Below, piece by piece: positions 1 to 64,000 of a stretch of 64,000 nt of DNA (position 1 is its first letter; every line of letters begins with the position of its first letter). Position numbers and translations under genes: made by a program. Source of the DNA: Fidelibacterota bacterium 408169. Its GTDB lineage: Bacteria; Fidelibacterota; Marinisomatia; Marinisomatales; TCS55. The notes below the pieces were generated by a model. It was not told where the DNA came from. It did not search any database and saw nothing but the letters and a program-made list of their open reading frames with translations. The stretch is taken from contig NNSG01000008.1 in assembly GCA_002256485.1 (NCBI GenBank), forward strand, positions 1 to 64,000, written 5' to 3'.

Positions 1-96
1 TTCAGTATTGTCAGCGAATTCTGCGTCTTTAAACGCTTTTTCAATTACGCTAAAGACGTCTTTATGGTCGTTTTTATTTTCTTGTCTTAATATCAT
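1..96 (-). CDS. Partial GNAT-family N-acetyltransferase (N-terminus only)
   Basis: An open frame begins with ATG at 96 and runs off the left edge, giving 32 codons. The residues (MILRQENKNDHKDVF, then VIEKAFKDAEF and ADNTE) resemble the start of GNAT acetyltransferases, where a beta strand leads to a helix containing a V-x-x-V-I-x-x-A-F pattern. It is divergent from the tyrosine recombinase at 199. A perfect 14-bp palindrome (51-64) falls inside the coding part. The substrate cannot be told from this fragment. The call rests on the N-terminal pattern alone. Confidence 0.55.
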   Translation of the reverse strand, partial: MILRQENKNDHKDVFSVIEKAFKDAEFADNTE

Positions 97-198
97 TTTC
101 AAACGTCTTTTTATATGCACCACAACGTCTTTATAAACCCAATATTGCGTTTAGCGGGTTAACTCTTTAAGTTGTTACTGTGTTTTAACCGCATTATC

Positions 199-1050
199 AT
201 GTTAAAAACCGACTTATTAAAAATAGCAAAACAAAAACTCGTTATCAGAAATTATAGCAAACGAACGGTAGCATCCTATTTGTCTGCTATAAATCATTTT
301 GCAAATTGGCTTATCATTGAAAAAGTTACAAAAGTAAATGATGAAAGTGTTGAGAAATATTTATACCATTTGAAAAGAACAAAAAATCGATCAATCTCAT
401 CTATGAAGCAATCGATTGCCGCATTAAAATTTATTTTCTCTGATGTGTTAAATAAGAACATTCCATCCTCCTTAAACATCCGGTTTCGAAAAGAAGAAAA
501 AATACCGGTAGTACTTTCAGAAGCGGAAGTCACGCGATTATTAAACTCCGTTAACAATCTAAAACATAAAGCCATTTTAATGACAATTTACTCATCAGGA
601 ATTAGGTTAAATGAATTGTTATCCCTAAAAGTAAAAGATATCGATTTTGATCGAAACCTCATCTTTATAAAAATGGGAAAAGGAAAAAAGGACCGTCAGT
701 CTGTTTTATCAAGATCGTTAAAAGATATTCTAATAAAGTATTTTGAAAAATATCGCCCGGGGAAATACCTCTTTGAAGGGCAAAAAGGTGGAAAGTATAG
801 TGCAAGTTCGGTTCAGGCCATTATGAAAAAAGCAGTGAAAATTTCAGGTATTAAAAAACATGCAACTGTTCATACACTTCGCCATAGTTTTGCAACTCAT
901 TTACTAGAGAATGGGACGGATATTAGATTTATCCAAGAATTGTTAGGTCATAAAAGGTTGGAGACAACACAAATCTATACCCATATTTCAAAAGTATTAT
1001 TTGATAGAATAAAAAGTCCATTAGACAGATTAGATGTTACAATAGATTAG
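199..1050 (+). CDS. Tyrosine recombinase/integrase (XerC/D- and IntI-like)
   Basis: Site-specific DNA recombinase of the tyrosine family. Numbered from the ATG at 199 (283 aa), an N-terminal SAM-like core-binding domain spans about residues 10-90 and the catalytic domain about 100-275. Catalytic residues are visible: Arg136 in SGIRLNEL, a Lys in the GKGKKDR beta hairpin, His225 and Arg228 in HTLRHSFATHLLENG, His251 in LLGHKRLETT, and Tyr260 in IYTHIS. The ending IKSPLD resembles the integron-integrase tail VRSPLD, but the IntI-specific insertion before HTLRHS is absent or short. The frame could also start at TTG 172. A lone recombinase divergent from an acetyltransferase suggests a mobile or cassette locus. 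Confidence 0.9.
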   Translation: MLKTDLLKIAKQKLVIRNYSKRTVASYLSAINHFANWLIIEKVTKVNDESVEKYLYHLKRTKNRSISSMKQSIAALKFIFSDVLNKNIPSSLNIRFRKEEKIPVVLSEAEVTRLLNSVNNLKHKAILMTIYSSGIRLNELLSLKVKDIDFDRNLIFIKMGKGKKDRQSVLSRSLKDILIKYFEKYRPGKYLFEGQKGGKYSASSVQAIMKKAVKISGIKKHATVHTLRHSFATHLLENGTDIRFIQELLGHKRLETTQIYTHISKVLFDRIKSPLDRLDVTID

Positions 1051-1069
1051 GATAATCAAGCCAAAAACC

Positions 1070-1735
1070 ATGACTGACCGCCCAGACTTTATAGAAGGTA
1101 TTTATAATTACTGCGATTACATGTGTGAAAAATGCATGAATCGAGATCGCTGTTATTTATTTTGGTCAGAAAAACACCCCAAAGAAGCTGAAAGAGATTT
1201 TGAAAAGGCTATGGAAAATATGGAAAAAGAGTTTGGAGATATTGAAATTCTGGAAGTTGAAGAATGGGAAAAGGATCCATTGGAGGAAGCCAAAGAAAAA
1301 GAAATAGAAGAATTATGTGAAAGGAGAATGAAACCGGTAAAAATCTTAACGAACATGGCCCATAGTATGATGGAAAAAATAGATAAAAACCATTGGAAAT
1401 CTGATAATTCAGAAATAAAAGATGCGTTGGATAATATTACAGAAAATATGTTTTTGGTCAGTGCAAAATTATATCGCGCAATCCACGGATTACCTCAATC
1501 AGCTGAAGAAAAGCCAACACTTCATTTTTATGGTTATGATGCTGAAAATACTCTTTTGGCTTTAAAAGGATTTTTTTGGAACTTCAAAAACGGCTGTATG
1601 CAGTTACCCAATCATTTGCCTGAACATGGAGATACATGCAAAAAGCTAATAAGTATGATCGAAAATCTATCACTAAAAATAGACCAAGAATATTTACCAA
1701 TGGTTTTAGAATTGAAAAAGTATGACGATGTTTGA
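1070..1735 (+). CDS. Hypothetical protein with N-terminal Cys cluster
   Basis: Not recognised. The 221-residue product starts with a four-cysteine cluster (CDYMCEKCMNRDRC, spacing C-x3-C-x2-C-x5-C), which could hold a metal or Fe-S cluster. A strongly charged helical stretch rich in Glu and Lys follows (about residues 35-90), then a soluble C-terminal domain. There is no signal peptide or membrane segment. It begins 20 bases after the recombinase gene, and its last 14 bases overlap the CDF transporter, so the two are probably translated from one message. A metal-related role is only a guess from that pairing. Confidence 0.7.
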   Translation: MTDRPDFIEGIYNYCDYMCEKCMNRDRCYLFWSEKHPKEAERDFEKAMENMEKEFGDIEILEVEEWEKDPLEEAKEKEIEELCERRMKPVKILTNMAHSMMEKIDKNHWKSDNSEIKDALDNITENMFLVSAKLYRAIHGLPQSAEEKPTLHFYGYDAENTLLALKGFFWNFKNGCMQLPNHLPEHGDTCKKLISMIENLSLKIDQEYLPMVLELKKYDDV

Positions 1736-2894
1736 AACGCTAACTAAAAAGTTTGTCCCTAATACCAAAGAATCGGCACAAAATTACCGCACCAAAATTG
1801 GTGTGTTCCAAGGCTGGATATCCGTTTTTATAAACAGCATTTTATTCATTTTCAAATTTGTGATAGGACTTATGGTGGGCGCTGTCAGTGTAATTGCAGA
1901 TGCTGTTCATTCTTTATCTGATGTTGTTTCATCTGTTGTCGTTATCTGGGGTTTCAAGCAAGCCGAAAAACCTGCTGATGTGGAACATCCCTATGGACAT
2001 GGCCGCGCAGAATATATTGCCACTTTAATTATTGCAATTCTTTTGGTAGTGGCGGGGATCGAATTTATTCAAGTGGCCATAGATCGTATCCAAAAACCTG
2101 AACGAGTAGAAGCAGAATGGTGGATGGTCATCGTCCTTACGGCGACCATTATATTAAAAGAAATCACTGCAAGATATGCTGAATTCCTTTCGTCCAGAAT
2201 TGCTTCAGGTACACTCCATGCCGATGCTTGGCACCATCGTACGGATGCAATTTCAAGCCTATTGGTAGTTATTGCAATGATTGCAGGTATTTACGGTTAT
2301 CCTGCAGTAGACGGTTGGGCTGGATTAGGAGTTGCATTGTTTTTGATCTATACAGGATTTGAGATTGCCCGGGATGCAGTGGATGATCTTATAGGAAAAC
2401 CTCCTACAACGGAAGAAGTGGAAAGTATTCGACAAATAGTGATGAATGTAGAGGGTGTCTTAGGCGCACACGATATTACGGTTCATAGTTATGGTCATGA
2501 CAAATTCGTAAGTGTTCATGTAGAGATTGATGCGAATGAAACCACAGCAGTATCCCATGATATTTCTGAAGAAGTTGAAGATCAACTTGAAAATGCCTTA
2601 GGCGTAGAACCGACGGTTCATATGGATCCGGTGCATCCAAAAGATCCCATGGTGCAGGATATCAGCACGTATTTAGAAGAAACATGGCTGAAAGATGGAC
2701 GAATTACAGATATACATGATATTCGTGTAGTTAAAACAGAAAATCACAATGTGATTTTATTTGGTATTAATGTTAAAGTGGGAATGATACAAAGTCAAAT
2801 TGTAGACTGTTGTAAATCTCTAGAAGAGGATCTAAAACAAAAATATAGCGGTTTTAAGATTAATATTAAAGTGTCACCGATTCATCGATTTTGA
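1722..2894 (+). CDS. Cation diffusion facilitator (CDF) metal efflux transporter
   Basis: Proton-coupled divalent-metal exporter of the inner membrane. About six membrane helices lie between residues 30 and 225, with a cytoplasmic C-terminal domain of two ferredoxin-like folds (about 230-390). The transport site is visible as H63-x3-D67 in helix 2 (ADAVHSLSD) and H171-x3-D175 in helix 5. An HD/HD set is typical of zinc-preferring members, whereas FieF-type proteins have DD/HD. The C-terminal extension (about 310-390) is longer than in FieF and looks like a second cytoplasmic domain. The start at 1722 overlaps the previous gene; ATG at 1728 is equally possible. Confidence 0.92.
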   Translation: MTMFETLTKKFVPNTKESAQNYRTKIGVFQGWISVFINSILFIFKFVIGLMVGAVSVIADAVHSLSDVVSSVVVIWGFKQAEKPADVEHPYGHGRAEYIATLIIAILLVVAGIEFIQVAIDRIQKPERVEAEWWMVIVLTATIILKEITARYAEFLSSRIASGTLHADAWHHRTDAISSLLVVIAMIAGIYGYPAVDGWAGLGVALFLIYTGFEIARDAVDDLIGKPPTTEEVESIRQIVMNVEGVLGAHDITVHSYGHDKFVSVHVEIDANETTAVSHDISEEVEDQLENALGVEPTVHMDPVHPKDPMVQDISTYLEETWLKDGRITDIHDIRVVKTENHNVILFGINVKVGMIQSQIVDCCKSLEEDLKQKYSGFKINIKVSPIHRF

Positions 2895-3662
2895 TCAATT
2901 CAGATTGCTAAATATATGAAATAAACCCTTTAGAGTCAGATCATCATCAAAGGTGATTTTTGTTTTGGCAATACCCCCAATTACCTTCCCTAATCCACCG
3001 GTAATAATCACAGGAATATCATTCCATCCTTTTTCATCTTTGATTCGTTTGATCATTCCATCAACTTGGTCGGCGGCTCCAAACAAAATACCACTTTCCA
3101 GATTAGTTCGTGTATCTTTACCGATTGCAGAATCAGGAATTTCAAAATCTATACGATGCAATAAAGCGGCATTTTGGAATAAGTGAATGGCACTGGTCTC
3201 AATTCCGGGAGCGATGGCTCCACCGACAAAATTTCCGTTTTCGTCAATAACATCATACGTAGTTGCTGTACCAAAATCCACAACGATGGATGGTTTACCG
3301 TATAATCTTCCTGCAGCATATACATTGGCAATGCGGTCAGGACCAACTTCTTCCGGTGAAGAAACATCCAGTTTTATTCCAAGGTTCGTGGTGCCATTTA
3401 CCTCAAAAGGGATGATGTCTAAATAATGATTACACATTTTTTTAAATACAAATGTTTCTTTCGGTACAACACTGCCAATGACAATTTCGTTAATTTCGTC
3501 AAGATCGTGGCCAGCATCTTGGGTTAATAATTTTATAGCAACCCAACATTCATCAATCGTCCGTGTTGAGTCCGTCGTCAGCCTCCAGCTTTCAATAATC
3601 TTACTATCTTTAAAAAGACCAAGGACTACATTTGTATTGCCAATATCGATTGCCAAAATCAT
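2895..3662 (-). CDS. coaX: Type III pantothenate kinase
   Basis: Phosphorylates pantothenate in the first step of coenzyme A synthesis, in the cytoplasm. The 255 residues match the usual length. The ASKHA-fold signatures are visible: phosphate-1 loop DIGNTNVVLG at the N-terminus, GPDRIANVYAA, the VVDFGTATTYD phosphate-2 segment, GGAIAPGIETS, and VIITGG near the C-terminus. It overlaps birA by 4 bases, a pairing of cofactor genes common in many bacteria. It converges tail to tail with the CDF gene with no gap. Confidence 0.96.
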   Translation of the reverse strand: MILAIDIGNTNVVLGLFKDSKIIESWRLTTDSTRTIDECWVAIKLLTQDAGHDLDEINEIVIGSVVPKETFVFKKMCNHYLDIIPFEVNGTTNLGIKLDVSSPEEVGPDRIANVYAAGRLYGKPSIVVDFGTATTYDVIDENGNFVGGAIAPGIETSAIHLFQNAALLHRIDFEIPDSAIGKDTRTNLESGILFGAADQVDGMIKRIKDEKGWNDIPVIITGGLGKVIGGIAKTKITFDDDLTLKGLFHIFSNLN

Positions 3663-4435
3663 GATTTAATTATGTGTATGTCTCCACTCGTAAATATTTT
3701 TTCATTTCCATTTGTTTTAATAATTGCTGCTCCGTCTGTATCGATGCCCATGAATTCACCTGATAGTGATTCATTTTCTACTTCAAACTTAACTGTCTTA
3801 TTAACATGATTACAATATTCTGTCCATAATTCCATTAATTGGGATGGATCTTTATTTTCGGTTAGTTGGTTATATAGCGGTTCAATATGATTCATTATTT
3901 TAGCTAATACCAATTCTCGTTGTATGGATGATGATTTTTCCATAAAAAATGATGTTGCATTCAACTCAACAGCTAATTCATTTTCCTGTTCATAAATATT
4001 TAGTCCCATACCTATAACTACCCATTCAAGAACTTTGCCCTGCACACGACTTTCGCAAAGAATTCCCCCAAGCTTTTTGTTATTTACCATAATGTCATTC
4101 GGCCATTTTAAGTTTACTTCCAGACCTAATTCTGCAAATGCCTTTACGATTGCAATACCCGTTAATAATGGAAACCACCCGGACAATCGGCTGTCTATTT
4201 TCGGTTCAATTATGAGTGAAGCAGTTAAACTTTTTCCCGGGACTGATATCCAAGCCCGACCAGCCCGGCCTTTACCATCAGTCTGTTTCTCTGCAATAAC
4301 AATTGTTCCTTCGGTTGTGCCTTCATCTATCAACTCCCACGCATCTTTGTTGGTGGATTCTGTCCACGTAGTATGCTCAATTATTTTACCCAATACTGAT
4401 GTGGTAAGATTAGTTTGTATGAGATTTACAAACAT
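3659..4435 (-). CDS. birA: Biotin--[acetyl-CoA-carboxylase] ligase (no repressor domain)
   Basis: Activates biotin to biotinyl-AMP and attaches it to carboxyl carrier proteins. The catalytic core shows GKGRAGRAWISVPGKSL (biotinyl-AMP loop), LKWPNDIMVNNKKLGGIL with the catalytic Lys, and VIGMGLN. At 258 aa it lacks the N-terminal helix-turn-helix of E. coli BirA, so it should be a ligase only. Targets in this window could include the biotin-dependent complex that uses the carboxyltransferase at 22110-23861, although no carrier protein is encoded here. It overlaps coaX by 4 bases. Confidence 0.95.
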   Translation of the reverse strand: MFVNLIQTNLTTSVLGKIIEHTTWTESTNKDAWELIDEGTTEGTIVIAEKQTDGKGRAGRAWISVPGKSLTASLIIEPKIDSRLSGWFPLLTGIAIVKAFAELGLEVNLKWPNDIMVNNKKLGGILCESRVQGKVLEWVVIGMGLNIYEQENELAVELNATSFFMEKSSSIQRELVLAKIMNHIEPLYNQLTENKDPSQLMELWTEYCNHVNKTVKFEVENESLSGEFMGIDTDGAAIIKTNGNEKIFTSGDIHIIKS

Positions 4436-5022
4436 TATGAAACGAAAAATAATTGCAATTGTAAATAAGTAAGAACTAGCCCTGCAATCGAACCGACCAC
4501 AACTTGCAAGATACTATGAGCTTTCAAAATGACTCTGGAATAACTGACGGCTATTAAAATGAAAAAGGCTGGGATAGGAAACTGAAACCCGCCAATCCAT
4601 AATGCAGTGATTGGTCCGCCCACGCCCATGGCATGAATAGATATTTTCCAGTAGCGAGTAATCAAAATGATGAAAATTGTATTCGTCATATAACAAAACA
4701 TGAGCCCTCGAACCAACGGATTAGCATTCATATACGTCAGTATCAGAAATGCGATTCCCGAATAGATTATTCCCAACATAAGAGGAAAAATACGCTGTTC
4801 TTTTTTAGATGCATCCAAATCAGAAATTTTCCCCATTTTCTTCAATATCAATACTGTTGAAATAGGAATGAAATTGGAAAAGAAGAAACACACCAAAAGT
4901 ATATTAAAGGCGTTTGCTGCAACAGGCTCACTGCCAAATAAAAGTAAATAAAATGCAGCAAACGATATGATCATGGGATGGAATACGAAAGAAATAATTA
5001 AGGAAAAAAGATAGGGATTCAT
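4435..5022 (-). CDS. PAP2-family integral membrane protein
   Basis: About six hydrophobic helices fill this 195-residue protein. Degenerate PAP2 (type 2 phosphatidic acid phosphatase) motifs are visible: KKEQRIFP in place of K-x6-RP, ISIHAMGVGGP in place of PSGH, and SRVILKAHSILQVVVG, which matches the SR-x5-H-x3-D/Q motif. It is therefore a lipid-phosphatase-like membrane protein, but the first motif is weak. I chose the ATG at 5022 (MNPYLFSLIISF). A longer frame from 5157 would run 122 bases into the mutase gene and lacks membrane character. It shares one base with the start of birA. Confidence 0.75.
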   Translation of the reverse strand: MNPYLFSLIISFVFHPMIISFAAFYLLLFGSEPVAANAFNILLVCFFFSNFIPISTVLILKKMGKISDLDASKKEQRIFPLMLGIIYSGIAFLILTYMNANPLVRGLMFCYMTNTIFIILITRYWKISIHAMGVGGPITALWIGGFQFPIPAFFILIAVSYSRVILKAHSILQVVVGSIAGLVLTYLQLQLFFVS

Positions 5023-5035
5023 GTAAAGAGTTCTG

Positions 5036-6532
5036 CTAAAAGCTGGGCTGGTATTCGCCGAACACTTCACGTAAAGAATCGGCAATTTCCCCGAGTGTGC
5101 AATCTTGCCTGACACATTCAATAATGGAAGACATAATATTTTCAGAACCGGAAGCAATTATTTTCAATTCTGATAATCGATTCTTTACATGATCACTATT
5201 TCGGTCAGCTTTAAAATCGGCTACATGTTTTATTTGGTCTTCGACAGCAGTTGGATCGATAGCCAGTAGATCAGATTCATTAGTTTCATCGCTCGTAAAT
5301 TTATTTACACCCACAATTATTTGATCAGCAGAATCCACTTTAGATTGATACTCATAGGCACTTCGAGCAATTTCACTTTGCACCCAGCCTTTTTCAATCG
5401 CGTCTACGGCACCACCCATTTTGTCAATTTCAGCTATGATGTCTTTCGCTTCTGCTTCCAACTGATCTGTTAATGCTTCAACAACATAACTCCCTCCAAA
5501 AGGATCGGGATGATTAGTAATGCCTGATTCATGAGCGATAACTTGTTGAGTACGAAGAGCCAGTTTAACTGCATTATCTGATGGCAACGCCAGTGCTTCG
5601 TCTCGCGAATTAGTATGGAGGGATTGCGTTCCGCCTAATACAGCAGACATAGCTTGGATGGTTGTGCGAACAACATTATTATCAATTTGTTGAGCTGCAA
5701 GTGTTGAGCCACCCGTTTGGGTATGAAAACGGCACATCATGGCCTTTTCTTCTGTTGTACCAAAACGGTCTTTCATAATGTGTGCCCACATGCGTCGAGC
5801 TGCACGAAATTTGGCCACTTCGGTCAAGAAATCATTATGAGAATTAAAAAAGAAAGAAAGACGTTTACCAAAACGATTTACATCCAATCCTTCATCAATG
5901 GCAGCTTGGACATAAGCAATACCATCCGCCAATGTAAATGCCAGTTCCTGGGCTGCTGTTGAACCTGCTTCACGAATGTGATATCCGGAAATGGAAATCG
6001 TATTCCAATTTGGAACATGATCGGAACAGAAACTAAAAATATCCGTTACAATCCGCATGGAAGGTTCAGGCGGATATATGTAGGTACCCCTTGCAATATA
6101 TTCTTTCAGTATATCGTTCTGAATTGTACCTTTCAATTTTTGGGTTGAAATTCCCTGTTTTTCTGCTGTAACAATATAGAAAGCCAGAAGAATAGCAGCT
6201 GTGGCATTGATTGTCATGGATGTGGAAACAGAATCCAGTGGAATGTCCTTAAATAATCTGATCATATCTTCAGACGTAGAAATGGGTACCCCTACTTTGC
6301 CTACTTCGCCATTCGCTAAATCATGATCTGAATCATATCCAATTTGTGTGGGTAAATCGAATGCGACGGATAATCCGGTAACACCTTGATCTAATAGATA
6401 GCGATAGCGTTTATTGGATTCATCTGCCGTAGTGAAGCCCGCATACTGACGCATAGTCCAAAGACGTTTTTGATACATTTTCGGATAAATACCACGGGTA
6501 AATGGGAATTGGCCGGGGCTTTTTTTGTTCAA
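5036..6532 (-). CDS. Methylmalonyl-CoA mutase large-subunit-type protein (catalytic barrel only)
   Basis: Acyl-CoA mutase TIM-barrel domain, which rearranges (R)-methylmalonyl-CoA and succinyl-CoA using adenosylcobalamin. Family signatures are clear: [27 protein letters not shown] (active-site Tyr), [27 protein letters not shown] (active-site His) and [19 protein letters not shown]. At 498 aa it lacks the cobalamin-binding domain (no D-x-H-x2-G near the C-terminus). It also lacks about 50 residues that usually precede the barrel. The start is TTG at 6532, overlapping the DnaJ-like gene by 4 bases. A separate small B12-binding subunit is expected elsewhere; none is in this window. Confidence 0.9.
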
Positions 6533-7260
6533 GACATTCCCCGTTGTTTTTTAATAGATTGATATGAATCGTTGACAGATTTGAATTTTTCTTCAGCTAA
6601 ATTTTTCAAATCCTCGCCCAAATGAGCTACCTTATCTGGATGATATTTTGAGGCCATTTTCCTATATGCTTTTTTTACTTCGCTGTCTGTGGCAGAATTT
6701 TCTATTTCAAGAACTTTGTATGAAGAATGTGTATCTTTAATAAACATGGCTTTAATTGAATCAAAGTCATGTTCATTAATATTCAAATAGCGAGCTATGG
6801 TATGAATGACGCTGATTTCGTCAGGATGAACATGACCATCGGCTTGGGACAAGCCGAATAAAACATGAATCAGCTCCAATCGACTTGGATGATCCATGGA
6901 TCGCTGAATTTGTCGGCACACATCACGAATGGGATAATCTTGTTTTATAATATCCTTGAACAGGGACATATATTCCTGCGTGTTTTGATGACTGAATTTC
7001 TGGCGAAGGAATTGCTTGACATAATCCAGTTCTGATTTCAGCAATTGCTTGTCTGCTTTCATAACAGTTCCTAAAAGCACCAAGAGAGAGACCATAAAAT
7101 CTCCCGGTTTCGTATTTGGATAACTTTGTGTGGTTGAACCAAATGTTCTTTGGCCTGAGTAGTCACCAGAAGAAGCAAGATAGTACCCGATTATTGCGCC
7201 AATCGGGCCGGCCAAAGCCCAGCCCAAGCCCCCAAACAGAATTTTTTTACTTACACTCAT
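6529..7260 (-). CDS. DjlA-like membrane-anchored TerB/J-domain co-chaperone
   Basis: Probable DnaK co-chaperone anchored in the inner membrane. A Gly-rich hydrophobic segment lies at residues 8-28 ([20 protein letters not shown]). A TerB-like helical domain follows at about 50-165, and a C-terminal J domain at about 175-240 carries the HPD motif in [13 protein letters not shown]. The order (membrane anchor, TerB, J domain) is that of DjlA. It is first in the minus-strand run towards coaX and is divergent from the gene at 7331. Confidence 0.88.
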
Positions 7261-7330
7261 TATTTTTCCCGGATTATTAGAAAGGCGAAACTACACAGAT
7301 TCTTTTCTGTGAAAAAAGTTATATTCCGCT

Positions 7331-7879
7331 GTGGATTTACCGTTAAAAACTCGCATGGCCTTGTGGTGGAATCGTCCCCGGGAAAAATCGAATGGAAAAA
7401 TTGGTTTAGCTTTACGGAAAGAACGCTACCCATTATCTAATCTTTTAGTCCTATTACCAAAAAATCCGGAACATTCCCGCTTGGCACGCATCTTTATACA
7501 ATCCTTACAAAATGCCATCGGACCTGAAGGTCGATTAAGTGTGAGATATATTGCCATGAGAAGAAATTTGGAATTTGTTGATTCATCGATAAATGATCGC
7601 TTGATTACATATTCAAACGAACATATAAATCGCTGGGGATTACCCTATAAATCATTTTTGGAAATTGTATTTTCTTCACAACCGGATGCCGTGATTGATT
7701 TAAATCTTGATTTTGATCCTGTGTCAGCCACAATTGTTCAAGAATCCAATGCGCCTATGAAAATTGGATTTTATACTGAAGAAAGTGAAAAATATTTTAA
7801 TATATTGATTGAGCGAAAAGGAAGTGATTATCTTGAAAAAGGTTTTAGAAATATCCAGCAATTATTGGGATTAGTATGA
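7331..7879 (+). CDS. Conserved hypothetical protein (DUF6913-like, tentative)
   Basis: A soluble 182-residue protein starting at GTG 7331. The segment DAVIDLNLDFDPVSATIV followed by APMKIGFYTEES resembles the DUF6913 proteins of Bacteroidota, and more distantly a Rossmann-like glycosyltransferase half (strand, D-x-D, then a ligand-like G-F-Y). No catalytic motif can be named. Its stop overlaps the start of the next gene by 4 bases, so it is translationally coupled to the GlmU-like enzyme. Confidence 0.65.
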   Translation: MDLPLKTRMALWWNRPREKSNGKIGLALRKERYPLSNLLVLLPKNPEHSRLARIFIQSLQNAIGPEGRLSVRYIAMRRNLEFVDSSINDRLITYSNEHINRWGLPYKSFLEIVFSSQPDAVIDLNLDFDPVSATIVQESNAPMKIGFYTEESEKYFNILIERKGSDYLEKGFRNIQQLLGLV

Positions 7880-9072
7880 ATATATATATATATGAAAATA
7901 ACCTTGCTTTGAATTTGGAACCGATCACATTGACCCGGCCATCGTTTGATATACGATGCGGTGCATTTACGTGTATTGAGCGTATTAGTATTTTACTGCC
8001 AGATGCGAATATTCATTTGTTTGTTCGTCCTGATCTAGAAGATATAACGAAAGAAACATTTCCTGGACATCATGTAAATCCTAGTCAAATTGATGATGGA
8101 CTTTGGTTGTTAGGTAACGCACTTTGGAATGCTGAAGATATTGATAAAATTAAAGATCATCAATCAACTCTGTTTTATGCCAATAATACTCAAATCGGAG
8201 CAAACCTTACACAGGAATTAGGGAAAATGTGGATGGAGTCTGGTGGTCCGTTACTTAGCGATTTGGATATTGATAGTGCAAAGAGTGATTTAAGTACTCA
8301 CATAGTAGAGTATTTATGGGATGCTGTTGAGCTAACAAATCAGCAAATTGAAAAAGATATACTGTTTTTCAAGGAATTTTCAACTCCTGAAACGGATGCG
8401 ATTTTAATCAATGAAAAAAACATTTTTGCCCATAAATCATCAGTTATATCTAAAGGGGCTGTTATAGATGCATCTCATGGGCCGGTGATTATTGCTAATG
8501 AAACGTGTGTAAAACCATTGACTTATTTGGAAGGGCCATTATATTTAGGAGAAAAGTGTGTCGTAGAACCCATGACGCAAATCAAGGGAGGATGTTCAAT
8601 TGGGCCGGCTTGTAAATTAGGAGGTGAAATAAACAGTGTCATTATACAGGGTTGGAGCAACAAAGTACATGATGGTCATTTGGGAGATGCATATTTAGGG
8701 CAATGGGTAAATCTTGGTGCGGGAACTGTTAACAGTAATCTTAAAAATAATTATAACGATATTGATGTTATGGTTAATGGTACAATGATAAATACAGGTT
8801 CAAAACATGTGGGTTGTTTTATGGGCGACCATGTAAAAACAGCAATTGGAACTCGGCTTAATACAGGCACAGTAATTGGTCCGGGCAGTAATATTGCCGT
8901 AAATGGATTTCCGACAAAAACAATTCATCCATTTTCGTGGTGTGTGGGTAATAAAATCAAACGAAATAAATGGGACGCGTTTATTGAAACTGCAAAAACT
9001 GTTGAAAAACGTAGAGGATTAGATTTATCTCCAGCTGAAGAAGAACTACTGTTCAATATTTTTGAAATTTGA
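7876..9072 (+). CDS. GlmU-like sugar nucleotidyltransferase/acyltransferase
   Basis: Resembles the alternative GlmU-like family (TIGR03991 type) of Bacteroidota, predicted to make UDP-GlcNAc from glucosamine-1-phosphate. The N-terminal half (about 1-180) is a reduced nucleotidyltransferase domain starting IYIYENNLALNLEPITLTRP. The C-terminal half (about 190-390) is a left-handed beta-helix acyltransferase with hexapeptide-like repeats (VIANETCVKPL, IGPACKLGG, IGTRLNTGTVIGPGS). The classic G-x-G-T-R-M loop of GlmU is not obvious, as in that family. It is coupled to the preceding gene by a 4-base overlap. Confidence 0.85.
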   Translation: MNIYIYENNLALNLEPITLTRPSFDIRCGAFTCIERISILLPDANIHLFVRPDLEDITKETFPGHHVNPSQIDDGLWLLGNALWNAEDIDKIKDHQSTLFYANNTQIGANLTQELGKMWMESGGPLLSDLDIDSAKSDLSTHIVEYLWDAVELTNQQIEKDILFFKEFSTPETDAILINEKNIFAHKSSVISKGAVIDASHGPVIIANETCVKPLTYLEGPLYLGEKCVVEPMTQIKGGCSIGPACKLGGEINSVIIQGWSNKVHDGHLGDAYLGQWVNLGAGTVNSNLKNNYNDIDVMVNGTMINTGSKHVGCFMGDHVKTAIGTRLNTGTVIGPGSNIAVNGFPTKTIHPFSWCVGNKIKRNKWDAFIETAKTVEKRRGLDLSPAEEELLFNIFEI

Positions 9073-9093
9073 TATTTCATAATCTTTTTAAAC

Positions 9094-10662
9094 ATGTTTG
9101 ATTACGATTACATTATTATCGGTTCAGGATTTGGAGGATCTGTTTCTGCATTACGATTATCCGAAAAAGGGTATAAAGTGCTGGTAATTGAAAAAGGTAA
9201 ATGGTGGAAAAGCAGTGATTATCCAAAAACAATCTGGAATTTGAAAAAATGGATGTGGCTTCCGCTATTTAGATTTTTTGGTTTTTTTAGACTTTCCTAT
9301 TATAGGCATATTGGAATTTTATCTGGAGTAGGGGTAGGTGGTGGATCACTTGTTTATGCCAATACATTACCAATACCTAAAAAATCTTTTTATACATCCA
9401 AAAGCTGGTCACACTTGGCAAATTGGGAAGAAGAATTAAAAGAATACTATCCATTAGCTCTAAAAATGCTAGGCGCAGACCGAAATCCAAGAATGGAACC
9501 CGGTGATATTGCACTGAAGGAATTAGCAAAAGATTTAAATAAGGAAGACGAATTTAAAGCAACGAATGTTTCGATCTTTTTTGGTAAACAGAACGAAACT
9601 GTCCCGGATCCGTATTTTGATGGAAAAGGACCAGACAGAGCTGGGTGTACTTTTTGCGGCGGTTGTATGGTGGGCTGCAGATATAATGCAAAAAATACAT
9701 TGGACAAAAATTATCTGTTTTTAGCTCAAAAAGAAGGGGCCAAGGTTTTAGCTGAATCAAAGGTTGTAGATGTAAAGCCGTTGGGAAATAAAAATGGATC
9801 AGAGGGATATGAAGTAGCTTGGAAACAATCAACATCACTGTTTTTAAGAAAATCAGGTAAATTAACTAGTAAGGGCGTTATCTTTTCCGGTGGTGTTTTG
9901 GGGACAGTCAAATTACTATTGAAGCTTAAAAAATCATCTCTACCTTTTTTATCAGATCAATTAGGAAACAAGGTAAGAACAAATTCTGAAGCGCTTATGC
10001 CGGTGACAGCTTTAGATAAAAAAACAGATTTTTCCAAAGGAGTGGCAATCGGATCCATTTTACATATTGGCGAGCACAGTCATTTGGAACCAGTTCGGTA
10101 TTCAAAGGGATCCGGATTCTGGCGTTTAATTATGTTGCCCAGAGTAGAGGGAAAATCATTTATTGTTCGAGTTTACAAAATAATAGCTGATTATATTAAA
10201 CATCCTATTCAAAATTTGAAAACGATATTTGTAGATGATTGGGCTCAAAGAACGCAAGTTTTGTTATTTATGCAAACGTTGGACAGTACATTAAAATTGA
10301 GTGAAAGGTCTTTCGGATTGGGTATGAAAACTGGTTTAGAAGAAAGCAAGGCACCCACTCCGTTTATACCGGAAGCTCAATCGATGTCAGAAAAATATGC
10401 TGAAAAAATAAATGGCAAACCCATGATGCCCAATAACGAAGCTCTATTTGGTATTCCTACAACAGCACATATTCTTGGTGGAGCATGTATGGGAAAAAAT
10501 ATAAACGAAGGCGTTATTGATAAAAATAATCATGTTTTTGGGTATGAAAATATGCTTGTGTGTGACGGTTCGATGATATCGGCTAACCCCGGTGTAAATC
10601 CATCACTGACAATAACAGCCCTAACGGAACGTGCTATGAAATTTATTCCAGAAGTCTTATAG
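9094..10662 (+). CDS. GMC-family FAD-dependent oxidoreductase
   Basis: Flavoprotein of the glucose-methanol-choline oxidoreductase family, close in layout to cholesterol-oxidase-like members. The dinucleotide fold YIIIGSGFGGSVSALRL is at residues 6-22, followed by GVGVGGGSLVYANTLP. The C-terminal GMC signature reads MLVCDGSMISANPGVNPSLT. A cysteine motif CTFCGGCMVGCRYNAKNT (about 188-205) looks like a ferredoxin-type cluster ligand set, as seen in a subgroup of bacterial GMC proteins. HILGGACMG near residue 460 is the usual active-site His region. The substrate is unknown. Confidence 0.9.
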   Translation: MFDYDYIIIGSGFGGSVSALRLSEKGYKVLVIEKGKWWKSSDYPKTIWNLKKWMWLPLFRFFGFFRLSYYRHIGILSGVGVGGGSLVYANTLPIPKKSFYTSKSWSHLANWEEELKEYYPLALKMLGADRNPRMEPGDIALKELAKDLNKEDEFKATNVSIFFGKQNETVPDPYFDGKGPDRAGCTFCGGCMVGCRYNAKNTLDKNYLFLAQKEGAKVLAESKVVDVKPLGNKNGSEGYEVAWKQSTSLFLRKSGKLTSKGVIFSGGVLGTVKLLLKLKKSSLPFLSDQLGNKVRTNSEALMPVTALDKKTDFSKGVAIGSILHIGEHSHLEPVRYSKGSGFWRLIMLPRVEGKSFIVRVYKIIADYIKHPIQNLKTIFVDDWAQRTQVLLFMQTLDSTLKLSERSFGLGMKTGLEESKAPTPFIPEAQSMSEKYAEKINGKPMMPNNEALFGIPTTAHILGGACMGKNINEGVIDKNNHVFGYENMLVCDGSMISANPGVNPSLTITALTERAMKFIPEVL

Positions 10663-10753
10663 CATTCATTCTATTATCAAATTTGATTAAAATTGTAACT
10701 AATTTCACGATATTTCTTGTTAAAACTAGTAAAAAATTTTCTAAATAAAGCTA

Positions 10754-10782
10754 TTGACGAAACAAAATCGCTCGATTAACTT
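10754..10782 (+). promoter_or_regulatory. Possible sigma-70-like promoter
   Basis: A TTGACG box (10754-10759) is followed after 17 bases by TAACTT (10777-10782), 28 bases upstream of the ATG at 10811. The -35 element is good and the -10 element poor. It would drive the two small genes at 10811 and 11226. Confidence 0.35.
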
Positions 10783-10810
10783 AACGCCCGATTTTAGAGG
10801 GAAAAACTAA

Positions 10811-11206
10811 ATGTTAGAAGGAATAATATGCCCAGCGTGTGAATCACCACTTGAGGAAGAAGAACTCAAGGAAAGCTTGACATGCTCAAAATGTAAACAT
10901 GATTTAAAGGACAGAAAATATTTAGATTTTCTAGAATATTTGATGACCAATGGTATTGTAAAAGATTTAGATTTCTTTGATCCTGAAATATACAGCGAAG
11001 ATATCGAAGATCTGGATCAGACTGAAGAAGAAGATGTGAATCCAGCTGATTTTGAAAAGAAAAAGGATACATTCAGTCTCTATGAAAATGAAATGGTTCG
11101 CCAAAAAGATGAAGAAGAAAATGAAAAGCGACCAGAGTATACCGAATTTGACGGTCTTGAAGAAGATTGGGAAGAATTTAACCGACGGGAATTTGATACT
11201 TTTTAA
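10811..11206 (+). CDS. Acidic zinc-ribbon protein, hypothetical
   Basis: A 131-residue soluble protein. A zinc ribbon sits at the N-terminus (CPACESPL, then CSKCKHDL), followed by a very acidic tail rich in Glu and Asp (for example EDIEDLDQTEEEDV) and ending EEDWEEFNRREFDTF. The acidic tail suggests a partner-binding or nucleic-acid-mimic role, but this is a guess. It is followed 19 bases later by the DUF3467 gene, which has its own strong ribosome-binding site. Confidence 0.75.
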   Translation: MLEGIICPACESPLEEEELKESLTCSKCKHDLKDRKYLDFLEYLMTNGIVKDLDFFDPEIYSEDIEDLDQTEEEDVNPADFEKKKDTFSLYENEMVRQKDEEENEKRPEYTEFDGLEEDWEEFNRREFDTF

Positions 11207-11225
11207 TTCCCTTTAAGGAGGAGTT

Positions 11226-11543
11226 ATGGATAAGAAAAAAGTCCAACAGATCAATATAGAACTTGATGAAAAAGTCAGTAGTGGAGAATATGCAAATTTT
11301 GTTGTAGTTACACATTCTCCTGCAGAATTTGTAATGGATTTCACTCGATTGTTGCCAGGCGTACCCAAAGCAAAAATTCATTCCCGCATCATTATGGCTC
11401 CACAGCACGCCAAAGCTTATATGATGGCGTTACAAGATAATATCAAAAAATTTGAAGATAAACACGGGGAAATCAAACCACCGGGAAATGAGTCTTTTCA
11501 GGGGTTTGGCGTTAAGCCGCCAGAGGGCAACTTACCTAATTAG
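11226..11543 (+). CDS. DUF3467 domain protein
   Basis: Small conserved protein of unknown function (105 aa). The family pattern is visible: NIELDEKVSSGEYANFVVV near the start, SPAEFVMDFTRLLPGVPKAKIHSRI, then MAPQHAKAYMMALQDNIKKFE. It has no signal peptide. A full Shine-Dalgarno sequence (AAGGAGG) lies 7 bases before the ATG, one of the strongest in the window, so it is probably well expressed. Confidence 0.88.
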   Translation: MDKKKVQQINIELDEKVSSGEYANFVVVTHSPAEFVMDFTRLLPGVPKAKIHSRIIMAPQHAKAYMMALQDNIKKFEDKHGEIKPPGNESFQGFGVKPPEGNLPN

Positions 11544-11646
11544 TGTTTTAACGAAAATCCACCCAACTGCTACGTTACTTCAACGTTTTGCATCTAGATA
11601 ACTTTTCTCTCAAACACAGAGTTTTCTGTAAGGTACTTAATAAATT

Positions 11647-12225
11647 CTATTCGTAGAGGACCCAAGTTTTTCCTCGTTTTATCTCCCTCATTTTCACAAT
11701 CACCCAGAGGGAAATAACCACCCACGCAATTCCATAACCAAATAGCCCGCCAAAAATCACATCACCGGGATAATGTACTCCAACATAGATCCTGCTGAAT
11801 GCTACGAGTGTTGCTGATATATAAAACACATAACTCCATTTAGAATAGAAATAGGTGAAAACAGTAGCTGCACAAAACATATTAGCAGCATGGTTAGAAA
11901 CAAAACTGTATTTCCCTCCTTTGTGTACGAGAAGATTGATTGATTCAATAATGGCATGAGAAGGGCGGAGACGGCCTACAATCGGTTTTATAAATTGGGC
12001 AGCAATTGCATCAGTCGTAACGAGGGCTATTATGAGTAAAACAGCAGTTATTTTACCTCTTGATCCACCTTTAAAAATTAATCCAAAAACAAGAACAAAA
12101 ATGGGAATTATCCAATAATTCTGATTGGTTATAATTGGCATAATAAAGTCAAAAATAGGATTGGATAACTTTCCATTTAAAATATGAAATAATGCTGTAT
12201 CAATGCTTTCCAGCCAAGAGATCAT
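11647..12225 (-). CDS. PAP2 superfamily membrane phosphatase
   Basis: Integral membrane lipid phosphatase, probably acting on phosphatidate or undecaprenyl diphosphate at the periplasmic face. All three PAP2 motifs are present: KPIVGRLRP, SFVSNHAANMF (SNH in place of SGH) and SRIYVGVHYPGDV. Hydrophobic helices are spaced as in BcrC/PgpB-like enzymes. The length (192 aa) is typical of the small bacterial class. It stands alone; the next gene on this strand is separated by a terminator. Confidence 0.9.
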   Translation of the reverse strand: MISWLESIDTALFHILNGKLSNPIFDFIMPIITNQNYWIIPIFVLVFGLIFKGGSRGKITAVLLIIALVTTDAIAAQFIKPIVGRLRPSHAIIESINLLVHKGGKYSFVSNHAANMFCAATVFTYFYSKWSYVFYISATLVAFSRIYVGVHYPGDVIFGGLFGYGIAWVVISLWVIVKMREIKRGKTWVLYE

Positions 12226-12306
12226 TTGTAGTGCACTTCTATGGTTTTATATAATACCATTTATTCGAATTATTTTTTAGTACTAGATTACTAGCCTGAA
12301 AGTTAA

Positions 12307-12338
12307 AACGCCCCGGAATCATAGGAAACTGGGGCGTT
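12307..12338 (-). terminator. Rho-independent terminator of the TonB-dependent receptor gene
   Basis: The arms AACGCCCC and GGGGCGTT pair perfectly around a 16-base loop, 18 bases past the receptor stop codon. On the minus strand a T-rich run (TTTTAACTTT) follows. Confidence 0.85.
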
Positions 12339-12356
12339 CAATTCGAATTTAGAATT

Positions 12357-15300
12357 TTAGAGTTTGGCTTGTAATCGTAAAATGATTGATTGACCTAATG
12401 TAGGTCCACCCATAATTTCTACATGGCGATGATCCAGGACATTATTGATCGTTAACATTGCAGACAGGTGATCATTAAATTTATAACTGGCATGTAAATC
12501 TGCAATGAAATATGAATTAATTTTTCCAAAATAAATTCCTGATGACCAGGGAAATGCATCTACGTACCTAACATTAAACGTACCGCTGAAGTCATATTTC
12601 GTAGGATTATATTGAATTTTCAATCCACCTTTATGCTGGGGCGCGTTAATGGGATCAGGTGTGTTTGTTATGGGGTTCATAAATTCAGTTATACTTAAAT
12701 AAGAATAGTTCAACCCCACTGTCCATTCTCTATTTAAAAACCACGCAAGGCTCATATCTAAACCGCCCATGTCTACTTCGCCATAATTAACATAGCCTAC
12801 AACCACAGGTGGGTTTTGACCTCGGGTTGTATCCATTGCGGTTAAACCTTCTATATAATCCCGCCAATTATCAAAAGATGTTTCCAAGTCTTCTTGATCC
12901 AAAATGTTATTTGGATCATCATTGATTATACCATCACCATTCCAGTCAGTTGCTAAAGCTCGCTTTTCTAATACAAGGGGTGAAATAAAGGAAACGGAAC
13001 TAATGAATGAATCATAATGGTTAACAAAAAAATCTACAGTACCATATACTCTTGGTGTTAAACGCCCTTTATATCCCAATTCAAGTGTACGCATGACTTC
13101 CGGGAACATACCTTCCTGATCATGAACTTCATTTTTAAAATGACCTTTAACTTTTGGATCTGTTGACGGAAAAAAGAAAATTTCTTCCTCGGAATTAAAC
13201 ACGTTCAGACTTGAAGCTTCGTAAGGATCTTTCCAATAAACTTGGTTTGTTAAACTGTCTCTGGGGAAAATATAACCTTGGTGGGCTCCTTTAGCATATA
13301 CTTTAAATGTAACAACACGTGTAACAAAAATGTCCAAAAACAGATGCTGGTTTGAGGGAGTATTGAATGCTTGTGCATATGTTAAGCGTACATTCTGGTT
13401 TTCACGAGGTCGCCATATGAGGCCGATTTTTGGTGAAACCTGTGTACCGTCTGTATCATCCAGATTAAATTTCCAGTTCAAGGGATTGTAATTACGGTCA
13501 TAATTATTATATTCGATTATGTTCGTTAAACGATCGTGAGAATCAAATCGTGTTGCTTGGATCAATTCCCATTTGTCAGTCAACTTCCAATTTAATTGGT
13601 AATAAAGACCAAATTCATTCACGATATACCGATTATCTTCAGCTTGTTCATCTATACCTTCATCAATGTTTTCATCCACTTTACCGTCACCATCATTATC
13701 AACACCATCTGCATATACATCGCCAACACCATTTACGCCTGGTTCCCATGGATCAGGCATACCATTCCCATTGGTATCTACATAATCGTCACTGTCACCA
13801 TCGTTATCAATACCATCTTGAATGGCGTTGGCCACATTATCTGTGGAATCTTGAGACCAAACATTCACTTGTTCACCATCATCATATAATAGATTATCAT
13901 TTAGATCTACATAACTTATTGGGGAATATGCTTCACCATTTCCATTGTTATCCCGGCGATCCACTAGTTTATTATCTGATAAAATTGTACCCCGTGTATC
14001 CGGCATTGTGAGAAAGTAATCTAATCCCCATACAAATCGAAAATTTCCATCTAATAATTCTAAAGAATGTTGGAACTGTGAACTCCATTTTCCCGAACGG
14101 TCATAAATTTGTCCACCTGTAGATAAGTTCCTCGTCGGATGTGTGGGGTTGCCTGAAAAGCTGGTATTCAAATACGATTGGAGGAAAAAATTCTTATAGC
14201 GTAAGCGGCCATGCCAATATTTATAAACCCAACCATCAGCAAGATAACGGGCAATCCCGGTAATATTAATATTGCGGGCGTAAGCATAGCCATGTGAAAT
14301 GCTCGCTGTAAAATCCATGTTTGGTTCATAATCAACACGAACATCATATCGATAGTTTTTTACATTAAAGTCCGGATAATCATCCACACCGTCATCATTA
14401 GCATCTGATTCAAACCTGGGAAAATTGGAAGGGTATGCTAATTTGAAATCTTCTTCACCACCATATACTCCATCTGAATTTGTATCGAATAAAATATTTC
14501 CAGCATCATCGTATTTGTAATCACCAAAGCCAGACCCAGACCACTCGCCAGTCTCATCATCATATGTACCAGATTTGTAACTTCCAAAACGGCCTATCCA
14601 GCGGGAGCCAAGTTCATCTTTTTCATCCACGAGACCATCACCATCGTTATCAAACCCATCGAACCAGACTTCATCAGATCCGTCTATGCCCTCATCAATA
14701 CCGGTATCAATAAGTCCATTACCATCATTATCCAATCCATCGGCATAGGCTCTGCCAATTTTATCTTCAGTAATGCCCCAAAGGATAATTCCATTATCTA
14801 AATAATAACGATTGTATGGATCATTTGCCGCTTCATCCACCATTTCCTGGGTTATTGTCGGACTGCCTGCTTCAGTATTAAATGGTAAAATTCCATCTAT
14901 ATTATCTTTATATCCTAAACCAATCCAACTATCATTTTCATCTATAAATCCATTCCCATTATCATCTATACCGTTGTTGGGAATCTCACTAACGGAAATG
15001 CCTGTAAGCATTTCAGCAGTAAAAAATGGATTACCTACTTCAGAACTATTACTATTATCATCTACACCATTATGTCTTAATTGTGCACGTCCTAAAAATG
15101 ATGGATCATGTCCTTCGTATTCATCGGTGTTATAATGCTCCCAATCATATGCATTGAAGGCAACACCGGAAATTTTAATGGCTAAATCTTTAAATGTGTC
15201 TGCATGACGTACTGTAAGCTTTTTTAAATATCCCCTCTCCTGGGCAAGATTGCCGCCTTGTATATTAATCGTTGTACCTTTTGATTCGCGAGGAGTAGAC

Positions 15301-16001
15301 GTTATAATATTTAATACACCACTGTGAGCATTGGGACCATAAAGAGCGGACGAAGGTCCTAGCACAACTTCAAATTGTTTTACATCTTCAAAGGAAACAG
15401 GAATAACGTTATAAGCTATTAAACGGAGAGATGGAACATTCGCCATTCGACCATCCGTTAACGTCAACAGTCTTGAACTGAAAGATGAATTAAATCCCCG
15501 GGCGCTTAAGTTATAGCTATCTACACCTGACTGGGTAAAATCTACTCCTTTTACTTGCTTTAAATAATCACCTAGATTTGTATTGCTTTCCCGACGAATT
15601 TCTTTTTGTGTTATAACACTTATTGCCGCCGGCGCATCTTCTACCCGTTCCCGTCTCCGCGAAGCCGTTACCACGTAGGTCTCCATCTGGATGGCTTCTC
15701 GAGTCAATGCAATATTAACCGTGGCTGTTTCACCCAAGGTAAGGGTTAAATCCTGTGTTTGATCTTCGTAACCAATATATGTGATTTTGATCGTCACTGC
15801 TCCAACAGGAACATTTTGGATAGTATAGTGACCATTGACATCAGTAGCTGCTCCCATTGTTGTTCCTTGAACAATCACATTTGCACCAATGAGAGGATCG
15901 TGATTGTCTTTGTCTTCAATCCGACCTGTAATAGAACCACTTTGGGAAAAAAGCTGTGAAGTGACAGCAGTGAAAGTGAACAATAATAATATTCTCTTCA
16001 T
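12357..16001 (-). CDS. TonB-dependent receptor with Asp-rich calcium-binding-like repeats
   Basis: Outer-membrane active transporter of 1214 aa. Signal peptide at 1-20 (MKRILLLFTFTAVTSQLFSQ). A carboxypeptidase-like regulatory beta-sandwich spans about 22-105 (GSITGRIEDKDNHDPLIGA). The plug domain spans about 115-240 and the beta barrel extends to the C-terminus. Many D-x-D-x-D-G-type loops (for example DNDGDGLVDEKDE) are inserted between residues about 314 and 1024. These resemble thrombospondin type 3 or EF-hand-like calcium sites. The substrate is unknown. A terminator separates it from the upstream secreted-protein gene, so it probably has its own promoter despite the short gap. Confidence 0.92.
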   Translation of the reverse strand: MKRILLLFTFTAVTSQLFSQSGSITGRIEDKDNHDPLIGANVIVQGTTMGAATDVNGHYTIQNVPVGAVTIKITYIGYEDQTQDLTLTLGETATVNIALTREAIQMETYVVTASRRRERVEDAPAAISVITQKEIRRESNTNLGDYLKQVKGVDFTQSGVDSYNLSARGFNSSFSSRLLTLTDGRMANVPSLRLIAYNVIPVSFEDVKQFEVVLGPSSALYGPNAHSGVLNIITSTPRESKGTTINIQGGNLAQERGYLKKLTVRHADTFKDLAIKISGVAFNAYDWEHYNTDEYEGHDPSFLGRAQLRHNGVDDNSNSSEVGNPFFTAEMLTGISVSEIPNNGIDDNGNGFIDENDSWIGLGYKDNIDGILPFNTEAGSPTITQEMVDEAANDPYNRYYLDNGIILWGITEDKIGRAYADGLDNDGNGLIDTGIDEGIDGSDEVWFDGFDNDGDGLVDEKDELGSRWIGRFGSYKSGTYDDETGEWSGSGFGDYKYDDAGNILFDTNSDGVYGGEEDFKLAYPSNFPRFESDANDDGVDDYPDFNVKNYRYDVRVDYEPNMDFTASISHGYAYARNINITGIARYLADGWVYKYWHGRLRYKNFFLQSYLNTSFSGNPTHPTRNLSTGGQIYDRSGKWSSQFQHSLELLDGNFRFVWGLDYFLTMPDTRGTILSDNKLVDRRDNNGNGEAYSPISYVDLNDNLLYDDGEQVNVWSQDSTDNVANAIQDGIDNDGDSDDYVDTNGNGMPDPWEPGVNGVGDVYADGVDNDGDGKVDENIDEGIDEQAEDNRYIVNEFGLYYQLNWKLTDKWELIQATRFDSHDRLTNIIEYNNYDRNYNPLNWKFNLDDTDGTQVSPKIGLIWRPRENQNVRLTYAQAFNTPSNQHLFLDIFVTRVVTFKVYAKGAHQGYIFPRDSLTNQVYWKDPYEASSLNVFNSEEEIFFFPSTDPKVKGHFKNEVHDQEGMFPEVMRTLELGYKGRLTPRVYGTVDFFVNHYDSFISSVSFISPLVLEKRALATDWNGDGIINDDPNNILDQEDLETSFDNWRDYIEGLTAMDTTRGQNPPVVVGYVNYGEVDMGGLDMSLAWFLNREWTVGLNYSYLSITEFMNPITNTPDPINAPQHKGGLKIQYNPTKYDFSGTFNVRYVDAFPWSSGIYFGKINSYFIADLHASYKFNDHLSAMLTINNVLDHRHVEIMGGPTLGQSIILRLQAKL

Positions 16002-16019
16002 AAAATCCTTTTAAATAAA

Positions 16020-16051
16020 CAGACAGCTCCACCTATTAGTGGAGCTGTCTG
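16020..16051 (-). terminator. Rho-independent terminator
   Basis: Perfect 13-bp arms (CAGACAGCTCCAC and its complement) flank a 6-base loop and are followed on the minus strand by TTTATTT. It lies between the secreted-protein gene and the receptor gene, so it should end or attenuate transcription before the receptor. Confidence 0.88.
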
Positions 16052-16083
16052 AGTTATCATATGTACAACGAAAAACTGTCAGT

Positions 16084-17862
16084 TTATTTCAACAGCATCA
16101 TTTTCTTTGTTGCTACATTGCTTCCTGACTCAATACGGTAAATATATACACCGCTTGGCAGAAGTGAACCATTTGTATGGTGGCCGTCAAATTTTATGGA
16201 ATGACGTCCAGCGTTTAGGTCACCGGAAAAAAGTACAGCAACTTTTTGTCCGAGCAGATTCCAAACAGTAACGTCTGTTTGAGACTGTTCAACAATATCA
16301 AATATGATATTGGTGCTGGGGTTGAAAGGGTTTGGATAATTCTCATACACAGCAAATTTCGCTGGGAGAATATCTTCAGATTCGATACTTACTTCTGTAA
16401 CAACATCAAACAAAGCATAGACATCCCTTGCTTGAAAATCCGGTACACAAGAATTGCCGATCTGAAAGACCATTCGTCCATTGGTTCCATTCCAATCATG
16501 ATCTGAATCATCTACCGTAACTCCAGCTTGTGCCAAAGCACCCAACGCATACACTGCAGTTGCTTGACCGGTTTGTAACAATGCATCTTCGACCGATACA
16601 CCGCCTGTTAATAAAGCCGTTAGTGTTGTACCGGCATAAGCACCGACAGATGCACCGATAACAGCAGCTGTTCCTGCATCTAAACCAAAAGCAGTTGCAA
16701 TCGCTTGACCAGCCAAATCAGCTAAAGAATCAGCAGCCATTATTAATGCTGATGTTGGGTCTAGCCCTTGTGTCACAAAATAATATACTAATGCAGGTGT
16801 ATCAGCAACGCCATCTCCATCCGTGTCAACCGTAGGAATCATACCATCGGTGTATGCTTGTGTAAGAGCACCCGCGGCTGTTAGAAAATTGTAGGTCATA
16901 TAATACCCTGTGAACTGAAAGGGTGAATCGTCTGCACCGGGTTGTTCCCAAAATGGAATACCGTCAGCGCCATTGGGGTCAAAATAATAGCCCCAATCTG
17001 TATCGAGGGTACCGTCTGCAACACCATCACCGTCCAGATCAACACCTGCGCCGCCAAGGATGGGATAGGTACCAACATTGAGCGGTATGCCTGTGGAAGC
17101 AAGAACTGCAACTGTTACTGTATCCCCGGGAGCCAAAGTGACACCGAGATGACGATTTAGAAAACCAGCATCATCAATACCACTGTCAGAATCCTGGCCA
17201 TCAATAGCGTGCCATTCGAGCGTAGCTTCATCAAAGCCGGTATTTTCATCATTAAAATAACCGGTAAAAACACCAAAATTGTCAAGATCTGCACCTGGGT
17301 CGGCCCAGTCATCCGGTGCATCAAACCAGTCAAATACAGTTGATTGAGAAATACCAAATCCCCACGCGAATGATCCTTCATCAGCATCATAGGAATCAGA
17401 TGTACTTGAGGAGGTTATGTCTGCATTATCCGAAACCGGAGCGATTACAGCAAATGTAGAACAGTCTTCAGTATTGGTGGTTGGATATGTTGAAGATGTT
17501 CCTTCAATACCGGGAATCAGCATACTGCTTTCTTCCATGTTTAATCCAACACTTAGGTCAATGCCAACGTAGGCTAATCCGGCTGGAGTTAAAAGTAAAT
17601 CCGGTGTTTCAAAAACAGCGATGGTATCTCCCGGTGCCCATCCAGCTAATGTTGCAGAAAACGCAGGAGTAGCAGCATTTGGCCAGTGGGCATCCAATGT
17701 ATACTGGGAAACAGAATCATCTGCGCTACCGGTTAATCTGGCTACGTTAGTGTAAATTACCTTTACACCTTTGAGCTGGTACGAGCCAGTAAATGTTTGT
17801 GCCTGCAGAGCTGCAGAAAGCACAAGAGTAATGATTATACTTGTTAGCAATTGTTTTTTCAT
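16084..17862 (-). CDS. Secreted protein with C-terminal (T9SS-type) sorting domain
   Basis: Unknown exported protein of 592 aa. Signal peptide at 1-22 (MKKQLLTSIIITLVLSAALQA). The C-terminal 85 residues form a sorting domain: YENYPNPFNPSTNIIFDI, LLGQKVAVLF, LPSGVYIYRIE, and an MMLLK end. The central part is Ala/Asp-rich, with one or two D-x-D-G-D-G loops (DLDGDGVADG, DTDGDGVADT) and an unusually Ala-rich hydrophobic stretch around 370-450 (AATAFGLDAGTAAVIGASVG). It lies directly upstream of the receptor gene on the same strand, which suggests a shared role at the cell surface. Confidence 0.85.
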   Translation of the reverse strand: MKKQLLTSIIITLVLSAALQAQTFTGSYQLKGVKVIYTNVARLTGSADDSVSQYTLDAHWPNAATPAFSATLAGWAPGDTIAVFETPDLLLTPAGLAYVGIDLSVGLNMEESSMLIPGIEGTSSTYPTTNTEDCSTFAVIAPVSDNADITSSSTSDSYDADEGSFAWGFGISQSTVFDWFDAPDDWADPGADLDNFGVFTGYFNDENTGFDEATLEWHAIDGQDSDSGIDDAGFLNRHLGVTLAPGDTVTVAVLASTGIPLNVGTYPILGGAGVDLDGDGVADGTLDTDWGYYFDPNGADGIPFWEQPGADDSPFQFTGYYMTYNFLTAAGALTQAYTDGMIPTVDTDGDGVADTPALVYYFVTQGLDPTSALIMAADSLADLAGQAIATAFGLDAGTAAVIGASVGAYAGTTLTALLTGGVSVEDALLQTGQATAVYALGALAQAGVTVDDSDHDWNGTNGRMVFQIGNSCVPDFQARDVYALFDVVTEVSIESEDILPAKFAVYENYPNPFNPSTNIIFDIVEQSQTDVTVWNLLGQKVAVLFSGDLNAGRHSIKFDGHHTNGSLLPSGVYIYRIESGSNVATKKMMLLK

Positions 17863-17998
17863 ATTTATTCCCTTGCAAGTTAATAGTTAGTTAAGAACGA
17901 ATTCTTTCCACAAAAGGCGTTGCTGTCCGTCCCGTCATGTTAAGTATACTACGTTTTTGTATCCTTTTTCAAACAATTTTTTTAAAAGGTGATTTGGG

Positions 17999-18109
17999 TC
18001 ATTTTTTGTAATTACGACGTTGCAGCCATCTCCAAATCGACCAAAAAAGAACGATTGAACCGACGAAGAAGAGAACGTTAGCTACAATAATTGTTTCAGT
18101 ATGATTCAT
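17999..18109 (-). CDS. Possible 36-residue single-pass membrane protein
   Basis: ATG at 18109 to TGA at 17999 gives a 36-residue product: a short polar start (MNHTET), a hydrophobic helix of about 20 residues (IIVANVLFFVGSIVLFWSI), then a basic tail (RWLQRRNYKK). This is the usual layout of small membrane proteins with the C-terminus inside. It lies in the 386-base gap (17863-18248) between two divergent operons. No Shine-Dalgarno sequence is seen; a TATAAT lies just before the ATG. The rest of the gap shows no other gene and probably holds both promoters. Confidence 0.4.
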   Translation of the reverse strand: MNHTETIIVANVLFFVGSIVLFWSIWRWLQRRNYKK

Positions 18110-18248
18110 GATTATAGGATGCAGAAATATATAATAGACCTTAAATTAAAACAAGGAACAAGTCATTATTTTTGCTTGTCTGATATACAACAATAATTAT
18201 GGCTTCAATAGTTTTATTTTATGACCACACATTTAATGAGGAAAACAA

Positions 18249-19019
18249 ATGAAGATTTGCGTTTTAGTCAAACAAGTTCCAGGAAGTGAAGCACAATTTA
18301 GTGTTTCTGCAGATGGATCATGGATCCAGGAAACGGGACTCCCATTTGAAATGAATGAAAGCGATAATTATGCTTTAGAAGAAGCATTACAGATTCGCGA
18401 ACAAAAGGACGAGGGTGAAGTGGTTGTTGTCAGTTTAGGTCCTGACCGTTGTCAGAAAGTGATTCGAGAAGCGCTGGCTAAAGGAGCAGATCGGGCCATA
18501 CATATCAAGGAAGATGCTCCTTATAATACGGATCCATTTTCAATCGCCACAGCTTTGGCAAACACGATTAAGGATGAAAAGTTTGAATTGGTTCTTTCTG
18601 GACTGCAATCCGATGATCTTGGTTTTGGTCAAACAGGGGTCATTTTAGGTGAAATTTTAGGAATGACGACTGCAACACTAGTGGTAGGGACAGAAATCCA
18701 AGATGGAAAAATTAAGGTGAAGCGAGAGTTGGAATCAGGTTGGTTTCAATGGCAAACTATGGATCTGCCAGCCAGCCTGGCAATTCAATCAGGATTAAAT
18801 CAACCACGCTATCCATCATTGAAAGGGATAATGGGTGCAAAGAAAAAAGAAATAAAAGAATCATTATTCGTTGACATGTGTGATATAGATGGGCTGCAAT
18901 CATTCAATGGTTTATCTGTACAGCGTGCAGAAAAACAAACAGAAATGATTGAAGGAACTGTGGACCAAGTAGTAAGCAAACTTGTAGATGTTTTCAAAAA
19001 CGAAATACGAATTAATTAG
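18249..19019 (+). CDS. etfB: Electron transfer flavoprotein beta subunit
   Basis: Small subunit of the ETF that accepts electrons from acyl-CoA dehydrogenases. The 256 residues start MKICVLVKQVPGSEAQF, typical of the family, with NESDNYALEEALQI, VVSLGPDRCQKVIREALAKGADRAIHI and LVLSGLQSDDLGFGQTG. The latter two form the AMP-site fold. It is first in an operon with etfA, an EMO-like membrane Fe-S protein and a carboxyltransferase, pointing to acyl-CoA oxidation feeding the quinone pool. The ATG follows GAGGAAAACAA. Confidence 0.95.
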   Translation: MKICVLVKQVPGSEAQFSVSADGSWIQETGLPFEMNESDNYALEEALQIREQKDEGEVVVVSLGPDRCQKVIREALAKGADRAIHIKEDAPYNTDPFSIATALANTIKDEKFELVLSGLQSDDLGFGQTGVILGEILGMTTATLVVGTEIQDGKIKVKRELESGWFQWQTMDLPASLAIQSGLNQPRYPSLKGIMGAKKKEIKESLFVDMCDIDGLQSFNGLSVQRAEKQTEMIEGTVDQVVSKLVDVFKNEIRIN

Positions 19020-19027
19020 GGGGAGTG

Positions 19028-19996
19028 ATGGATATACTCGTTGTATTAGAAGATAAAAATGGAATGATTCACCGTATGAGCCAAGAAGCCATTACTGGCG
19101 CTCAACGCATTGGCAGTGAATTCAATTTAAGCGTTGGAATTTTAGCTATGGGTGGTAATGCAGCTGCACTTTCTGATCAGGCAGCACAGTACGATGTAAA
19201 TGAAGTTTTAACACTGGAAAATGAGCATTTGAATCATTATACAGCTGATGGTTACGGAGCAGCAGTTGCCCAAGTCGTTACCAATGAAAATCCTAAATAT
19301 GTTTTCTTTGGACATACTTATCAAGTTCGCGACTATGTACCCAGAGTAAGTGCAAAATTAAAAAGACCGTTTTTGAATGATGCTGTATCTTATTCTTCTG
19401 AAGGAGGAAATCCTGTTTTCAGCAAGCAGGTTTTAAATGCCAAACTTGTTGCAGCTTTGCAACCCAATGATGGCGGTACCATTTTAATTAGTTTTCAATC
19501 GGCAGCATTTTCTTCAGAAAATATTCAAAGTGGTTCAGCAAATGTACGATCAATATCAGTTGATATTGATTCTGCTGAGATTAAGACAGTGACTGAAGAT
19601 CCTTTCCAGGAAGAAGCAGGCGGAGTAGATTTGTCCAGTGCAGAATTAATTGTATCAATTGGTAGAGGAATTGGAAAAGAAGAAAATATTCTCCTTGCTC
19701 AAGAATTAGCAAATACCATAGGCGCTGAAATTGCTTCTTCTCGTCCAGTAGTGGATTCAGGTTGGCTGCCCTCTCATCATCAAGTGGGCAGTTCCGGACA
19801 AACGGTATCTCCAAAACTCTATTTAGCTTTGGGAATTTCCGGTGCCATTCAGCATGTGGTTGGGATGAAGGGATCAAAAAATATTGTCGTCATTAATAAG
19901 GATCCGGATGCACCATTATTTGAATTAGCGGATTATGGTGTTGTGGGTGATATGCTGGAAATTGTACCTAAACTGACGGAAGCATTGGATAGATAA
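19028..19996 (+). CDS. etfA: Electron transfer flavoprotein alpha subunit
   Basis: Large ETF subunit. The FAD-binding C-terminal domain is clear: VSIGRGIGKEENI, IASSRPVVDSGWLP, QVGSSGQTVSPKLYLALGIS, GAIQHVVGMKGS, and VINKDPDAPLFELADYGVVG. Eight bases separate it from etfB. I chose ATG 19028; the frame could also begin at the GTG one codon earlier (19025). With EtfB it should carry electrons from acyl-CoA dehydrogenases (not in this window) to the membrane protein encoded next. Confidence 0.95.
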   Translation: MDILVVLEDKNGMIHRMSQEAITGAQRIGSEFNLSVGILAMGGNAAALSDQAAQYDVNEVLTLENEHLNHYTADGYGAAVAQVVTNENPKYVFFGHTYQVRDYVPRVSAKLKRPFLNDAVSYSSEGGNPVFSKQVLNAKLVAALQPNDGGTILISFQSAAFSSENIQSGSANVRSISVDIDSAEIKTVTEDPFQEEAGGVDLSSAELIVSIGRGIGKEENILLAQELANTIGAEIASSRPVVDSGWLPSHHQVGSSGQTVSPKLYLALGISGAIQHVVGMKGSKNIVVINKDPDAPLFELADYGVVGDMLEIVPKLTEALDR

Positions 19997-20075
19997 TTGG
20001 ATAATTGGTTGATTGGTTGAATGATGGGAAATTGAGATTAATTAGGAAACGGATTTCCAATCAAATAAATAATTT

Positions 20076-22094
20076 ATGCTTTATCCATTAGAACGAATCA
20101 TTTTTGTATTAGCTGTTTTTGTATCCGTTGGATTGTCATGGGTCACATTCAGCAAAATGTTCAAGGTAATCAGTCGTGGAACCGATCCCATTGACTGGAA
20201 AAAGGCTCTGGCAAATTTCCCAAAAGGGTTTGGAGTCTTCTTAAGCCAGCGCACTCTTTTTAAAACACGACCCTTCATCGGTGGTATTCATGCTGCAGTT
20301 GCTTGGGGGTTTACTCTCTACATGGCTGTCAATGTGGTGGATATTCTTTATGGAATGATTCCCGGATTTCATTTCCTTCCTAATAATATAATAGGGGATA
20401 TTTACAGGTTTTTTGTGGATATCTTCAGTCTGTTGGTTATAGGCGGAGTGAAATATTTTATCATCAGACGATTTCTTGCTAATGATCAAAAGCTTATTGT
20501 AAACAAACCGGTTTTATTAAGTGAATCAGCGAAAAAAGGGATGCGGCGTGATTCTTTTATTGTGGGTATGTTTATACTTTGTCATGTAGGATTTCGCTTA
20601 ATTGGGGCTTCATTTGAAATATCACTCCACGGTTCGGACTGGAGTCAACCAGCTGCAACAGTATTATCGTTTGTTTGGACATGGTTAGGAATGGCAGACG
20701 GATCATTCGTAATCGGTGAACATATTAGTTGGTGGTTGGCATTGGGATTAATATTAGCATTTCTACCATATTTCCCATATTCCAAACATGCCCATTTATT
20801 TATGGGCCCACTTAATTATATGGCGACAAAAGAACGTCGTTCACCGGCAACGTTGGAAATTATGGATTTGGAAGCAGAAGATGCTGAACAATTTGGGGCA
20901 TCAAAATTAGAACATTTACCACAGAAAGAATTGCTGGATGGATATGCATGTATTATGTGTAGTCGCTGCCAGGATTTATGTCCTGCTTATACTACAGGGA
21001 AAGAATTATCACCCTCCGCCATCGAAATCAATAAACGATATTATTTTAATGAGCATTTAACCTCCTTGGCCAAGGGTGAGGAAACGACTGAGCCATTACA
21101 TAAATGGATGTTATCGGAAGAGGCCTTATGGTCCTGCACAACCTGTGGATTTTGTGTAGATGTGTGTCCGGTTGGAAATGAGCCCATGGTGGATATTTTA
21201 CGCATTCGCCAGGATTTGGTGCTCATGGAAAGCAAATTTCCTCAAGATGCAATGGATGTATTTAATAAAATTGAAACATATGGAAATCCTTGGGGAATGT
21301 CACCTCAAGATCGAGAAAAATGGATTGAGGGGCAAAACGTACCTGTCATGAGAGAAAAGGGAACAGCAGAATATTTATATTGGGCTGGATGTGCAGGAGC
21401 ATACGATGACAGGGGAAAAGATATTTCCAAATCAATTGTTAAAATATTGAATAAAGCAAATGTGGATTATGCTGTTTTAGGGAATGAAGAAACATGTACT
21501 GGTGATTCAGCCCGGAGAATCGGGAATGAATATCTTTTTCAAATGCAAGCCATGCAGAACATGGAGAATTTTGAAAAATATGGAGTGAAGAAAATCATTA
21601 CTCAATGCCCCCATTGCCTAACTACGTTGAAAAATGATTATGGTGAAATTGGTATTGAGCTTGAAGTTATTCACCATTCACAATTTATTGATCAACTTCT
21701 CGCTGAGGGGAAAATAAAACCGGAAAAAAACCTAACCGATAAAATAACATTCCATGATGCATGTTATGTTGGGCGCCATCAGGGAGAATACGAAGCACCA
21801 AGGGATGTGCTACAAGCAGTCATGGCTGATAAAAATAATCTGATTGAAATGAAGCGAACAAAAGACCAAAGTTTCTGCTGCGGTGCGGGTGGTGGAAATA
21901 TGTGGTATGAAATCAATACGGGTAAACGCATTAATATAGAACGGTTTGAAGAAGCAATCGAAACAGGTGCAAAAAAAGTTGCTACATCCTGTAATTTTTG
22001 CATGATAATGATGGAAGATGCCAGAAAAGTGACCGGTCAGGATGAAACAATGGAAGTTGTTGATATCGCTGAATTAGTCGCCGAGCGTCTTTGA
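20076..22094 (+). CDS. Membrane Fe-S oxidoreductase, ETF:menaquinone oxidoreductase (EMO)-like
   Basis: A fusion of a NarI-like membrane cytochrome b segment with HdrD/GlpC-like Fe-S domains (672 aa). About five to six helices span residues 5-240, with several His in helices (GGIHAAVAWG, CHVGF, GEHISWWLALG). Two 4Fe-4S motifs follow (CIMCSRCQDLCPAYTTGKEL and CTTCGFCVDVCPVG). The C-terminus has two CCG domains (WAGCAGAY...ETCTGD, and FHDACYVGRH...SFCCGAGGG). Next to etfBA this matches the EMO type described in anaerobic fatty-acid oxidisers, which passes ETF electrons to menaquinone. The first CCG has Thr in place of its second Cys (ETCTGD). Confidence 0.85.
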   Translation: MLYPLERIIFVLAVFVSVGLSWVTFSKMFKVISRGTDPIDWKKALANFPKGFGVFLSQRTLFKTRPFIGGIHAAVAWGFTLYMAVNVVDILYGMIPGFHFLPNNIIGDIYRFFVDIFSLLVIGGVKYFIIRRFLANDQKLIVNKPVLLSESAKKGMRRDSFIVGMFILCHVGFRLIGASFEISLHGSDWSQPAATVLSFVWTWLGMADGSFVIGEHISWWLALGLILAFLPYFPYSKHAHLFMGPLNYMATKERRSPATLEIMDLEAEDAEQFGASKLEHLPQKELLDGYACIMCSRCQDLCPAYTTGKELSPSAIEINKRYYFNEHLTSLAKGEETTEPLHKWMLSEEALWSCTTCGFCVDVCPVGNEPMVDILRIRQDLVLMESKFPQDAMDVFNKIETYGNPWGMSPQDREKWIEGQNVPVMREKGTAEYLYWAGCAGAYDDRGKDISKSIVKILNKANVDYAVLGNEETCTGDSARRIGNEYLFQMQAMQNMENFEKYGVKKIITQCPHCLTTLKNDYGEIGIELEVIHHSQFIDQLLAEGKIKPEKNLTDKITFHDACYVGRHQGEYEAPRDVLQAVMADKNNLIEMKRTKDQSFCCGAGGGNMWYEINTGKRINIERFEEAIETGAKKVATSCNFCMIMMEDARKVTGQDETMEVVDIAELVAERL

Positions 22095-22109
22095 CCTTTT
22101 CCGGCCTTT

Positions 22110-23861
22110 ATGGCGAACAATAATCATTTTTACCTGCCTTTTGAAAAACAAAAATCGTTTGATTATTCACCCAATTCAATTGAAAGAATAACTGAATACG
22201 AAAAATACCAACTTTCTTTTCATCCTGAACGACCAAAGTATTTAGATTACCTTGAATGTTTTACAAAAGTTGAGGAATGTTTTTCAAGTGATAATTTTGG
22301 TTCGTGTCTAATACAGACTCATCGAGCAGAATTCAATGGTATTCAATTGATGCTTGTAGGCCAGCAAAGTGGACCTTCTTCTAATTATAAAGATATTCGA
22401 GGGTCCATGGTTGATCCTGAAATTGTTGTTAAATGGAACCATGGAATGCCAACTCCGGCTTCTTATAAAAGAGCAGTAAAAGCAATTAAAACTGCTGATG
22501 ATGAAAAAAGAATTGTAATTACATTTTTGGATACTCCGGGAGCTGATCCGACTGAAGAGGCAGAAGAAGGGGGAATTGCATGGGAAATCGGGAATACAAT
22601 TCACGCTTTAGCAGAGGCAGTACGTCCAACTATGTCACTTATAATGAACCGCGGTTGCAGCGGTGGGGCTATTGCTTTAACTGGTTGTGATATTATTCTG
22701 GCCATGGAATATTCTACCTATTTGGTAATATCACCGGAAGCGGCATCATCCATTTTATTTCACACACGACAGGAAGCAAACCATGCCGCTGAAGCCATGT
22801 GGATTACATCCAAAGAAGGAAAGAAAGTGGGTATCGTTGATGAACTCATTTCTGAAGCATCGGGTCCGGCTCATAAATTTCCTGACAAAGCAAAACAAGC
22901 GTTTGCACATGCATTAGAAAAATGGTTAACACAATTTGAACAAATACCGGATGAAGACGTATTTGAAAAACGTATTAACCGCTGGAAAAAAATTGGACAT
23001 TGGAATGAATCAACTCCTGAAGAATTTTCAAGTTTTACATCCGTTAAATCTCGTATTCCAACTTCAGAGAAAAGTGGTTTTATTAAGCGCCATAAGGATT
23101 GCAGGAATGTAGCGGAAAAAAGAATTTTTGATCCACAGCATTACGAATCTTTATTGGAAAATGATTTTGTATGTCCTGATTGTCTGCGTCGATACACGCG
23201 CCTCTCTGCTTGGGATTATATTCATTATGCCTTAGACAAAGATTCCTTTGCTGAACATAAGGAAACAAAATTTCTAGTAGATAAAGATATCCTTGGTTTT
23301 CCGGGTTATCAGAAAAAATTGAAAGAAACTCAAAATAAAACAGGACTTGCTTCTGCCATGATTACCGGCGATGGGACTATTAATGGTCGCCCTGTTGTTT
23401 ATTGCGGGACAGATTTTGGTTTTTTAGGTGGATCTTATTGTATGTCAACAGCAGAAAAAATCTGGAGAGCTTCAGAAATTGCTTTGAATAAAAAAGTACC
23501 CATGATTCTACAAGCTGCAGGTGGTGGCGCTCGCATGCATGAGGGTTGTTCTTCCATGGTGGGAATTCCCAAAGCCCATGTAGCGTTAACACGCGTTGAG
23601 AGAGCCGGATTAAAAGTAATTACACTGATCACTGATCCAACATTAGGTGGCGTGGCGATTGGATATGCTTCTCGGGGAATTAGATTATTTGAAGAACACG
23701 CCGGTAATATTGGTTTTTCCGGTAAGCGGGTTATAGAACAATATACCGGACATAAAACCAGCCGGGATTTTCAAATGACTGAATGGCTCAAAGAAAAAGG
23801 ACACGTGGAAAAAACATTTAAATTGAAGACGCTACGGAAAACTTTAGCTGGATTATTATAA
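22110..23861 (+). CDS. Fused acyl-CoA carboxyltransferase, AccA-AccD order
   Basis: Biotin-dependent carboxyltransferase of 583 aa. Residues about 30-280 match AccA (RPKYLDYLECF, MPTPASYKRAVKAIK, TFLDTPGADP, CSGGAIAL, VISPEAASSILF). Residues about 325-583 match AccD (ITGDGTINGRPVVYC, LGGSYCMSTAEK, AAGGGARMHEG, LTDPTLGGV-like, GFSGKRVIEQYTGHK). A possible zinc site is H328/C331 with C355/C358, where AccD has four Cys. Known natural fusions and PccB-like subunits run beta then alpha; this one is alpha then beta. It follows the EMO-like gene by 15 bases. The substrate could be acetyl-CoA or another acyl-CoA. Confidence 0.85.
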   Translation: MANNNHFYLPFEKQKSFDYSPNSIERITEYEKYQLSFHPERPKYLDYLECFTKVEECFSSDNFGSCLIQTHRAEFNGIQLMLVGQQSGPSSNYKDIRGSMVDPEIVVKWNHGMPTPASYKRAVKAIKTADDEKRIVITFLDTPGADPTEEAEEGGIAWEIGNTIHALAEAVRPTMSLIMNRGCSGGAIALTGCDIILAMEYSTYLVISPEAASSILFHTRQEANHAAEAMWITSKEGKKVGIVDELISEASGPAHKFPDKAKQAFAHALEKWLTQFEQIPDEDVFEKRINRWKKIGHWNESTPEEFSSFTSVKSRIPTSEKSGFIKRHKDCRNVAEKRIFDPQHYESLLENDFVCPDCLRRYTRLSAWDYIHYALDKDSFAEHKETKFLVDKDILGFPGYQKKLKETQNKTGLASAMITGDGTINGRPVVYCGTDFGFLGGSYCMSTAEKIWRASEIALNKKVPMILQAAGGGARMHEGCSSMVGIPKAHVALTRVERAGLKVITLITDPTLGGVAIGYASRGIRLFEEHAGNIGFSGKRVIEQYTGHKTSRDFQMTEWLKEKGHVEKTFKLKTLRKTLAGLL

Positions 23862-23954
23862 AGTATTCAAGTGTTAGAGTGTTCTAGTGTTTACGCGAAC
23901 ACATGTCATATACTTTTTCTTTGCGCGCTCTGCGTCTTTGTGGTAATCTCAATC

Positions 23955-24380
23955 CTAATCCAAATGTACTAACTCAATTCTTGCTTCTTTTGCGTGTTTC
24001 AGGATGCGTTCATCACGGTAGAATTCATCGTAATAAATAGTTTTGATTCCTGAATTAGCGATAATTTTAAAGCAATTATAACATGGCGAAGCAGTTACAT
24101 AAATTTCTGCTGTATCCACACGAGCACCATGCTTGGCTGCTTGGGCAATGGCATTGGCTTCAGCGTGGGTAGTACGGATGCAGTGGCCATCCACCATTTC
24201 GTGTCCAGCCTCATCGCAGTGGGGCAATCCTTTAATACTGCCGTTATAACCGGTGGATAGAATATTTTTATCCCGCACTATGACAGCCCCCACACTTTTA
24301 CGATCGCAGGTAGATCGTGTGGCCACTTCCTTGGCAATATTCATGAAATAGTTTTCCCAGCTAACGCGGTCTGTTGACAT
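23955..24380 (-). CDS. Deoxycytidylate (dCMP) deaminase
   Basis: Converts dCMP to dUMP for thymidylate synthesis. The zinc-dependent deaminase signature is complete: HAEANAIAQAAKHG with the catalytic Glu, and PCYNCFKIIANSGI. The N-terminal part (CDRKSVGAVIVRDKNILSTGYNGSIKGLPHCDE) is characteristic of dCMP deaminases of the ComEB type. Length is 141 aa. It shares one base with the DUF2480-like gene upstream, so it may be co-transcribed from the SUF operon side. Confidence 0.93.
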   Translation of the reverse strand: MSTDRVSWENYFMNIAKEVATRSTCDRKSVGAVIVRDKNILSTGYNGSIKGLPHCDEAGHEMVDGHCIRTTHAEANAIAQAAKHGARVDTAEIYVTASPCYNCFKIIANSGIKTIYYDEFYRDERILKHAKEARIELVHLD

Positions 24381-24631
24381 TAATTTTTACCCTTTTCAAA
24401 AATTTTCACAGCAGACCGCAATTCACCAAAATAGATTCGCTCCACACATTGGGCCAGTTGAGCCGTAAGTATCAGGTAGGCCCAGGTGGGGATCACCACG
24501 TCTGCGCAGCCCCGGACCAGCACTCGGTCGCCTTCATATTGAGACCAGTCCGTCTCCTCCATTTTTTTTCGAAATGATTCTTCTTTCAGGATGCCGCCAT
24601 CCAGAAAATCATCCATACTGATGGTCGTCAT
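24380..24631 (-). CDS. DUF2480-like protein, short
   Basis: An 83-residue protein with the pattern FLDGGILKEESFRKKMEETDWSQYEGDRVLVRGCADVVIPTWAYLIL, shown here only to describe two parts: the W-S-x-Y block and the V-I-P-T-W-A-Y block, both typical of DUF2480 proteins in Bacteroidota. Those are about twice as long, so this looks like a reduced member or one domain. Function is unknown; neighbours in related genomes are often SUF genes, which fits the position here (inference). Confidence 0.65.
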   Translation of the reverse strand: MTTISMDDFLDGGILKEESFRKKMEETDWSQYEGDRVLVRGCADVVIPTWAYLILTAQLAQCVERIYFGELRSAVKIFEKGKN

Positions 24632-24658
24632 ATAAAACCTCTGTGATCTCTGTGGCTA

Positions 24659-24922
24659 TTATTTCTTAACTTTATCCACGGACATATACACCGGCTTCTT
24701 GTCACCCATGAAATAATTGTAATTCAGAATGGCATAGCCTTCATTATTTCTGGTTGGGCAGGTAGAGCAGCTGGTAGAACCATCTTCCCTGTGTCTTAAC
24801 AATTCCAGTAGTTCCTGATCCGTTTCCGGGGCTCCTGCTACCATATCTTTATCCGTTTCTACATACCAACGCATGGTAATCATGTATTTATAACGCTTAT
24901 CTTCTGTTTTCTTTTCAGTCAT
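24659..24922 (-). CDS. Hypothetical protein with CSTCP motif
   Basis: Not recognised. The 87-residue product begins MTEKKTEDKRYKYMITMRWY and contains a CSTCPTRNNEG motif near residue 55. The ATG at 24922 is preferred; a start at 24934 adds four residues. It is on the same strand between sufS and the DUF2480-like gene. No signal peptide or membrane segment. Confidence 0.6.
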   Translation of the reverse strand: MTEKKTEDKRYKYMITMRWYVETDKDMVAGAPETDQELLELLRHREDGSTSCSTCPTRNNEGYAILNYNYFMGDKKPVYMSVDKVKK

Positions 24923-24997
24923 ATATGACCTCATATAATAATTATTTTAAACATAAAACGTAAGAAAAGTAAATAATTACGTTTTACATAATTAATT

Positions 24998-26200
24998 TTA
25001 ACCACCCATAAACTTAACTGTTTTCACCAAACTTTCACACAGGCGATCTACATCTTCTTTTGAATTGTATACATAAAAACTCGCACGGCCTGTGGCCGAT
25101 ACCCCGAGTTTTTTCATTATGGGCTGTGCGCAGTGGTGACCTGCACGGATAGCTATTCCATCGTAGTCAAGAAGTTGGGAAAGATCATGGGGATGAATAT
25201 TTTCCACATTAAAGCTGATTACTGCTCCTCGTTCATCTGCTGAACCGTAAACAGTCACGTTTGGAATTTCTCTCATTTTTTCTAAAGCATATTTCAACAA
25301 TTCTTGATCATGTTTGTGAATAGCATCCATTCCAATTTCGTTTATATAATCAATGGCAGCACCCAGGCCGATGGCTTGAGCAATATTGGGTGTTCCTGCT
25401 TCAAACTTCCATGGAATGTCATTCCAAGTGGAATCACTCAATGATACAATTCGGATCATTTCACCCCCGCCTAAAAATGGGTCCATTTTCTCAAGAAGTT
25501 CTGGTTTTCCATAGAGTACGCCTATTCCGGTGGGCCCCAGCATCTTATGGCCGGAAAAAGCCAGGAAGTCGCAATCAATGTCTGTTATATCTACAGGCTG
25601 GTGGGGAACACTCTGTGCCGCATCCACCAATGCAATGGCGCCCACATCATGGGCCTTTTTTACAATGTCATTCACCGGGTTCACCGTTCCAAATACATTG
25701 GACTGGTGGATCACGGAAACCAGTTTTGTTTTGGAATTAAAATATTGATCCGGGTCTGAAAGATCAAGAGTTCCATCGTCGTTGAATGGGATAAATCGTA
25801 AAATTGCTCCAGTATCTTTGGCGCATAATTGCCAGGGAATCAAGTTACTGTGGTGCTCCATTTCTGTTAGTAGAATTTCATCACCTGCCCTTAAATTTTT
25901 TCGCCCCCAGGCATAAGCGACTAAATTGATGGATTCTGTGGTTCCTTTTGTAAAAACAATGGAATTTGTTGGTGCATTGATGAGTTTGGCAGCTTTTGAT
26001 CGACTTCCTTCATATGCAGCAGTTGCCTTTTCACTTATAGTATATATTGATCGATGAACATTTGCGCTGTATTTGGAATAGTAATCTGCAACAGAATCAA
26101 TAACGGTTTGAGGTTTTAAAGTTGTGGCAGAGCTGTCTAAATAAACAAATTTCTTGGCTTGCTCATTAAAAATGGGAAAATCTTTTTTAACGTCTAACAT
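24998..26200 (-). CDS. sufS: Cysteine desulfurase SufS
   Basis: PLP enzyme that takes sulfur from cysteine for Fe-S assembly. PLP-binding Lys in FSGHKMLGPTG, TEMEHHSNLIPW with the aldimine-stacking His, and catalytic Cys in IRAGHHCAQPIM, all typical of the SufS (group II) class. Length from the ATG at 26200 (MLDVKKDF) is 400 aa; an upstream in-frame ATG at 26221 adds seven residues with no conservation. It lies at the end of the SUF operon, after sufU and sufT. Confidence 0.95.
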   Translation of the reverse strand: MLDVKKDFPIFNEQAKKFVYLDSSATTLKPQTVIDSVADYYSKYSANVHRSIYTISEKATAAYEGSRSKAAKLINAPTNSIVFTKGTTESINLVAYAWGRKNLRAGDEILLTEMEHHSNLIPWQLCAKDTGAILRFIPFNDDGTLDLSDPDQYFNSKTKLVSVIHQSNVFGTVNPVNDIVKKAHDVGAIALVDAAQSVPHQPVDITDIDCDFLAFSGHKMLGPTGIGVLYGKPELLEKMDPFLGGGEMIRIVSLSDSTWNDIPWKFEAGTPNIAQAIGLGAAIDYINEIGMDAIHKHDQELLKYALEKMREIPNVTVYGSADERGAVISFNVENIHPHDLSQLLDYDGIAIRAGHHCAQPIMKKLGVSATGRASFYVYNSKEDVDRLCESLVKTVKFMGG

Positions 26201-26234
26201 TTTCCATCTTCCATGCACCATCTCCCATAGAACA

Positions 26235-26789
26235 TTACATTAGCCCTAATTGTAGGCGGGCAGCTTCAGTCATCATGTCTTGTCCCCAAGGCGGATCCCA
26301 AACGAGTAAAACCATCACATCCCAAACGCCTGGCACACCCTTAACTTTTTGTTCTACTTCTTGGGCAATAACAGGTCCCATTCCACAGCCGGGAGCGGTG
26401 AGCGTCATGGAGACTTCCACCAGCGTTCCTTCTTTTGTTTCAGAAAATTCGCAAGAATAAATCAAACCCAAGTCTACAATATTTACCGGAATTTCAGGAT
26501 CATAGCAGGAACGCATTGCGTCCCAAACTGCCTTTTCATCCACTATTTTTCCATCAGGAAGTTTTTCTTTCACTTTCTTTACAGTTTCCTTTCCAATGGC
26601 ATCTGCATCCTTGCCTTCAATACGGTATAGATTCCCATTTACAGCAACGGTGTAGCTGCCCCCCAGAGATTGAGTTATAATCCCGTGTTCACCTTTTATG
26701 ACTTTGCCTTTTGTCCCCGATGGAATCATGGTGGCGGTACAATCTCTGCTAAATGTTATTACTTCTTCTGTATTTCTACTGTTAATCAT
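26235..26789 (-). CDS. sufT: Fe-S assembly protein SufT (DUF59/MIP18 domain)
   Basis: Auxiliary Fe-S maturation factor. The N-terminal 75 residues are the SufT-specific beta-rich part (VITFSRDCTATMIPSGTKG...GSYTVAVNGNLYRIEG). The C-terminal MIP18 domain carries SCYDPEIPVNIVDLGLIY and LTAPGCGMGPVIAQEVEQKV, with the conserved DPEIP and C-x-M motifs. At 184 aa it is full length for this family. It lies between sufU and sufS. The window has a second, shorter DUF59 protein at 31170-31514. Confidence 0.9.
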   Translation of the reverse strand: MINSRNTEEVITFSRDCTATMIPSGTKGKVIKGEHGIITQSLGGSYTVAVNGNLYRIEGKDADAIGKETVKKVKEKLPDGKIVDEKAVWDAMRSCYDPEIPVNIVDLGLIYSCEFSETKEGTLVEVSMTLTAPGCGMGPVIAQEVEQKVKGVPGVWDVMVLLVWDPPWGQDMMTEAARLQLGLM

Positions 26790-26791
26790 AA

Positions 26792-27232
26792 TTATTCTGT
26801 TGTTGTTAAAGATGTTTCCCCGTGGAGTGCATTATTCATGGTGTGCCAGCTTAATACTGCACATTTCACTCGGGAAGGAAATTTATAAACCCCCGCAAGA
26901 ACGGCGAGTTTTCCCATGTCTTCACTTATTTCGCCTGTAGTAATCATTGTATGAAATTTATTGAAAAGCGATTCTGCCATTTTTACTGATTTCCCTATTA
27001 ATAATGTGGTCATAATAGAAGCCGATGCTTTTGAAATAGCACACCCAGATCCTTGAAAACTCACATCGGTGATTATTTCATTTTCTACATGAAGAAACAA
27101 TGTTATTTCATCACCACATAGTGGATTGTGCCCTTCAGCTTTGGATGTAGCATTTTCCATCTCCCTGAAATTTTGGGGATTTTGATTATGATCCAAAATC
27201 ATTTGCTGATATAATTCCTTCAAATTATCCAT
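26792..27232 (-). CDS. sufU: Fe-S scaffold/sulfur-transfer protein SufU
   Basis: IscU-like protein that relays sulfur from SufS. The three conserved cysteines are visible: HNPLCGDEITLFL, GSGCAISKASASIM and VKCAVLSWHTM. The spacing between the second and third Cys is longer than in IscU, which is the SufU type that binds zinc. 146 aa. It overlaps sufD by 8 bases and is followed two bases later by sufT. Confidence 0.93.
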   Translation of the reverse strand: MDNLKELYQQMILDHNQNPQNFREMENATSKAEGHNPLCGDEITLFLHVENEIITDVSFQGSGCAISKASASIMTTLLIGKSVKMAESLFNKFHTMITTGEISEDMGKLAVLAGVYKFPSRVKCAVLSWHTMNNALHGETSLTTTE

Positions 27233-28490
27233 TTTTTATACTTTTTAACCAAGAAGTGAGTTTATTTCTTAAATATGCACTAATCTTTTCATTTTTGGAA
27301 TTCACAAGTAATTCTCCGGCAAATCCTTCTACCATCAATTTTTGAGCTGACTCATTATCAATTCCTCTTGATCGAAGATAATAAATGATATCTTCATTTA
27401 ATTCACCGGTTGTGGAACCATGAGAACAACTAACATCATCAGCATATATCTCCAATTGTGGATTTGAATGCATGGATGCATTCTTACTCATAAGTAAATT
27501 TTTATTGGACTGACTTGAGTTAGTTTTCTGGCTGTCCTTTTGAACGATAACCCTACCATTAAATACGCCGGTTGATTTATCATCCAAAATATATTTAAAA
27601 AATTGATTACTTGTGCAATGGGGATACGCATGATCTACAATGACTCGCATATCCATATGCTGATTATTTTTCAATAAAGAAAGTCCATTTAATTCTGCTG
27701 CTGCATTTTGACCATTAATACTTATATTAACATCGCCACGATACAATTCAGTCCCTGAATTAAAAAACAACGTATTTAATCTTGCATCATTTTGCAAATG
27801 ATATTCCAAATTACTGGTATGATATCCGGTGTCTTCCTGAATGCGAGTGTGGTGTAATTCGCTATTTTTTCTCAGTTCACAAACAGTGACGCAATTATTC
27901 CAGTATAAAGATGTATTTTCACCTGTATAATGTTCAATGAATTCAGTTGAACTGTTTTCCCCCAACCTGATTAATAGTCTTGGATGGTTCATGATATTAT
28001 CTTCAACAGCGGTGGAAATGAACTGATAATGAATCGGTTTATCAATTTGAATATCATCGGCAACATCAACAACAAGTCCGCAATTCATTAGAGAGGTATT
28101 TAATGCTATAAATGGATTTTCTTCAGTATAAGAGAGATCTGCTTTTTCATTTATAATGAAGATATCAAGAAGCGTTTGAATCTTAACACCATCTGGCACA
28201 CGTGAAAGCTGCGGTTGATAGTGACCGTTTAATATGATAATAGAAAAAGAATCAGCAAAGGATTGAGTATAAGACTTATCAATATCCTTTACATCGTCTG
28301 CTGAAGATATTCGAAATTTTGTTTTATCAAAAGGGGAGAAGTCCGTAAACTGCCAATCTTCCCATTTTTTGGTAGGGAAGCCACATTCAGAAAAACGATT
28401 GAACGCTTTTTGCCGAAGTTCAGACAGTTCTCTTGGTTCCTCAGACCAATTTTTCTGCATTGAGTCTAATTCTGATTTAAAATGGTTCAT
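27225..28490 (-). CDS. sufD: SufD subunit of the SufBCD scaffold
   Basis: Beta-helix partner of SufB and SufC. Family patterns are present in the C-terminal half: LLMSKNASMHSNPQLEI, YADDVSCSHGSTTGELNED, YYLRSRGI and AQKLMVEGFAGELL. The N-terminus is the variable helical SufD type (NHFKSELDSMQKNWSEEP). 421 aa, usual length. It follows sufC by 23 bases and overlaps sufU by 8 bases. Confidence 0.93.
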   Translation of the reverse strand: MNHFKSELDSMQKNWSEEPRELSELRQKAFNRFSECGFPTKKWEDWQFTDFSPFDKTKFRISSADDVKDIDKSYTQSFADSFSIIILNGHYQPQLSRVPDGVKIQTLLDIFIINEKADLSYTEENPFIALNTSLMNCGLVVDVADDIQIDKPIHYQFISTAVEDNIMNHPRLLIRLGENSSTEFIEHYTGENTSLYWNNCVTVCELRKNSELHHTRIQEDTGYHTSNLEYHLQNDARLNTLFFNSGTELYRGDVNISINGQNAAAELNGLSLLKNNQHMDMRVIVDHAYPHCTSNQFFKYILDDKSTGVFNGRVIVQKDSQKTNSSQSNKNLLMSKNASMHSNPQLEIYADDVSCSHGSTTGELNEDIIYYLRSRGIDNESAQKLMVEGFAGELLVNSKNEKISAYLRNKLTSWLKSIKNG

Positions 28491-28513
28491 TATTCAAATA
28501 ATAAATATTCGTA

Positions 28514-29257
28514 TTAATTCGTGTACAGAAGAAAAGAATATCCTTTTTCCTCAAGTTCTTTAGCCAAAGACATATCACCTGTTTTGACAATTTTTCCATC
28601 AATCATTGCATGAACAATATCCGGTTTCATATGATCCAAAAGGCGTTGATAATGAGTGATGGCTAATATACCACGTTCGCTATTTCGATATTGATTCACA
28701 CCGTTGGCTATGATTTTAAGCGCATCAATATCCAGACCTGAATCGGTTTCATCTAAAATAGCGAATGTTGGCTCCAGAGTTAGCAATTGTAAAATTTCAT
28801 TTCGTTTTTTCTCACCACCAGAAAAGCCATCATTTACTGCACGGTTTAAATAGCTTTCATCCATTTCGACTAATTTTATTTTTTCTTTAATGAGTGCAAG
28901 AAAATCCATGGCGTCTAATTCGCTTTGACCGTTTGCTTTCAATTTTGCATTAAGGGCAGCTTTCAAGAAATATGTGTTATTAACTCCGGGAATCACTACA
29001 GGATATTGAAATGACATAAAAATCCCAGCTAACGCTCTTTCTTCAGGTGATTTATCTAAAAGACTTTCTCCATTGAATAAAACATCACCTTCGATTTCGT
29101 AACCATCTTTACCAGCAATAACATGGGCGAGTGTACTTTTACCCGATCCATTCCGTCCCATAATTGCATGGAGCTCTCCTGCGTTAATAGTGAGGTTAAT
29201 TCCCTTTAGAATTTTTTTATTATTTATACTAACGTGTAAATTTTTAATAACTAACAT
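28514..29257 (-). CDS. sufC: SufC ATPase
   Basis: ABC-type ATPase that drives SufBCD conformational change in the cytoplasm. Walker [12 protein letters not shown], signature [14 protein letters not shown], Walker [17 protein letters not shown], and switch His in AITHYQR. The SufC-typical T-D-S-G-L-D is present. 247 aa. It is preceded by sufB with a gap of 9 bases. Confidence 0.96.
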
Positions 29258-29266
29258 AATTATTCT

Positions 29267-30703
29267 TCACCCAACAGCCCCTTCTAAACTCACTTCCATA
29301 AGCTTCTGTGCTTCCACGGCAAATTCCATAGGGAGCTCTTTAAATACTTCTTTGCAGAATCCGTTAACGATAAGAGAAACGGCATCTTCTGTAGAAATGC
29401 CTCGTTGATTACAATAATAGATTTGATCTTCTCCAATAGATGATGTAGACGCTTCATGTTCCATTTGAGCGGATGAATTTCTTACATCTATATATGGGAA
29501 TGTATGGGCACCACATTGTTCACCAATTAACATGGAATCACATTGACTATAGTTTCGGGCTTTTTCAGCATTTTTCATTATTTGTACACCACCTCGATAT
29601 GTTTGCTGACCCTTACCGGCAGATATACCTTTTGAAATGATCGTGCTTTTGGTATTTTTTCCAAGGTGGATCATCTTTGTCCCGGTATCCGCTTGCTGAA
29701 AATTATTGGTGAGAGCCACCGAATAAAATTCACCTACAGAATTATCTCCCTTTAATATGCATGAAGGATATTTCCATGTTATGGCTGAACCCGTTTCAAC
29801 TTGTGTCCATGAAATTTTAGCATTTTCTTCAAGACATGTTCCTCGTTTGGTAACAAAGTTGTAAATACCACCTTTACCTGTCTTGGGGTCACCCGGATAC
29901 CAATTTTGTACAGTAGAATATTTTATAGATGCATCTTTGTGGGCCACCAATTCTACCACAGCTGCATGGAGTTGATTCTCATCACGCATAGGGGCAGTAC
30001 AACCTTCAAGATAACTCACATAACTTCCCTCATCGGCCACAATAAGCGTTCGTTCAAATTGACCTGTTTTAGCAGCATTGATGCGAAAGTAAGTGGAAAG
30101 TTCCATGGGACAACGAACACCTTTTGGGATGTAAACAAAACTGCCGTCCGTAAAAACAGCTGAATTGAGTGCAGAAAAATAATTGTCTGAATGTGGGACG
30201 ACAGAACCGAGGTATTTTTGAATGAGTTCGGGATGGTTTTGGACTGCTTCTGAAAATGGACAAAAAATAACGCCGTGCTTTTCTAATTCACTTTTGAATG
30301 TGGTGGCAACTGAAACAGAATCAAATACGGCATCAACCGCTACGCCAGAGAGCATTTTTTGTTCTTCAAGAGGTATCCCAAGTTTATTGTAAGTATCTAA
30401 CAGATCCGGATCCACTTCATCTAAACTATTTAATTCTTTTTTCTTCGGAGCTGAATAATAACTGATTGCTTGATAATCTATTTCAGGATATCTCACTTTT
30501 GCCCAAGTAGGTTCTTCCATTGTCAGCCATTGACGATAGGATTTTAACCGCCATTCCAGCATGAATTCAGGTTCATTTTTAATACGAGAAATAGTTCGTA
30601 TAACATCTTCATTTAGCCCGGGAGGGAGGGTGTCCTGCTCAATGTCAGTTACAAACCCGTACTTATAATCTTGCTCTATGACTTTTTCGATTATATCTGA
30701 CAT
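29267..30703 (-). CDS. sufB: SufB subunit of the SufBCD scaffold
   Basis: Main scaffold on which the nascent Fe-S cluster forms. The family core is clear: [65 protein letters not shown], and [22 protein letters not shown]. The Cys in GTC and the distal Cys in YYCNQRG are visible. 478 aa, normal length. A gap of 93 bases separates it from the HesB/IscA gene; I see no strong promoter or terminator in that gap. Confidence 0.97.
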
Positions 30704-30796
30704 TATTTACCTTTTAAGATTTGCCAAAAAGACACAAATAAAAATATATAATAAGTTTTTGTACCCATCCTGTCAATCCTGTTACCCTGTCATATC

Positions 30797-31168
30797 CTAA
30801 ACAGAAAAACTGGTTCCGCATCCACAGGTTCTGTTTGCATTTGGGTTATGGATCTTAAAACCACCGTTCAGAAGGTCATCCGAATAATTCACTTCAAGTC
30901 CTTTTAAATAGAGCCAGCTTTTTAGATCACATAAAATTTTCAATCCATTGCTTTCGATCACTTTATCCATTTCACCTTGTTTTTCTTCAAAAGTCATCTG
31001 GTAATTCATACCCGAACATCCACCACCTTCAACTCCCATGCGTAATGCCCAGCCATCTTTCCCCTCCAACTTCATGGCATTTTTTACTCGTTCCGCTGCT
31101 TTGGCAGTTACGGTTATAGTTGCATTTGAAAAGTCTTCTATTTTTTGATCTTGAGATTGTTCAGCCAT
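30797..31168 (-). CDS. A-type Fe-S carrier (HesB/IscA/SufA-like)
   Basis: Carrier that passes clusters to apoproteins. The three ligand cysteines are seen: GVEGGGCSGMNYQMTFEE, and the C-terminal NANRTCGCGTSFSV (C-G-C). The 15-residue N-terminal extension is polar. 123 aa. It starts one base after the stop of the short DUF59 gene, so the two are translated together at the head of the operon. Confidence 0.93.
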   Translation of the reverse strand: MAEQSQDQKIEDFSNATITVTAKAAERVKNAMKLEGKDGWALRMGVEGGGCSGMNYQMTFEEKQGEMDKVIESNGLKILCDLKSWLYLKGLEVNYSDDLLNGGFKIHNPNANRTCGCGTSFSV

Positions 31169-31169
31169 A

Positions 31170-31514
31170 TTATTCCCACTCTTTTTTAACAGTTTCCGAT
31201 TGAGCCTTGACAGGGGAGAAGCCGAGCTTTTCCTTTGCTTCGTCCGCCATCATTTCTGGATTCCAAGGCGGATCAAAAGTCACATTCACGGTTGTTTCTT
31301 CAACTCCATCTAATCCAGTTACTTTTGTTTTTATGTCCTCTGCCATATATTGTCCCATTCCGCATCCGGGAGTTGTAAGCGACATGGTTATATTCACAAT
31401 ATTTTCATCAATTTTAATATCATAAATGAGACCTAAACTCCATAGATCCACGGGTATTTCAGGGTCGTAACACTGCTTTAAAATTTCCACTACTTGATCT
31501 TTTTTAATAGCCAT
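31170..31514 (-). CDS. MIP18/DUF59 family protein (short form)
   Basis: Second MIP18-type protein of the SUF operon (114 aa), consisting of the single domain: CYDPEIPVDLWSLGLIYDI with DPEIP, LTTPGCGMGQYMAEDI, and VTFDPPWNPEMMADEAK. It is related to PaaD and to the C-terminal domain of SufT at 26235, but lacks the SufT N-terminal part. A role in late Fe-S transfer is inferred from family and position. It begins 7 bases after the regulator's stop. Confidence 0.9.
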   Translation of the reverse strand: MAIKKDQVVEILKQCYDPEIPVDLWSLGLIYDIKIDENIVNITMSLTTPGCGMGQYMAEDIKTKVTGLDGVEETTVNVTFDPPWNPEMMADEAKEKLGFSPVKAQSETVKKEWE

Positions 31515-31521
31515 TTTTACC

Positions 31522-31920
31522 TCACTGAGTTATTTCACCAACGGACATGTTTTCAAACATGGTGCGCATATTGTCATTTATTTTTTGGATAGGGGATCGA
31601 ATATTGCATGCAGATATTATTGTACAATCTGAATCAAAATAGCAATCCATGAGTCCCAGTGGACCTTCGATCTTTTCAAAAAATTCGATCATATTTATGT
31701 TTTCCAAATTAGCCTTGATTTTATATCCTCCATTGGGACCATGCACACCGTCAATAATACCATCCCGAGCCATTAACTGCAGTGTTTTAGCCAAAAGTTC
31801 CAAAGGTATATCATACAAAACAGCGATTTCTTTTGTACTCGTTACAGCATTCGGTTCTTTGTTTTGCATGTGACGCAGAGCAATGAGTGCATATTCAACT
31901 TTACGTGTTATTTTAAGCAT
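31522..31920 (-). CDS. Rrf2-family Fe-S regulator, IscR-like
   Basis: Winged-helix transcription regulator at the head of the SUF operon. The N-terminal helix-turn-helix (KITRKVEYALIALRHM, STKEIAVLYDIPLELLAKTL) is Rrf2-like. The cluster ligands C-x5-C-x5-C in DCYFDSDCTIISACNI have exactly the IscR spacing. 132 aa, slightly shorter than IscR. An operator matching the IscR type 1 pattern lies 64 bases upstream of its start, so cluster-dependent autorepression of the whole SUF operon is the likely mode. Binding is inferred from this match. Confidence 0.92.
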   Translation of the reverse strand: MLKITRKVEYALIALRHMQNKEPNAVTSTKEIAVLYDIPLELLAKTLQLMARDGIIDGVHGPNGGYKIKANLENINMIEFFEKIEGPLGLMDCYFDSDCTIISACNIRSPIQKINDNMRTMFENMSVGEITQ

Positions 31921-31983
31921 GATTAAATCCGATTAAATTTGTCGGTTAAAATTACGAGGCAAGTTAAATATAGTACAAGAATT

Positions 31984-32008
31984 ATGTCAGACTATATTAG
32001 TCGGGTAT
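31984..32008 (-). promoter_or_regulatory. IscR type 1-like operator upstream of the SUF operon
   Basis: The core GACTATATTAGTC (31990-32002) is an inverted repeat of GACTA around ATA. Laid against the 25-base IscR type 1 consensus, 22 positions agree by my count (mismatches only in the left outer flank). A TTGTAC element on the minus strand lies just downstream, so a bound repressor would cover the promoter. Confidence 0.7.
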
Positions 32009-32029
32009 AAATATAACAGTTGTTGATTT

Positions 32030-32611
32030 TTAATATTGAGGTGTTCCGGTCATATCACTGAAATAATCCCACAAATCATCCATTTCTCGCTGGTGATCTT
32101 TTTTCAACTGACCCAAAAAGCGGGCGTTTTCTATAGCAATTGCACCTAAGTCTGCAAGAGAAGACATAAATTCAATTTCTTTTTCATCGAATGTTCTAAT
32201 TTTGTTATCAAACAATCTGACGACTCCAATGACATTTTCTTTAAAAATGATGGGAATGGACAGAATTGCTTTAATGCCTTCTTTTCTGCACGCTTCAGGA
32301 TACTGTAGTTCGGCATCATCCTCAATATTTGGAATAATAACAGGTTGTTTTGTTGTCAATGCCCTGGGCATACTCTTATCAGCATAGACCGGACCTTTGT
32401 TCAGAAAATCCTGACTTATATTTACATGGGCAATCATTTCCAAACGATTTCCCCCTTTGTTCCATATGCTTATAGCTCCGGCGTTCAATTCCAGGTATTT
32501 AACTGCATTTTCCACAATCTCATCTAAGATATTTTGAAAATCCCATGTGGAACTAATTGCTTTACTAACGTTGACAAATGCCCGAAAATAATCGTGGTTT
32601 TTTTCAAACAT
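32030..32611 (-). CDS. GAF domain protein
   Basis: A 193-residue protein consisting of one GAF domain (about 15-170): FQNILDEIVENAVKYLELNAGAISIWN, IPNIEDDAELQYPEACRKEGIKAILSIPI, IGVVRLFDNKIRTFDEKEIEF and IAIENARF. The C-terminal helix is charged and may be a coiled coil. No output domain is attached, so it may act by contacting a partner. It starts 15 bases after the zinc-ribbon gene and is the last gene of the Hdr run. Confidence 0.85.
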   Translation of the reverse strand: MFEKNHDYFRAFVNVSKAISSTWDFQNILDEIVENAVKYLELNAGAISIWNKGGNRLEMIAHVNISQDFLNKGPVYADKSMPRALTTKQPVIIPNIEDDAELQYPEACRKEGIKAILSIPIIFKENVIGVVRLFDNKIRTFDEKEIEFMSSLADLGAIAIENARFLGQLKKDHQREMDDLWDYFSDMTGTPQY

Positions 32612-32626
32612 GTTGATATCCTTTCC

Positions 32627-32782
32627 CTATGCCGAAGCAGTAGGATTTTTCTTTTTCTTTTTATTTCTACGAATACTGTTGCTGTTGCATTTTGGACACG
32701 ATCGTTCCACAGGAACCAACTTATCAAATGGTCCGCGGTATTCGTTTCCGCAACGCATGCATAAATAATCAACCTCTTCCAT
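32627..32782 (-). CDS. Small zinc-ribbon protein (51 aa)
   Basis: ATG at 32782 to TAG at 32627. The product begins MEEVDYLCMRCGNEYRG, has a second pair in RSCPKCNS, and ends in a Lys/Arg-rich tail (IRRNKKKKKN). The CxxC-x17-CxxC layout resembles FmdB-like and rubredoxin-like ribbons. A good ribosome-binding site (GGAGA) lies 8 bases before the ATG. It sits 12 bases after hdrA and 15 before the GAF gene, filling what would otherwise be a gap, which strongly supports it as a real gene. The role is unknown; an accessory part of the Hdr complex is possible. Confidence 0.8.
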   Translation of the reverse strand: MEEVDYLCMRCGNEYRGPFDKLVPVERSCPKCNSNSIRRNKKKKKNPTASA

Positions 32783-32794
32783 GGTAGTTTCTCC

Positions 32795-35278
32795 TTATGC
32801 TGATGCTTCTATGGGAATTTCTTTCACCGGTGTTTTCTTTTCTGCTTTTTTCTTTTTCTTCGCTTCTGCTTTTTCCCGGTCTTCTTTTAACACGCTCATT
32901 GCATGTTCTATTTCTTCTTGCGTCACCTGTTCTCTCATTTTTTCCAGGTCTTTCATTGTATTCGCCCATTTTTGACCTTCCGCTGCGCTGATCCATTCCA
33001 ACTGCAGCCGTTCCGGACGAATACCCAATCGTTCCATTTTATCCCAAAGCTTATCCACACGTTTCACTGTCCAGCGATTGGCATCGATATAGTGGCAATC
33101 TGCATAATGACAGCCGCTGACTAATACAATCGGTGCACCGTTTTCAAAAGCATGGAGAACGAACTTGGAATCCACTCGTCCGCTGCACATGGTTTTTATT
33201 ACTCGCTGGGAAGTGGGATACTGCATCCTGGATAATCCTGCCAGATCCGCTCCGCCGTATGAACACCAATTACAGGCAAAAGCGACTACTTTATCTGCGG
33301 CATTTTCACCGGTAATTGCATCAATCTGGGACATGATTTGCTCATCTTCAAAATGCTTCATTAACAGAGCATCAAAATTGCATTCCGCAGCGCAGGTACC
33401 GCATCCCTGGCAGGCGGCTTCCACCACTTCCACTGGGATTTTCAGTTTTGCATCGCCGCCGGTAATGGCGTGAAATGGACACACTTTAACACATACTTGG
33501 CAGCCGGTGCAGAAATCCGTCAGCACTTGTGATGTAATTGCTTCCACATTGATTTTCCCGGCATTTAGTAGTATCTGTGCTCTTGCCGCCGCTGCACTAG
33601 CCTGAGTTACGCTATCTTTCACATCTTTTGGTGATTCTGCGCAGCCGGCGAGAAAGACTCCTCCGGTAGGCGCATCAACAGGTTTCAACTTGGGATGTGA
33701 TTCCATGAAAAAACCGTCTGTTGTGCGGGAGAGGGTCAACAACCGTTGAATCAGATCGCTATCTCTCCGAGGAATGACACCCACAGAAAGAACGACCAAA
33801 TCAAACTCAAAATCGGTAACCGAATTTGCCACCGTATCTTCCACCAGCATGGTGAGATTTTTTGTTTTTGGATCTTCGAATATTTCACCGGGTAAACCAC
33901 GAATGTACTTTACACCTGCTTGTTTACTCCGCTGGAACAGGTCTTCGAACCCTTTTCCAAAAGCACGGATATCAATATAGAATACCGTGATTTCTGTGCC
34001 GGGATAATGATCCATAAGCAGCAGGCTGTCTTTAATCGTATTCATACAGCAAATATTGCTGCAGTATGGATTTCCAATGGGAGAATTGGACCTGGAGCCC
34101 ACACATTGGATAAAGGCAATCCGCTTGGGTGTTTTTCTGTCTGTTGGGCGAATGAAATGTCCTTCCGTAGGGCCACCGGCAGAAATCAGCCGTTCAAACT
34201 CCATGCTGGTAACTACATTTTCATATTGAGTATATCCATACTCATCCATTTCAGTGGGATCGTACACATCCATACCCGTCGCTGTGATTACTGCACCTAC
34301 ATTTAGGTTTATGATTTCATCTTTCATATCGAAATCAATACAGTTTTTTTCGCATACATCTGCACATTTACCGCAGGCAATTGGGTTATGTCCCAGGCAG
34401 TCCTTATCGTCTAAAATGTAGACCGATGGAACTGCTTGAGGGAATGGCATATAGATTGCTTTACGAGATGAGAAGCCTTCCTGAAATTCGTCTGCAGCTA
34501 CAACAGGGCAGACCTTTTCACATTCAGCACAGGCGTTGCATTCTTTTTCATCCACATACCTGGCTTTTTTCCGGACGGTTACCTGAAAGTTTCCGATATA
34601 ACCGCCGATGTTTTCTATTTCGCTATACGTAAGAAGATTGATTTTAGAATGTCGACCGACATCCATCATTTTTGGGCCGAGTATTCATATGGAACAATCC
34701 ATAGTGGGATACGTCTTGTCTAACGCGGCCATAAGCCCACCAATGGATGCCTCCTTTTCTACTAGATTTACTTGATACCCTGCGTCAGCCAGGTCCAGCG
34801 ATGCTTGAATGCCCGCTACACCTCCGCCCACAACCAACACTTCTTTTATTACTGGTAATTGAGTTTCTTCTTGCGGACGTAAATACCGAGTTCTGGCAAC
34901 GGATACTTTTACAATATCCTTCGCTTTTTCCGTCGCACCATCCCAGTTATCCAAATGTGCCCAGCTACAGTGCTCGCGGATGTTTGCCATATCCATTAAA
35001 TAGGGATTTAGCCCTGCTTCTGCAACGCAGTTTCTGAATGTGGGTTCATGCATTCTCGGCGAACACGACGCAACTACAACCCGGTTCAGATCATATTCCT
35101 TTATGTATTTTTGGATTTCCTGCTGTCCCGGTTCCGCACACGTGTATTTGTTGACGACTGAACAGACAACGTCAGGCAATCCCGCAGCATAATCCCGGAC
35201 TGCCTCGCAATCCAGGGATCCGGCAATATTTGAACCGCACTCGCAGACAAAAACTCCGATTCTCATTTTATTTTTCAT
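32795..35278 (-). CDS. hdrA: HdrA-MvhD fusion with in-frame UGA (probable selenocysteine)
   Basis: Flavin and Fe-S subunit of a heterodisulfide reductase-like complex (827 residues if UGA is read through). The N-terminal part has FVCECGSNIAGSLD and the FAD fold VLVVGGGVAGIQASLDLA. Reading then reaches YPTMDCSI-UGA-ILGPKMMDVGRH. HdrA proteins have a conserved Cys at this UGA (DCSICILAPKM pattern), so residue 198 is probably Sec. Beyond it lie ferredoxin motifs (CNACAECEKVCP, CGKCADVCEKNC, CTGCQVCVKVCP, CQGCGTCAAEC). A C-terminal MvhD-like domain follows (ACNWCSYGGADLAG, MCSGRVDSKFV, GCHYADCHY). The Lys/Glu-rich tail is likely disordered. The frame is intact on both sides of the UGA. Confidence 0.88.
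34647..34664 (-). promoter_or_regulatory. Bacterial SECIS-like hairpin in hdrA
   Basis: On the minus strand a 7-bp stem (GGATGTC with GACATTC, one G-U pair) closes a GGUC tetraloop. The stem starts 20 bases and the loop 27 bases after the UGA at 34687-34685. The GGU-containing apical loop and the distance fit bacterial SECIS elements such as that of fdhF. Confidence 0.65.
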
Positions 35279-35351
35279 TTATGTCTCCATTCTTCATGTA
35301 TTTTAAAATCATATTTGATTATTATAAGCCTCTCTAACCTCCAACCGGGGG

Positions 35352-35612
35352 TCAAATACCCACTAGCACGGACCAAAGATATTGTTGAGTCATCGAGGGT
35401 TGTCTGTTCGCTCCTTGTTGTTGCATTGAATAAGACAGAAATTGAGCATCAAATCTTTCTTCAAGGTTGATAAGTACTGGAATCAAACTGTCAGGAGATG
35501 TTACATTTATTTCTGTTGCTAAATTATCACTGATCTCACCTCCAGATATATAACTAATTGTAAACAAAATGGGTATGATTGTATTTAGTACATTTTTCAT
35601 AGTTCTTTCCAT
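35352..35612 (-). pseudogene. Truncated secreted-protein fragment
   Basis: An 86-residue frame with an apparent signal peptide (MKNVLNTIIPILFTISYISGG) followed by SPDSLIPVLINLEERFDAQF. This resembles the start of exported proteins with a propeptide, as in secreted peptidases, and then stops soon after. It looks like the remaining 5' end of a longer gene. It lies between the lipoprotein gene and hdrA, where no gene is expected in an Hdr operon. Family assignment is weak; it could also be an intact small exported protein. Confidence 0.4.
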
Positions 35613-35623
35613 CGTTTTTTTGA

Positions 35624-36817
35624 TTATGGATTGAATCGTGTTCCACGATAAACTAAAGCATGGGTGGTTGTATAGGATGCTCCCACCAGAAAAACCTGAT
35701 TCCCGATTACAGCACTCTCAAGTATAGGACCACTTCCACTTAATTCATCATAATGATGAAAACTTTTACCATTGTAATGCCAGACAGTTGTGTAATAGCC
35801 GGTGATAAATATATCATTGTGGTTTTTGCCTCCCATGTGTAAAGGAAACCCATACCAAGTATCAGTAATAGGTGTTGGTGGTCTAATTAAAATTGCTTTT
35901 CCATCCGTGTTCTTATGAGCGCGATAAATACCAAAGGGAGTTAAAGCCCATACTGAATCTGGATCATCTGTGTATACACTAGTTATTGGACCGGTTAGGT
36001 TATCTGATTCTGGAATCAAATATTGATTTTGTATTAGAAGCTTACTCCAATCATTACCGTCAAAATGTAATAATACAGATTCTTCATAATCCCAGCCACA
36101 AATCCATACATTATCTGGACCAGTACCACTGATAGAAATTAGATCAATATCAGTTCCGCTCTCCATTTTCGTAAATGTATTGCCGTCATAATGAACTATG
36201 CCACCGTCTTTACCAATAAAATATATGTTTGATGATGAATTACCCCATATGGCTTTGATATAACCATTAAAGTCCCAACCGTTCTGCCAATCATTAAATC
36301 CTTGCCACTCAACTCCATTCCAATGTGTTGGCATTGTTGATCCCATCCAAACATCATTCAATGCAACAGTATAAATACTAGTTCTTTTTGAATAAAAGTA
36401 GTAAGGAGGTACCTGTATTTTTTCCAACTTCCAATCATTTCCATTCCAGTATGCAGAATTATAACTCGAATTTTCCGTACCAGAAGTCGAATCCGGTTTA
36501 TTTGTAAAGATTTCACCGACAGCCCAGACATTATCCTCATCAATGCCAGAAACATCGAGTAAAAAACTACCATTCAATCCACTCCCTAATGTATCTATCT
36601 CCCAGGTAAAATTATGACTGGTGGTGTCCATGAGGCATTTGCTTTGGTCTTCGTCCCAGTGATAGCCTTCCTCACATTCACAGTCGCCGTTTACTTCTAC
36701 CTGATGAGTGCCGCAGTCTATTGTTTCCGGCGGGTCGGGACAGGCGGTTATAAGGAAAAAGGATAAAGGAATAAGTAAGAAGTGCGCCTGCCGGGGGAGT
36801 TGGTTTATTATTTTCAT
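35624..36817 (-). CDS. Lipoprotein with EGF-like stretch and beta-propeller-like W-N-G repeats
   Basis: Exported lipoprotein of 397 aa. The signal peptide ends in a lipobox (FFLITAC, about residue 26). A short Cys-rich EGF-like part (CGTHQVEVNGDCECEEGYHW) follows. About six repeats then carry D-N-V-W-A-V-G and W-N-G-x-x-W/H-Y-D-G-N patterns, typical of bacterial propeller-like surface proteins. It begins one base after the HdrD-like stop and sits between two Hdr genes, although its function is clearly extracytoplasmic. It looks like an insertion into the operon. The role is unknown. Confidence 0.8.
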   Translation of the reverse strand: MKIINQLPRQAHFLLIPLSFFLITACPDPPETIDCGTHQVEVNGDCECEEGYHWDEDQSKCLMDTTSHNFTWEIDTLGSGLNGSFLLDVSGIDEDNVWAVGEIFTNKPDSTSGTENSSYNSAYWNGNDWKLEKIQVPPYYFYSKRTSIYTVALNDVWMGSTMPTHWNGVEWQGFNDWQNGWDFNGYIKAIWGNSSSNIYFIGKDGGIVHYDGNTFTKMESGTDIDLISISGTGPDNVWICGWDYEESVLLHFDGNDWSKLLIQNQYLIPESDNLTGPITSVYTDDPDSVWALTPFGIYRAHKNTDGKAILIRPPTPITDTWYGFPLHMGGKNHNDIFITGYYTTVWHYNGKSFHHYDELSGSGPILESAVIGNQVFLVGASYTTTHALVYRGTRFNP

Positions 36818-36818
36818 T

Positions 36819-37970
36819 TCAGTCCATTTTTATTCTATCCAACGTAATGGCTGAAATATCACGGATTTGAATACCGTGTTTATCTTTTACTGCTTGGTCT
36901 TTCATGGTGCAGACCAAGTGAATCTGGCATTTTGGGCAAGCTACAGCCAACACATCTGCTCCGGTGTCTTTGGCTTGCTTCAGCCGTTCCCTTTGTATGG
37001 ATTTGGATGTGGTATCACAATTCATCCAGGCGCTGACTCCGCAACATAAGGAGCCTTTACTGTTCTGTTTCATTTCTGTAAAATGATTAGATCCATTGGG
37101 TTGTAATACTTTACGTGGTTCATCATAAATTCCCAAATGGCGCCCCAATCGGCAGGGATCCTGGTATGTCAGTGCTTGCTCCGGATCCTTCAATTTCAAA
37201 TCGCCGGATTCAATCTTTTCCGCAAGAAACTGACTCATGTGTTTCAGCTTCAAATTGATGGAAAAACCGTATTTTGGATATAAATCATTAAAAGCACTCA
37301 TACACTCTGCACACGAAAACAGGATTGTTTTTGCTCCGGTGTTTTTTATGGCTTTTACATTATGTTCAGCCAACATTTTGAAATTATCCACATCGCCATT
37401 CCAAAGTAAATCATGACCGCAGCACCGTTCATCGGGTAGAAGAACAGGCGTAACTCCTAATACATTTAATAATTTTACACTGCTCTTGGCTCCATCCATA
37501 ATGTTTAAGTCAAGATCAGAAAAAAATACATCCTGATATGGAGCACACCCCACAAAATAAAGAACATCACCTTCCTCATCTGTTTCCATATCGTCGGTAA
37601 CCCATTCCAAACGGTTTTGATTTAAGTCCGGTGTTGTCATAATAGTTTGGAGCATTTCCATGGCGCCGGAATGGGAGCATTTTCCATGGAATCCGGAATC
37701 TTTGGCGCCACTCCGGACAATTTGATTCAAATCACTGTATTTAATATTGGATGGACATACAGCATCGCAGCGTTTACAGGTCAAGCAGCTCCACAAATCA
37801 TAATCCTGAAATAAAGTGTCGAAGTGTTCCCGAACTGCTTTGGTGAGCAAACTTCTGGGTGAATATTGACGATTGAATTTAGAAACAGGACAGACGCTTG
37901 TACATTTTCCGCATTCAAGGCAAGCAAAGGCATTGGTTTTTTTAATTGATTCTACTAGAGAACTGCTCAT
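36819..37970 (-). CDS. HdrD/GlpC-like Fe-S protein with two CCG domains
   Basis: Soluble fusion of an HdrC-like ferredoxin part (CLECGKCTSVCPVSKF and CLTCKRCDAVCPSN) and an HdrB-like part with two CCG domains. The first reads YFVGCAPYQD, ERCCGHD and SCAECM; the second reads YQDPCRLGRH, LCCGVSAWMNC and CPKCQIHL. 383 aa. HdrB-type CCG motifs bind the noncubane 4Fe-4S clusters that reduce disulfides. No membrane segment, so the complex is cytoplasmic. It overlaps the GltD-like gene by 4 bases. The natural disulfide or other acceptor is unknown. Confidence 0.88.
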   Translation of the reverse strand: MSSSLVESIKKTNAFACLECGKCTSVCPVSKFNRQYSPRSLLTKAVREHFDTLFQDYDLWSCLTCKRCDAVCPSNIKYSDLNQIVRSGAKDSGFHGKCSHSGAMEMLQTIMTTPDLNQNRLEWVTDDMETDEEGDVLYFVGCAPYQDVFFSDLDLNIMDGAKSSVKLLNVLGVTPVLLPDERCCGHDLLWNGDVDNFKMLAEHNVKAIKNTGAKTILFSCAECMSAFNDLYPKYGFSINLKLKHMSQFLAEKIESGDLKLKDPEQALTYQDPCRLGRHLGIYDEPRKVLQPNGSNHFTEMKQNSKGSLCCGVSAWMNCDTTSKSIQRERLKQAKDTGADVLAVACPKCQIHLVCTMKDQAVKDKHGIQIRDISAITLDRIKMD

Positions 37971-40315
37971 AGTACCTCCGCTTCTAATTCTAGTTTCCGG
38001 CTAGTGCTTTCTGGAGTATGATTGGACGGAAGCCCTTCCACAAAGTTTTTTACTTCTTCAGTGAATTTTTCAGGGTCTCCATCTTCAATTTGTGAATATC
38101 CAAATCGGTATGATTCAAATCCGAGAAGATGAATAAGCCGGCGAGTGGTTTCCACAGTCTTTTCAGCTTGATGAACACCGAAATCATAATGGCATTCGCC
38201 GGAACTGCAGCCTGTGACTAATACTCCATCAGCTCCCTTGTTTAATGCCTGAAAAACGAATGATGATTCTAGTCTACCGGTACACATGAAATGAGCAAAC
38301 AGGACATTCGTTTCCTTCGATTGGAAATCAGGAAAAGCAGTTCCGTCAATATGAGAGCCATTCCATTGGCAGCTGAATACGATGACATTTTTCTTTTTGG
38401 GATCCATGGCACTGAGCTTTTGGTCTAACCAAACTTGGTTGAAAACCCGGGGAATAATTGCACTGGGAGAACATACAGCGACGCACGTTCCACACACCCG
38501 ACAAATATCATCATCAATTTTGGCAATGGACATTTCATCCGTTTTTGGAATTAGTTGAATGGCATCAAAGTCACAAACATCTACGCAATCTCCGCACCCC
38601 CGGCATAAAGAATCGCTAACATAGGGAAATAAGGCATCCAAACGCACCGGCTCTGTCTTCTTCCCAGTAGCCATTGATCCATTCCAAGGCGAGTGGGCGG
38701 GGTCCAGTGTTTTGTAAACAGGAGGTATTCTAAATAGAGATACTTCCTGTTCGTTCGGTCGGGAAAAAAGAGCTAATTCTTTTCCACATTCCGGTACACA
38801 AATAAAACATTCACTGCAGGGTCCGCAACGGAGGCACCGGCTGGCTTCAGCAATGGCAGTAGCTTCGTCAAATCCATATTCCACTTCATCAAAATTATTT
38901 TTTCTCTTTGGAATATCAATCATGGGCATTGGGGCGCGTTGAGAATGTTTCTGAAGATTTTTATCAACTTTGAATTCCCATTCTTTTGGAACACCGGTTT
39001 CAAATTCCTGCTGTAACGGTTCCTTATTGAGATATCGATAAATAGACCGGGAGGCAACATGTCCCTGGGCAATGGAATCAATGACAGTGCTGGGTCCCAA
39101 CACGGCATCACCACCTGAAAATACACCTGGAATATTTGTTGCCAGGGTTTTTTCATCTACAGCAAATGTGTTCCATTTGGTGATATTTATCTCATGATCT
39201 TTTCCAAGAAATTCCAAGTCCGGTTCCTGGCTAATTGCAGAAATAATTGTATCTGCATCCACAGTGAATTCTGATCCTTTTATAGGAACAGGCCGCCTTC
39301 TTCCGCTAGAATCCGGTTTTCCCAATTTTGCCTGGAGACATTCCATGCCTGAAACGTTCCCTTTTTTTCCAATGATTTTATTGGGAATAGCAAGGAAATG
39401 AAATTGTATCCCCTCATTTTCCGCTTCTTCAATCTCCGCTGCATTGGCCGGCATTTCCTTTCGAGACCGCCTGTAAACAACGTGGACTTTATCCGTATTT
39501 AACCGCATGGCAGTCCGGGCAGAATCAATGGCAGAATTTCCACCGCCGATGACAATCACTTTTTTACCCAAATCTGGTGCTGAAGCAAAGTTTGCCTGAT
39601 TTAGAAAATCAACACAATCAATGATTCCCTTATATTGAGTTTCACCGGGAATATTCAATTTTTTCCCCTTGTGGGCACCCACTGCAATGAAAACAGCGTC
39701 GAAACCATATTTCAACAGATTTTGGATTGCATCCTTACCTTTAATTTTATTATTTGTTTTAATTTTTACACCTAATGCCTTTATGGCATCAATTTCCATT
39801 TTTAATATATTTCTGGGCAGACGAAAAGACGGTATACCGGCAATGAGCATTCCTCCGGGTTTTTTAAGCGCTTCAAAAATAGTAACGCCATATCCACGTC
39901 GTATCAAATCGTTGGCAGCCGTCAGCCCTGCCGGTCCGGAACCGATAATGGCAATTTTTTCTTTCTGTGTTTGTTTTATTTTTTTTGGTTTCGTTCCGGG
40001 ATGGCTCAATTCATAGTCCGCCACGAATCGTTTCAACCAGCAGATAGCCACAGGAGAATCAATTTCGTTTCGGGTACAAAATTCTTCGCAGGGATGAGTA
40101 CAAATTCTGCCGCAAATTCCCGGAAGAGGATTCTGTTCTCGGACCACATCCAATGCTTCCTGGAAACGCCCGGAGGAAATTAGGGACACATAGGATTTTA
40201 CATTTACTCCTGCAGGACACGCCAAGGTACAGGGAGATGGATCGGTGATTCCCAACCGATAGGATTGATCTTGTTGATGTTGAAACGTAAATGTAGTTGG
40301 TTTAGAACTTTTCAT
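37967..40315 (-). CDS. GltD-like NAD(P)H oxidoreductase fused to ferredoxin and MvhD-like domains
   Basis: Electron-input subunit of 782 aa. The N-terminal Fe-S part (PCTLACPAGVNVKSY, GICGRICTHPCEEFC) and FAD fold (IAIIGSGPAGLTAANDL), then an NAD(P)H fold (VIVIGGGNSAIDSARTAMRL with VVYRRSRKEMPA), match glutamate synthase small-chain/NfnB-type proteins. Ferredoxin motifs follow (CLRCGPCSEC, CRGCGDCVDVC, CRVCGTCVAVC). The C-terminal 150 residues are MvhD-like (VIVFSCQWNGSH, MCTGRLESSFV, GCSSGECHYDFG). The RRSR motif suggests NADPH. It could feed HdrA in place of a hydrogenase. It overlaps the HdrD-like gene. Confidence 0.88.
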   Translation of the reverse strand: MKSSKPTTFTFQHQQDQSYRLGITDPSPCTLACPAGVNVKSYVSLISSGRFQEALDVVREQNPLPGICGRICTHPCEEFCTRNEIDSPVAICWLKRFVADYELSHPGTKPKKIKQTQKEKIAIIGSGPAGLTAANDLIRRGYGVTIFEALKKPGGMLIAGIPSFRLPRNILKMEIDAIKALGVKIKTNNKIKGKDAIQNLLKYGFDAVFIAVGAHKGKKLNIPGETQYKGIIDCVDFLNQANFASAPDLGKKVIVIGGGNSAIDSARTAMRLNTDKVHVVYRRSRKEMPANAAEIEEAENEGIQFHFLAIPNKIIGKKGNVSGMECLQAKLGKPDSSGRRRPVPIKGSEFTVDADTIISAISQEPDLEFLGKDHEINITKWNTFAVDEKTLATNIPGVFSGGDAVLGPSTVIDSIAQGHVASRSIYRYLNKEPLQQEFETGVPKEWEFKVDKNLQKHSQRAPMPMIDIPKRKNNFDEVEYGFDEATAIAEASRCLRCGPCSECFICVPECGKELALFSRPNEQEVSLFRIPPVYKTLDPAHSPWNGSMATGKKTEPVRLDALFPYVSDSLCRGCGDCVDVCDFDAIQLIPKTDEMSIAKIDDDICRVCGTCVAVCSPSAIIPRVFNQVWLDQKLSAMDPKKKNVIVFSCQWNGSHIDGTAFPDFQSKETNVLFAHFMCTGRLESSFVFQALNKGADGVLVTGCSSGECHYDFGVHQAEKTVETTRRLIHLLGFESYRFGYSQIEDGDPEKFTEEVKNFVEGLPSNHTPESTSRKLELEAEVL

Positions 40316-40328
40316 ATTTTGTATTGAT

Positions 40329-40376
40329 TATTGGGTATTGATTCAAATAACCTTTCAAAGGTTTCAATACCCAATA
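40329..40376. repeat. Long inverted repeat in the Kor-Hdr gap
   Basis: Perfect 13-bp arms (TATTGGGTATTGA, 40329-40341; complement 40364-40376) enclose a second hairpin, AACCTTTCAAAGGTT. A related motif (AACCTTTACAAGGTT) recurs about 35 bases on. It lies in the roughly 200-base gap between korC and the GltD-like gene and could be an attenuator, processing site or extragenic repeat. Confidence 0.6.
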
Positions 40377-40516
40377 CCAACCGTTGAACTCGGTGTGGAA
40401 AAACCTTTACAAGGTTAGGTGGATGAGTATTGTTTGAAATAATGAATGAATGCAAGGTTGAATGGATAACTGCCACATTTTCTCTAACCTCTGACTGCAC
40501 TTTTTCATTCATTTTA

Positions 40517-41059
40517 TTAATTTTTTTCAAGTGTTTCAGCACCGTATTGAAATCCTTTATCAAATGCTTCGATATTGATATCAATAAATCGTTCCGGGAC
40601 AGAACCGGGCAACGCTTTTTTCATCGCTTCAGAATTCACAATTTTTGTTATAGCTGTGAAAAATCCAACCATAACCACATTTGCAAATATACGGTTACCC
40701 ATTTCTTCAGCGATACGAGTAGATGGGATGCTATGCATAGTTACATCTTTACGGATTTTATGTGGCTTTACAAGATCAGTGTCTGTAAGGAGAGTACCGT
40801 TGGGAGCTAAATCATCCAGAAATTTTTCGTATGCTTCTTGAGACATACTTACCAAAATCTCCGGACGAACAATATAGGGATAGAGAATTGGTTCTTCATC
40901 GATGACCAATTGCGCTGAACAAGCGCCGCCTCTTGCTTCCGGTCCGAAGCTCTGTGTTAAAGTAGCGAATTTGTCATCAAAAAGTGATGCCGCTTTTCCG
41001 ATCAACGTTCCTGATTTAATAATTCCTTGACCTCCGAATCCTGAAAATTTAATGTCCAT
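40517..41059 (-). CDS. korC: 2-oxoacid:ferredoxin oxidoreductase, gamma subunit
   Basis: Gamma subunit of a four-subunit 2-oxoglutarate-type oxidoreductase. Typical family features are DIKFSGFGGQGIIKSGTLIGKA, LTQSFGPEARGGACSAQLV and VSMSQEAYEKF. The ATG at 41059 (MDIKFSG) gives 180 aa. The frame extends upstream to 41092, but that part overlaps korB and is not conserved. It overlaps korB by 11 bases. It is the last kor gene before the Hdr-related genes. Confidence 0.93.
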   Translation of the reverse strand: MDIKFSGFGGQGIIKSGTLIGKAASLFDDKFATLTQSFGPEARGGACSAQLVIDEEPILYPYIVRPEILVSMSQEAYEKFLDDLAPNGTLLTDTDLVKPHKIRKDVTMHSIPSTRIAEEMGNRIFANVVMVGFFTAITKIVNSEAMKKALPGSVPERFIDINIEAFDKGFQYGAETLEKN

Positions 41060-41963
41060 TATTTGGCCTCCTGTAAGGTACGTACTGGTCACCCAGTTTC
41101 TTATTTAAAAATGTATCCCGTGCTTCAGTGAACGTCGGTTTATCCTTATCAACAAATTTCCCAACAATGATTTTCTTTTGATATTCTATATCCACTTCCC
41201 GGGTATCCGCACCGTGCTGAATAGTCGCACTATCGTGATAGAATTTCATTGTGTCCAAACCGGTACCCAGCCTGTTTCTCCGGGCATAAAGAGTGGGGCA
41301 GGGAGAAATAATTTCGATAAATGAGAAACCCGGTTTTTGCAATGCTTCAGAAATAGCATTGGTCAATCTACGGATGTGTAGGGCCGTCCATCGTGCCACA
41401 TAAACGGCGCCGCTGGATTCAGCTAAAAAGGGCAGGTTAAATGGATATTCATAACAACCATAGGGAGTGGTGGAAGCGTTGGCTTCTAAGGGTGTGGTGG
41501 GTCCAGCTTGACCACCGGTCATAGCATAGTTAAAATTGTTGATGCAAATGATATTCAGGTCAATATTTCGTCTGGCAGAGTGGATGAAATGATTCCCACC
41601 GATGGCTGCAATATCACCATCACCGCTGATGACAGACACCTTTAATTCGGGATTTCCCAATGCCAATCCTGTGGCAAATGGAAGGGCCCGTCCGTGGGTG
41701 CTATGGAAGCTGTCTAACCTCAAGTATCCAGCAGCACGGCCGGAACATCCGATTCCTGACACCACAGCTACTTTTTCCGGATCTAATCCTGATTTTTGAA
41801 GTCCACTTATGTAGGCTGTCACAATCGTTCCAATCCCGCAGGAAGAACACCAAATATGGGGAAAACGTTCCGAACGAATATAGGATTCCAAGGGATGTTT
41901 AAGATTTTCTTTTGGCTCCGGAATTGTTAATGTATCTGTGTAATCTGTAGTGGGTTCACTCAT
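41049..41963 (-). CDS. korB: 2-oxoacid:ferredoxin oxidoreductase, beta subunit (TPP-binding)
   Basis: Carries thiamine diphosphate and an Fe-S cluster: IWCSSCGIGTIVTAYI, the VSGIGCSGRAAGYL segment, the THGRALPFATGLALGNP block, the TPP/Mg motif SGDGDIAAIGGNH, and INNFNYAMTGGQ. 304 aa. It overlaps korA by 4 bases. Oxidises 2-oxoacids with CoA and passes electrons to ferredoxin. Confidence 0.95.
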   Translation of the reverse strand: MSEPTTDYTDTLTIPEPKENLKHPLESYIRSERFPHIWCSSCGIGTIVTAYISGLQKSGLDPEKVAVVSGIGCSGRAAGYLRLDSFHSTHGRALPFATGLALGNPELKVSVISGDGDIAAIGGNHFIHSARRNIDLNIICINNFNYAMTGGQAGPTTPLEANASTTPYGCYEYPFNLPFLAESSGAVYVARWTALHIRRLTNAISEALQKPGFSFIEIISPCPTLYARRNRLGTGLDTMKFYHDSATIQHGADTREVDIEYQKKIIVGKFVDKDKPTFTEARDTFLNKKLGDQYVPYRRPNNGH

Positions 41964-43120
41964 TTGATACTCTCCTCGATGGCATTTAATATATCTATTG
42001 GATCATGGACCCAGCCTCCTGCGTGGGGAACGAGAATTGTTTTAGCTTCTCCGTTGGCACAGCGTTCTACTTCCAAAACAATCTGCCCCAAGTTGATTTC
42101 CGGAACCACAAATGCCTTCACGGATTTTGCCAGTTCACGAATTCGGCTTTCGGGGAAAGGCCAAACGGTTACCAACCTTATTGTTCCAACTTTTAAGCCT
42201 TTCTCTCTGGCTGATTCCACAGCCTTCATGGCAACCCTGGAAGAAATTCCATACGAAACGACTACAACATCCGCGCCTTCTACTTGATTTTCTTCAATGA
42301 TCCGAATTTTTTCTTCATTTTTTAGAATTTTATTTACCAGATGTGTTACGTTTTTCTCTTGGGCTTCCGCATTAATCACAGGATAACCCCGTTCGTCGTG
42401 GGTCAAACCGGTAATGTGGATAAAATAACCGTCTCCTGCTTTCACCAGAGGAGCCACAGAATCTGCTCCATTAAATTTGAAAGGACGATAATCTTCTTTT
42501 TTCCCTTTATAAAATTTTCTGGGTGTAACGTCAATTTTATCTGCATTGGGGATAACGACTTTTTCAGTCATATGACCTACACATTCATCCATCATAAATA
42601 AAACAGGGACACGCCATTCTTCAGAAAGATTAAATGCTTTTACAGTTAAATCGAAACATTCCTGTGGAGAATTAGGTGATAATGCAATTATTTCATAATC
42701 CCCGTGAGAACCCCAGCGAGCTTGCATCATATCCGCTTGTCCGGTGAGTGTGGGTAGCCCTGTAGATGGGCCGCCTCTTTGTACGTTTACAACTACACAA
42801 GGTACTTCCATCATTGCTGCTAAACCCAAATTTTCCATCATCAGTGAAAAACCGGGGCCGGATGTAACAGTCATGGATTTTGCTCCTGCCCAGACAGCCC
42901 CAGATACTGCAGCCATGGATGCCAACTCATCTTCCATCTGGATAAACACGCCACCCACTTTCGGAAACCGTTCTGCCATACGTTCTGCTACTTCAGTAGA
43001 CGGTGTAATGGGATATCCCGCCAGAAATCTGCATCCACCTGCAATGGCGCCTTCCGCACAGGCATGGTCTCCATCCAAATAATAACTTCCCGTTGCGACA
43101 CCGATTGGATCAGCTTTCAT
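41960..43120 (-). CDS. korA: 2-oxoacid:ferredoxin oxidoreductase, alpha subunit
   Basis: Alpha subunit with the pyrimidine-binding and transketolase-C-like parts: GCRFLAGYPITPSTEVAERM, EDELASMAAVSGAVWAGAK, TSGPGFSLMMENLGLA and VVNVQRGGPSTGLPT. 386 aa. The 2-oxoglutarate preference (Kor rather than Por) is suggested by the YPITPSTEVAE pattern and by the separate subunits, but is not proven. It overlaps the ferredoxin gene by 11 bases. Confidence 0.94.
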   Translation of the reverse strand: MKADPIGVATGSYYLDGDHACAEGAIAGGCRFLAGYPITPSTEVAERMAERFPKVGGVFIQMEDELASMAAVSGAVWAGAKSMTVTSGPGFSLMMENLGLAAMMEVPCVVVNVQRGGPSTGLPTLTGQADMMQARWGSHGDYEIIALSPNSPQECFDLTVKAFNLSEEWRVPVLFMMDECVGHMTEKVVIPNADKIDVTPRKFYKGKKEDYRPFKFNGADSVAPLVKAGDGYFIHITGLTHDERGYPVINAEAQEKNVTHLVNKILKNEEKIRIIEENQVEGADVVVVSYGISSRVAMKAVESAREKGLKVGTIRLVTVWPFPESRIRELAKSVKAFVVPEINLGQIVLEVERCANGEAKTILVPHAGGWVHDPIDILNAIEESIK

Positions 43121-43421
43121 GGTTTTCTCCTTTTCTCAACACTTGATCAGGTTCGGGGGGTTTTTCTTCACCTTCTAAACAATAAATAGAAAATTCCGGA
43201 CATATCATTTCACAAAGATTACAGTTTACACAGGCACCTTGCTTTAACACCTGGGGATAATGATACCCTTTGCGATTAAAATCTGTGGACATTTCAAGAA
43301 CATCCCTAGGGCAGTACTCTACACAAAAATTGCAGCCTTTGCATCGTTCTGTGATGATATGAATGTCACCTTTTGGTATTTTAACATTTTGAATGTCAAG
43401 TGGAACTCGCCAATAGCTCAT
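43110..43421 (-). CDS. korD: 2-oxoacid:ferredoxin oxidoreductase, delta (2x4Fe-4S ferredoxin) subunit
   Basis: A 103-residue ferredoxin with two motifs: ERCKGCNFCVEYCPRDV and GACVNCNLCEMICPEFSI. It begins MSYWRVPLDIQNVKI. Together with korABC it makes a four-subunit enzyme. It is downstream of the small Cys protein at 43447 and overlaps korA by 11 bases. Confidence 0.93.
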   Translation of the reverse strand: MSYWRVPLDIQNVKIPKGDIHIITERCKGCNFCVEYCPRDVLEMSTDFNRKGYHYPQVLKQGACVNCNLCEMICPEFSIYCLEGEEKPPEPDQVLRKGENHES

Positions 43422-43446
43422 AATGAATTATCCTTTATAGAGTTTG

Positions 43447-43716
43447 TTAGTCAACGAACTGTTTACCCGTTTCCTTCTTTACCAGTTTATAAAAGTTGCA
43501 CAGAGTACAGTCTTTGATTTTAGCTGCATGTGAGCAGCGAAGATCACTTATGGGAAAAGTGCCTACGATTTCCCAACAATAACGTCCACCATTAAATCCA
43601 TCGTTTATTTTATTGAAAGCAGTGTATGTCACTACCGGACAAACTCCACATTCATCTACTTTTTTTCCTCCAAGTTCTCGCCCGCATTTCATATAATCCC
43701 AACAGTTAATATTCAT
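43447..43716 (-). CDS. Small Cys-rich protein (NCWDYMKCGRE motif)
   Basis: An 89-residue protein with eight cysteines. It starts MNINCWDYMKCGRELGGKK, a motif found in small bacterial 'two-CW' proteins, where it appears alone or fused to sensor domains. It repeats as GGRYCWEIVGTF and ends with CTLCNFYKLVKKETG. It is first in the kor run, 25 bases before korD. A metal- or Fe-S-binding sensor role is a guess. Confidence 0.7.
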   Translation of the reverse strand: MNINCWDYMKCGRELGGKKVDECGVCPVVTYTAFNKINDGFNGGRYCWEIVGTFPISDLRCSHAAKIKDCTLCNFYKLVKKETGKQFVD

Positions 43717-44024
43717 TGTAACTCCTTGCTTATATTAATCCCAGCTTTTTGATGTATAGGGGAAATAAGTGATAATAGAGTGGGTTCAGGATTCCTACGG
43801 GTTGTTAACCGGGATCGGTTAGGGAAAAGATTGATAGTAGAATAATTCATCCTACGATATATCAGCTTTCATATTGTGCAATTATAAAATTGCATTAATA
43901 AAAAGGATTTAAGACCTTGATATCCTATATAGTAATTCTAACACAATATTAGCTATATTTTCAAGTACAAAAAAACTGTTAAAGCTTATATGAACTTTTG
44001 GTATGAAAAAAGTATATGTACAGT
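43717..44024. other. 308-base gap with a palindrome, probable promoter region
   Basis: No gene seen. An inverted repeat (TGCAATT, ATAA, AATTGCA) lies at 43877-43894, and the region is A+T-rich with several TATA-like hexamers. It lies upstream of the kor-hdr run, which is transcribed leftwards, and downstream of selD. The palindrome could be an operator for that run; nothing further supports this. Confidence 0.4.
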
Positions 44025-45072
44025 CTAATAAAGAGAAATGAATGTATCAGTAATATTGGTGATATGTCCAATTTTAACAGCAGGAAATGGTGCGGAAATA
44101 TTTATAATCTCCAAATATTTTTTGGCTTCTTCATTTGGTAGAGCAATTAAAAGTCCTCCGGATGTTTGTGCATCGGCTGCTAACAGTTGGTCTATGTCAG
44201 ATAGTGAATTTTGAAAGTGAACATATTCATTTACAAAATCCAGATTTCGCTTTGTTCCTCCGGGGAAAACTCCACTTTCAGCCAATTCGCGAACACCTGG
44301 TAAATAGGGCAATGAACTAAAATCAACATTAGCTGAAACATTACTGGCACGGCACATTTCCAATAAATGCCCCAAAAGACCATAACCGGTAACGTCTGTT
44401 GTTGCATGAACATCCAAACCATTCATTGCTTCTGCCGCTGCATTATTGAGTGTAGACATGGATAACACAGCCGCATCAATCTGATCTGAATCAGCTTTCC
44501 CTTTTTTAATGGCAGTGGCAATAATACCTGTACCAAGTGGTTTTGTTAAGATTAATGCATCGCCGGGTCGAGCTCCATTATTTTTTACTAGATTTTGTTC
44601 ATCAACTTCACCGGTGACGACTAATCCATATTTGGGTTCTTTGTCATCAATCGAGTGTCCGCCCACAATAGTAATTCCAGCTTCGCGGGCTTTGTCGGCA
44701 CCCCCTTGGAGAATTTCTGTCAAGATTGTTTTAGGCAAATCATTTATGGGAAACGCAACAATATTCAATGCGAAAAGGGGAGTGCCGCCCATTGCATAAA
44801 TATCAGAAAGAGAATTGGCGGCTGCGATTTGTCCGAATTGATAAGGATTATCCACAATAGGTGTAAAAAAATCGACTGTTTGAACAATTAATCTATCACC
44901 GTCCAGACGTACGACTGCAGCATCGTCTGCCCCATCAAAGCCGACGAGAACACGGTCATCATTTGCCAAGTTGAGTTGACCCAGAACCTGAGCCAGGTCT
45001 TTCGGACCTATTTTACACGCTCAACCGCTGCCGTGAGACAGGGTAGATAATCTTATTTGTTCTTTAGTCATA
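44025..45072 (-). CDS. selD: Selenide, water dikinase (selenophosphate synthetase) with in-frame UGA
   Basis: Makes selenophosphate, the selenium donor for selenocysteine. The body from 44969 shows LVGFDGADDAAVV, VDFFTPIVDNPYQFGQIAAANSLSDIYAMGG in its family blocks, VVGGHSIDD-like GGHSI, and TTDVTGYGLLGHL. Reading upstream in the same frame gives IRLSTLSHGSG-UGA-ACKIGPKDL. SelD has Cys or Sec exactly at this UGA (45023-45021). The only ATG (45072, MTKE) is one base out of frame with this; removing one A would give MTKEQIRLS, as expected. So there is a one-base error or a real frameshift near 45060. Confidence 0.85.
44995..45009 (-). promoter_or_regulatory. Possible SECIS hairpin in selD
   Basis: AGGTC and GACCT pair around a CGAAA loop, starting 11 bases after the UGA (loop at 16). 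An overlapping alternative (ACCTG/CAGGT around GCT) follows. Neither loop has the GGU seen in hdrA, so this is weaker. Confidence 0.35.
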
Positions 45073-45100
45073 GAATTTTTTTAGAAACTGTGTAAAAGTA

Positions 45101-45904
45101 TTAGAGTTTATCTGTCAACTTGCGGACATCTTCGATTGTATTTATTTCAGTATCAGCAAGATACTCCAAATGAATAGTTTTAAAAACAGAATGAACCTGT
45201 ACTTGAGACTGATATTGATGTAGTACCATGGGAATATGAGCAGTTTTTAAAACGAGAACTTGAAAGGGATAATCCAATTCTGTGACTTTTAAACTGGATA
45301 AAGTTGAATGAGTTTCAGCAATATTATGTCTTACTTCCTGGATATCTTTTAACAATAATTTATCATGAAAAACCCAAGGTGCTGTATCATCCGCAACTTC
45401 CTTTATATAATCATATCCTTCCTGAAAATGATCTAAAAAGTATTGTCCGTAAATACCTTTGCTTAACGTATCAGTTAAATAGTGTTTTATTGATTCCTGT
45501 CGTTCAAGTAAAAATGTTTTCCAAAGTGGAAAATGGCTGCGAAACAGGAAGTAGCCGAATGATGTCTTGAATGAATTTCCCTGATTGAAAAATGCTTTTA
45601 CTTCATATGTTAATTTTTTTAATTCATTTCTAATATGGTGTGGAAATAAATGTACTGTTAATGGAACCAATGCTGAATCTGGATTTATAAAATCTTTAGG
45701 TATATTAAGCTCATGAATATTCAAAGAATAAATCTTTTCAATTCCATGGATATTAATTTGAATAAATGCGCCAAGGTCACTCATTTTAATTAAATTTCCT
45801 AAGGCGTTATCAAACTCCGGTATGGTTGCAATCGAAGGTGTAGAGAGGTTACCAGACAGCTCTGGAAAAATAGAAAGTTGACTCGGATTATGTTTGGGGC
45901 TCAT
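45101..45904 (-). CDS. Hypothetical protein upstream of selD
   Basis: Not recognised. A 267-residue soluble protein, beginning MSPKHNPSQLSIFPEL, with no signal peptide, no membrane helix and no Cys. It contains a mixed helix/strand pattern (HHIRNELKKLTYEVKAFFNQG, HFQEGYDYIKEV). It is 28 bases upstream of the selD ATG on the same strand, so it is likely co-transcribed. A link with selenium metabolism is possible only by position. Confidence 0.65.
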   Translation of the reverse strand: MSPKHNPSQLSIFPELSGNLSTPSIATIPEFDNALGNLIKMSDLGAFIQINIHGIEKIYSLNIHELNIPKDFINPDSALVPLTVHLFPHHIRNELKKLTYEVKAFFNQGNSFKTSFGYFLFRSHFPLWKTFLLERQESIKHYLTDTLSKGIYGQYFLDHFQEGYDYIKEVADDTAPWVFHDKLLLKDIQEVRHNIAETHSTLSSLKVTELDYPFQVLVLKTAHIPMVLHQYQSQVQVHSVFKTIHLEYLADTEINTIEDVRKLTDKL

Positions 45905-46115
45905 TAGCGTAACATATAGTTTACGATTTCAGAATGAAAAGTGCAATTTTTGTTCACATTTTTAATTGGTCTCTAATACAATTGATTTACGTATAAACAG
46001 AATAGTAAATTTAACACTGGACAGGTCCTGAACACATTTGAATTTAAAATTAAAAACGCCCCATAAGTTCCGAACTTCTCTGCATTACGACTAAATATCG
46101 CTAATCAATACCTTA

Positions 46116-47963
46116 ATGAAAAAAACACTAAAAAATGTTGAAAATGTAATCATCCGTTTTGCAGGTGATTCAGGAGATGGTATGCAGCTTACGGGCGGAC
46201 GATTTACTGAAACCACAGCAATTGTGGGAAATGATATTAGTACACTCCCGGATTACCCTGCAGAAATTCGGGCACCTGCCGGTTCGTTGGCTGGTGTGAG
46301 TGCGTTTCAAATTAATTTCAGTTCTAAAGATATCCATACACCCGGAGATAAGGTGGATGTTTTAGTCGCTATGAATCCGGCTGCATTAAAAGTTCATATG
46401 AACGAGTTGGAGCATGGTGGAATGCTTATATGTAATACAGCCAGCTTTACAAAGAAAAATCTGACGTATGCCGGTTATGATTCCAATCCTTTGGAAGATG
46501 GTTCATTGGAAGACTTTTTCAATGTGTTTGCCATTGATATGAGCAAAATTGTTTTAGAAGCATGTTCGGATATGGATTTACCGCCTAAGACAGTTGAACG
46601 CACTAAAAATTTATTTGCTTTAGGACTTCTATTCTGGATTTTTGACAGGCCAACTGAAACAACCAAATCCTGGTTGAGAAAAAAATTCGCTAAACGGCCT
46701 GAGTTGATTGAAGCAAATGTCCGAGCGTTGGATGCTGGATATAATTATGGTGAAACGACTGAAATATTTATGACTCGATATATGGTGGATAAAGCGGATT
46801 TACCCCCGGGAACGTATCGAAATATAGTCGGAAATTATGCAGTCTCACTTGGATTAGTTGCTGCAGCCGAAAAATCTAACTTACCTCTTTTTTATGGTGG
46901 TTATCCCATTACACCCGCTAGCGATATACTTCATATTCTATCCTCGTTAAAATACCATAATGTAAAAACGTTTCAAGCCGAGGATGAAATTGCCGGAATG
47001 ACATCTATAATTGGAGCAGCGTTTACCGGAAACTTGGCTGTTACAGCCTCTTCCGGTCCTGGGATTGCCTTAAAAGGTGAAGCGCTTGGCCTCGCTGTCA
47101 TGGCCGAGTTGCCCATGGTTATTGTCAATGTACAGCGCGGTGGACCCAGCACAGGATTACCAACCAAAACAGAACAATCAGATTTATTTCAAGCGCTGTA
47201 TGGACGCAATGGTGAAGCCCCCATACCTGTAATCGCTTCAGCCACACCTGGCGATTGTTTCTACACCGCTTATGAAGCATGCCGAATAGCCCTTAAGTAT
47301 ATGACACCTGTTTTTGTTCTAACAGACGGCTATTTGGCGAATGGCTCTGAACCATGGCTTATACCTAATGTGGATGACTTGGAACCAATTGAAGTTAAAT
47401 TTGCAGACACATCCACATTGGTTGATGGGCAGTTCATGCCCTACTTGCGGAATAAGGAGACTTTGGCGCGGCCGTGGGCAATTCCCGGAGTATCAGGATT
47501 GGAGCATCGCATAGGCGGATTAGAAAAAGAAGATGGTACCGGTAATGTCAGTTATGATCCAGAAAATCATCATCAAATGACATTGAATCGCCAACAGAAA
47601 ATAAACAATATTGTGAACGAAATTCCTCCAACAGATGTTTTTGGAAAAGCAAGTGGAGACATGTTAATATTAAGTTGGGGAGGAACAAAAGGATCCTGCC
47701 GTTCTGCAACTGAAGATTTGCAGAAAGAAAGTAAGTTAGTCAGCCATATTCATTTAAGGTGGTTAAATCCTTTACCCAAAGATTTAGGAGAAATTTTAAT
47801 CCGCTACAAACACGTATTAATACCGGAAATTAATATGGGTCAATTATCAAAAATTATTCGCGCTGAATATCTTGTGGATGCCCAAGGATTAAACTTAGTT
47901 AAGGGAAAACCAATTGGTAAAGGGCGAATCATAGAAAAAGTAAATGAAATGTTGGGATGCTGA
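46116..47963 (+). CDS. 2-oxoacid:ferredoxin oxidoreductase, fused gamma-alpha subunit
   Basis: Large subunit of a two-subunit 2-oxoglutarate-type oxidoreductase (615 aa). The gamma part (about 1-190) has VIRFAGDSGDGMQLTGGRF and PAEIRAPAGSLAGVSAFQI. The alpha part has FYGGYPITPASDILHIL, EDEIAGMTSIIGAAFTG, ASSGPGIALKGEALGLA and VNVQRGGPSTGLPTKTEQSD. This KorAB type is also found in organisms such as Mycobacterium. It is not the same enzyme as the four-subunit set at 40-43 kb. It overlaps the beta-subunit gene by 7 bases. Confidence 0.94.
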   Translation: MKKTLKNVENVIIRFAGDSGDGMQLTGGRFTETTAIVGNDISTLPDYPAEIRAPAGSLAGVSAFQINFSSKDIHTPGDKVDVLVAMNPAALKVHMNELEHGGMLICNTASFTKKNLTYAGYDSNPLEDGSLEDFFNVFAIDMSKIVLEACSDMDLPPKTVERTKNLFALGLLFWIFDRPTETTKSWLRKKFAKRPELIEANVRALDAGYNYGETTEIFMTRYMVDKADLPPGTYRNIVGNYAVSLGLVAAAEKSNLPLFYGGYPITPASDILHILSSLKYHNVKTFQAEDEIAGMTSIIGAAFTGNLAVTASSGPGIALKGEALGLAVMAELPMVIVNVQRGGPSTGLPTKTEQSDLFQALYGRNGEAPIPVIASATPGDCFYTAYEACRIALKYMTPVFVLTDGYLANGSEPWLIPNVDDLEPIEVKFADTSTLVDGQFMPYLRNKETLARPWAIPGVSGLEHRIGGLEKEDGTGNVSYDPENHHQMTLNRQQKINNIVNEIPPTDVFGKASGDMLILSWGGTKGSCRSATEDLQKESKLVSHIHLRWLNPLPKDLGEILIRYKHVLIPEINMGQLSKIIRAEYLVDAQGLNLVKGKPIGKGRIIEKVNEMLGC

Positions 47964-48991
47964 TCATGGCAGATGTAAAAACAGTCGAAAAGAAAAAATA
48001 TTCTCGGATGGATTTTACTTCGGATCAATCTGTACGCTGGTGTCCCGGATGCGGCGATTACGCCATTCTAACACAAACACAAAAAGTGTTTCCGGAATTA
48101 GGCATTGATAGGGAAAACATCGTTTTTATTTCAGGCATTGGTTGTTCCAGCCGATTTCCATATTACATGAATACCTATGGTTTTCATACCATTCACGGTC
48201 GTGCAACTGCCATTGCCTCCGGCGTAAAGATTGCCAATCCTGATTTGTCAGTGTGGGTTGTGACCGGTGATGGAGATGGACTTTCTATTGGTGGTAATCA
48301 TACGATTCATCTATTACGCCGCAATATAAATATAAATGTAATGCTGTTTAATAACCGCATTTATGGTTTAACCAAAGGCCAGTATTCACCTACGTCCGAA
48401 GTTGGAAAAATTACAAAATCAACCCCATTTGGTTCTTTGGATAGACCGTTTAATCCACTCACTTTAGCTATGGGGGCACAAGCGACATTTGTAGCCAGGT
48501 CCGTTGATCGAGATACGAAACATATGCAGGCTATGATTGAACGATCACATAAGCATAAAGGAACATCCTTCCTTGAAATTTATCAAAATTGCCTTATTTT
48601 TAATGACGGAGCCTTTGCTTCAATGACAAATAAAGAATCAAAAGCAGATAATGTCCTGCGCCTTGAACATGGCAAACCTATGCTCTTTGGAAAAGAAAAT
48701 AAAAAAGGAATAAAATTAAGCGATAATGTTCCGGAAATTATTGAAATAGGCGATAACTATTCCATAGATGATGTGTTGATTCATAATGAACAAGATTATG
48801 TTATAGCATCAATGTTGGCTAATTTTACCTATCTGGATATTTTCCCTGATCCGGTAGGTGTTTTGTATGCAATAGATGTTACACCCTATGATGATCTTGT
48901 AGTTCAACAAATCGATGAAGCTATTGGTCATCATGGTACGGGGAGCATTAAAGAGTTATTGAATTCCGGAAACACATGGATTGTGGAGTAA
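47957..48991 (+). CDS. 2-oxoacid:ferredoxin oxidoreductase, beta subunit
   Basis: TPP-binding partner of the preceding gene (344 aa). Motifs: [58 protein letters not shown], the TPP site [13 protein letters not shown], and [17 protein letters not shown]. Two starts fit: ATG 47957 or ATG 47966 ([10 protein letters not shown]). It is followed by fumarase 4 bases after its stop. The pair fits a complete or reductive TCA segment. Confidence 0.94.
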
Positions 48992-48995
48992 AGTT

Positions 48996-50393
48996 ATGTC
49001 TACACGAATAGAAAAAGACAGCCTTGGAGAAGTAAATGTTGCAAATGATCGTTATTGGGGCGCCCAAACCCAGAGGTCATTGCAAAATTTCAAAATTGGT
49101 AACGAACATTTTCCCCGTGAATTTATTAGGGCTTATGGTATTCTAAAAAAAGCTGCTGCTACTGTAAATGAATCGTTTGGCAGTCTCGATTCCGAAATTG
49201 CAGACACCATTCGAAACGCAGCAGATGAAGTAATCGACGGTAAATTGGATGATCATTTTCCTTTGGTCGTTTGGCAGACCGGTTCCGGAACACAAACAAA
49301 TATGAATGTGAATGAAGTGATTGCCAACCGAGCGATTGAAATGCTGGGTGGTGAGTTGGGGAGTAAGAATCCAGTCCATCCCAACGATCATGTAAACATG
49401 TCCCAATCCACAAACGATACCTTTCCTTCGACGATTAATATTTCTGCTGTGGAATCAGTAGCACACCAATTAATACCTGCACTGGAAAAATTACAAAAAT
49501 CACTTGCGGCAAAAGCAGATGAATTTAAAGACATTATCAAATTGGGACGAACGCACCTTCAAGATGCCACACCGTTAAGTTTAGGTCAGGAATTTTCCGG
49601 ATATTCATCCATGGTAGACCATGGTATCACACGTGTGAGCAATGCATTAACACATTGTTATGAATTAGCCATGGGCGGAACAGCCGTGGGAACCGGTATC
49701 AATTCAGTGGCAGGATTTGGTGAAGCGGCTGCTGCGGAAATTGCAAATCTGACGGAACTCCCCTTTATTACTGCAAGAAATAAATTTGAAGCATTAGGCG
49801 GTCAAGATAGCATTGTAGAATTATCATCTGCATTAAAAACAGTGGCAGTTTCATTTAATAAGATTGCTAATGATATTCGCTGGCTGGGAAGTGGCCCTCG
49901 CTCAGGAATCGGAGAAATCAGTCTCCCGACAAATGAACCGGGCAGTTCTATCATGCCTGGGAAAGTAAATCCCACTCAAGCAGAAGCAATGACCATGGTA
50001 TGTACACAAATAATCGGTAATGATGTTACCATTACAATGGCAGGCGCATCCGGGAATTTTGAATTAAACGTCTATCGCCCCGTGATTGCCTTTAATATAA
50101 TTCAATCGATTCGATTACTGGCAGAAGTGTCCGTTTCATTTGCAGATAATTGTGTGAATGGAATTGAAGCCAATGAAGAACGAATTCACAGCAATCTTCA
50201 TAATTCGCTCATGCTGGTTACGGCCTTAAATCCTCACATCGGCTACGACAAAGCAGCAGAAGTAGCTAAAAAAGCCCATAAGGAAAACTCCACTCTGAAG
50301 GAAGCTATCATCGACCTCGGTTATATGAGCGGCGAAGATTTTGATAAACTGGTTCAGCCTAAAGATATGATCCAGCCCCGGGGAAAAAGCTGA
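48996..50393 (+). CDS. fumC: Fumarate hydratase class II
   Basis: Interconverts fumarate and malate. Class II signatures are complete: [71 protein letters not shown], and the signature loop [15 protein letters not shown]. The ATG at 48996 gives 465 aa. The start is near the stop of the oxidoreductase beta gene (gap of 4), so it forms a TCA-cycle operon. No Fe-S cluster is needed in this class. Confidence 0.96.
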
Positions 50394-50471
50394 TCCAACT
50401 GGAACAGTTTTTTCTTCACTCCGTACAATTCACCAATTTCAATTTCTTAAATCAACAGTAAATTCATACCC

Positions 50472-52577
50472 ATGATATCTTGGCTACGCGTAATTAAACA
50501 GTCCATTTATACGGTTCTCACCGGACTTGTAATTATTTTTGCTTATATCCTTTACCTGTCCATTGACTTGCCTTCCATTGACCAATTAGAAAATTATGAT
50601 CCGGATTTGGTGACGCGCATTTATTCAGCAGACGGCACATTGCTGAATGAACTCTTTTTTGAAAAACGTGTTTTTGTTGAATTAGACCAAATACCACAAC
50701 ATATGCTTGATGCCGTTGTAGCCAAAGAAGACCGCCGTTTTTATGAACATTGGGGTATTTCCCTCAGAGATGTATTTCGAGCGGTGGTTATCAATACAGT
50801 TACAATGAGTTACCGATCAGGATTTAGTTCTTTAACTCAGCAATTAGCTCGGAATCTTTATGACAATATCGGTTTTAAGAAAACAATCACACGAAAGATT
50901 AAGGAAGTTATAACTGCCATCCAAATTGAGCGGACGTATACAAAAGATGAAATCCTGGAAATGTATTTAAACAGCGTTCATTTTGGTCACGGGACCTATG
51001 GTGTCCAAGCGGCGGCAAAGCGATTTTATGGAAAGCAAGCCTTTGAATTGACGCTGGATGAAAGCGCATTGTTGGTGGGGCTGCTACCTGCACCGGCCCG
51101 ATATTCTCCGGTCCGGTTTCCGGAACGGGCGCTGACAAAACGTAATGTTGTTTTGCGGGTAATGCGTGATCAGAAATTTATAACTCAAGGAGAATACGCA
51201 GAAGCACGCGCCCGATTGCTGGACAGTATCCAGCAGGAACAGACCAGAGGTACTGCACCATCATTTACAGAATATGTACGTAGATTTCTTGAAAGGGAAG
51301 ATGATGAACTGGGTGTTAATATTTATCGCGATGGATTAAAAATTTATACAACGTTAGATTCACGATTGCAGAAAATAGCTGAAGATGCAGTTATAAAATC
51401 TATCATAGCAAATCAGCAAAAATTAAATCAGCGTATTTTTAATGATGAGGAAGAATTTTCTAAACTGGCGTACTTGGGTATCTATCCGGAAGATACAGTA
51501 AAACTTATGATGGCAGGGGAAATGGAATTGTACGAAGATCTGCGAGATAAGCTTTTAGTCCAAAGTTCATTTGTGGCATTGGATACGCGTACCGGAGCAA
51601 TATTAGCCATGGTGGGCGGCCGGCCGGATTATCCGGATCAGTTCAATCGCGCCACCCAATCCTTGCGTCAGCCGGGATCTGTATTCAAACCGTTTGTGTA
51701 TACAACAGCAGTAGATAATGGTGTACCCGTGACCAAGCAATTATTGAATCAGCCAGTCGTGTTGAATGTGCGCAATTCAGATGGAGAATGGGTGAAGTGG
51801 ATGCCCAAAAATTATGATGGTAGTACGGGTGGTTTAACAACAATCAGGGAAGGTTTGCGAAGGTCTATGAATTTGATTTCAGTACGTATGGTTCAGGAGG
51901 TTGTTCCTGCTGAAGCTGTTAAACAAACAGCCCGCCGCATGGGTATTTCTACAGATATTCGTGCAGTGGATGCCATTGCTTTGGGAACGTCAGAAGTACA
52001 TCTGATTGAAATGGTTGCTGCTTACGGTACATTTGCAAATAAAGGAGTCTATTGCAAACCGTTTGGTATCACGCGTATTGAAGACCGATATGGAAATGTG
52101 CTGAAGGATTATTTTCCGCAAAAGGAAGAAGTGTTGAGCGCTGAAACATCTTATATGATGACCAGTTTACTGCAAACTGTATTGGATAGAGGAACGGGTG
52201 GAAGCGCTCGATGGAAATATCATTTTTACCATCCAGCTGCGGGAAAAACAGGGACTACACAAGGGTGGACTGATGCCTGGTTTGTGGGCTATTCACCTTA
52301 TATTGCTGCGGGAGCCTGGTTCGGAGTAGATGATCCGCAAGTCAGTTTGGGTAAAGGATTGGATGGAAGTAAAGCAGCCTTACCGGCTTGGGCTCGATTT
52401 ATGCGTGACAGCCATGATTCATTATCCTATTCCAGGAAAGAATTCGACCAACCAGAGCAGATTGTAAATGTAAAGATTTGTCAAGTGACTAAAGACCTTC
52501 CGGTAAACTTATGTCCCTTGGAATCAGAGGTATTTGTAAGGGGAACTGAACCAACTAATCGCTGCTCGGTTCATTAG
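50472..52577 (+). CDS. Class A penicillin-binding protein (PBP1A-like)
   Basis: Bifunctional cell-wall synthase, single-pass in the inner membrane (helix about 12-32). Glycosyltransferase domain at about 45-240: VVAKEDRRFYEHWG (catalytic Glu86) and GFSSLTQQLARNLY. Transpeptidase domain at about 340-650: GSVFKPFVY (SxxK near residue 404), SMN, and KTGTTQGWTDAWFVGY (KTG box). The C-terminus includes two Cys (ICQVTKDLPVNLCP), perhaps a disulfide. 701 aa, within the usual range. It ends with a terminator hairpin at 52716. Confidence 0.94.
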   Translation: MISWLRVIKQSIYTVLTGLVIIFAYILYLSIDLPSIDQLENYDPDLVTRIYSADGTLLNELFFEKRVFVELDQIPQHMLDAVVAKEDRRFYEHWGISLRDVFRAVVINTVTMSYRSGFSSLTQQLARNLYDNIGFKKTITRKIKEVITAIQIERTYTKDEILEMYLNSVHFGHGTYGVQAAAKRFYGKQAFELTLDESALLVGLLPAPARYSPVRFPERALTKRNVVLRVMRDQKFITQGEYAEARARLLDSIQQEQTRGTAPSFTEYVRRFLEREDDELGVNIYRDGLKIYTTLDSRLQKIAEDAVIKSIIANQQKLNQRIFNDEEEFSKLAYLGIYPEDTVKLMMAGEMELYEDLRDKLLVQSSFVALDTRTGAILAMVGGRPDYPDQFNRATQSLRQPGSVFKPFVYTTAVDNGVPVTKQLLNQPVVLNVRNSDGEWVKWMPKNYDGSTGGLTTIREGLRRSMNLISVRMVQEVVPAEAVKQTARRMGISTDIRAVDAIALGTSEVHLIEMVAAYGTFANKGVYCKPFGITRIEDRYGNVLKDYFPQKEEVLSAETSYMMTSLLQTVLDRGTGGSARWKYHFYHPAAGKTGTTQGWTDAWFVGYSPYIAAGAWFGVDDPQVSLGKGLDGSKAALPAWARFMRDSHDSLSYSRKEFDQPEQIVNVKICQVTKDLPVNLCPLESEVFVRGTEPTNRCSVH

Positions 52578-52715
52578 AATGAGTAGAAAAAGTTAAACGA
52601 AGAATATAATATTTCAATCTCAACTACTTTTTCATCCCAAATTTTATTCAAGAAATGGGTTGGTTAGAAATGTTTTTATAAGCTTTTAGTTGTACGACAA
52701 GCATTCTTACCTGTC

Positions 52716-52743
52716 GTAGTGCAAACAAAAATGTTTGCACTAC
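52716..52743 (+). terminator. Probable terminator hairpin carrying a dispersed repeat
   Basis: Arms GTAGTGCAAAC and GTTTGCACTAC (11 bp, perfect) enclose a 6-base loop and are followed by TTTTAAAAA. A second, overlapping inverted repeat (TACGACA/TGTCGTA, 52693-52718) precedes it. The sequence belongs to the repeat family described separately. It lies about 140 bases after the PBP gene. Confidence 0.65.
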
Positions 52744-52759
52744 TTTTAAAAACTTCAAA
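52734..52759 (-). repeat. Dispersed repeat, copy A
   Basis: Read on the minus strand this is TTTGAAGTTTTTAAAAGTAG then TGCAAA. Copies B (58995) and C (59788) share the AAAGTAGTGCA core. No gene overlaps it. Confidence 0.55.
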
Positions 52760-52814
52760 TTTGTAAAATTGGAAATACTCTAAAAAATATTCTAACCCCA
52801 TCAGGGTTTAACTT

Positions 52815-54101
52815 TCAATTATAAAACAATGATAGTTTAACCGATTCAGATCCAATGATAACTGAATGAGCTATCTTTTCTACACCTGCTTTTAGTTTTT
52901 GTTCATCATTACAAAAGCATGTAAATAAAACATCCTCTTTCTTTACTTCGTCGCCAATTTTAAAATGGCATTCTACTCCCGCTGAAGGATCAAGAATATC
53001 GTTTTTCTGTTTTCGTCCACAACCCATTTCCACTAATCCCCAACCGATTTCAGTCGTATTCATAGACTGGATAATACCACTCTTTTCAGCGGTAATATCA
53101 AGTGTATAAGAAGGAGAATGATCCACCTTGCTGATATTACCACCTTGAGCCGCTGTTATTACTTCAAATCTTTCATACGCTGAACCATTTTCTATCAACT
53201 CATTAAGGATGGAATTTGATTCTACCTCCTCATTTGCTTTTCCGGATTGGATCATAAGTTTCGATGCCAATTTCATGCATAGGGCCATGGTATCTTCGGG
53301 ACCCTTGCCATGTAAGCAATCTATTGCTTCCTTCACTTCGCACCACATTCCGGAAAAACGGCCAAGGGGCTGATCCATGTTTGAATAAACCAAATCCGTT
53401 TTAACTCCAAAATGTTCTCCAACTTCTTTGAGCATTTCCGCCAGTTCAGTCGCTTTTTCTAAAGTCGTCATGAATGCGCCACTGCCAACTTTTATATCTA
53501 AGACCAGGCCCTGTATTCCTTCAGCAATTTTTTTGCTCATGATGGATCCCACAATTAAAGGCACAGAAGCAATAGTTCCCGTGACATCACGAAGGGCATA
53601 AATCTTTCCATCGGCAGGACATATTTCAGATGTTTGAGCCAAAATTCCGCTATGATTTTTTTCCACCAGTTTTTGAAATTTATCCAAGGGAATATCCGCG
53701 CGAAAACCGGGAATCGTTTCCAGTTTATCCAACGTTCCTCCCGTATGTCCCAAACTTCTGCCGGCGATCATGGGCAGGTATAATCCGGCACTGGCTAAAA
53801 GGGGAGCAATGACCAAGGATGTTTTATCGCCCACACCGCCGATACTGTGTTTATCACAGACATAATCACTAAGATGCTCAAAATTCATTTGCTTTCCGGA
53901 ATGGATCATGATATCCACCATAGTATAAATTTCATCATGTGTCATTCCATGATCGAATATTGCTTTTAGCAAACCGGACATAGTAGTGTCATCGATTCGA
54001 TCTTCCACATAACCACTGATGAAGCTATATAAATCAGTTGTTGAAATTGATTTTCCGCTGTTTTTTGCAGCGATTACATTATGCGGATTCATCATTTTCA
54101 C
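52815..54101 (-). CDS. Pyrimidine-nucleoside (thymidine) phosphorylase
   Basis: Cleaves pyrimidine nucleosides with phosphate in the salvage pathway. Family signatures: CDKHSIGGVGDKTSLVIAPL, AGRSLGHTGGTLDKLETIPG, DGKIYALRDVTGTIAS and LDIKVGSGAFMTTLEKA. The C-terminal domain is barrel-sandwich-like (SGIIQSMNTTEIG). 428 aa, normal length. The start overlaps the LptF/G gene by 23 bases; ATG 54101 or 54092 are both possible. DeoA and Pdp types cannot be separated by eye. Confidence 0.92.
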   Translation of the reverse strand: MKMMNPHNVIAAKNSGKSISTTDLYSFISGYVEDRIDDTTMSGLLKAIFDHGMTHDEIYTMVDIMIHSGKQMNFEHLSDYVCDKHSIGGVGDKTSLVIAPLLASAGLYLPMIAGRSLGHTGGTLDKLETIPGFRADIPLDKFQKLVEKNHSGILAQTSEICPADGKIYALRDVTGTIASVPLIVGSIMSKKIAEGIQGLVLDIKVGSGAFMTTLEKATELAEMLKEVGEHFGVKTDLVYSNMDQPLGRFSGMWCEVKEAIDCLHGKGPEDTMALCMKLASKLMIQSGKANEEVESNSILNELIENGSAYERFEVITAAQGGNISKVDHSPSYTLDITAEKSGIIQSMNTTEIGWGLVEMGCGRKQKNDILDPSAGVECHFKIGDEVKKEDVLFTCFCNDEQKLKAGVEKIAHSVIIGSESVKLSLFYN

Positions 54102-55455
54102 GAGATTTTTGCCAAGGCCATTTCATTGATAATGGCGCTCGTTCACGAACGGAGTGTAGAGTGAGGTAACCACCGAAAAATGCAAGTATAACATTGGGTG
54201 TCCACATTCCAATCATGGGATTAACAATATTGCGGTCAGCCATTTCTTCACCACCGATGAGGAAAATATAATAAATGAGGAAAAAGCCGAAACCGAGTGT
54301 AATGGCAACCGCAAATCCTCCTTTTTGAGAAAGTGTGCCTAAGGGTGCACCCACCAAAACAAATAATATACACGCTATTGGTAATGAAAATTTCTTATGG
54401 ATTTCAACCGCATATTTATTTCCACTTTTGATATAGGATCCAATGAGCCTGTATTCGTTTTTTGCTTGTCGTTCCAAACTGCGAATACGCCGTTCTTTCA
54501 AACGAAGTTGTGCTGCGGTTAAGGTAGTGTCACCCTTTATTTCTTCTTTATAACGATTCAGCATTTTCTGTGCATCAGCAAAATTTTCAGGTAAGAATTC
54601 CAACCCGGTTACTTTATTAATCGTATTTTGTAGTCGTTCCTCCACACGTATTTTACGTTCAACATATTTTGTCTTTTTTTCTTGCATAAGTCCTAATGTC
54701 ATTTCACGATCGGAACGATTCGCCGTATCTCGACGGTTCAGCATCAAGTCATCTGCGGGGATGGTAATGATGTGTTTTTCGAAATTGATGCGCCGGTAAT
54801 TACTGAAATTCTCAAGGTCTAACTCATGTATCTCTCCATCATAAAGTGTAAGAATAATCGCATCGTCTAATGTAGAAAGCTCGCCAGTTTCCGAATAAAT
54901 ACTGGTTTGGACCTCTTTGCTCTCTTTACTGAAAATGCGTACATCTTCCATAAGATTACCATTTTTGCTGCGAATGATCATGGAATAGTCCGGAATATTG
55001 TCAATAAAATGTCCGGGCTCAATGTCCATTCCCGGGCGCATTTTTCGGATATCGCCCGCGAGTAAGCGGGCGTGAAAATTCATTTCGGGTAAAATGAGGG
55101 TATTAAAAAATATGAGCATCAAACAAATGGTAGAACCAAAAAGAAGCGCAGGTCGAAGAATAGTAAGAAAACTTATTCCCGATGAACGAAGTGCATTGAT
55201 TTCATTATCTTCAGACAACCGACCGAATGCCATGAGTGTGGAGATCAAAACGGCCATGGGAACAGCCAGGGCCACGATCCACGCCAAGTTAAGAAACAGG
55301 TATTCCAATATGGTGAATAAGTCCAAACCTTTCCCCAAAAATCTGTCTACGGCTCTTAAGAAAAAATTGATGAACAGAATAAATACGATAATACCCAGGG
55401 CAAAAATAAAGGGCAATATAAGTTCCCTGACGATATAGCGAGGTAATAGACGCAT
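54079..55455 (-). CDS. LptF/LptG-family lipopolysaccharide export permease
   Basis: Inner-membrane component of the LPS transporter. Three helices at about 15-110 (LPFIFALGIIVFILFINF, LNLAWIVALAVPMAVLIST) with the loop FGRLSEDNEINALRSSGIS, a large periplasmic beta domain (about 130-340) with an unusual coiled insert, and three C-terminal helices (KFSLPIACILFVLVGAPLG). 458 aa, longer than usual. An LptF/LptG pair is normal, so a partner should be elsewhere. The insert (about 240-330) is Arg/Lys/Glu-rich and helical. Confidence 0.9.
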   Translation of the reverse strand: MRLLPRYIVRELILPFIFALGIIVFILFINFFLRAVDRFLGKGLDLFTILEYLFLNLAWIVALAVPMAVLISTLMAFGRLSEDNEINALRSSGISFLTILRPALLFGSTICLMLIFFNTLILPEMNFHARLLAGDIRKMRPGMDIEPGHFIDNIPDYSMIIRSKNGNLMEDVRIFSKESKEVQTSIYSETGELSTLDDAIILTLYDGEIHELDLENFSNYRRINFEKHIITIPADDLMLNRRDTANRSDREMTLGLMQEKKTKYVERKIRVEERLQNTINKVTGLEFLPENFADAQKMLNRYKEEIKGDTTLTAAQLRLKERRIRSLERQAKNEYRLIGSYIKSGNKYAVEIHKKFSLPIACILFVLVGAPLGTLSQKGGFAVAITLGFGFFLIYYIFLIGGEEMADRNIVNPMIGMWTPNVILAFFGGYLTLHSVRERAPLSMKWPWQKSRENDESA

Positions 55456-55575
55456 GGTAAAACTTACATAATCTCCCTATCAGGATGCACGTGTAAAGGA
55501 ATATGAATAGCGTTTGGAGGAGATATGAAACTCCAGTAATTTTGCCAGCTTATTTTGAGGTAAACAAAAGCATAT

Positions 55576-55650
55576 GGTGGGCGTAGCTCAGCAGGTTAGA
55601 GCACCTGGTTGTGGCCCAGGAGGCCGTGGGTTCAAGTCCCATCGCTCACC
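55576..55650 (+). tRNA. tRNA-His (GTG)
   Basis: Cloverleaf is read directly. Acceptor GTGGGCG pairs with CGCTCAC, preceded by the extra G at -1 opposite C73 that marks tRNA-His. Anticodon stem CCTGG/CCAGG around TTGTGGC, and T arm GTGGG-TTCAAGT-CCCAT. CCA is not encoded. Confidence 0.96.
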
Positions 55651-55661
55651 CACAAAATATT

Positions 55662-55736
55662 CGGAGTGTAGCGTAGTCCGGTTAGCGCACCTGCTTTGGG
55701 AGCAGGGGGTCGGGAGTTCGAATCTCTCCACTCCGA
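55662..55736 (+). tRNA. tRNA-Pro (TGG)
   Basis: Acceptor CGGAGTG pairs with CACTCCG, discriminator A. Anticodon arm CCTGC-TTTGGGA-GCAGG with TGG, and T arm GGGAG-TTCGAAT-CTCTC-like. Eleven bases after tRNA-His, so probably one transcript. CCA is not encoded. Confidence 0.95.
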
Positions 55737-55739
55737 CAG

Positions 55740-55775
55740 AAAAACGGTTAGTGTAGAAATATGCTGACCGTTTTT
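55740..55775 (+). terminator. Terminator of the tRNA-His/tRNA-Pro transcript
   Basis: AAAAACGGTTA pairs with TGACCGTTTTT (10 of 11) around a 14-base loop, 3 bases after tRNA-Pro, with the T-run included in the 3' arm. Confidence 0.8.
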
Positions 55776-56034
55776 AATTTATGTATTTAAGCGCATCCCT
55801 GTCCGCCGGCTGGTGGATAGAGATGTGCAACATATGGAATACATTTACCGCGTAATGTTGCATTGACATGATCAATGCAGTCCAAAAGGATTGGTAAGTA
55901 TTAATTTGTCAGTGGTATACAGTACTGCTCACAAACTATCTTTCCCCTAATCACCAAAAACAAAACAAAGCTTTTTTGTTTGTAGTATTTTGAGTTGGTA
56001 GGGTGTAAAATTTTAGTCTAAATGGGAGTCAACA
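55776..56034. other. Gap with two alternative hairpins, no gene
   Basis: Two inverted repeats share one arm: TGCAACAT (55826-55833) with ATGTTGCA (55855-55862), and TGCATTGA (55859-55866) with TCAATGCA (55872-55879, 5-base loop). They cannot both form. No coding frame of note was seen. Function unknown; may be a leader of the SEC-C gene or just repeat debris. Confidence 0.35.
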
Positions 56035-56412
56035 TTGAATAAAATACCTAATCGAAATGATATTTGTCACTGTGGAAGTGGAAAGAAATACAAAGTCTGT
56101 CATGGCCAATCCAGTGCTAATGCCTATAAACAGTGGACATTAATTGGAATTTTAATATTGGCAATACTTTGGTTTTTCTTTTATGAACCTGAACCTGAAA
56201 TAACATCAAATAGAATATCATCTCCCTTAGAACCGGCGCCAGCGGGTAAAGTTTGGTCAGATGAGCATGGTCATTGGCATGATATCTCTACTGAACCTGC
56301 ATCCGAAACTTCAAAACCGATTCCAAAAACTTCAACATCTAAACCACCCGGAGAAGCACCTCCCGGTAAAGTTTGGTCAGATGAGCATGACCATTGGCAT
56401 GATATACAATAA
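56035..56412 (+). CDS. SEC-C motif membrane protein with WSDEHxHWHDI repeats
   Basis: A 125-residue protein. The N-terminus NRNDICHCGSGKKYKVCHG is a SEC-C zinc motif. One membrane helix follows (about 36-50, TLIGILILAILWFFFY). The C-terminal region carries two copies of a 15-residue repeat (GKVWSDEHGHWHDIS and GKVWSDEHDHWHDIQ), rich in His and acidic residues, which could bind metal. The start is TTG at 56035; no ATG lies near it in frame. Function unknown. Confidence 0.75.
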   Translation: MNKIPNRNDICHCGSGKKYKVCHGQSSANAYKQWTLIGILILAILWFFFYEPEPEITSNRISSPLEPAPAGKVWSDEHGHWHDISTEPASETSKPIPKTSTSKPPGEAPPGKVWSDEHDHWHDIQ

Positions 56413-56511
56413 TTAACTCGAGCTCATTTTTACATATTTTTCTTTATAAATCCTTACATTCCGCCATGAGAATCAGAATTAACCCCATTCATTGAATGCG
56501 GAAATAAAAAA

Positions 56512-57756
56512 ATGCCTGATTTAACCCGCCGAGAATTTCTTTTCAAAACCATGCTCATCACGGGTGGATTTTTGTTGACATCCTGCGAGGATGAAGTTCA
56601 AGAACAAGACGAGGAACCGGATTATGAATCACCGGGAATGCTGTTGGGTGATTATTCTTCCAAGAGAATCATCATTATTGGAGCAGGGTTGGCTGGATTG
56701 TCTGCGGGATATGAATTAGCTCATGCTGGTCACGAGGTAACAATCCTGGAAGCGAGAAACCGTGTGGGCGGACGAGTCCATACACATCGCAATGATTTTT
56801 CGGATGGGCATTTTGCTGAAGCAGGCGCTGCACGAATCCCACCGGACCACAATATGACCCTGGGTTATGCTGACCATTTCAATTTACCCCTCGATCCATT
56901 TTATCCTCAATCAGGCTTATTTGTGGATTTTACTGAAGACACTCGAACGTTAATTTCAACTAACGATTTCCTGGATGGTCGCCCATGGCCAACATCGGTA
57001 CAACATAAGTACTATGTGAAAATTCGCGGCGGCACGGATTTATTACCGTTTGCCTTTGCAGAATATCTCTCTGACAAAATTCAACTCATGACACCTGTTG
57101 AATCCATTATTCAAAATTCTAATGAAGTTGTTGTCCGTGTTTCCGATAGTACCGAATTCACCGGGGACAGAGTGCTGTGCACCGTTCCTTTACCCGTATT
57201 AAATCGGATTCAATTCAGCCCCCAGCTTTCTCCGGAAAAATTAGATGCTGCCAGCGGCGGGTATAATTATGCAGCATCCACGCGTGTATTCCTACAATTT
57301 GCAGAGCGCTTTTGGGCAAGTGAAGGACTCAACGGTTGGGGTTACACAGATTGGCCGGAAGAAATATGGCAGCCCACGTGGGATCGGGAAGGATCTCGCG
57401 GTATTATAATGTCTTATCTTCGATATAATCGCTCAGATGAATTAGACGCCCTCAGTGCAGCAAACCAACTTGAACATGTTCTGAATCGCTGGGAAAATGT
57501 TTTCCCCGGTGTGCATGACTACGTAGAGCATGGATCTTCTCATTCGTGGGTGCAAGATGAATGGTCTGGCGGAGCGTGGGCCTCACCAACGGAAGAGCAA
57601 TATGAAGCATTGGAACATCACATGGGTGAAGCAGAAGGCAGAATTCATTTTGCTGGTGAGCACGCTTCAGATTATCACGGCTGGATGCAGGGTGCCATTG
57701 TTTCGGGTTTGCGCGCAGCGAAAGAGATTCATGAAAGCGATTCTTATTTTATATAA
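56512..57756 (+). CDS. Flavin amine oxidase family protein, Tat-exported lipoprotein
   Basis: FAD-dependent oxidase of 414 aa. Tat-type leader with TRREFLFKT at residues 4-12, then a hydrophobic stretch and a lipobox-like LLTSC at about residue 25, so it should be a folded lipoprotein outside the cytoplasm. The FAD fold IIIIGAGLAGLSAGYELA (about 51-68), VGGRVHT motif, and the C-terminal FAGEHASDYHGWMQGAIVSG box are those of monoamine-oxidase-like enzymes. The substrate is unknown. It stands alone on the plus strand. Confidence 0.92.
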   Translation: MPDLTRREFLFKTMLITGGFLLTSCEDEVQEQDEEPDYESPGMLLGDYSSKRIIIIGAGLAGLSAGYELAHAGHEVTILEARNRVGGRVHTHRNDFSDGHFAEAGAARIPPDHNMTLGYADHFNLPLDPFYPQSGLFVDFTEDTRTLISTNDFLDGRPWPTSVQHKYYVKIRGGTDLLPFAFAEYLSDKIQLMTPVESIIQNSNEVVVRVSDSTEFTGDRVLCTVPLPVLNRIQFSPQLSPEKLDAASGGYNYAASTRVFLQFAERFWASEGLNGWGYTDWPEEIWQPTWDREGSRGIIMSYLRYNRSDELDALSAANQLEHVLNRWENVFPGVHDYVEHGSSHSWVQDEWSGGAWASPTEEQYEALEHHMGEAEGRIHFAGEHASDYHGWMQGAIVSGLRAAKEIHESDSYFI

Positions 57757-57884
57757 TAAAATCCGGGTTTGAACGAGTATTGGTTTTTATCTCCAGCTCC
57801 ACCAAAATTATGTTGTGAATAAGCGATTCATTTTATGTGCATGTTTGGGGTTAGATTAATGGTTACACCAAGGAAATAAATACA

Positions 57885-58391
57885 ATGACAGATATACTTA
57901 TCAACCAGTCCGTAGCAATTCTATGTGATGGAAATAATATTGAGCGCAGTATTCATGGAGTGTCCAAATCAACCAATGCCATGATCAATTTCGATGAACT
58001 AATCCCTAAACTTTTAAACGGTAGAGGATTAAACAGACTGATCTATTTTCGTGAAGGAAAATCCATATCAAAAAAATTTGCTGAACGGCTTCATGAAAAT
58101 TATTACGGATCTGTCGTACCGTGCCATAAGTCAGCCGATATTCCGCTCTCCATCAAAGCGACGCAACTAGCGTCTAAAGTCGATACTATTATCATTATGT
58201 CCGGCGATTCAGATTTTGTAGAATTGGTGACTCATTTGAAAGCGGAAGGCGTCCGGGTTGAAATTGCTGCTGTTAAGCAAACGACAGCAAAAATATTACT
58301 GGAAGAATCTGATCATTTCCATGAAATAACAAGCAATGATTGGTTTGTTTACAAATCACCTAAACAATCATCGTATAAGAAGAAGAAATAA
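57885..58391 (+). CDS. NYN (LabA/DUF88-like) domain protein
   Basis: PIN-like nuclease-fold protein of 168 aa. The conserved acidic residues are visible: VAILCDGNNIERS, then IIIMSGDSDFVELVTHLKAEG and VEIAAVK. Such NYN proteins are predicted RNases or regulators. The C-terminus is a Lys-rich tail (SSYKKKK), perhaps for RNA binding. Preceded by a 128-base gap with no gene. Confidence 0.88.
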   Translation: MTDILINQSVAILCDGNNIERSIHGVSKSTNAMINFDELIPKLLNGRGLNRLIYFREGKSISKKFAERLHENYYGSVVPCHKSADIPLSIKATQLASKVDTIIIMSGDSDFVELVTHLKAEGVRVEIAAVKQTTAKILLEESDHFHEITSNDWFVYKSPKQSSYKKKK

Positions 58392-58426
58392 TAATTATTT
58401 TAAACTTAAACTGATAAGTAAAGCAC

Positions 58427-58924
58427 ATGAAAAAAACACTATTAATACTAATACCACTCATGATCTTCATCGGTTGTGAAGATAAAGAAGAGGAAAAAGA
58501 AGTATCGCAATTCGTTGGAACTTGGAAAATTACTTTTGGCGGTGAATATGAAAACTCTGACTGTACGGGTACGATTGATTCTACGGATTGGGAATTCATG
58601 GAAGCCTTTGGTTTTGTAGGATCATTAACAGTTAATGAAGATGGTACCTATGAGATGACTATTTCTATTATGGGTTTATCAGAAACAGAAACGGGTATAT
58701 GGCTCGAAGATGAAAATGGTCAATTAATTATAGACGATGAAATTTTAACATTTACTATGGCTGCTGATGGGAATTCATTCATCATTAATGAAGAAATGGA
58801 AGCCTACTGTGAAGATCCTTATTCCTATGAAGAAACAACTCATTCAAATTCAACTTCGTGTATGGATGCAGGAAATGATTGGTATGAAGAATCGTGTGGC
58901 TTAACTGAATTCACAAAGCAGTAA
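58427..58924 (+). CDS. Small lipoprotein (lipocalin-like)
   Basis: Exported lipoprotein of 165 aa. The signal peptide ends in a lipobox (MIFIGC, about residue 17), followed by an acidic linker and a beta-rich domain (VGTWKITFGGEY, GSLTVNEDGTYEMTISI, GIWLEDENGQLIID). This resembles small bacterial lipocalin-like domains. Four or more Cys late in the sequence (about 130-160) could form disulfides. Function unknown. Confidence 0.75.
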   Translation: MKKTLLILIPLMIFIGCEDKEEEKEVSQFVGTWKITFGGEYENSDCTGTIDSTDWEFMEAFGFVGSLTVNEDGTYEMTISIMGLSETETGIWLEDENGQLIIDDEILTFTMAADGNSFIINEEMEAYCEDPYSYEETTHSNSTSCMDAGNDWYEESCGLTEFTKQ

Positions 58925-58994
58925 TTTTCAATCGTAATGCAAATCCTCCTCTTACCAACAAGTTAATATCCAAATAAAATATTGGAACAAGTTA

Positions 58995-59018
58995 TTTGCA
59001 CTACTTTAATACTTCAAA
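58995..59018 (-). repeat. Dispersed repeat, copy B
   Basis: On the minus strand TTTGAAGTATTAAAGTAGTG then CAAA, near-identical to copy A. It lies in the 113-base gap between the lipoprotein and DUF4442 genes. Confidence 0.55.
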
Positions 59019-59037
59019 TATGAACAATTGAATTAAA

Positions 59038-59523
59038 ATGAAATTTTCTGATCTGAAATCTGCTAATCGAACATTGTGGGCTTTAGGGTTCATAAAGATA
59101 CCACTTATCTTTTATTGCAGACCTAAAATAAAGGAGATTAGTGACGATAAATGTATCATACGTATTCCCTGTAAACGCCGGGTCAAAAATCATGTGAATG
59201 CTATGTACATTGGTGCATTAACCATTGGTGCAGATCTTGCAGCCGGAATTCTGGCCATGAGGCATATTGAAAAAACAGGAAAAAAGATTGTTCTCATTTT
59301 TAAAGATATGAAAGCGGATTATTTAAAACTGGTTGAGGGCGATGCTTTTTTTATCTGCAAGGATGGAGCAAAAATAAGAGACGCAGTTACATTAGCAGCA
59401 GAAACAGGGGAGCGCCAGAATATTCCTGTTAATATTGAAGTAACAGTGCCCAGCCACTTGGGTGATGAGCCGGCGGCACAATATACATTAACTTTATCTA
59501 TTAAGGACAAAAGTGAATCATGA
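59038..59523 (+). CDS. DUF4442 hotdog-fold protein
   Basis: Thioesterase-like hotdog protein of 161 aa. The conserved pattern is RVKNHVNAMYIGALTIGADLAAG, typical of DUF4442 (PaaI-related); the rest is VLIFKDMKADYLKLVEGDA. No active-site residue can be named with certainty. Its stop overlaps the start of the next gene by 4 bases. Confidence 0.85.
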   Translation: MKFSDLKSANRTLWALGFIKIPLIFYCRPKIKEISDDKCIIRIPCKRRVKNHVNAMYIGALTIGADLAAGILAMRHIEKTGKKIVLIFKDMKADYLKLVEGDAFFICKDGAKIRDAVTLAAETGERQNIPVNIEVTVPSHLGDEPAAQYTLTLSIKDKSES

Positions 59524-59729
59524 AATCAGGGACAATACGGCATTATGATGATGAAAAGAAATTTGGTTTTATCCGTAGCGATGACGGTGATGATTATTTT
59601 TTTCACAGCGGTAGTTTGAGCCCTCGACTCCAGCGTACGGCCGGTTTACTGCGGGAAGGATTTCGTGTAAAGTTTGATACGGATTTTGATATGAAAGGGG
59701 ATAAGGCTGTCAATGTTCAGCCTGGGTAA
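59520..59729 (+). CDS. Cold-shock domain protein
   Basis: Nucleic-acid-binding beta barrel of 69 aa. RNP1-like KKFGFIRSDDG and RNP2-like DDYFFHSGSL are visible, and the start is KSGTIRHYDDE. Shares 4 bases with the DUF4442 gene, so translation is coupled. The following 261-base gap (59730-59990) holds copy C of the dispersed repeat and nothing else I can support. Confidence 0.88.
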   Translation: MKSGTIRHYDDEKKFGFIRSDDGDDYFFHSGSLSPRLQRTAGLLREGFRVKFDTDFDMKGDKAVNVQPG

Positions 59730-59787
59730 AAAATAAATTACTCTCGTTTTAATTAAGAAATTAAATAATGGTGATTTACACCTTTTT

Positions 59788-59808
59788 AAAGTAGTGCAGA
59801 CATTCCTG
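59788..59808 (+). repeat. Dispersed repeat, copy C
   Basis: AAAGTAGTGCAGACATTCCT then G, matching the core AAAGTAGTGCAAACATTTTT found at the hairpin of copy A (read on the minus strand). Confidence 0.5.
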
Positions 59809-59990
59809 CCGTACTTCTGAAGGGCCAAATTTGGTAAATCAAAACGTATTTCTTCATTTATGTTATTTTCAATATTTTGAAAATTAATTATCTAATAGCC
59901 TTTGGTCTGTTTTCTATATAATAACAAAATAAGATATGAATCCTTCAATCAATCATCCTCGCCACGGTCAGCAGGCAATTAATCCTTGAA

Positions 59991-60647
59991 TCATCGAATT
60001 GCTTTTCGCAGAAAATTAATAAAGGGAAACATCGCTTTATAATCTTCTGTAAAGCCGGGAATAATTTTTTCCGACGTCATATCCACATCATTTTTTGAAC
60101 ATCCAGCTAGAAAATCTTTATACCGTAACCATCTGATCTGAGGGTGGTCTTTGGGATATCCCTTAGGTGCTGTTTTTAATTGTTCGCCGCCCATTTCACC
60201 AAAATGGTTTTTGTAGGTCTTACCAAAAACAATTTTTTCAAATTCAGTATGGTGATTCACAAAATATTCACGGATATTCTGTAATGTGTCTTTTGTAGGA
60301 TGCCAAATTCCTCCTCCTAAATATGTATTCCCCGGTTCGAGGTGAATATAATATCCAGGAAATATTTCATTTTTTACACCCCCTTTCATGGACGCACTAA
60401 ACCACGGTTTGTATGGGCTCTTATCTTTGGAAAAACGCACGTCACGGTAAATTCGGAATAAACATTCTTTCGGTTGAACACCAATTATAGAATTGTCAAA
60501 ACCAGAAATATTATGGAGCAGAATTGCCACAAGGTCTGTGAAATTGGCAAGAGCATCTTTATAATCTTCTTTATGATCATTGAACCAAGTACGGTCATTA
60601 TTTTTCTTCAACTTTTTTAGAAAATCTAGTGTACTTTTTTCAATCAT
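59991..60647 (-). CDS. DUF2461 (TIGR02453) family protein
   Basis: Conserved protein of unknown function (218 aa from the ATG at 60647, MIEKSTLDFLKKLKKNN). Family hallmarks are NDRTWFNDHKEDYKDAL, FRIYRDVRFSKDKSPYKPWF and GYYIHLEPGNTYLGGGIWHP. The frame could begin six codons earlier (60665) but that part overlaps the M48 gene. 8-base overlap with that gene suggests coupling. Confidence 0.92.
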   Translation of the reverse strand: MIEKSTLDFLKKLKKNNDRTWFNDHKEDYKDALANFTDLVAILLHNISGFDNSIIGVQPKECLFRIYRDVRFSKDKSPYKPWFSASMKGGVKNEIFPGYYIHLEPGNTYLGGGIWHPTKDTLQNIREYFVNHHTEFEKIVFGKTYKNHFGEMGGEQLKTAPKGYPKDHPQIRWLRYKDFLAGCSKNDVDMTSEKIIPGFTEDYKAMFPFINFLRKAIR

Positions 60648-61764
60648 ATTTATATTCCTCTGCAAATACTAATCGTTCGCCGATGGGAGGATGGGAATAA
60701 TAGAGCCATTTCACCCATTCACTGGGATAAGCGTTGGATAAATTACGATTTGCCAACCCTGCCATGGCGCCGAGAAACGCATCTTTTTCCGGATAAAGAT
60801 CCAATGAACAACTATCTGCCTGGCGTTCAAATGCGCGAGATATCCAATTGTTTAATGGACCAAATAGAAAACCGGATAAAATTCCCATAGTTAAGCCAAT
60901 CATGGGGAAAAGTGCCAGATTAGCTGTATTTGATGTAAGAAAGGTTGGGAAGAAATATTTCATCACCATATCTAATAGGTAAAATGTAACCAATTGCTGG
61001 GCTGTACCGATGACAATATTTTTGGGTAAATGAGCATATCTATAATGTCCTACTTCATGAGCAATAACAGATGCGATTTCATTTTGACTCATTTTTTCCA
61101 AGAGGTTATCAGCCATTACGACTCTTCGGGTTTTGCCTAATCCACCTAAAAAAGCATTTTCTTTTTTGGTTTGTTTGCTCATATCCTGGCGAAAGAAACC
61201 TCCGGGTTTTAATCCTGCTTTTTCCAAAATCACCGTTAACTGATTTACCAGACTTTCATCTTCAATAGGATCATACTTATTGAAAATGGGAGCTATAACA
61301 ACAGGAAATAGAGTTGCAAAAATAACAGAAACAATCGCCATGACTCCTCCGGCTACCAGCCACCAAATATCGGGAAATGCTGCAAATACCCAATACAATA
61401 AACCTAACAACAGGGGAAATAATACCAAACTGAGTAAAAATGATTTTAGTTGATCCACCGCCCACGTCTTATGTGTATAATTAGAAAAGCCCCATTTATG
61501 TTCACGAACGTATCCTGTATAATATCCCAGCGGCAACCCGATCAAAGTGGATAATGTTAGATAAATCACGACATAGATTAGAAATGTCCGGATGAATGAA
61601 AAGTCCATAAAGGCAATGGATGTGCTGTATCCGGAAAAATAAAACCAGAGTACAAAAGCCAATGAAATGACTGAACCCAGCAATCCAAAGAGACGATTTT
61701 CTTTTTCGTACTTCTGTGCCTGGAGCTGTTTGTCAGCATCCAAGAGTGGATGGATGTTTTGCAT
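60640..61764 (-). CDS. M48-family metalloprotease, Ste24/HtpX-like
   Basis: Integral membrane zinc protease of 374 aa. Zinc site HEVGHYRYAHLPKN (HExxH) at about residue 238, preceded by helices (FLIYVVIYLTLSTLIGLP, LLLGLLYWVFAAFPDIWW, IVSVIFATLFPVVIAPIFNK). ENAFLGGLGKTRRVVMADNLL is typical of the Ste24 class. FERQADSCSLDLYP supplies the third zinc ligand Glu. C-terminal SHPPIGERLVFAEEY matches the class. Confidence 0.93.
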   Translation of the reverse strand: MQNIHPLLDADKQLQAQKYEKENRLFGLLGSVISLAFVLWFYFSGYSTSIAFMDFSFIRTFLIYVVIYLTLSTLIGLPLGYYTGYVREHKWGFSNYTHKTWAVDQLKSFLLSLVLFPLLLGLLYWVFAAFPDIWWLVAGGVMAIVSVIFATLFPVVIAPIFNKYDPIEDESLVNQLTVILEKAGLKPGGFFRQDMSKQTKKENAFLGGLGKTRRVVMADNLLEKMSQNEIASVIAHEVGHYRYAHLPKNIVIGTAQQLVTFYLLDMVMKYFFPTFLTSNTANLALFPMIGLTMGILSGFLFGPLNNWISRAFERQADSCSLDLYPEKDAFLGAMAGLANRNLSNAYPSEWVKWLYYSHPPIGERLVFAEEYKYD

Positions 61765-61793
61765 GGATTGAATTTAGTGAAAAAAGAAGGTAT

Positions 61794-63329
61794 CTACTTC
61801 AGCAGGGTCACTCGCTGGGACTGGACACTGCCCGCCGCTTCCACTTGAACATGATATACACCGGATGACAAGTCGCGGCCATCCAGTCTAAAATCATGCA
61901 GGCCGGAATTGAGTTTGCCAAGGTGATGCATACGAACTTCCCTGCCTTTTATATCAAACACCCGTACAGTAGCCTTTGCAGCAGAAGGTAATTCAAAACG
62001 AATAATCGTCGCAGGATTAAAGGGATTTGGAAAAGCAGGGAAAAGTGAAAATGCTTCCGGTACAGCCGGTGAATCATTTACCGATAATGGATCTGCCACA
62101 AAGGGAATGGGGTCAAACGTATCCTGAAAAACAGATTGAGAAACGGAAGGATCCAGTCCAAACCAGTCTTCAATCAATGTTGAGTACACCTGCCGAAAAT
62201 CATGTTCAGTTAAAAGGTTTCCATTATTATCCAAATTGGATAAACTGGGTTGGGAACCGAATACATCACCAATGGTTGTTGAGCCAAATGTAAAAATCGG
62301 ACCGCTGGTCCCATGATCTGTTCCGCTGGAACCATTCTCGTCTACCCGCCGTCCAAACTCGGATGTGGTGACGGTCAAAACACGGTCGTCCAAACCCTGG
62401 TTTTTCAGATCCTGTAAAAAAGCACTAATAGCTGTAGACATCTGGTTAAGTCGCTGGGGATGAGCATTACCCTGTCCTGCGTGGTTATCAAAACCGCGAA
62501 TGTGAAGGCGGTAGACAGGTGTTGTTAATCCACCGGAAATGAGTTTGGCCGTTACGGCTAACTGATCTCCTAAATTATTATTGGGATATTCAATGGTTAA
62601 GTTACCATTTTGGCCGGCGGCATATATTTCTTCAGAATACTCTAATGTGGTTAAATCCAATTCACGGACAAAACTCAATTCATCACCGCCATAGGTTTCC
62701 GGTGGAGGATCATTTGAACCAGGCACATAATTATCGTTCACGATATAATACATGATTTCCGGGTCGAAAAGCATCGTAGCAAAATTTGACTGCTCACTTT
62801 GAAATTCCAATAAGTTGGCACTGCCGAATTGAATGGCAATTGGATGCTCCGGTGCACCAACAGGAAAATTGGGGTATTCATTATTAAAGAGCCTACCCAA
62901 CCAACCGGACAACCAAATTTCATTCTCCGGGGAACCTGTTACCCAAATATCTGACGATCGGAAATGGGATAAGTTGCTTTGAGGATAACCCACACCATGA
63001 ATAATACCCATTTCACCATTTTGAAAAATGGGTACAAGGGAAGCCATTTGGGGATGAAATCCGCTGTCATCAGTTACCATCAATGCTTCATTTTCATCGA
63101 AAGCCAGCGTGGGTCGAGCTTGATGATAAAGTGAATCATAAACAGGAATAACTGAATTCAACCCATCGTTGCCGCCATCCAGTTTGATGAGTACCAGGAT
63201 TCGGTCCGAATCCCATGTTCCTGTTTTCCTACGAATAGTTTGCTGTGTTTTTCCCAAAGCCATAAGCGGTATTTGGGTACCCATAATGGACAATGCTAAA
63301 CTTGATTTTATAAAATCCCTGCGTTTCAT
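61794..63329 (-). CDS. DUF1501 protein with Tat leader and C-terminal sorting tail
   Basis: Exported protein of 511 aa. Tat-type leader MKRRDFIKSSLALSIMGTQI, then the DUF1501 domain (about 40-420) with VLIKLDGGNDGLNSVIPVYD, GVGYPQSNLSHFRSSDIW and VTTSEFGRRVDENGSSGTDHG. These are sulfatase-like fold features. The last 80 residues are a sorting domain (FPAFPNPFNPATIIRFELP, SSGVYHVQVE, TLLK end). It lies 4 bases into the DUF1800 gene, a frequent pairing. Confidence 0.92.
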   Translation of the reverse strand: MKRRDFIKSSLALSIMGTQIPLMALGKTQQTIRRKTGTWDSDRILVLIKLDGGNDGLNSVIPVYDSLYHQARPTLAFDENEALMVTDDSGFHPQMASLVPIFQNGEMGIIHGVGYPQSNLSHFRSSDIWVTGSPENEIWLSGWLGRLFNNEYPNFPVGAPEHPIAIQFGSANLLEFQSEQSNFATMLFDPEIMYYIVNDNYVPGSNDPPPETYGGDELSFVRELDLTTLEYSEEIYAAGQNGNLTIEYPNNNLGDQLAVTAKLISGGLTTPVYRLHIRGFDNHAGQGNAHPQRLNQMSTAISAFLQDLKNQGLDDRVLTVTTSEFGRRVDENGSSGTDHGTSGPIFTFGSTTIGDVFGSQPSLSNLDNNGNLLTEHDFRQVYSTLIEDWFGLDPSVSQSVFQDTFDPIPFVADPLSVNDSPAVPEAFSLFPAFPNPFNPATIIRFELPSAAKATVRVFDIKGREVRMHHLGKLNSGLHDFRLDGRDLSSGVYHVQVEAAGSVQSQRVTLLK

Positions 63330-64000
63330 ATGAGTTGAAACTCCGGTTTGCGTAGTATGTATTTGATCAAATTTCGTAAACGAAGAGGAGCTCCCGGATC
63401 ATTAATATCCCAGTCATATACAGCTGCACCTTCCAGAAGTGCATACAATAATTGTTCTTCTAATTCATCTGATATGGGCAGGGGGAAAAAGAGTTTGGCC
63501 ATATCTTGTACAAGAACTTCCGCATCTTCGGGATCACTTAATGTTTGAGCCAATGCAACCACATCCGGTTCAAAATCGAAATTTCCCCCAAATGGATTTA
63601 TGCCGTCCACTAAAGCAGATGCAAACAATTTTCGCATGGGTAATGTAATAGAATTAAGCCAGGAACGATAGCCTGCCCAGCCATTTACATTGGGGGGCAT
63701 GTTTGGTATCATTCCCATAAAATATTGAAGGTCAATTAAATAATTAATAGGTAGGTTTTCCTCTGCAATATCCAATTGTCGAAATACACCCTGTGTTACG
63801 GTTAATGGATTACGGATGATACAACCACGAAAATTTTCATCGTAAAAATGATCACTGGTAAAAAGGTGCTCCATAACGGGTAAAATTTCATAATTGTTAT
63901 TTCTGAAGATAGTGGCCATTTCATTCACAATAGTATCATCAGGTACTTCGTAAACAAACCATCTGTATATTTTTTCACAAATAAAATTGGCTGTCTGATC
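63326..64000 (-). CDS. DUF1800 domain protein, C-terminal part (5' end outside window)
   Basis: An open frame of 225 codons that runs off the right edge with no start. Residues such as NFICEKIYRWFVYEVPDD, LPVMEHLFTSDHFYDENFRGC, NPLTVTQGVFRQLDI and MGMIPNMPPNVNGWAGYRSW are typical of DUF1800 C-terminal halves, including the P-x-x-P-P-N-V-x-G-W motif. It shares 4 bases with the DUF1501 gene. Secreted or periplasmic; function unknown. Confidence 0.9.
   Translation of the reverse strand, partial: DQTANFICEKIYRWFVYEVPDDTIVNEMATIFRNNNYEILPVMEHLFTSDHFYDENFRGCIIRNPLTVTQGVFRQLDIAEENLPINYLIDLQYFMGMIPNMPPNVNGWAGYRSWLNSITLPMRKLFASALVDGINPFGGNFDFEPDVVALAQTLSDPEDAEVLVQDMAKLFFPLPISDELEEQLLYALLEGAAVYDWDINDPGAPLRLRNLIKYILRKPEFQLI

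Follow-up and report, generated by a model that had tools for sequence, protein, structure and literature searches.

A single-chain AccA-AccD carboxyltransferase as a probable component of propionyl-CoA carboxylase in Neomarinimicrobiota and green sulfur bacteria

A gene at 22110..23861 of the window (the whole 64,000-nt stretch analysed here, from a genome of 2.47 Mb that is 95% complete) joins an AccA-like carboxyltransferase (CT) half, in one chain, to an AccD-like half that follows it. This fusion is quite probably the CT subunit of a propionyl-CoA carboxylase of the acetyl-CoA carboxylase (ACC) type, propionyl-CoA being the substrate that we infer. A wider account also seems likely: a propionyl-CoA carboxylase that came from the CT lineage of acetyl-CoA carboxylase, with an alpha-first AccA/AccD fusion and a His-Cys3 zinc ribbon, would be common to Neomarinimicrobiota and green sulfur bacteria, would use the AccB and AccC of fatty-acid synthesis, would substitute for CTs of the PccB/MmdA type and would be the carboxylase of propionate assimilation in Chlorobi. 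In favour of propionyl-CoA, the window genome has a methylmalonyl-CoA mutase, no PccB, no OadB and one biotin carboxylase; against it, both halves of the fusion are closest by sequence to acetyl-CoA carboxylase. A search of the open-licence literature found no earlier report of this fusion.

Domain order of the fusion

The gene is a 583-aa ORF with an ATG start on the + strand, matched by PF03255 and then by TIGR00515 and PF01039. Its alpha half (residues 21-296; 22170..22997, +) matches PF03255 (ACCA) with an E-value of 8e-59, and its beta half (residues 346-583; 23145..23858, +) matches TIGR00515 (accD) with an E-value of 1e-52 as well as PF01039. These matches confirm the alpha-before-beta order proposed in the preliminary description, which had named two beta-like halves as a finding that would overturn it. 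That possibility is rejected, since the halves, when cut apart and scored separately, match ACCA (E 4e-59) and accD (E 3e-53), respectively. The arrangement is neither that of the canonical ACC CT, with its separate alpha and beta subunits, nor that of PccB-type proteins, with a full-length PF01039 match in beta-alpha order: PF01039 gives two partial matches in reversed order, profile positions 286-428 in the first half and 15-182 in the second. A profile search found no match to a biotin carboxylase or biotinyl domain on the chain.

The window fusion falls under the curated cut-off of all AccA and AccD models, scoring 194 against 357 bits for the NCBIfam AccA equivalog and 179 against 317 bits for that of AccD. 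None of the NCBIfam families fits the fusion or its relatives better than the AccA and AccD models, a comparison made for the relatives on E-values only.

Zinc ribbon, conserved residues and predicted structure

A His/Cys3 zinc site had been suggested from the window protein and, as far as sequence can tell, this is right, the site being conserved in every intact homologue examined. The motif is H328-x2-C331-x23-C355-x2-C358 (23091..23183, +). The form HxxC-x23-CxxC is kept in 29/29 aligned homologues from both phyla, in 10/10 further Chlorobi and in 70/71 ORFs of a larger set, which holds near-duplicate loci from two collections and so does not represent 71 independent genomes; the exception is a 501-aa call that ends before the motif. 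The motif of Escherichia coli AccD is CxxC-x15-CxxC, and the fusions do not have this Cys4 form.

Both Gly pairs of the canonical CT halves are present in the fusion. Gly185-Gly186 in the alpha half (22662..22667, +) is at least 97% conserved across 34 fusions and 12 canonical AccA, and Gly513-Gly514 in the beta half (23646..23651, +) is at least 97% conserved across 34 fusions and 11 canonical AccD; judging from other CTs, the former probably forms an oxyanion hole. Positions that are conserved and identical in fusions and canonical subunits number 45 in the alpha half and 35 in the beta half, and a further 13 and 11, respectively, are conserved within each group yet differ between the two, as where canonical GE201-202 of the alpha subunit becomes NR180-181. 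No residue proving propionyl over acetyl specificity emerged from this comparison of fusions with canonical AccA and AccD. Ala189 of the fusion, aligned by eye, falls at what is presumably the position of the specificity Asp of PccB.

A monomer model of the fusion from 24 sequences (mean pLDDT 68.6, pTM 0.80) matches AccA and AccD structures, each half separately, and so confirms the two folds; the relative placement of the domains and the active-site loops are uncertain in it.

Distribution and lineage

A scan with patterns built from the single window protein, which pick up close relatives only, recovered the fusion from an uncultured marine phylum, Candidatus Marinimicrobia/Neomarinimicrobiota, and from Chlorobiaceae; beyond these it matched only one protein, an ordinary AccA from a Bacteroidales metagenome-assembled genome (MAG). 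The fusion occurs in 24/149 sampled Neomarinimicrobiota and, within the class to which one Chlorobium belongs, in 76/98 sampled genomes, several of which have very large contigs; most of the genomes are MAGs and absences are provisional. Trees made for each half place all fusions in one group, with support of 100/100 in both and a long stem, separate in both trees from the housekeeping AccA and AccD that these lineages also have. Because they form one strongly supported group in both trees, the fusion sequences fit a single old fusion event. At one locus (L093, 662-2492; genome G145) the fusion is split into two overlapping ORFs in different frames, either by a frameshift or by an assembly error.

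Gene neighbourhood and gene content in Neomarinimicrobiota

The window fusion starts 15 nt after the stop of an EMO-like gene and is co-directional with the three genes ahead of it. These are an etfB-like gene for an electron transfer flavoprotein beta subunit (18249..19019, +; PF01012), an etfA-like gene for the alpha subunit (19025..19996, +; PF00766 and PF01012) and the gene for the EMO-like membrane Fe-S/CCG oxidoreductase of the ETF:menaquinone oxidoreductase type (20076..22094, +; two CCG stretches and a 4Fe-4S dicluster). The placement after etfBA and EMO was thus described correctly at the outset. The order in Neomarinimicrobiota is etfB-etfA-EMO-fusion, and an etfB-like gene is among the neighbours of the fusion in many of them. 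The immediate neighbours in the window are etfBA and EMO and not the methylmalonyl-CoA mutase, whose catalytic chain without a B12 domain (5036..6532, -; TIGR00641, E 9e-225) lies 16 kb away; in several related genomes the mutase is ~8-20 kb from the fusion on the same contig. A second mutase of the window genome is on contig C34. Elsewhere in the window (40517-43120 and 46116-48991) are two gene sets like 2-oxoacid:ferredoxin oxidoreductases, with a fumarase-like gene after the second.

The search of the genome for separate Acc genes suggested in the preliminary description found all four: accA on contig C1 (103677), accD on contig C23 (78075) and, on C34, a single accC with accB adjacent. 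The fusion is therefore an extra carboxyltransferase, and its candidacy as the sole ACC of the organism is rejected given the separate accA and accD. Neither a full-length PccB-type CT nor an OadB/MmdB membrane subunit was found in the window genome.

At four Neomarinimicrobiota loci (L083, 3242-7120; L088, 8689-12557; L087, 862-4527; L091, 9011-12655) the fusion lies between a gene for an Eco57I-type DNA methyltransferase and a small conserved ORF of ~104-169 aa that matched nothing in Pfam or PADLOC. In several members of the phylum a restriction-modification-like pair has apparently inserted on either side of the fusion. At another locus (L085, 11411-15745; genome G114) a 1039-aa Cas9 stands beside the fusion and neighbouring ORFs are Cas1/Cas2-like.

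The propionate operon of Chlorobi

The fusion in Chlorobi lies in an operon with the order propionate-CoA ligase, methylmalonyl-CoA epimerase (MCE), fusion, MutA, MutB and MeaB. The ligase scores 774 bits with PRK10524 against 657 with AcsA, and the epimerase scores over its cut-off. Where the flanks are long enough, the ligase is present in 32/32 cases, MCE in 35/35, MutA in 35/35, MutB in 32/32 and MeaB in 28/29; these counts include 10 more divergent genomes of the class, which have the same operon order, and leave out the Neomarinimicrobiota locus L025. The operon enzymes lead from propionate to succinyl-CoA, and the fusion stands at the sole step that they leave unfilled, that of propionyl-CoA carboxylase. 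A trait of propionyl-CoA carboxylases, linkage to the genes for methylmalonyl-CoA epimerase and mutase, is thus present in Chlorobi.

A route from propionate to succinyl-CoA in Chlorobium and other green sulfur bacteria was proposed in a review from labelling, and a role for the fusion as the CT of propionyl-CoA carboxylase fits that route. Together with the separate Acc set of the window genome, the operon supports the initial proposal that this acyl-CoA carboxylase is catabolic or dedicated and not a housekeeping enzyme. More informative than etfBA and EMO alone, on which that proposal leaned, are the methylmalonyl-CoA pathway genes in relatives.

PccB/MmdA-type carboxyltransferases, OadB and biotin carboxylase

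A high-scoring CT of the PccB/MmdA type is found in 0/24 Neomarinimicrobiota genomes with the fusion and in 82/125 of the others (Fisher 3e-10, without phylogenetic correction, so that shared ancestry inflates the statistic). Full-length PF01039 proteins in this phylum comprise, besides this high-scoring class (82 genomes), one with lower scores, which adjoins HMG-CoA lyase where inspected and is therefore probably methylcrotonyl-CoA carboxylase; such MccB-like CTs occur alongside the fusion in 12/24 fusion genomes. The PccB/MmdA gene starts 2-4 kb from the mutase gene in the 24 genomes in which both starts were compared, these being genomes with the best matches on one contig and not a random sample. 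Three of the five PccB/MmdA loci that were opened look, by eye, like complete MmdA-OadG-BCCP-OadB operons beside mutase and epimerase. Since some PccB-type loci look like Mmd operons, what exclude each other are two routes between propionyl-CoA and methylmalonyl-CoA, and not strictly two carboxylases. Mutase is present in 142/149 Neomarinimicrobiota, many of which lack both the fusion and a high-scoring PccB/MmdA CT, so the presence of mutase does not require either.

For Chlorobi, the idea that the fusion replaces a PccB that is simply absent is rejected, as seven genomes have one or two PccB-type proteins. Those of one Chlorobium genome examined lie away from the fusion operon, one with OadG (OAD-gamma-like) and OadB (OAD-beta) in a decarboxylase arrangement and the other between 5S-like and 1.3S-like subunits in a transcarboxylase arrangement. 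One Chlorobium genome (L080, 6487-10201; L079, 8129-11689) holds a 5S-12S-1.3S-like transcarboxylase cluster, a separate MmdA-OadG-OadB cluster and the fusion operon.

OadB is absent from 24/24 Neomarinimicrobiota fusion genomes, the window genome included, and from 3/8 Chlorobi tested; a place for the fusion in a Na+-pumping methylmalonyl-CoA decarboxylase is accordingly rejected for Neomarinimicrobiota. Exactly one biotin carboxylase is found in 30 of 32 fusion genomes, with two in one genome and none found in another, and AccC and AccB are therefore probably shared between fatty-acid synthesis and the fusion.

Proposed reaction and alternatives

Under the propionyl-CoA carboxylase reading, the housekeeping AccC would carboxylate the biotin of AccB using ATP and bicarbonate. 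The carboxybiotin would then move to the fusion, where the AccD-like half would form the biotin side of the active site and the AccA-like half the acyl-CoA side; two fusion chains probably pair, by analogy with AccA2AccD2. Transfer of the carboxyl group to propionyl-CoA would give methylmalonyl-CoA, to be converted to succinyl-CoA by epimerase and mutase. The propionyl-CoA may come, in Neomarinimicrobiota, from the breakdown of branched-chain amino acids or odd-chain fatty acids, the electrons of which would exit via EtfBA and EMO, and in green sulfur bacteria from assimilated propionate.

The best profile and fold matches of the fusion are to the AccA and AccD of acetyl-CoA carboxylase, as would be expected if it were a second acetyl-CoA CT supplying extra malonyl-CoA. 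This is unlikely with a full housekeeping Acc set in the same genome, scores far under the AccA and AccD equivalog cut-offs and a Chlorobi operon that is that of the methylmalonyl-CoA pathway. The operon equally points to propionyl-CoA and away from other acyl-CoA intermediates in the degradation of branched-chain amino acids or fatty acids, such as methylcrotonyl-CoA or butyryl-CoA. A carboxylase for one of these would suit the link to etfBA-EMO in Neomarinimicrobiota and the liv-type transporter genes and acyl-CoA synthetase seen by eye near the fusion in L091, but we consider it quite unlikely, as several genomes carry, in addition to the fusion, MccB-like CTs that lie next to HMG-CoA lyase at the loci inspected.

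The direction of the reaction must also be weighed. As some high-scoring PccB-type proteins of other Neomarinimicrobiota are the MmdA of Mmd operons beside mutase, the fusion could substitute for the reverse reaction, as a component of a methylmalonyl-CoA decarboxylase or transcarboxylase that yields propionyl-CoA without a biotin carboxylase. The distribution of OadB given above and the propionate-CoA ligase of the Chlorobi operon, which implies the forward direction, make this very unlikely.

A propionyl-CoA carboxylase of this kind would assign a gene to the step proposed for green sulfur bacteria between propionate and succinyl-CoA, and would give a block of Neomarinimicrobiota a means of completing the methylmalonyl-CoA pathway in the absence of PccB. 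Propionyl-CoA specificity would then have arisen within the AccA/AccD lineage, and one biotin carboxylase would serve both fatty acid synthesis and propionate metabolism. Automatic annotation of the fusion as acetyl-CoA carboxylase would mask the propionate pathway in the genomes that carry it.

Comparison with known carboxyltransferases

The halves of the fusion are homologous over most of their length to the separate AccA and AccD subunits (E. coli, 2f9y; Staphylococcus aureus, 2f9i), with 29-35% identity in a fold search, and share with them the conserved Gly pairs and a zinc ribbon that opens the beta half. The fusion differs from these subunits in being a single chain with alpha first, in its HxxC-x23-CxxC motif, in its methylmalonyl-CoA pathway context and in fixed changes such as the NR180-181 of the alpha half.

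PccB/AccD5-type propionyl-CoA carboxylase beta subunits belong to the same CT superfamily and catalyse the reaction proposed for the fusion, and in many Neomarinimicrobiota a PccB/MmdA gene beside methylmalonyl-CoA mutase gives a likeness of context. They differ in their beta-alpha order, their length of ~510-530 aa and their far higher PF01039 scores, and high-scoring genes of this type are missing from fusion-bearing Neomarinimicrobiota. The actinobacterial AccDA is a fused CT of the bacterial ACC type in beta/alpha order, opposite to that of the fusion.

The reversed order noted in the preliminary description therefore stands as the opposite of PccB but is not unprecedented: in Shewanella AccADCB (PDB 9kkm) AccA is also ahead of AccD in one chain, so the alpha-first order was already known. 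The Shewanella protein matches the fusion model collinearly over the whole query (TMq 0.63), and residues 135-286 of its 1517 aa are AccA-like. Unlike the fusion, it carries, by its name, BC and BCCP as well and is called an acetyl-CoA carboxylase, and in sequence it resembles the fusion less closely than E. coli AccA or AccD does.
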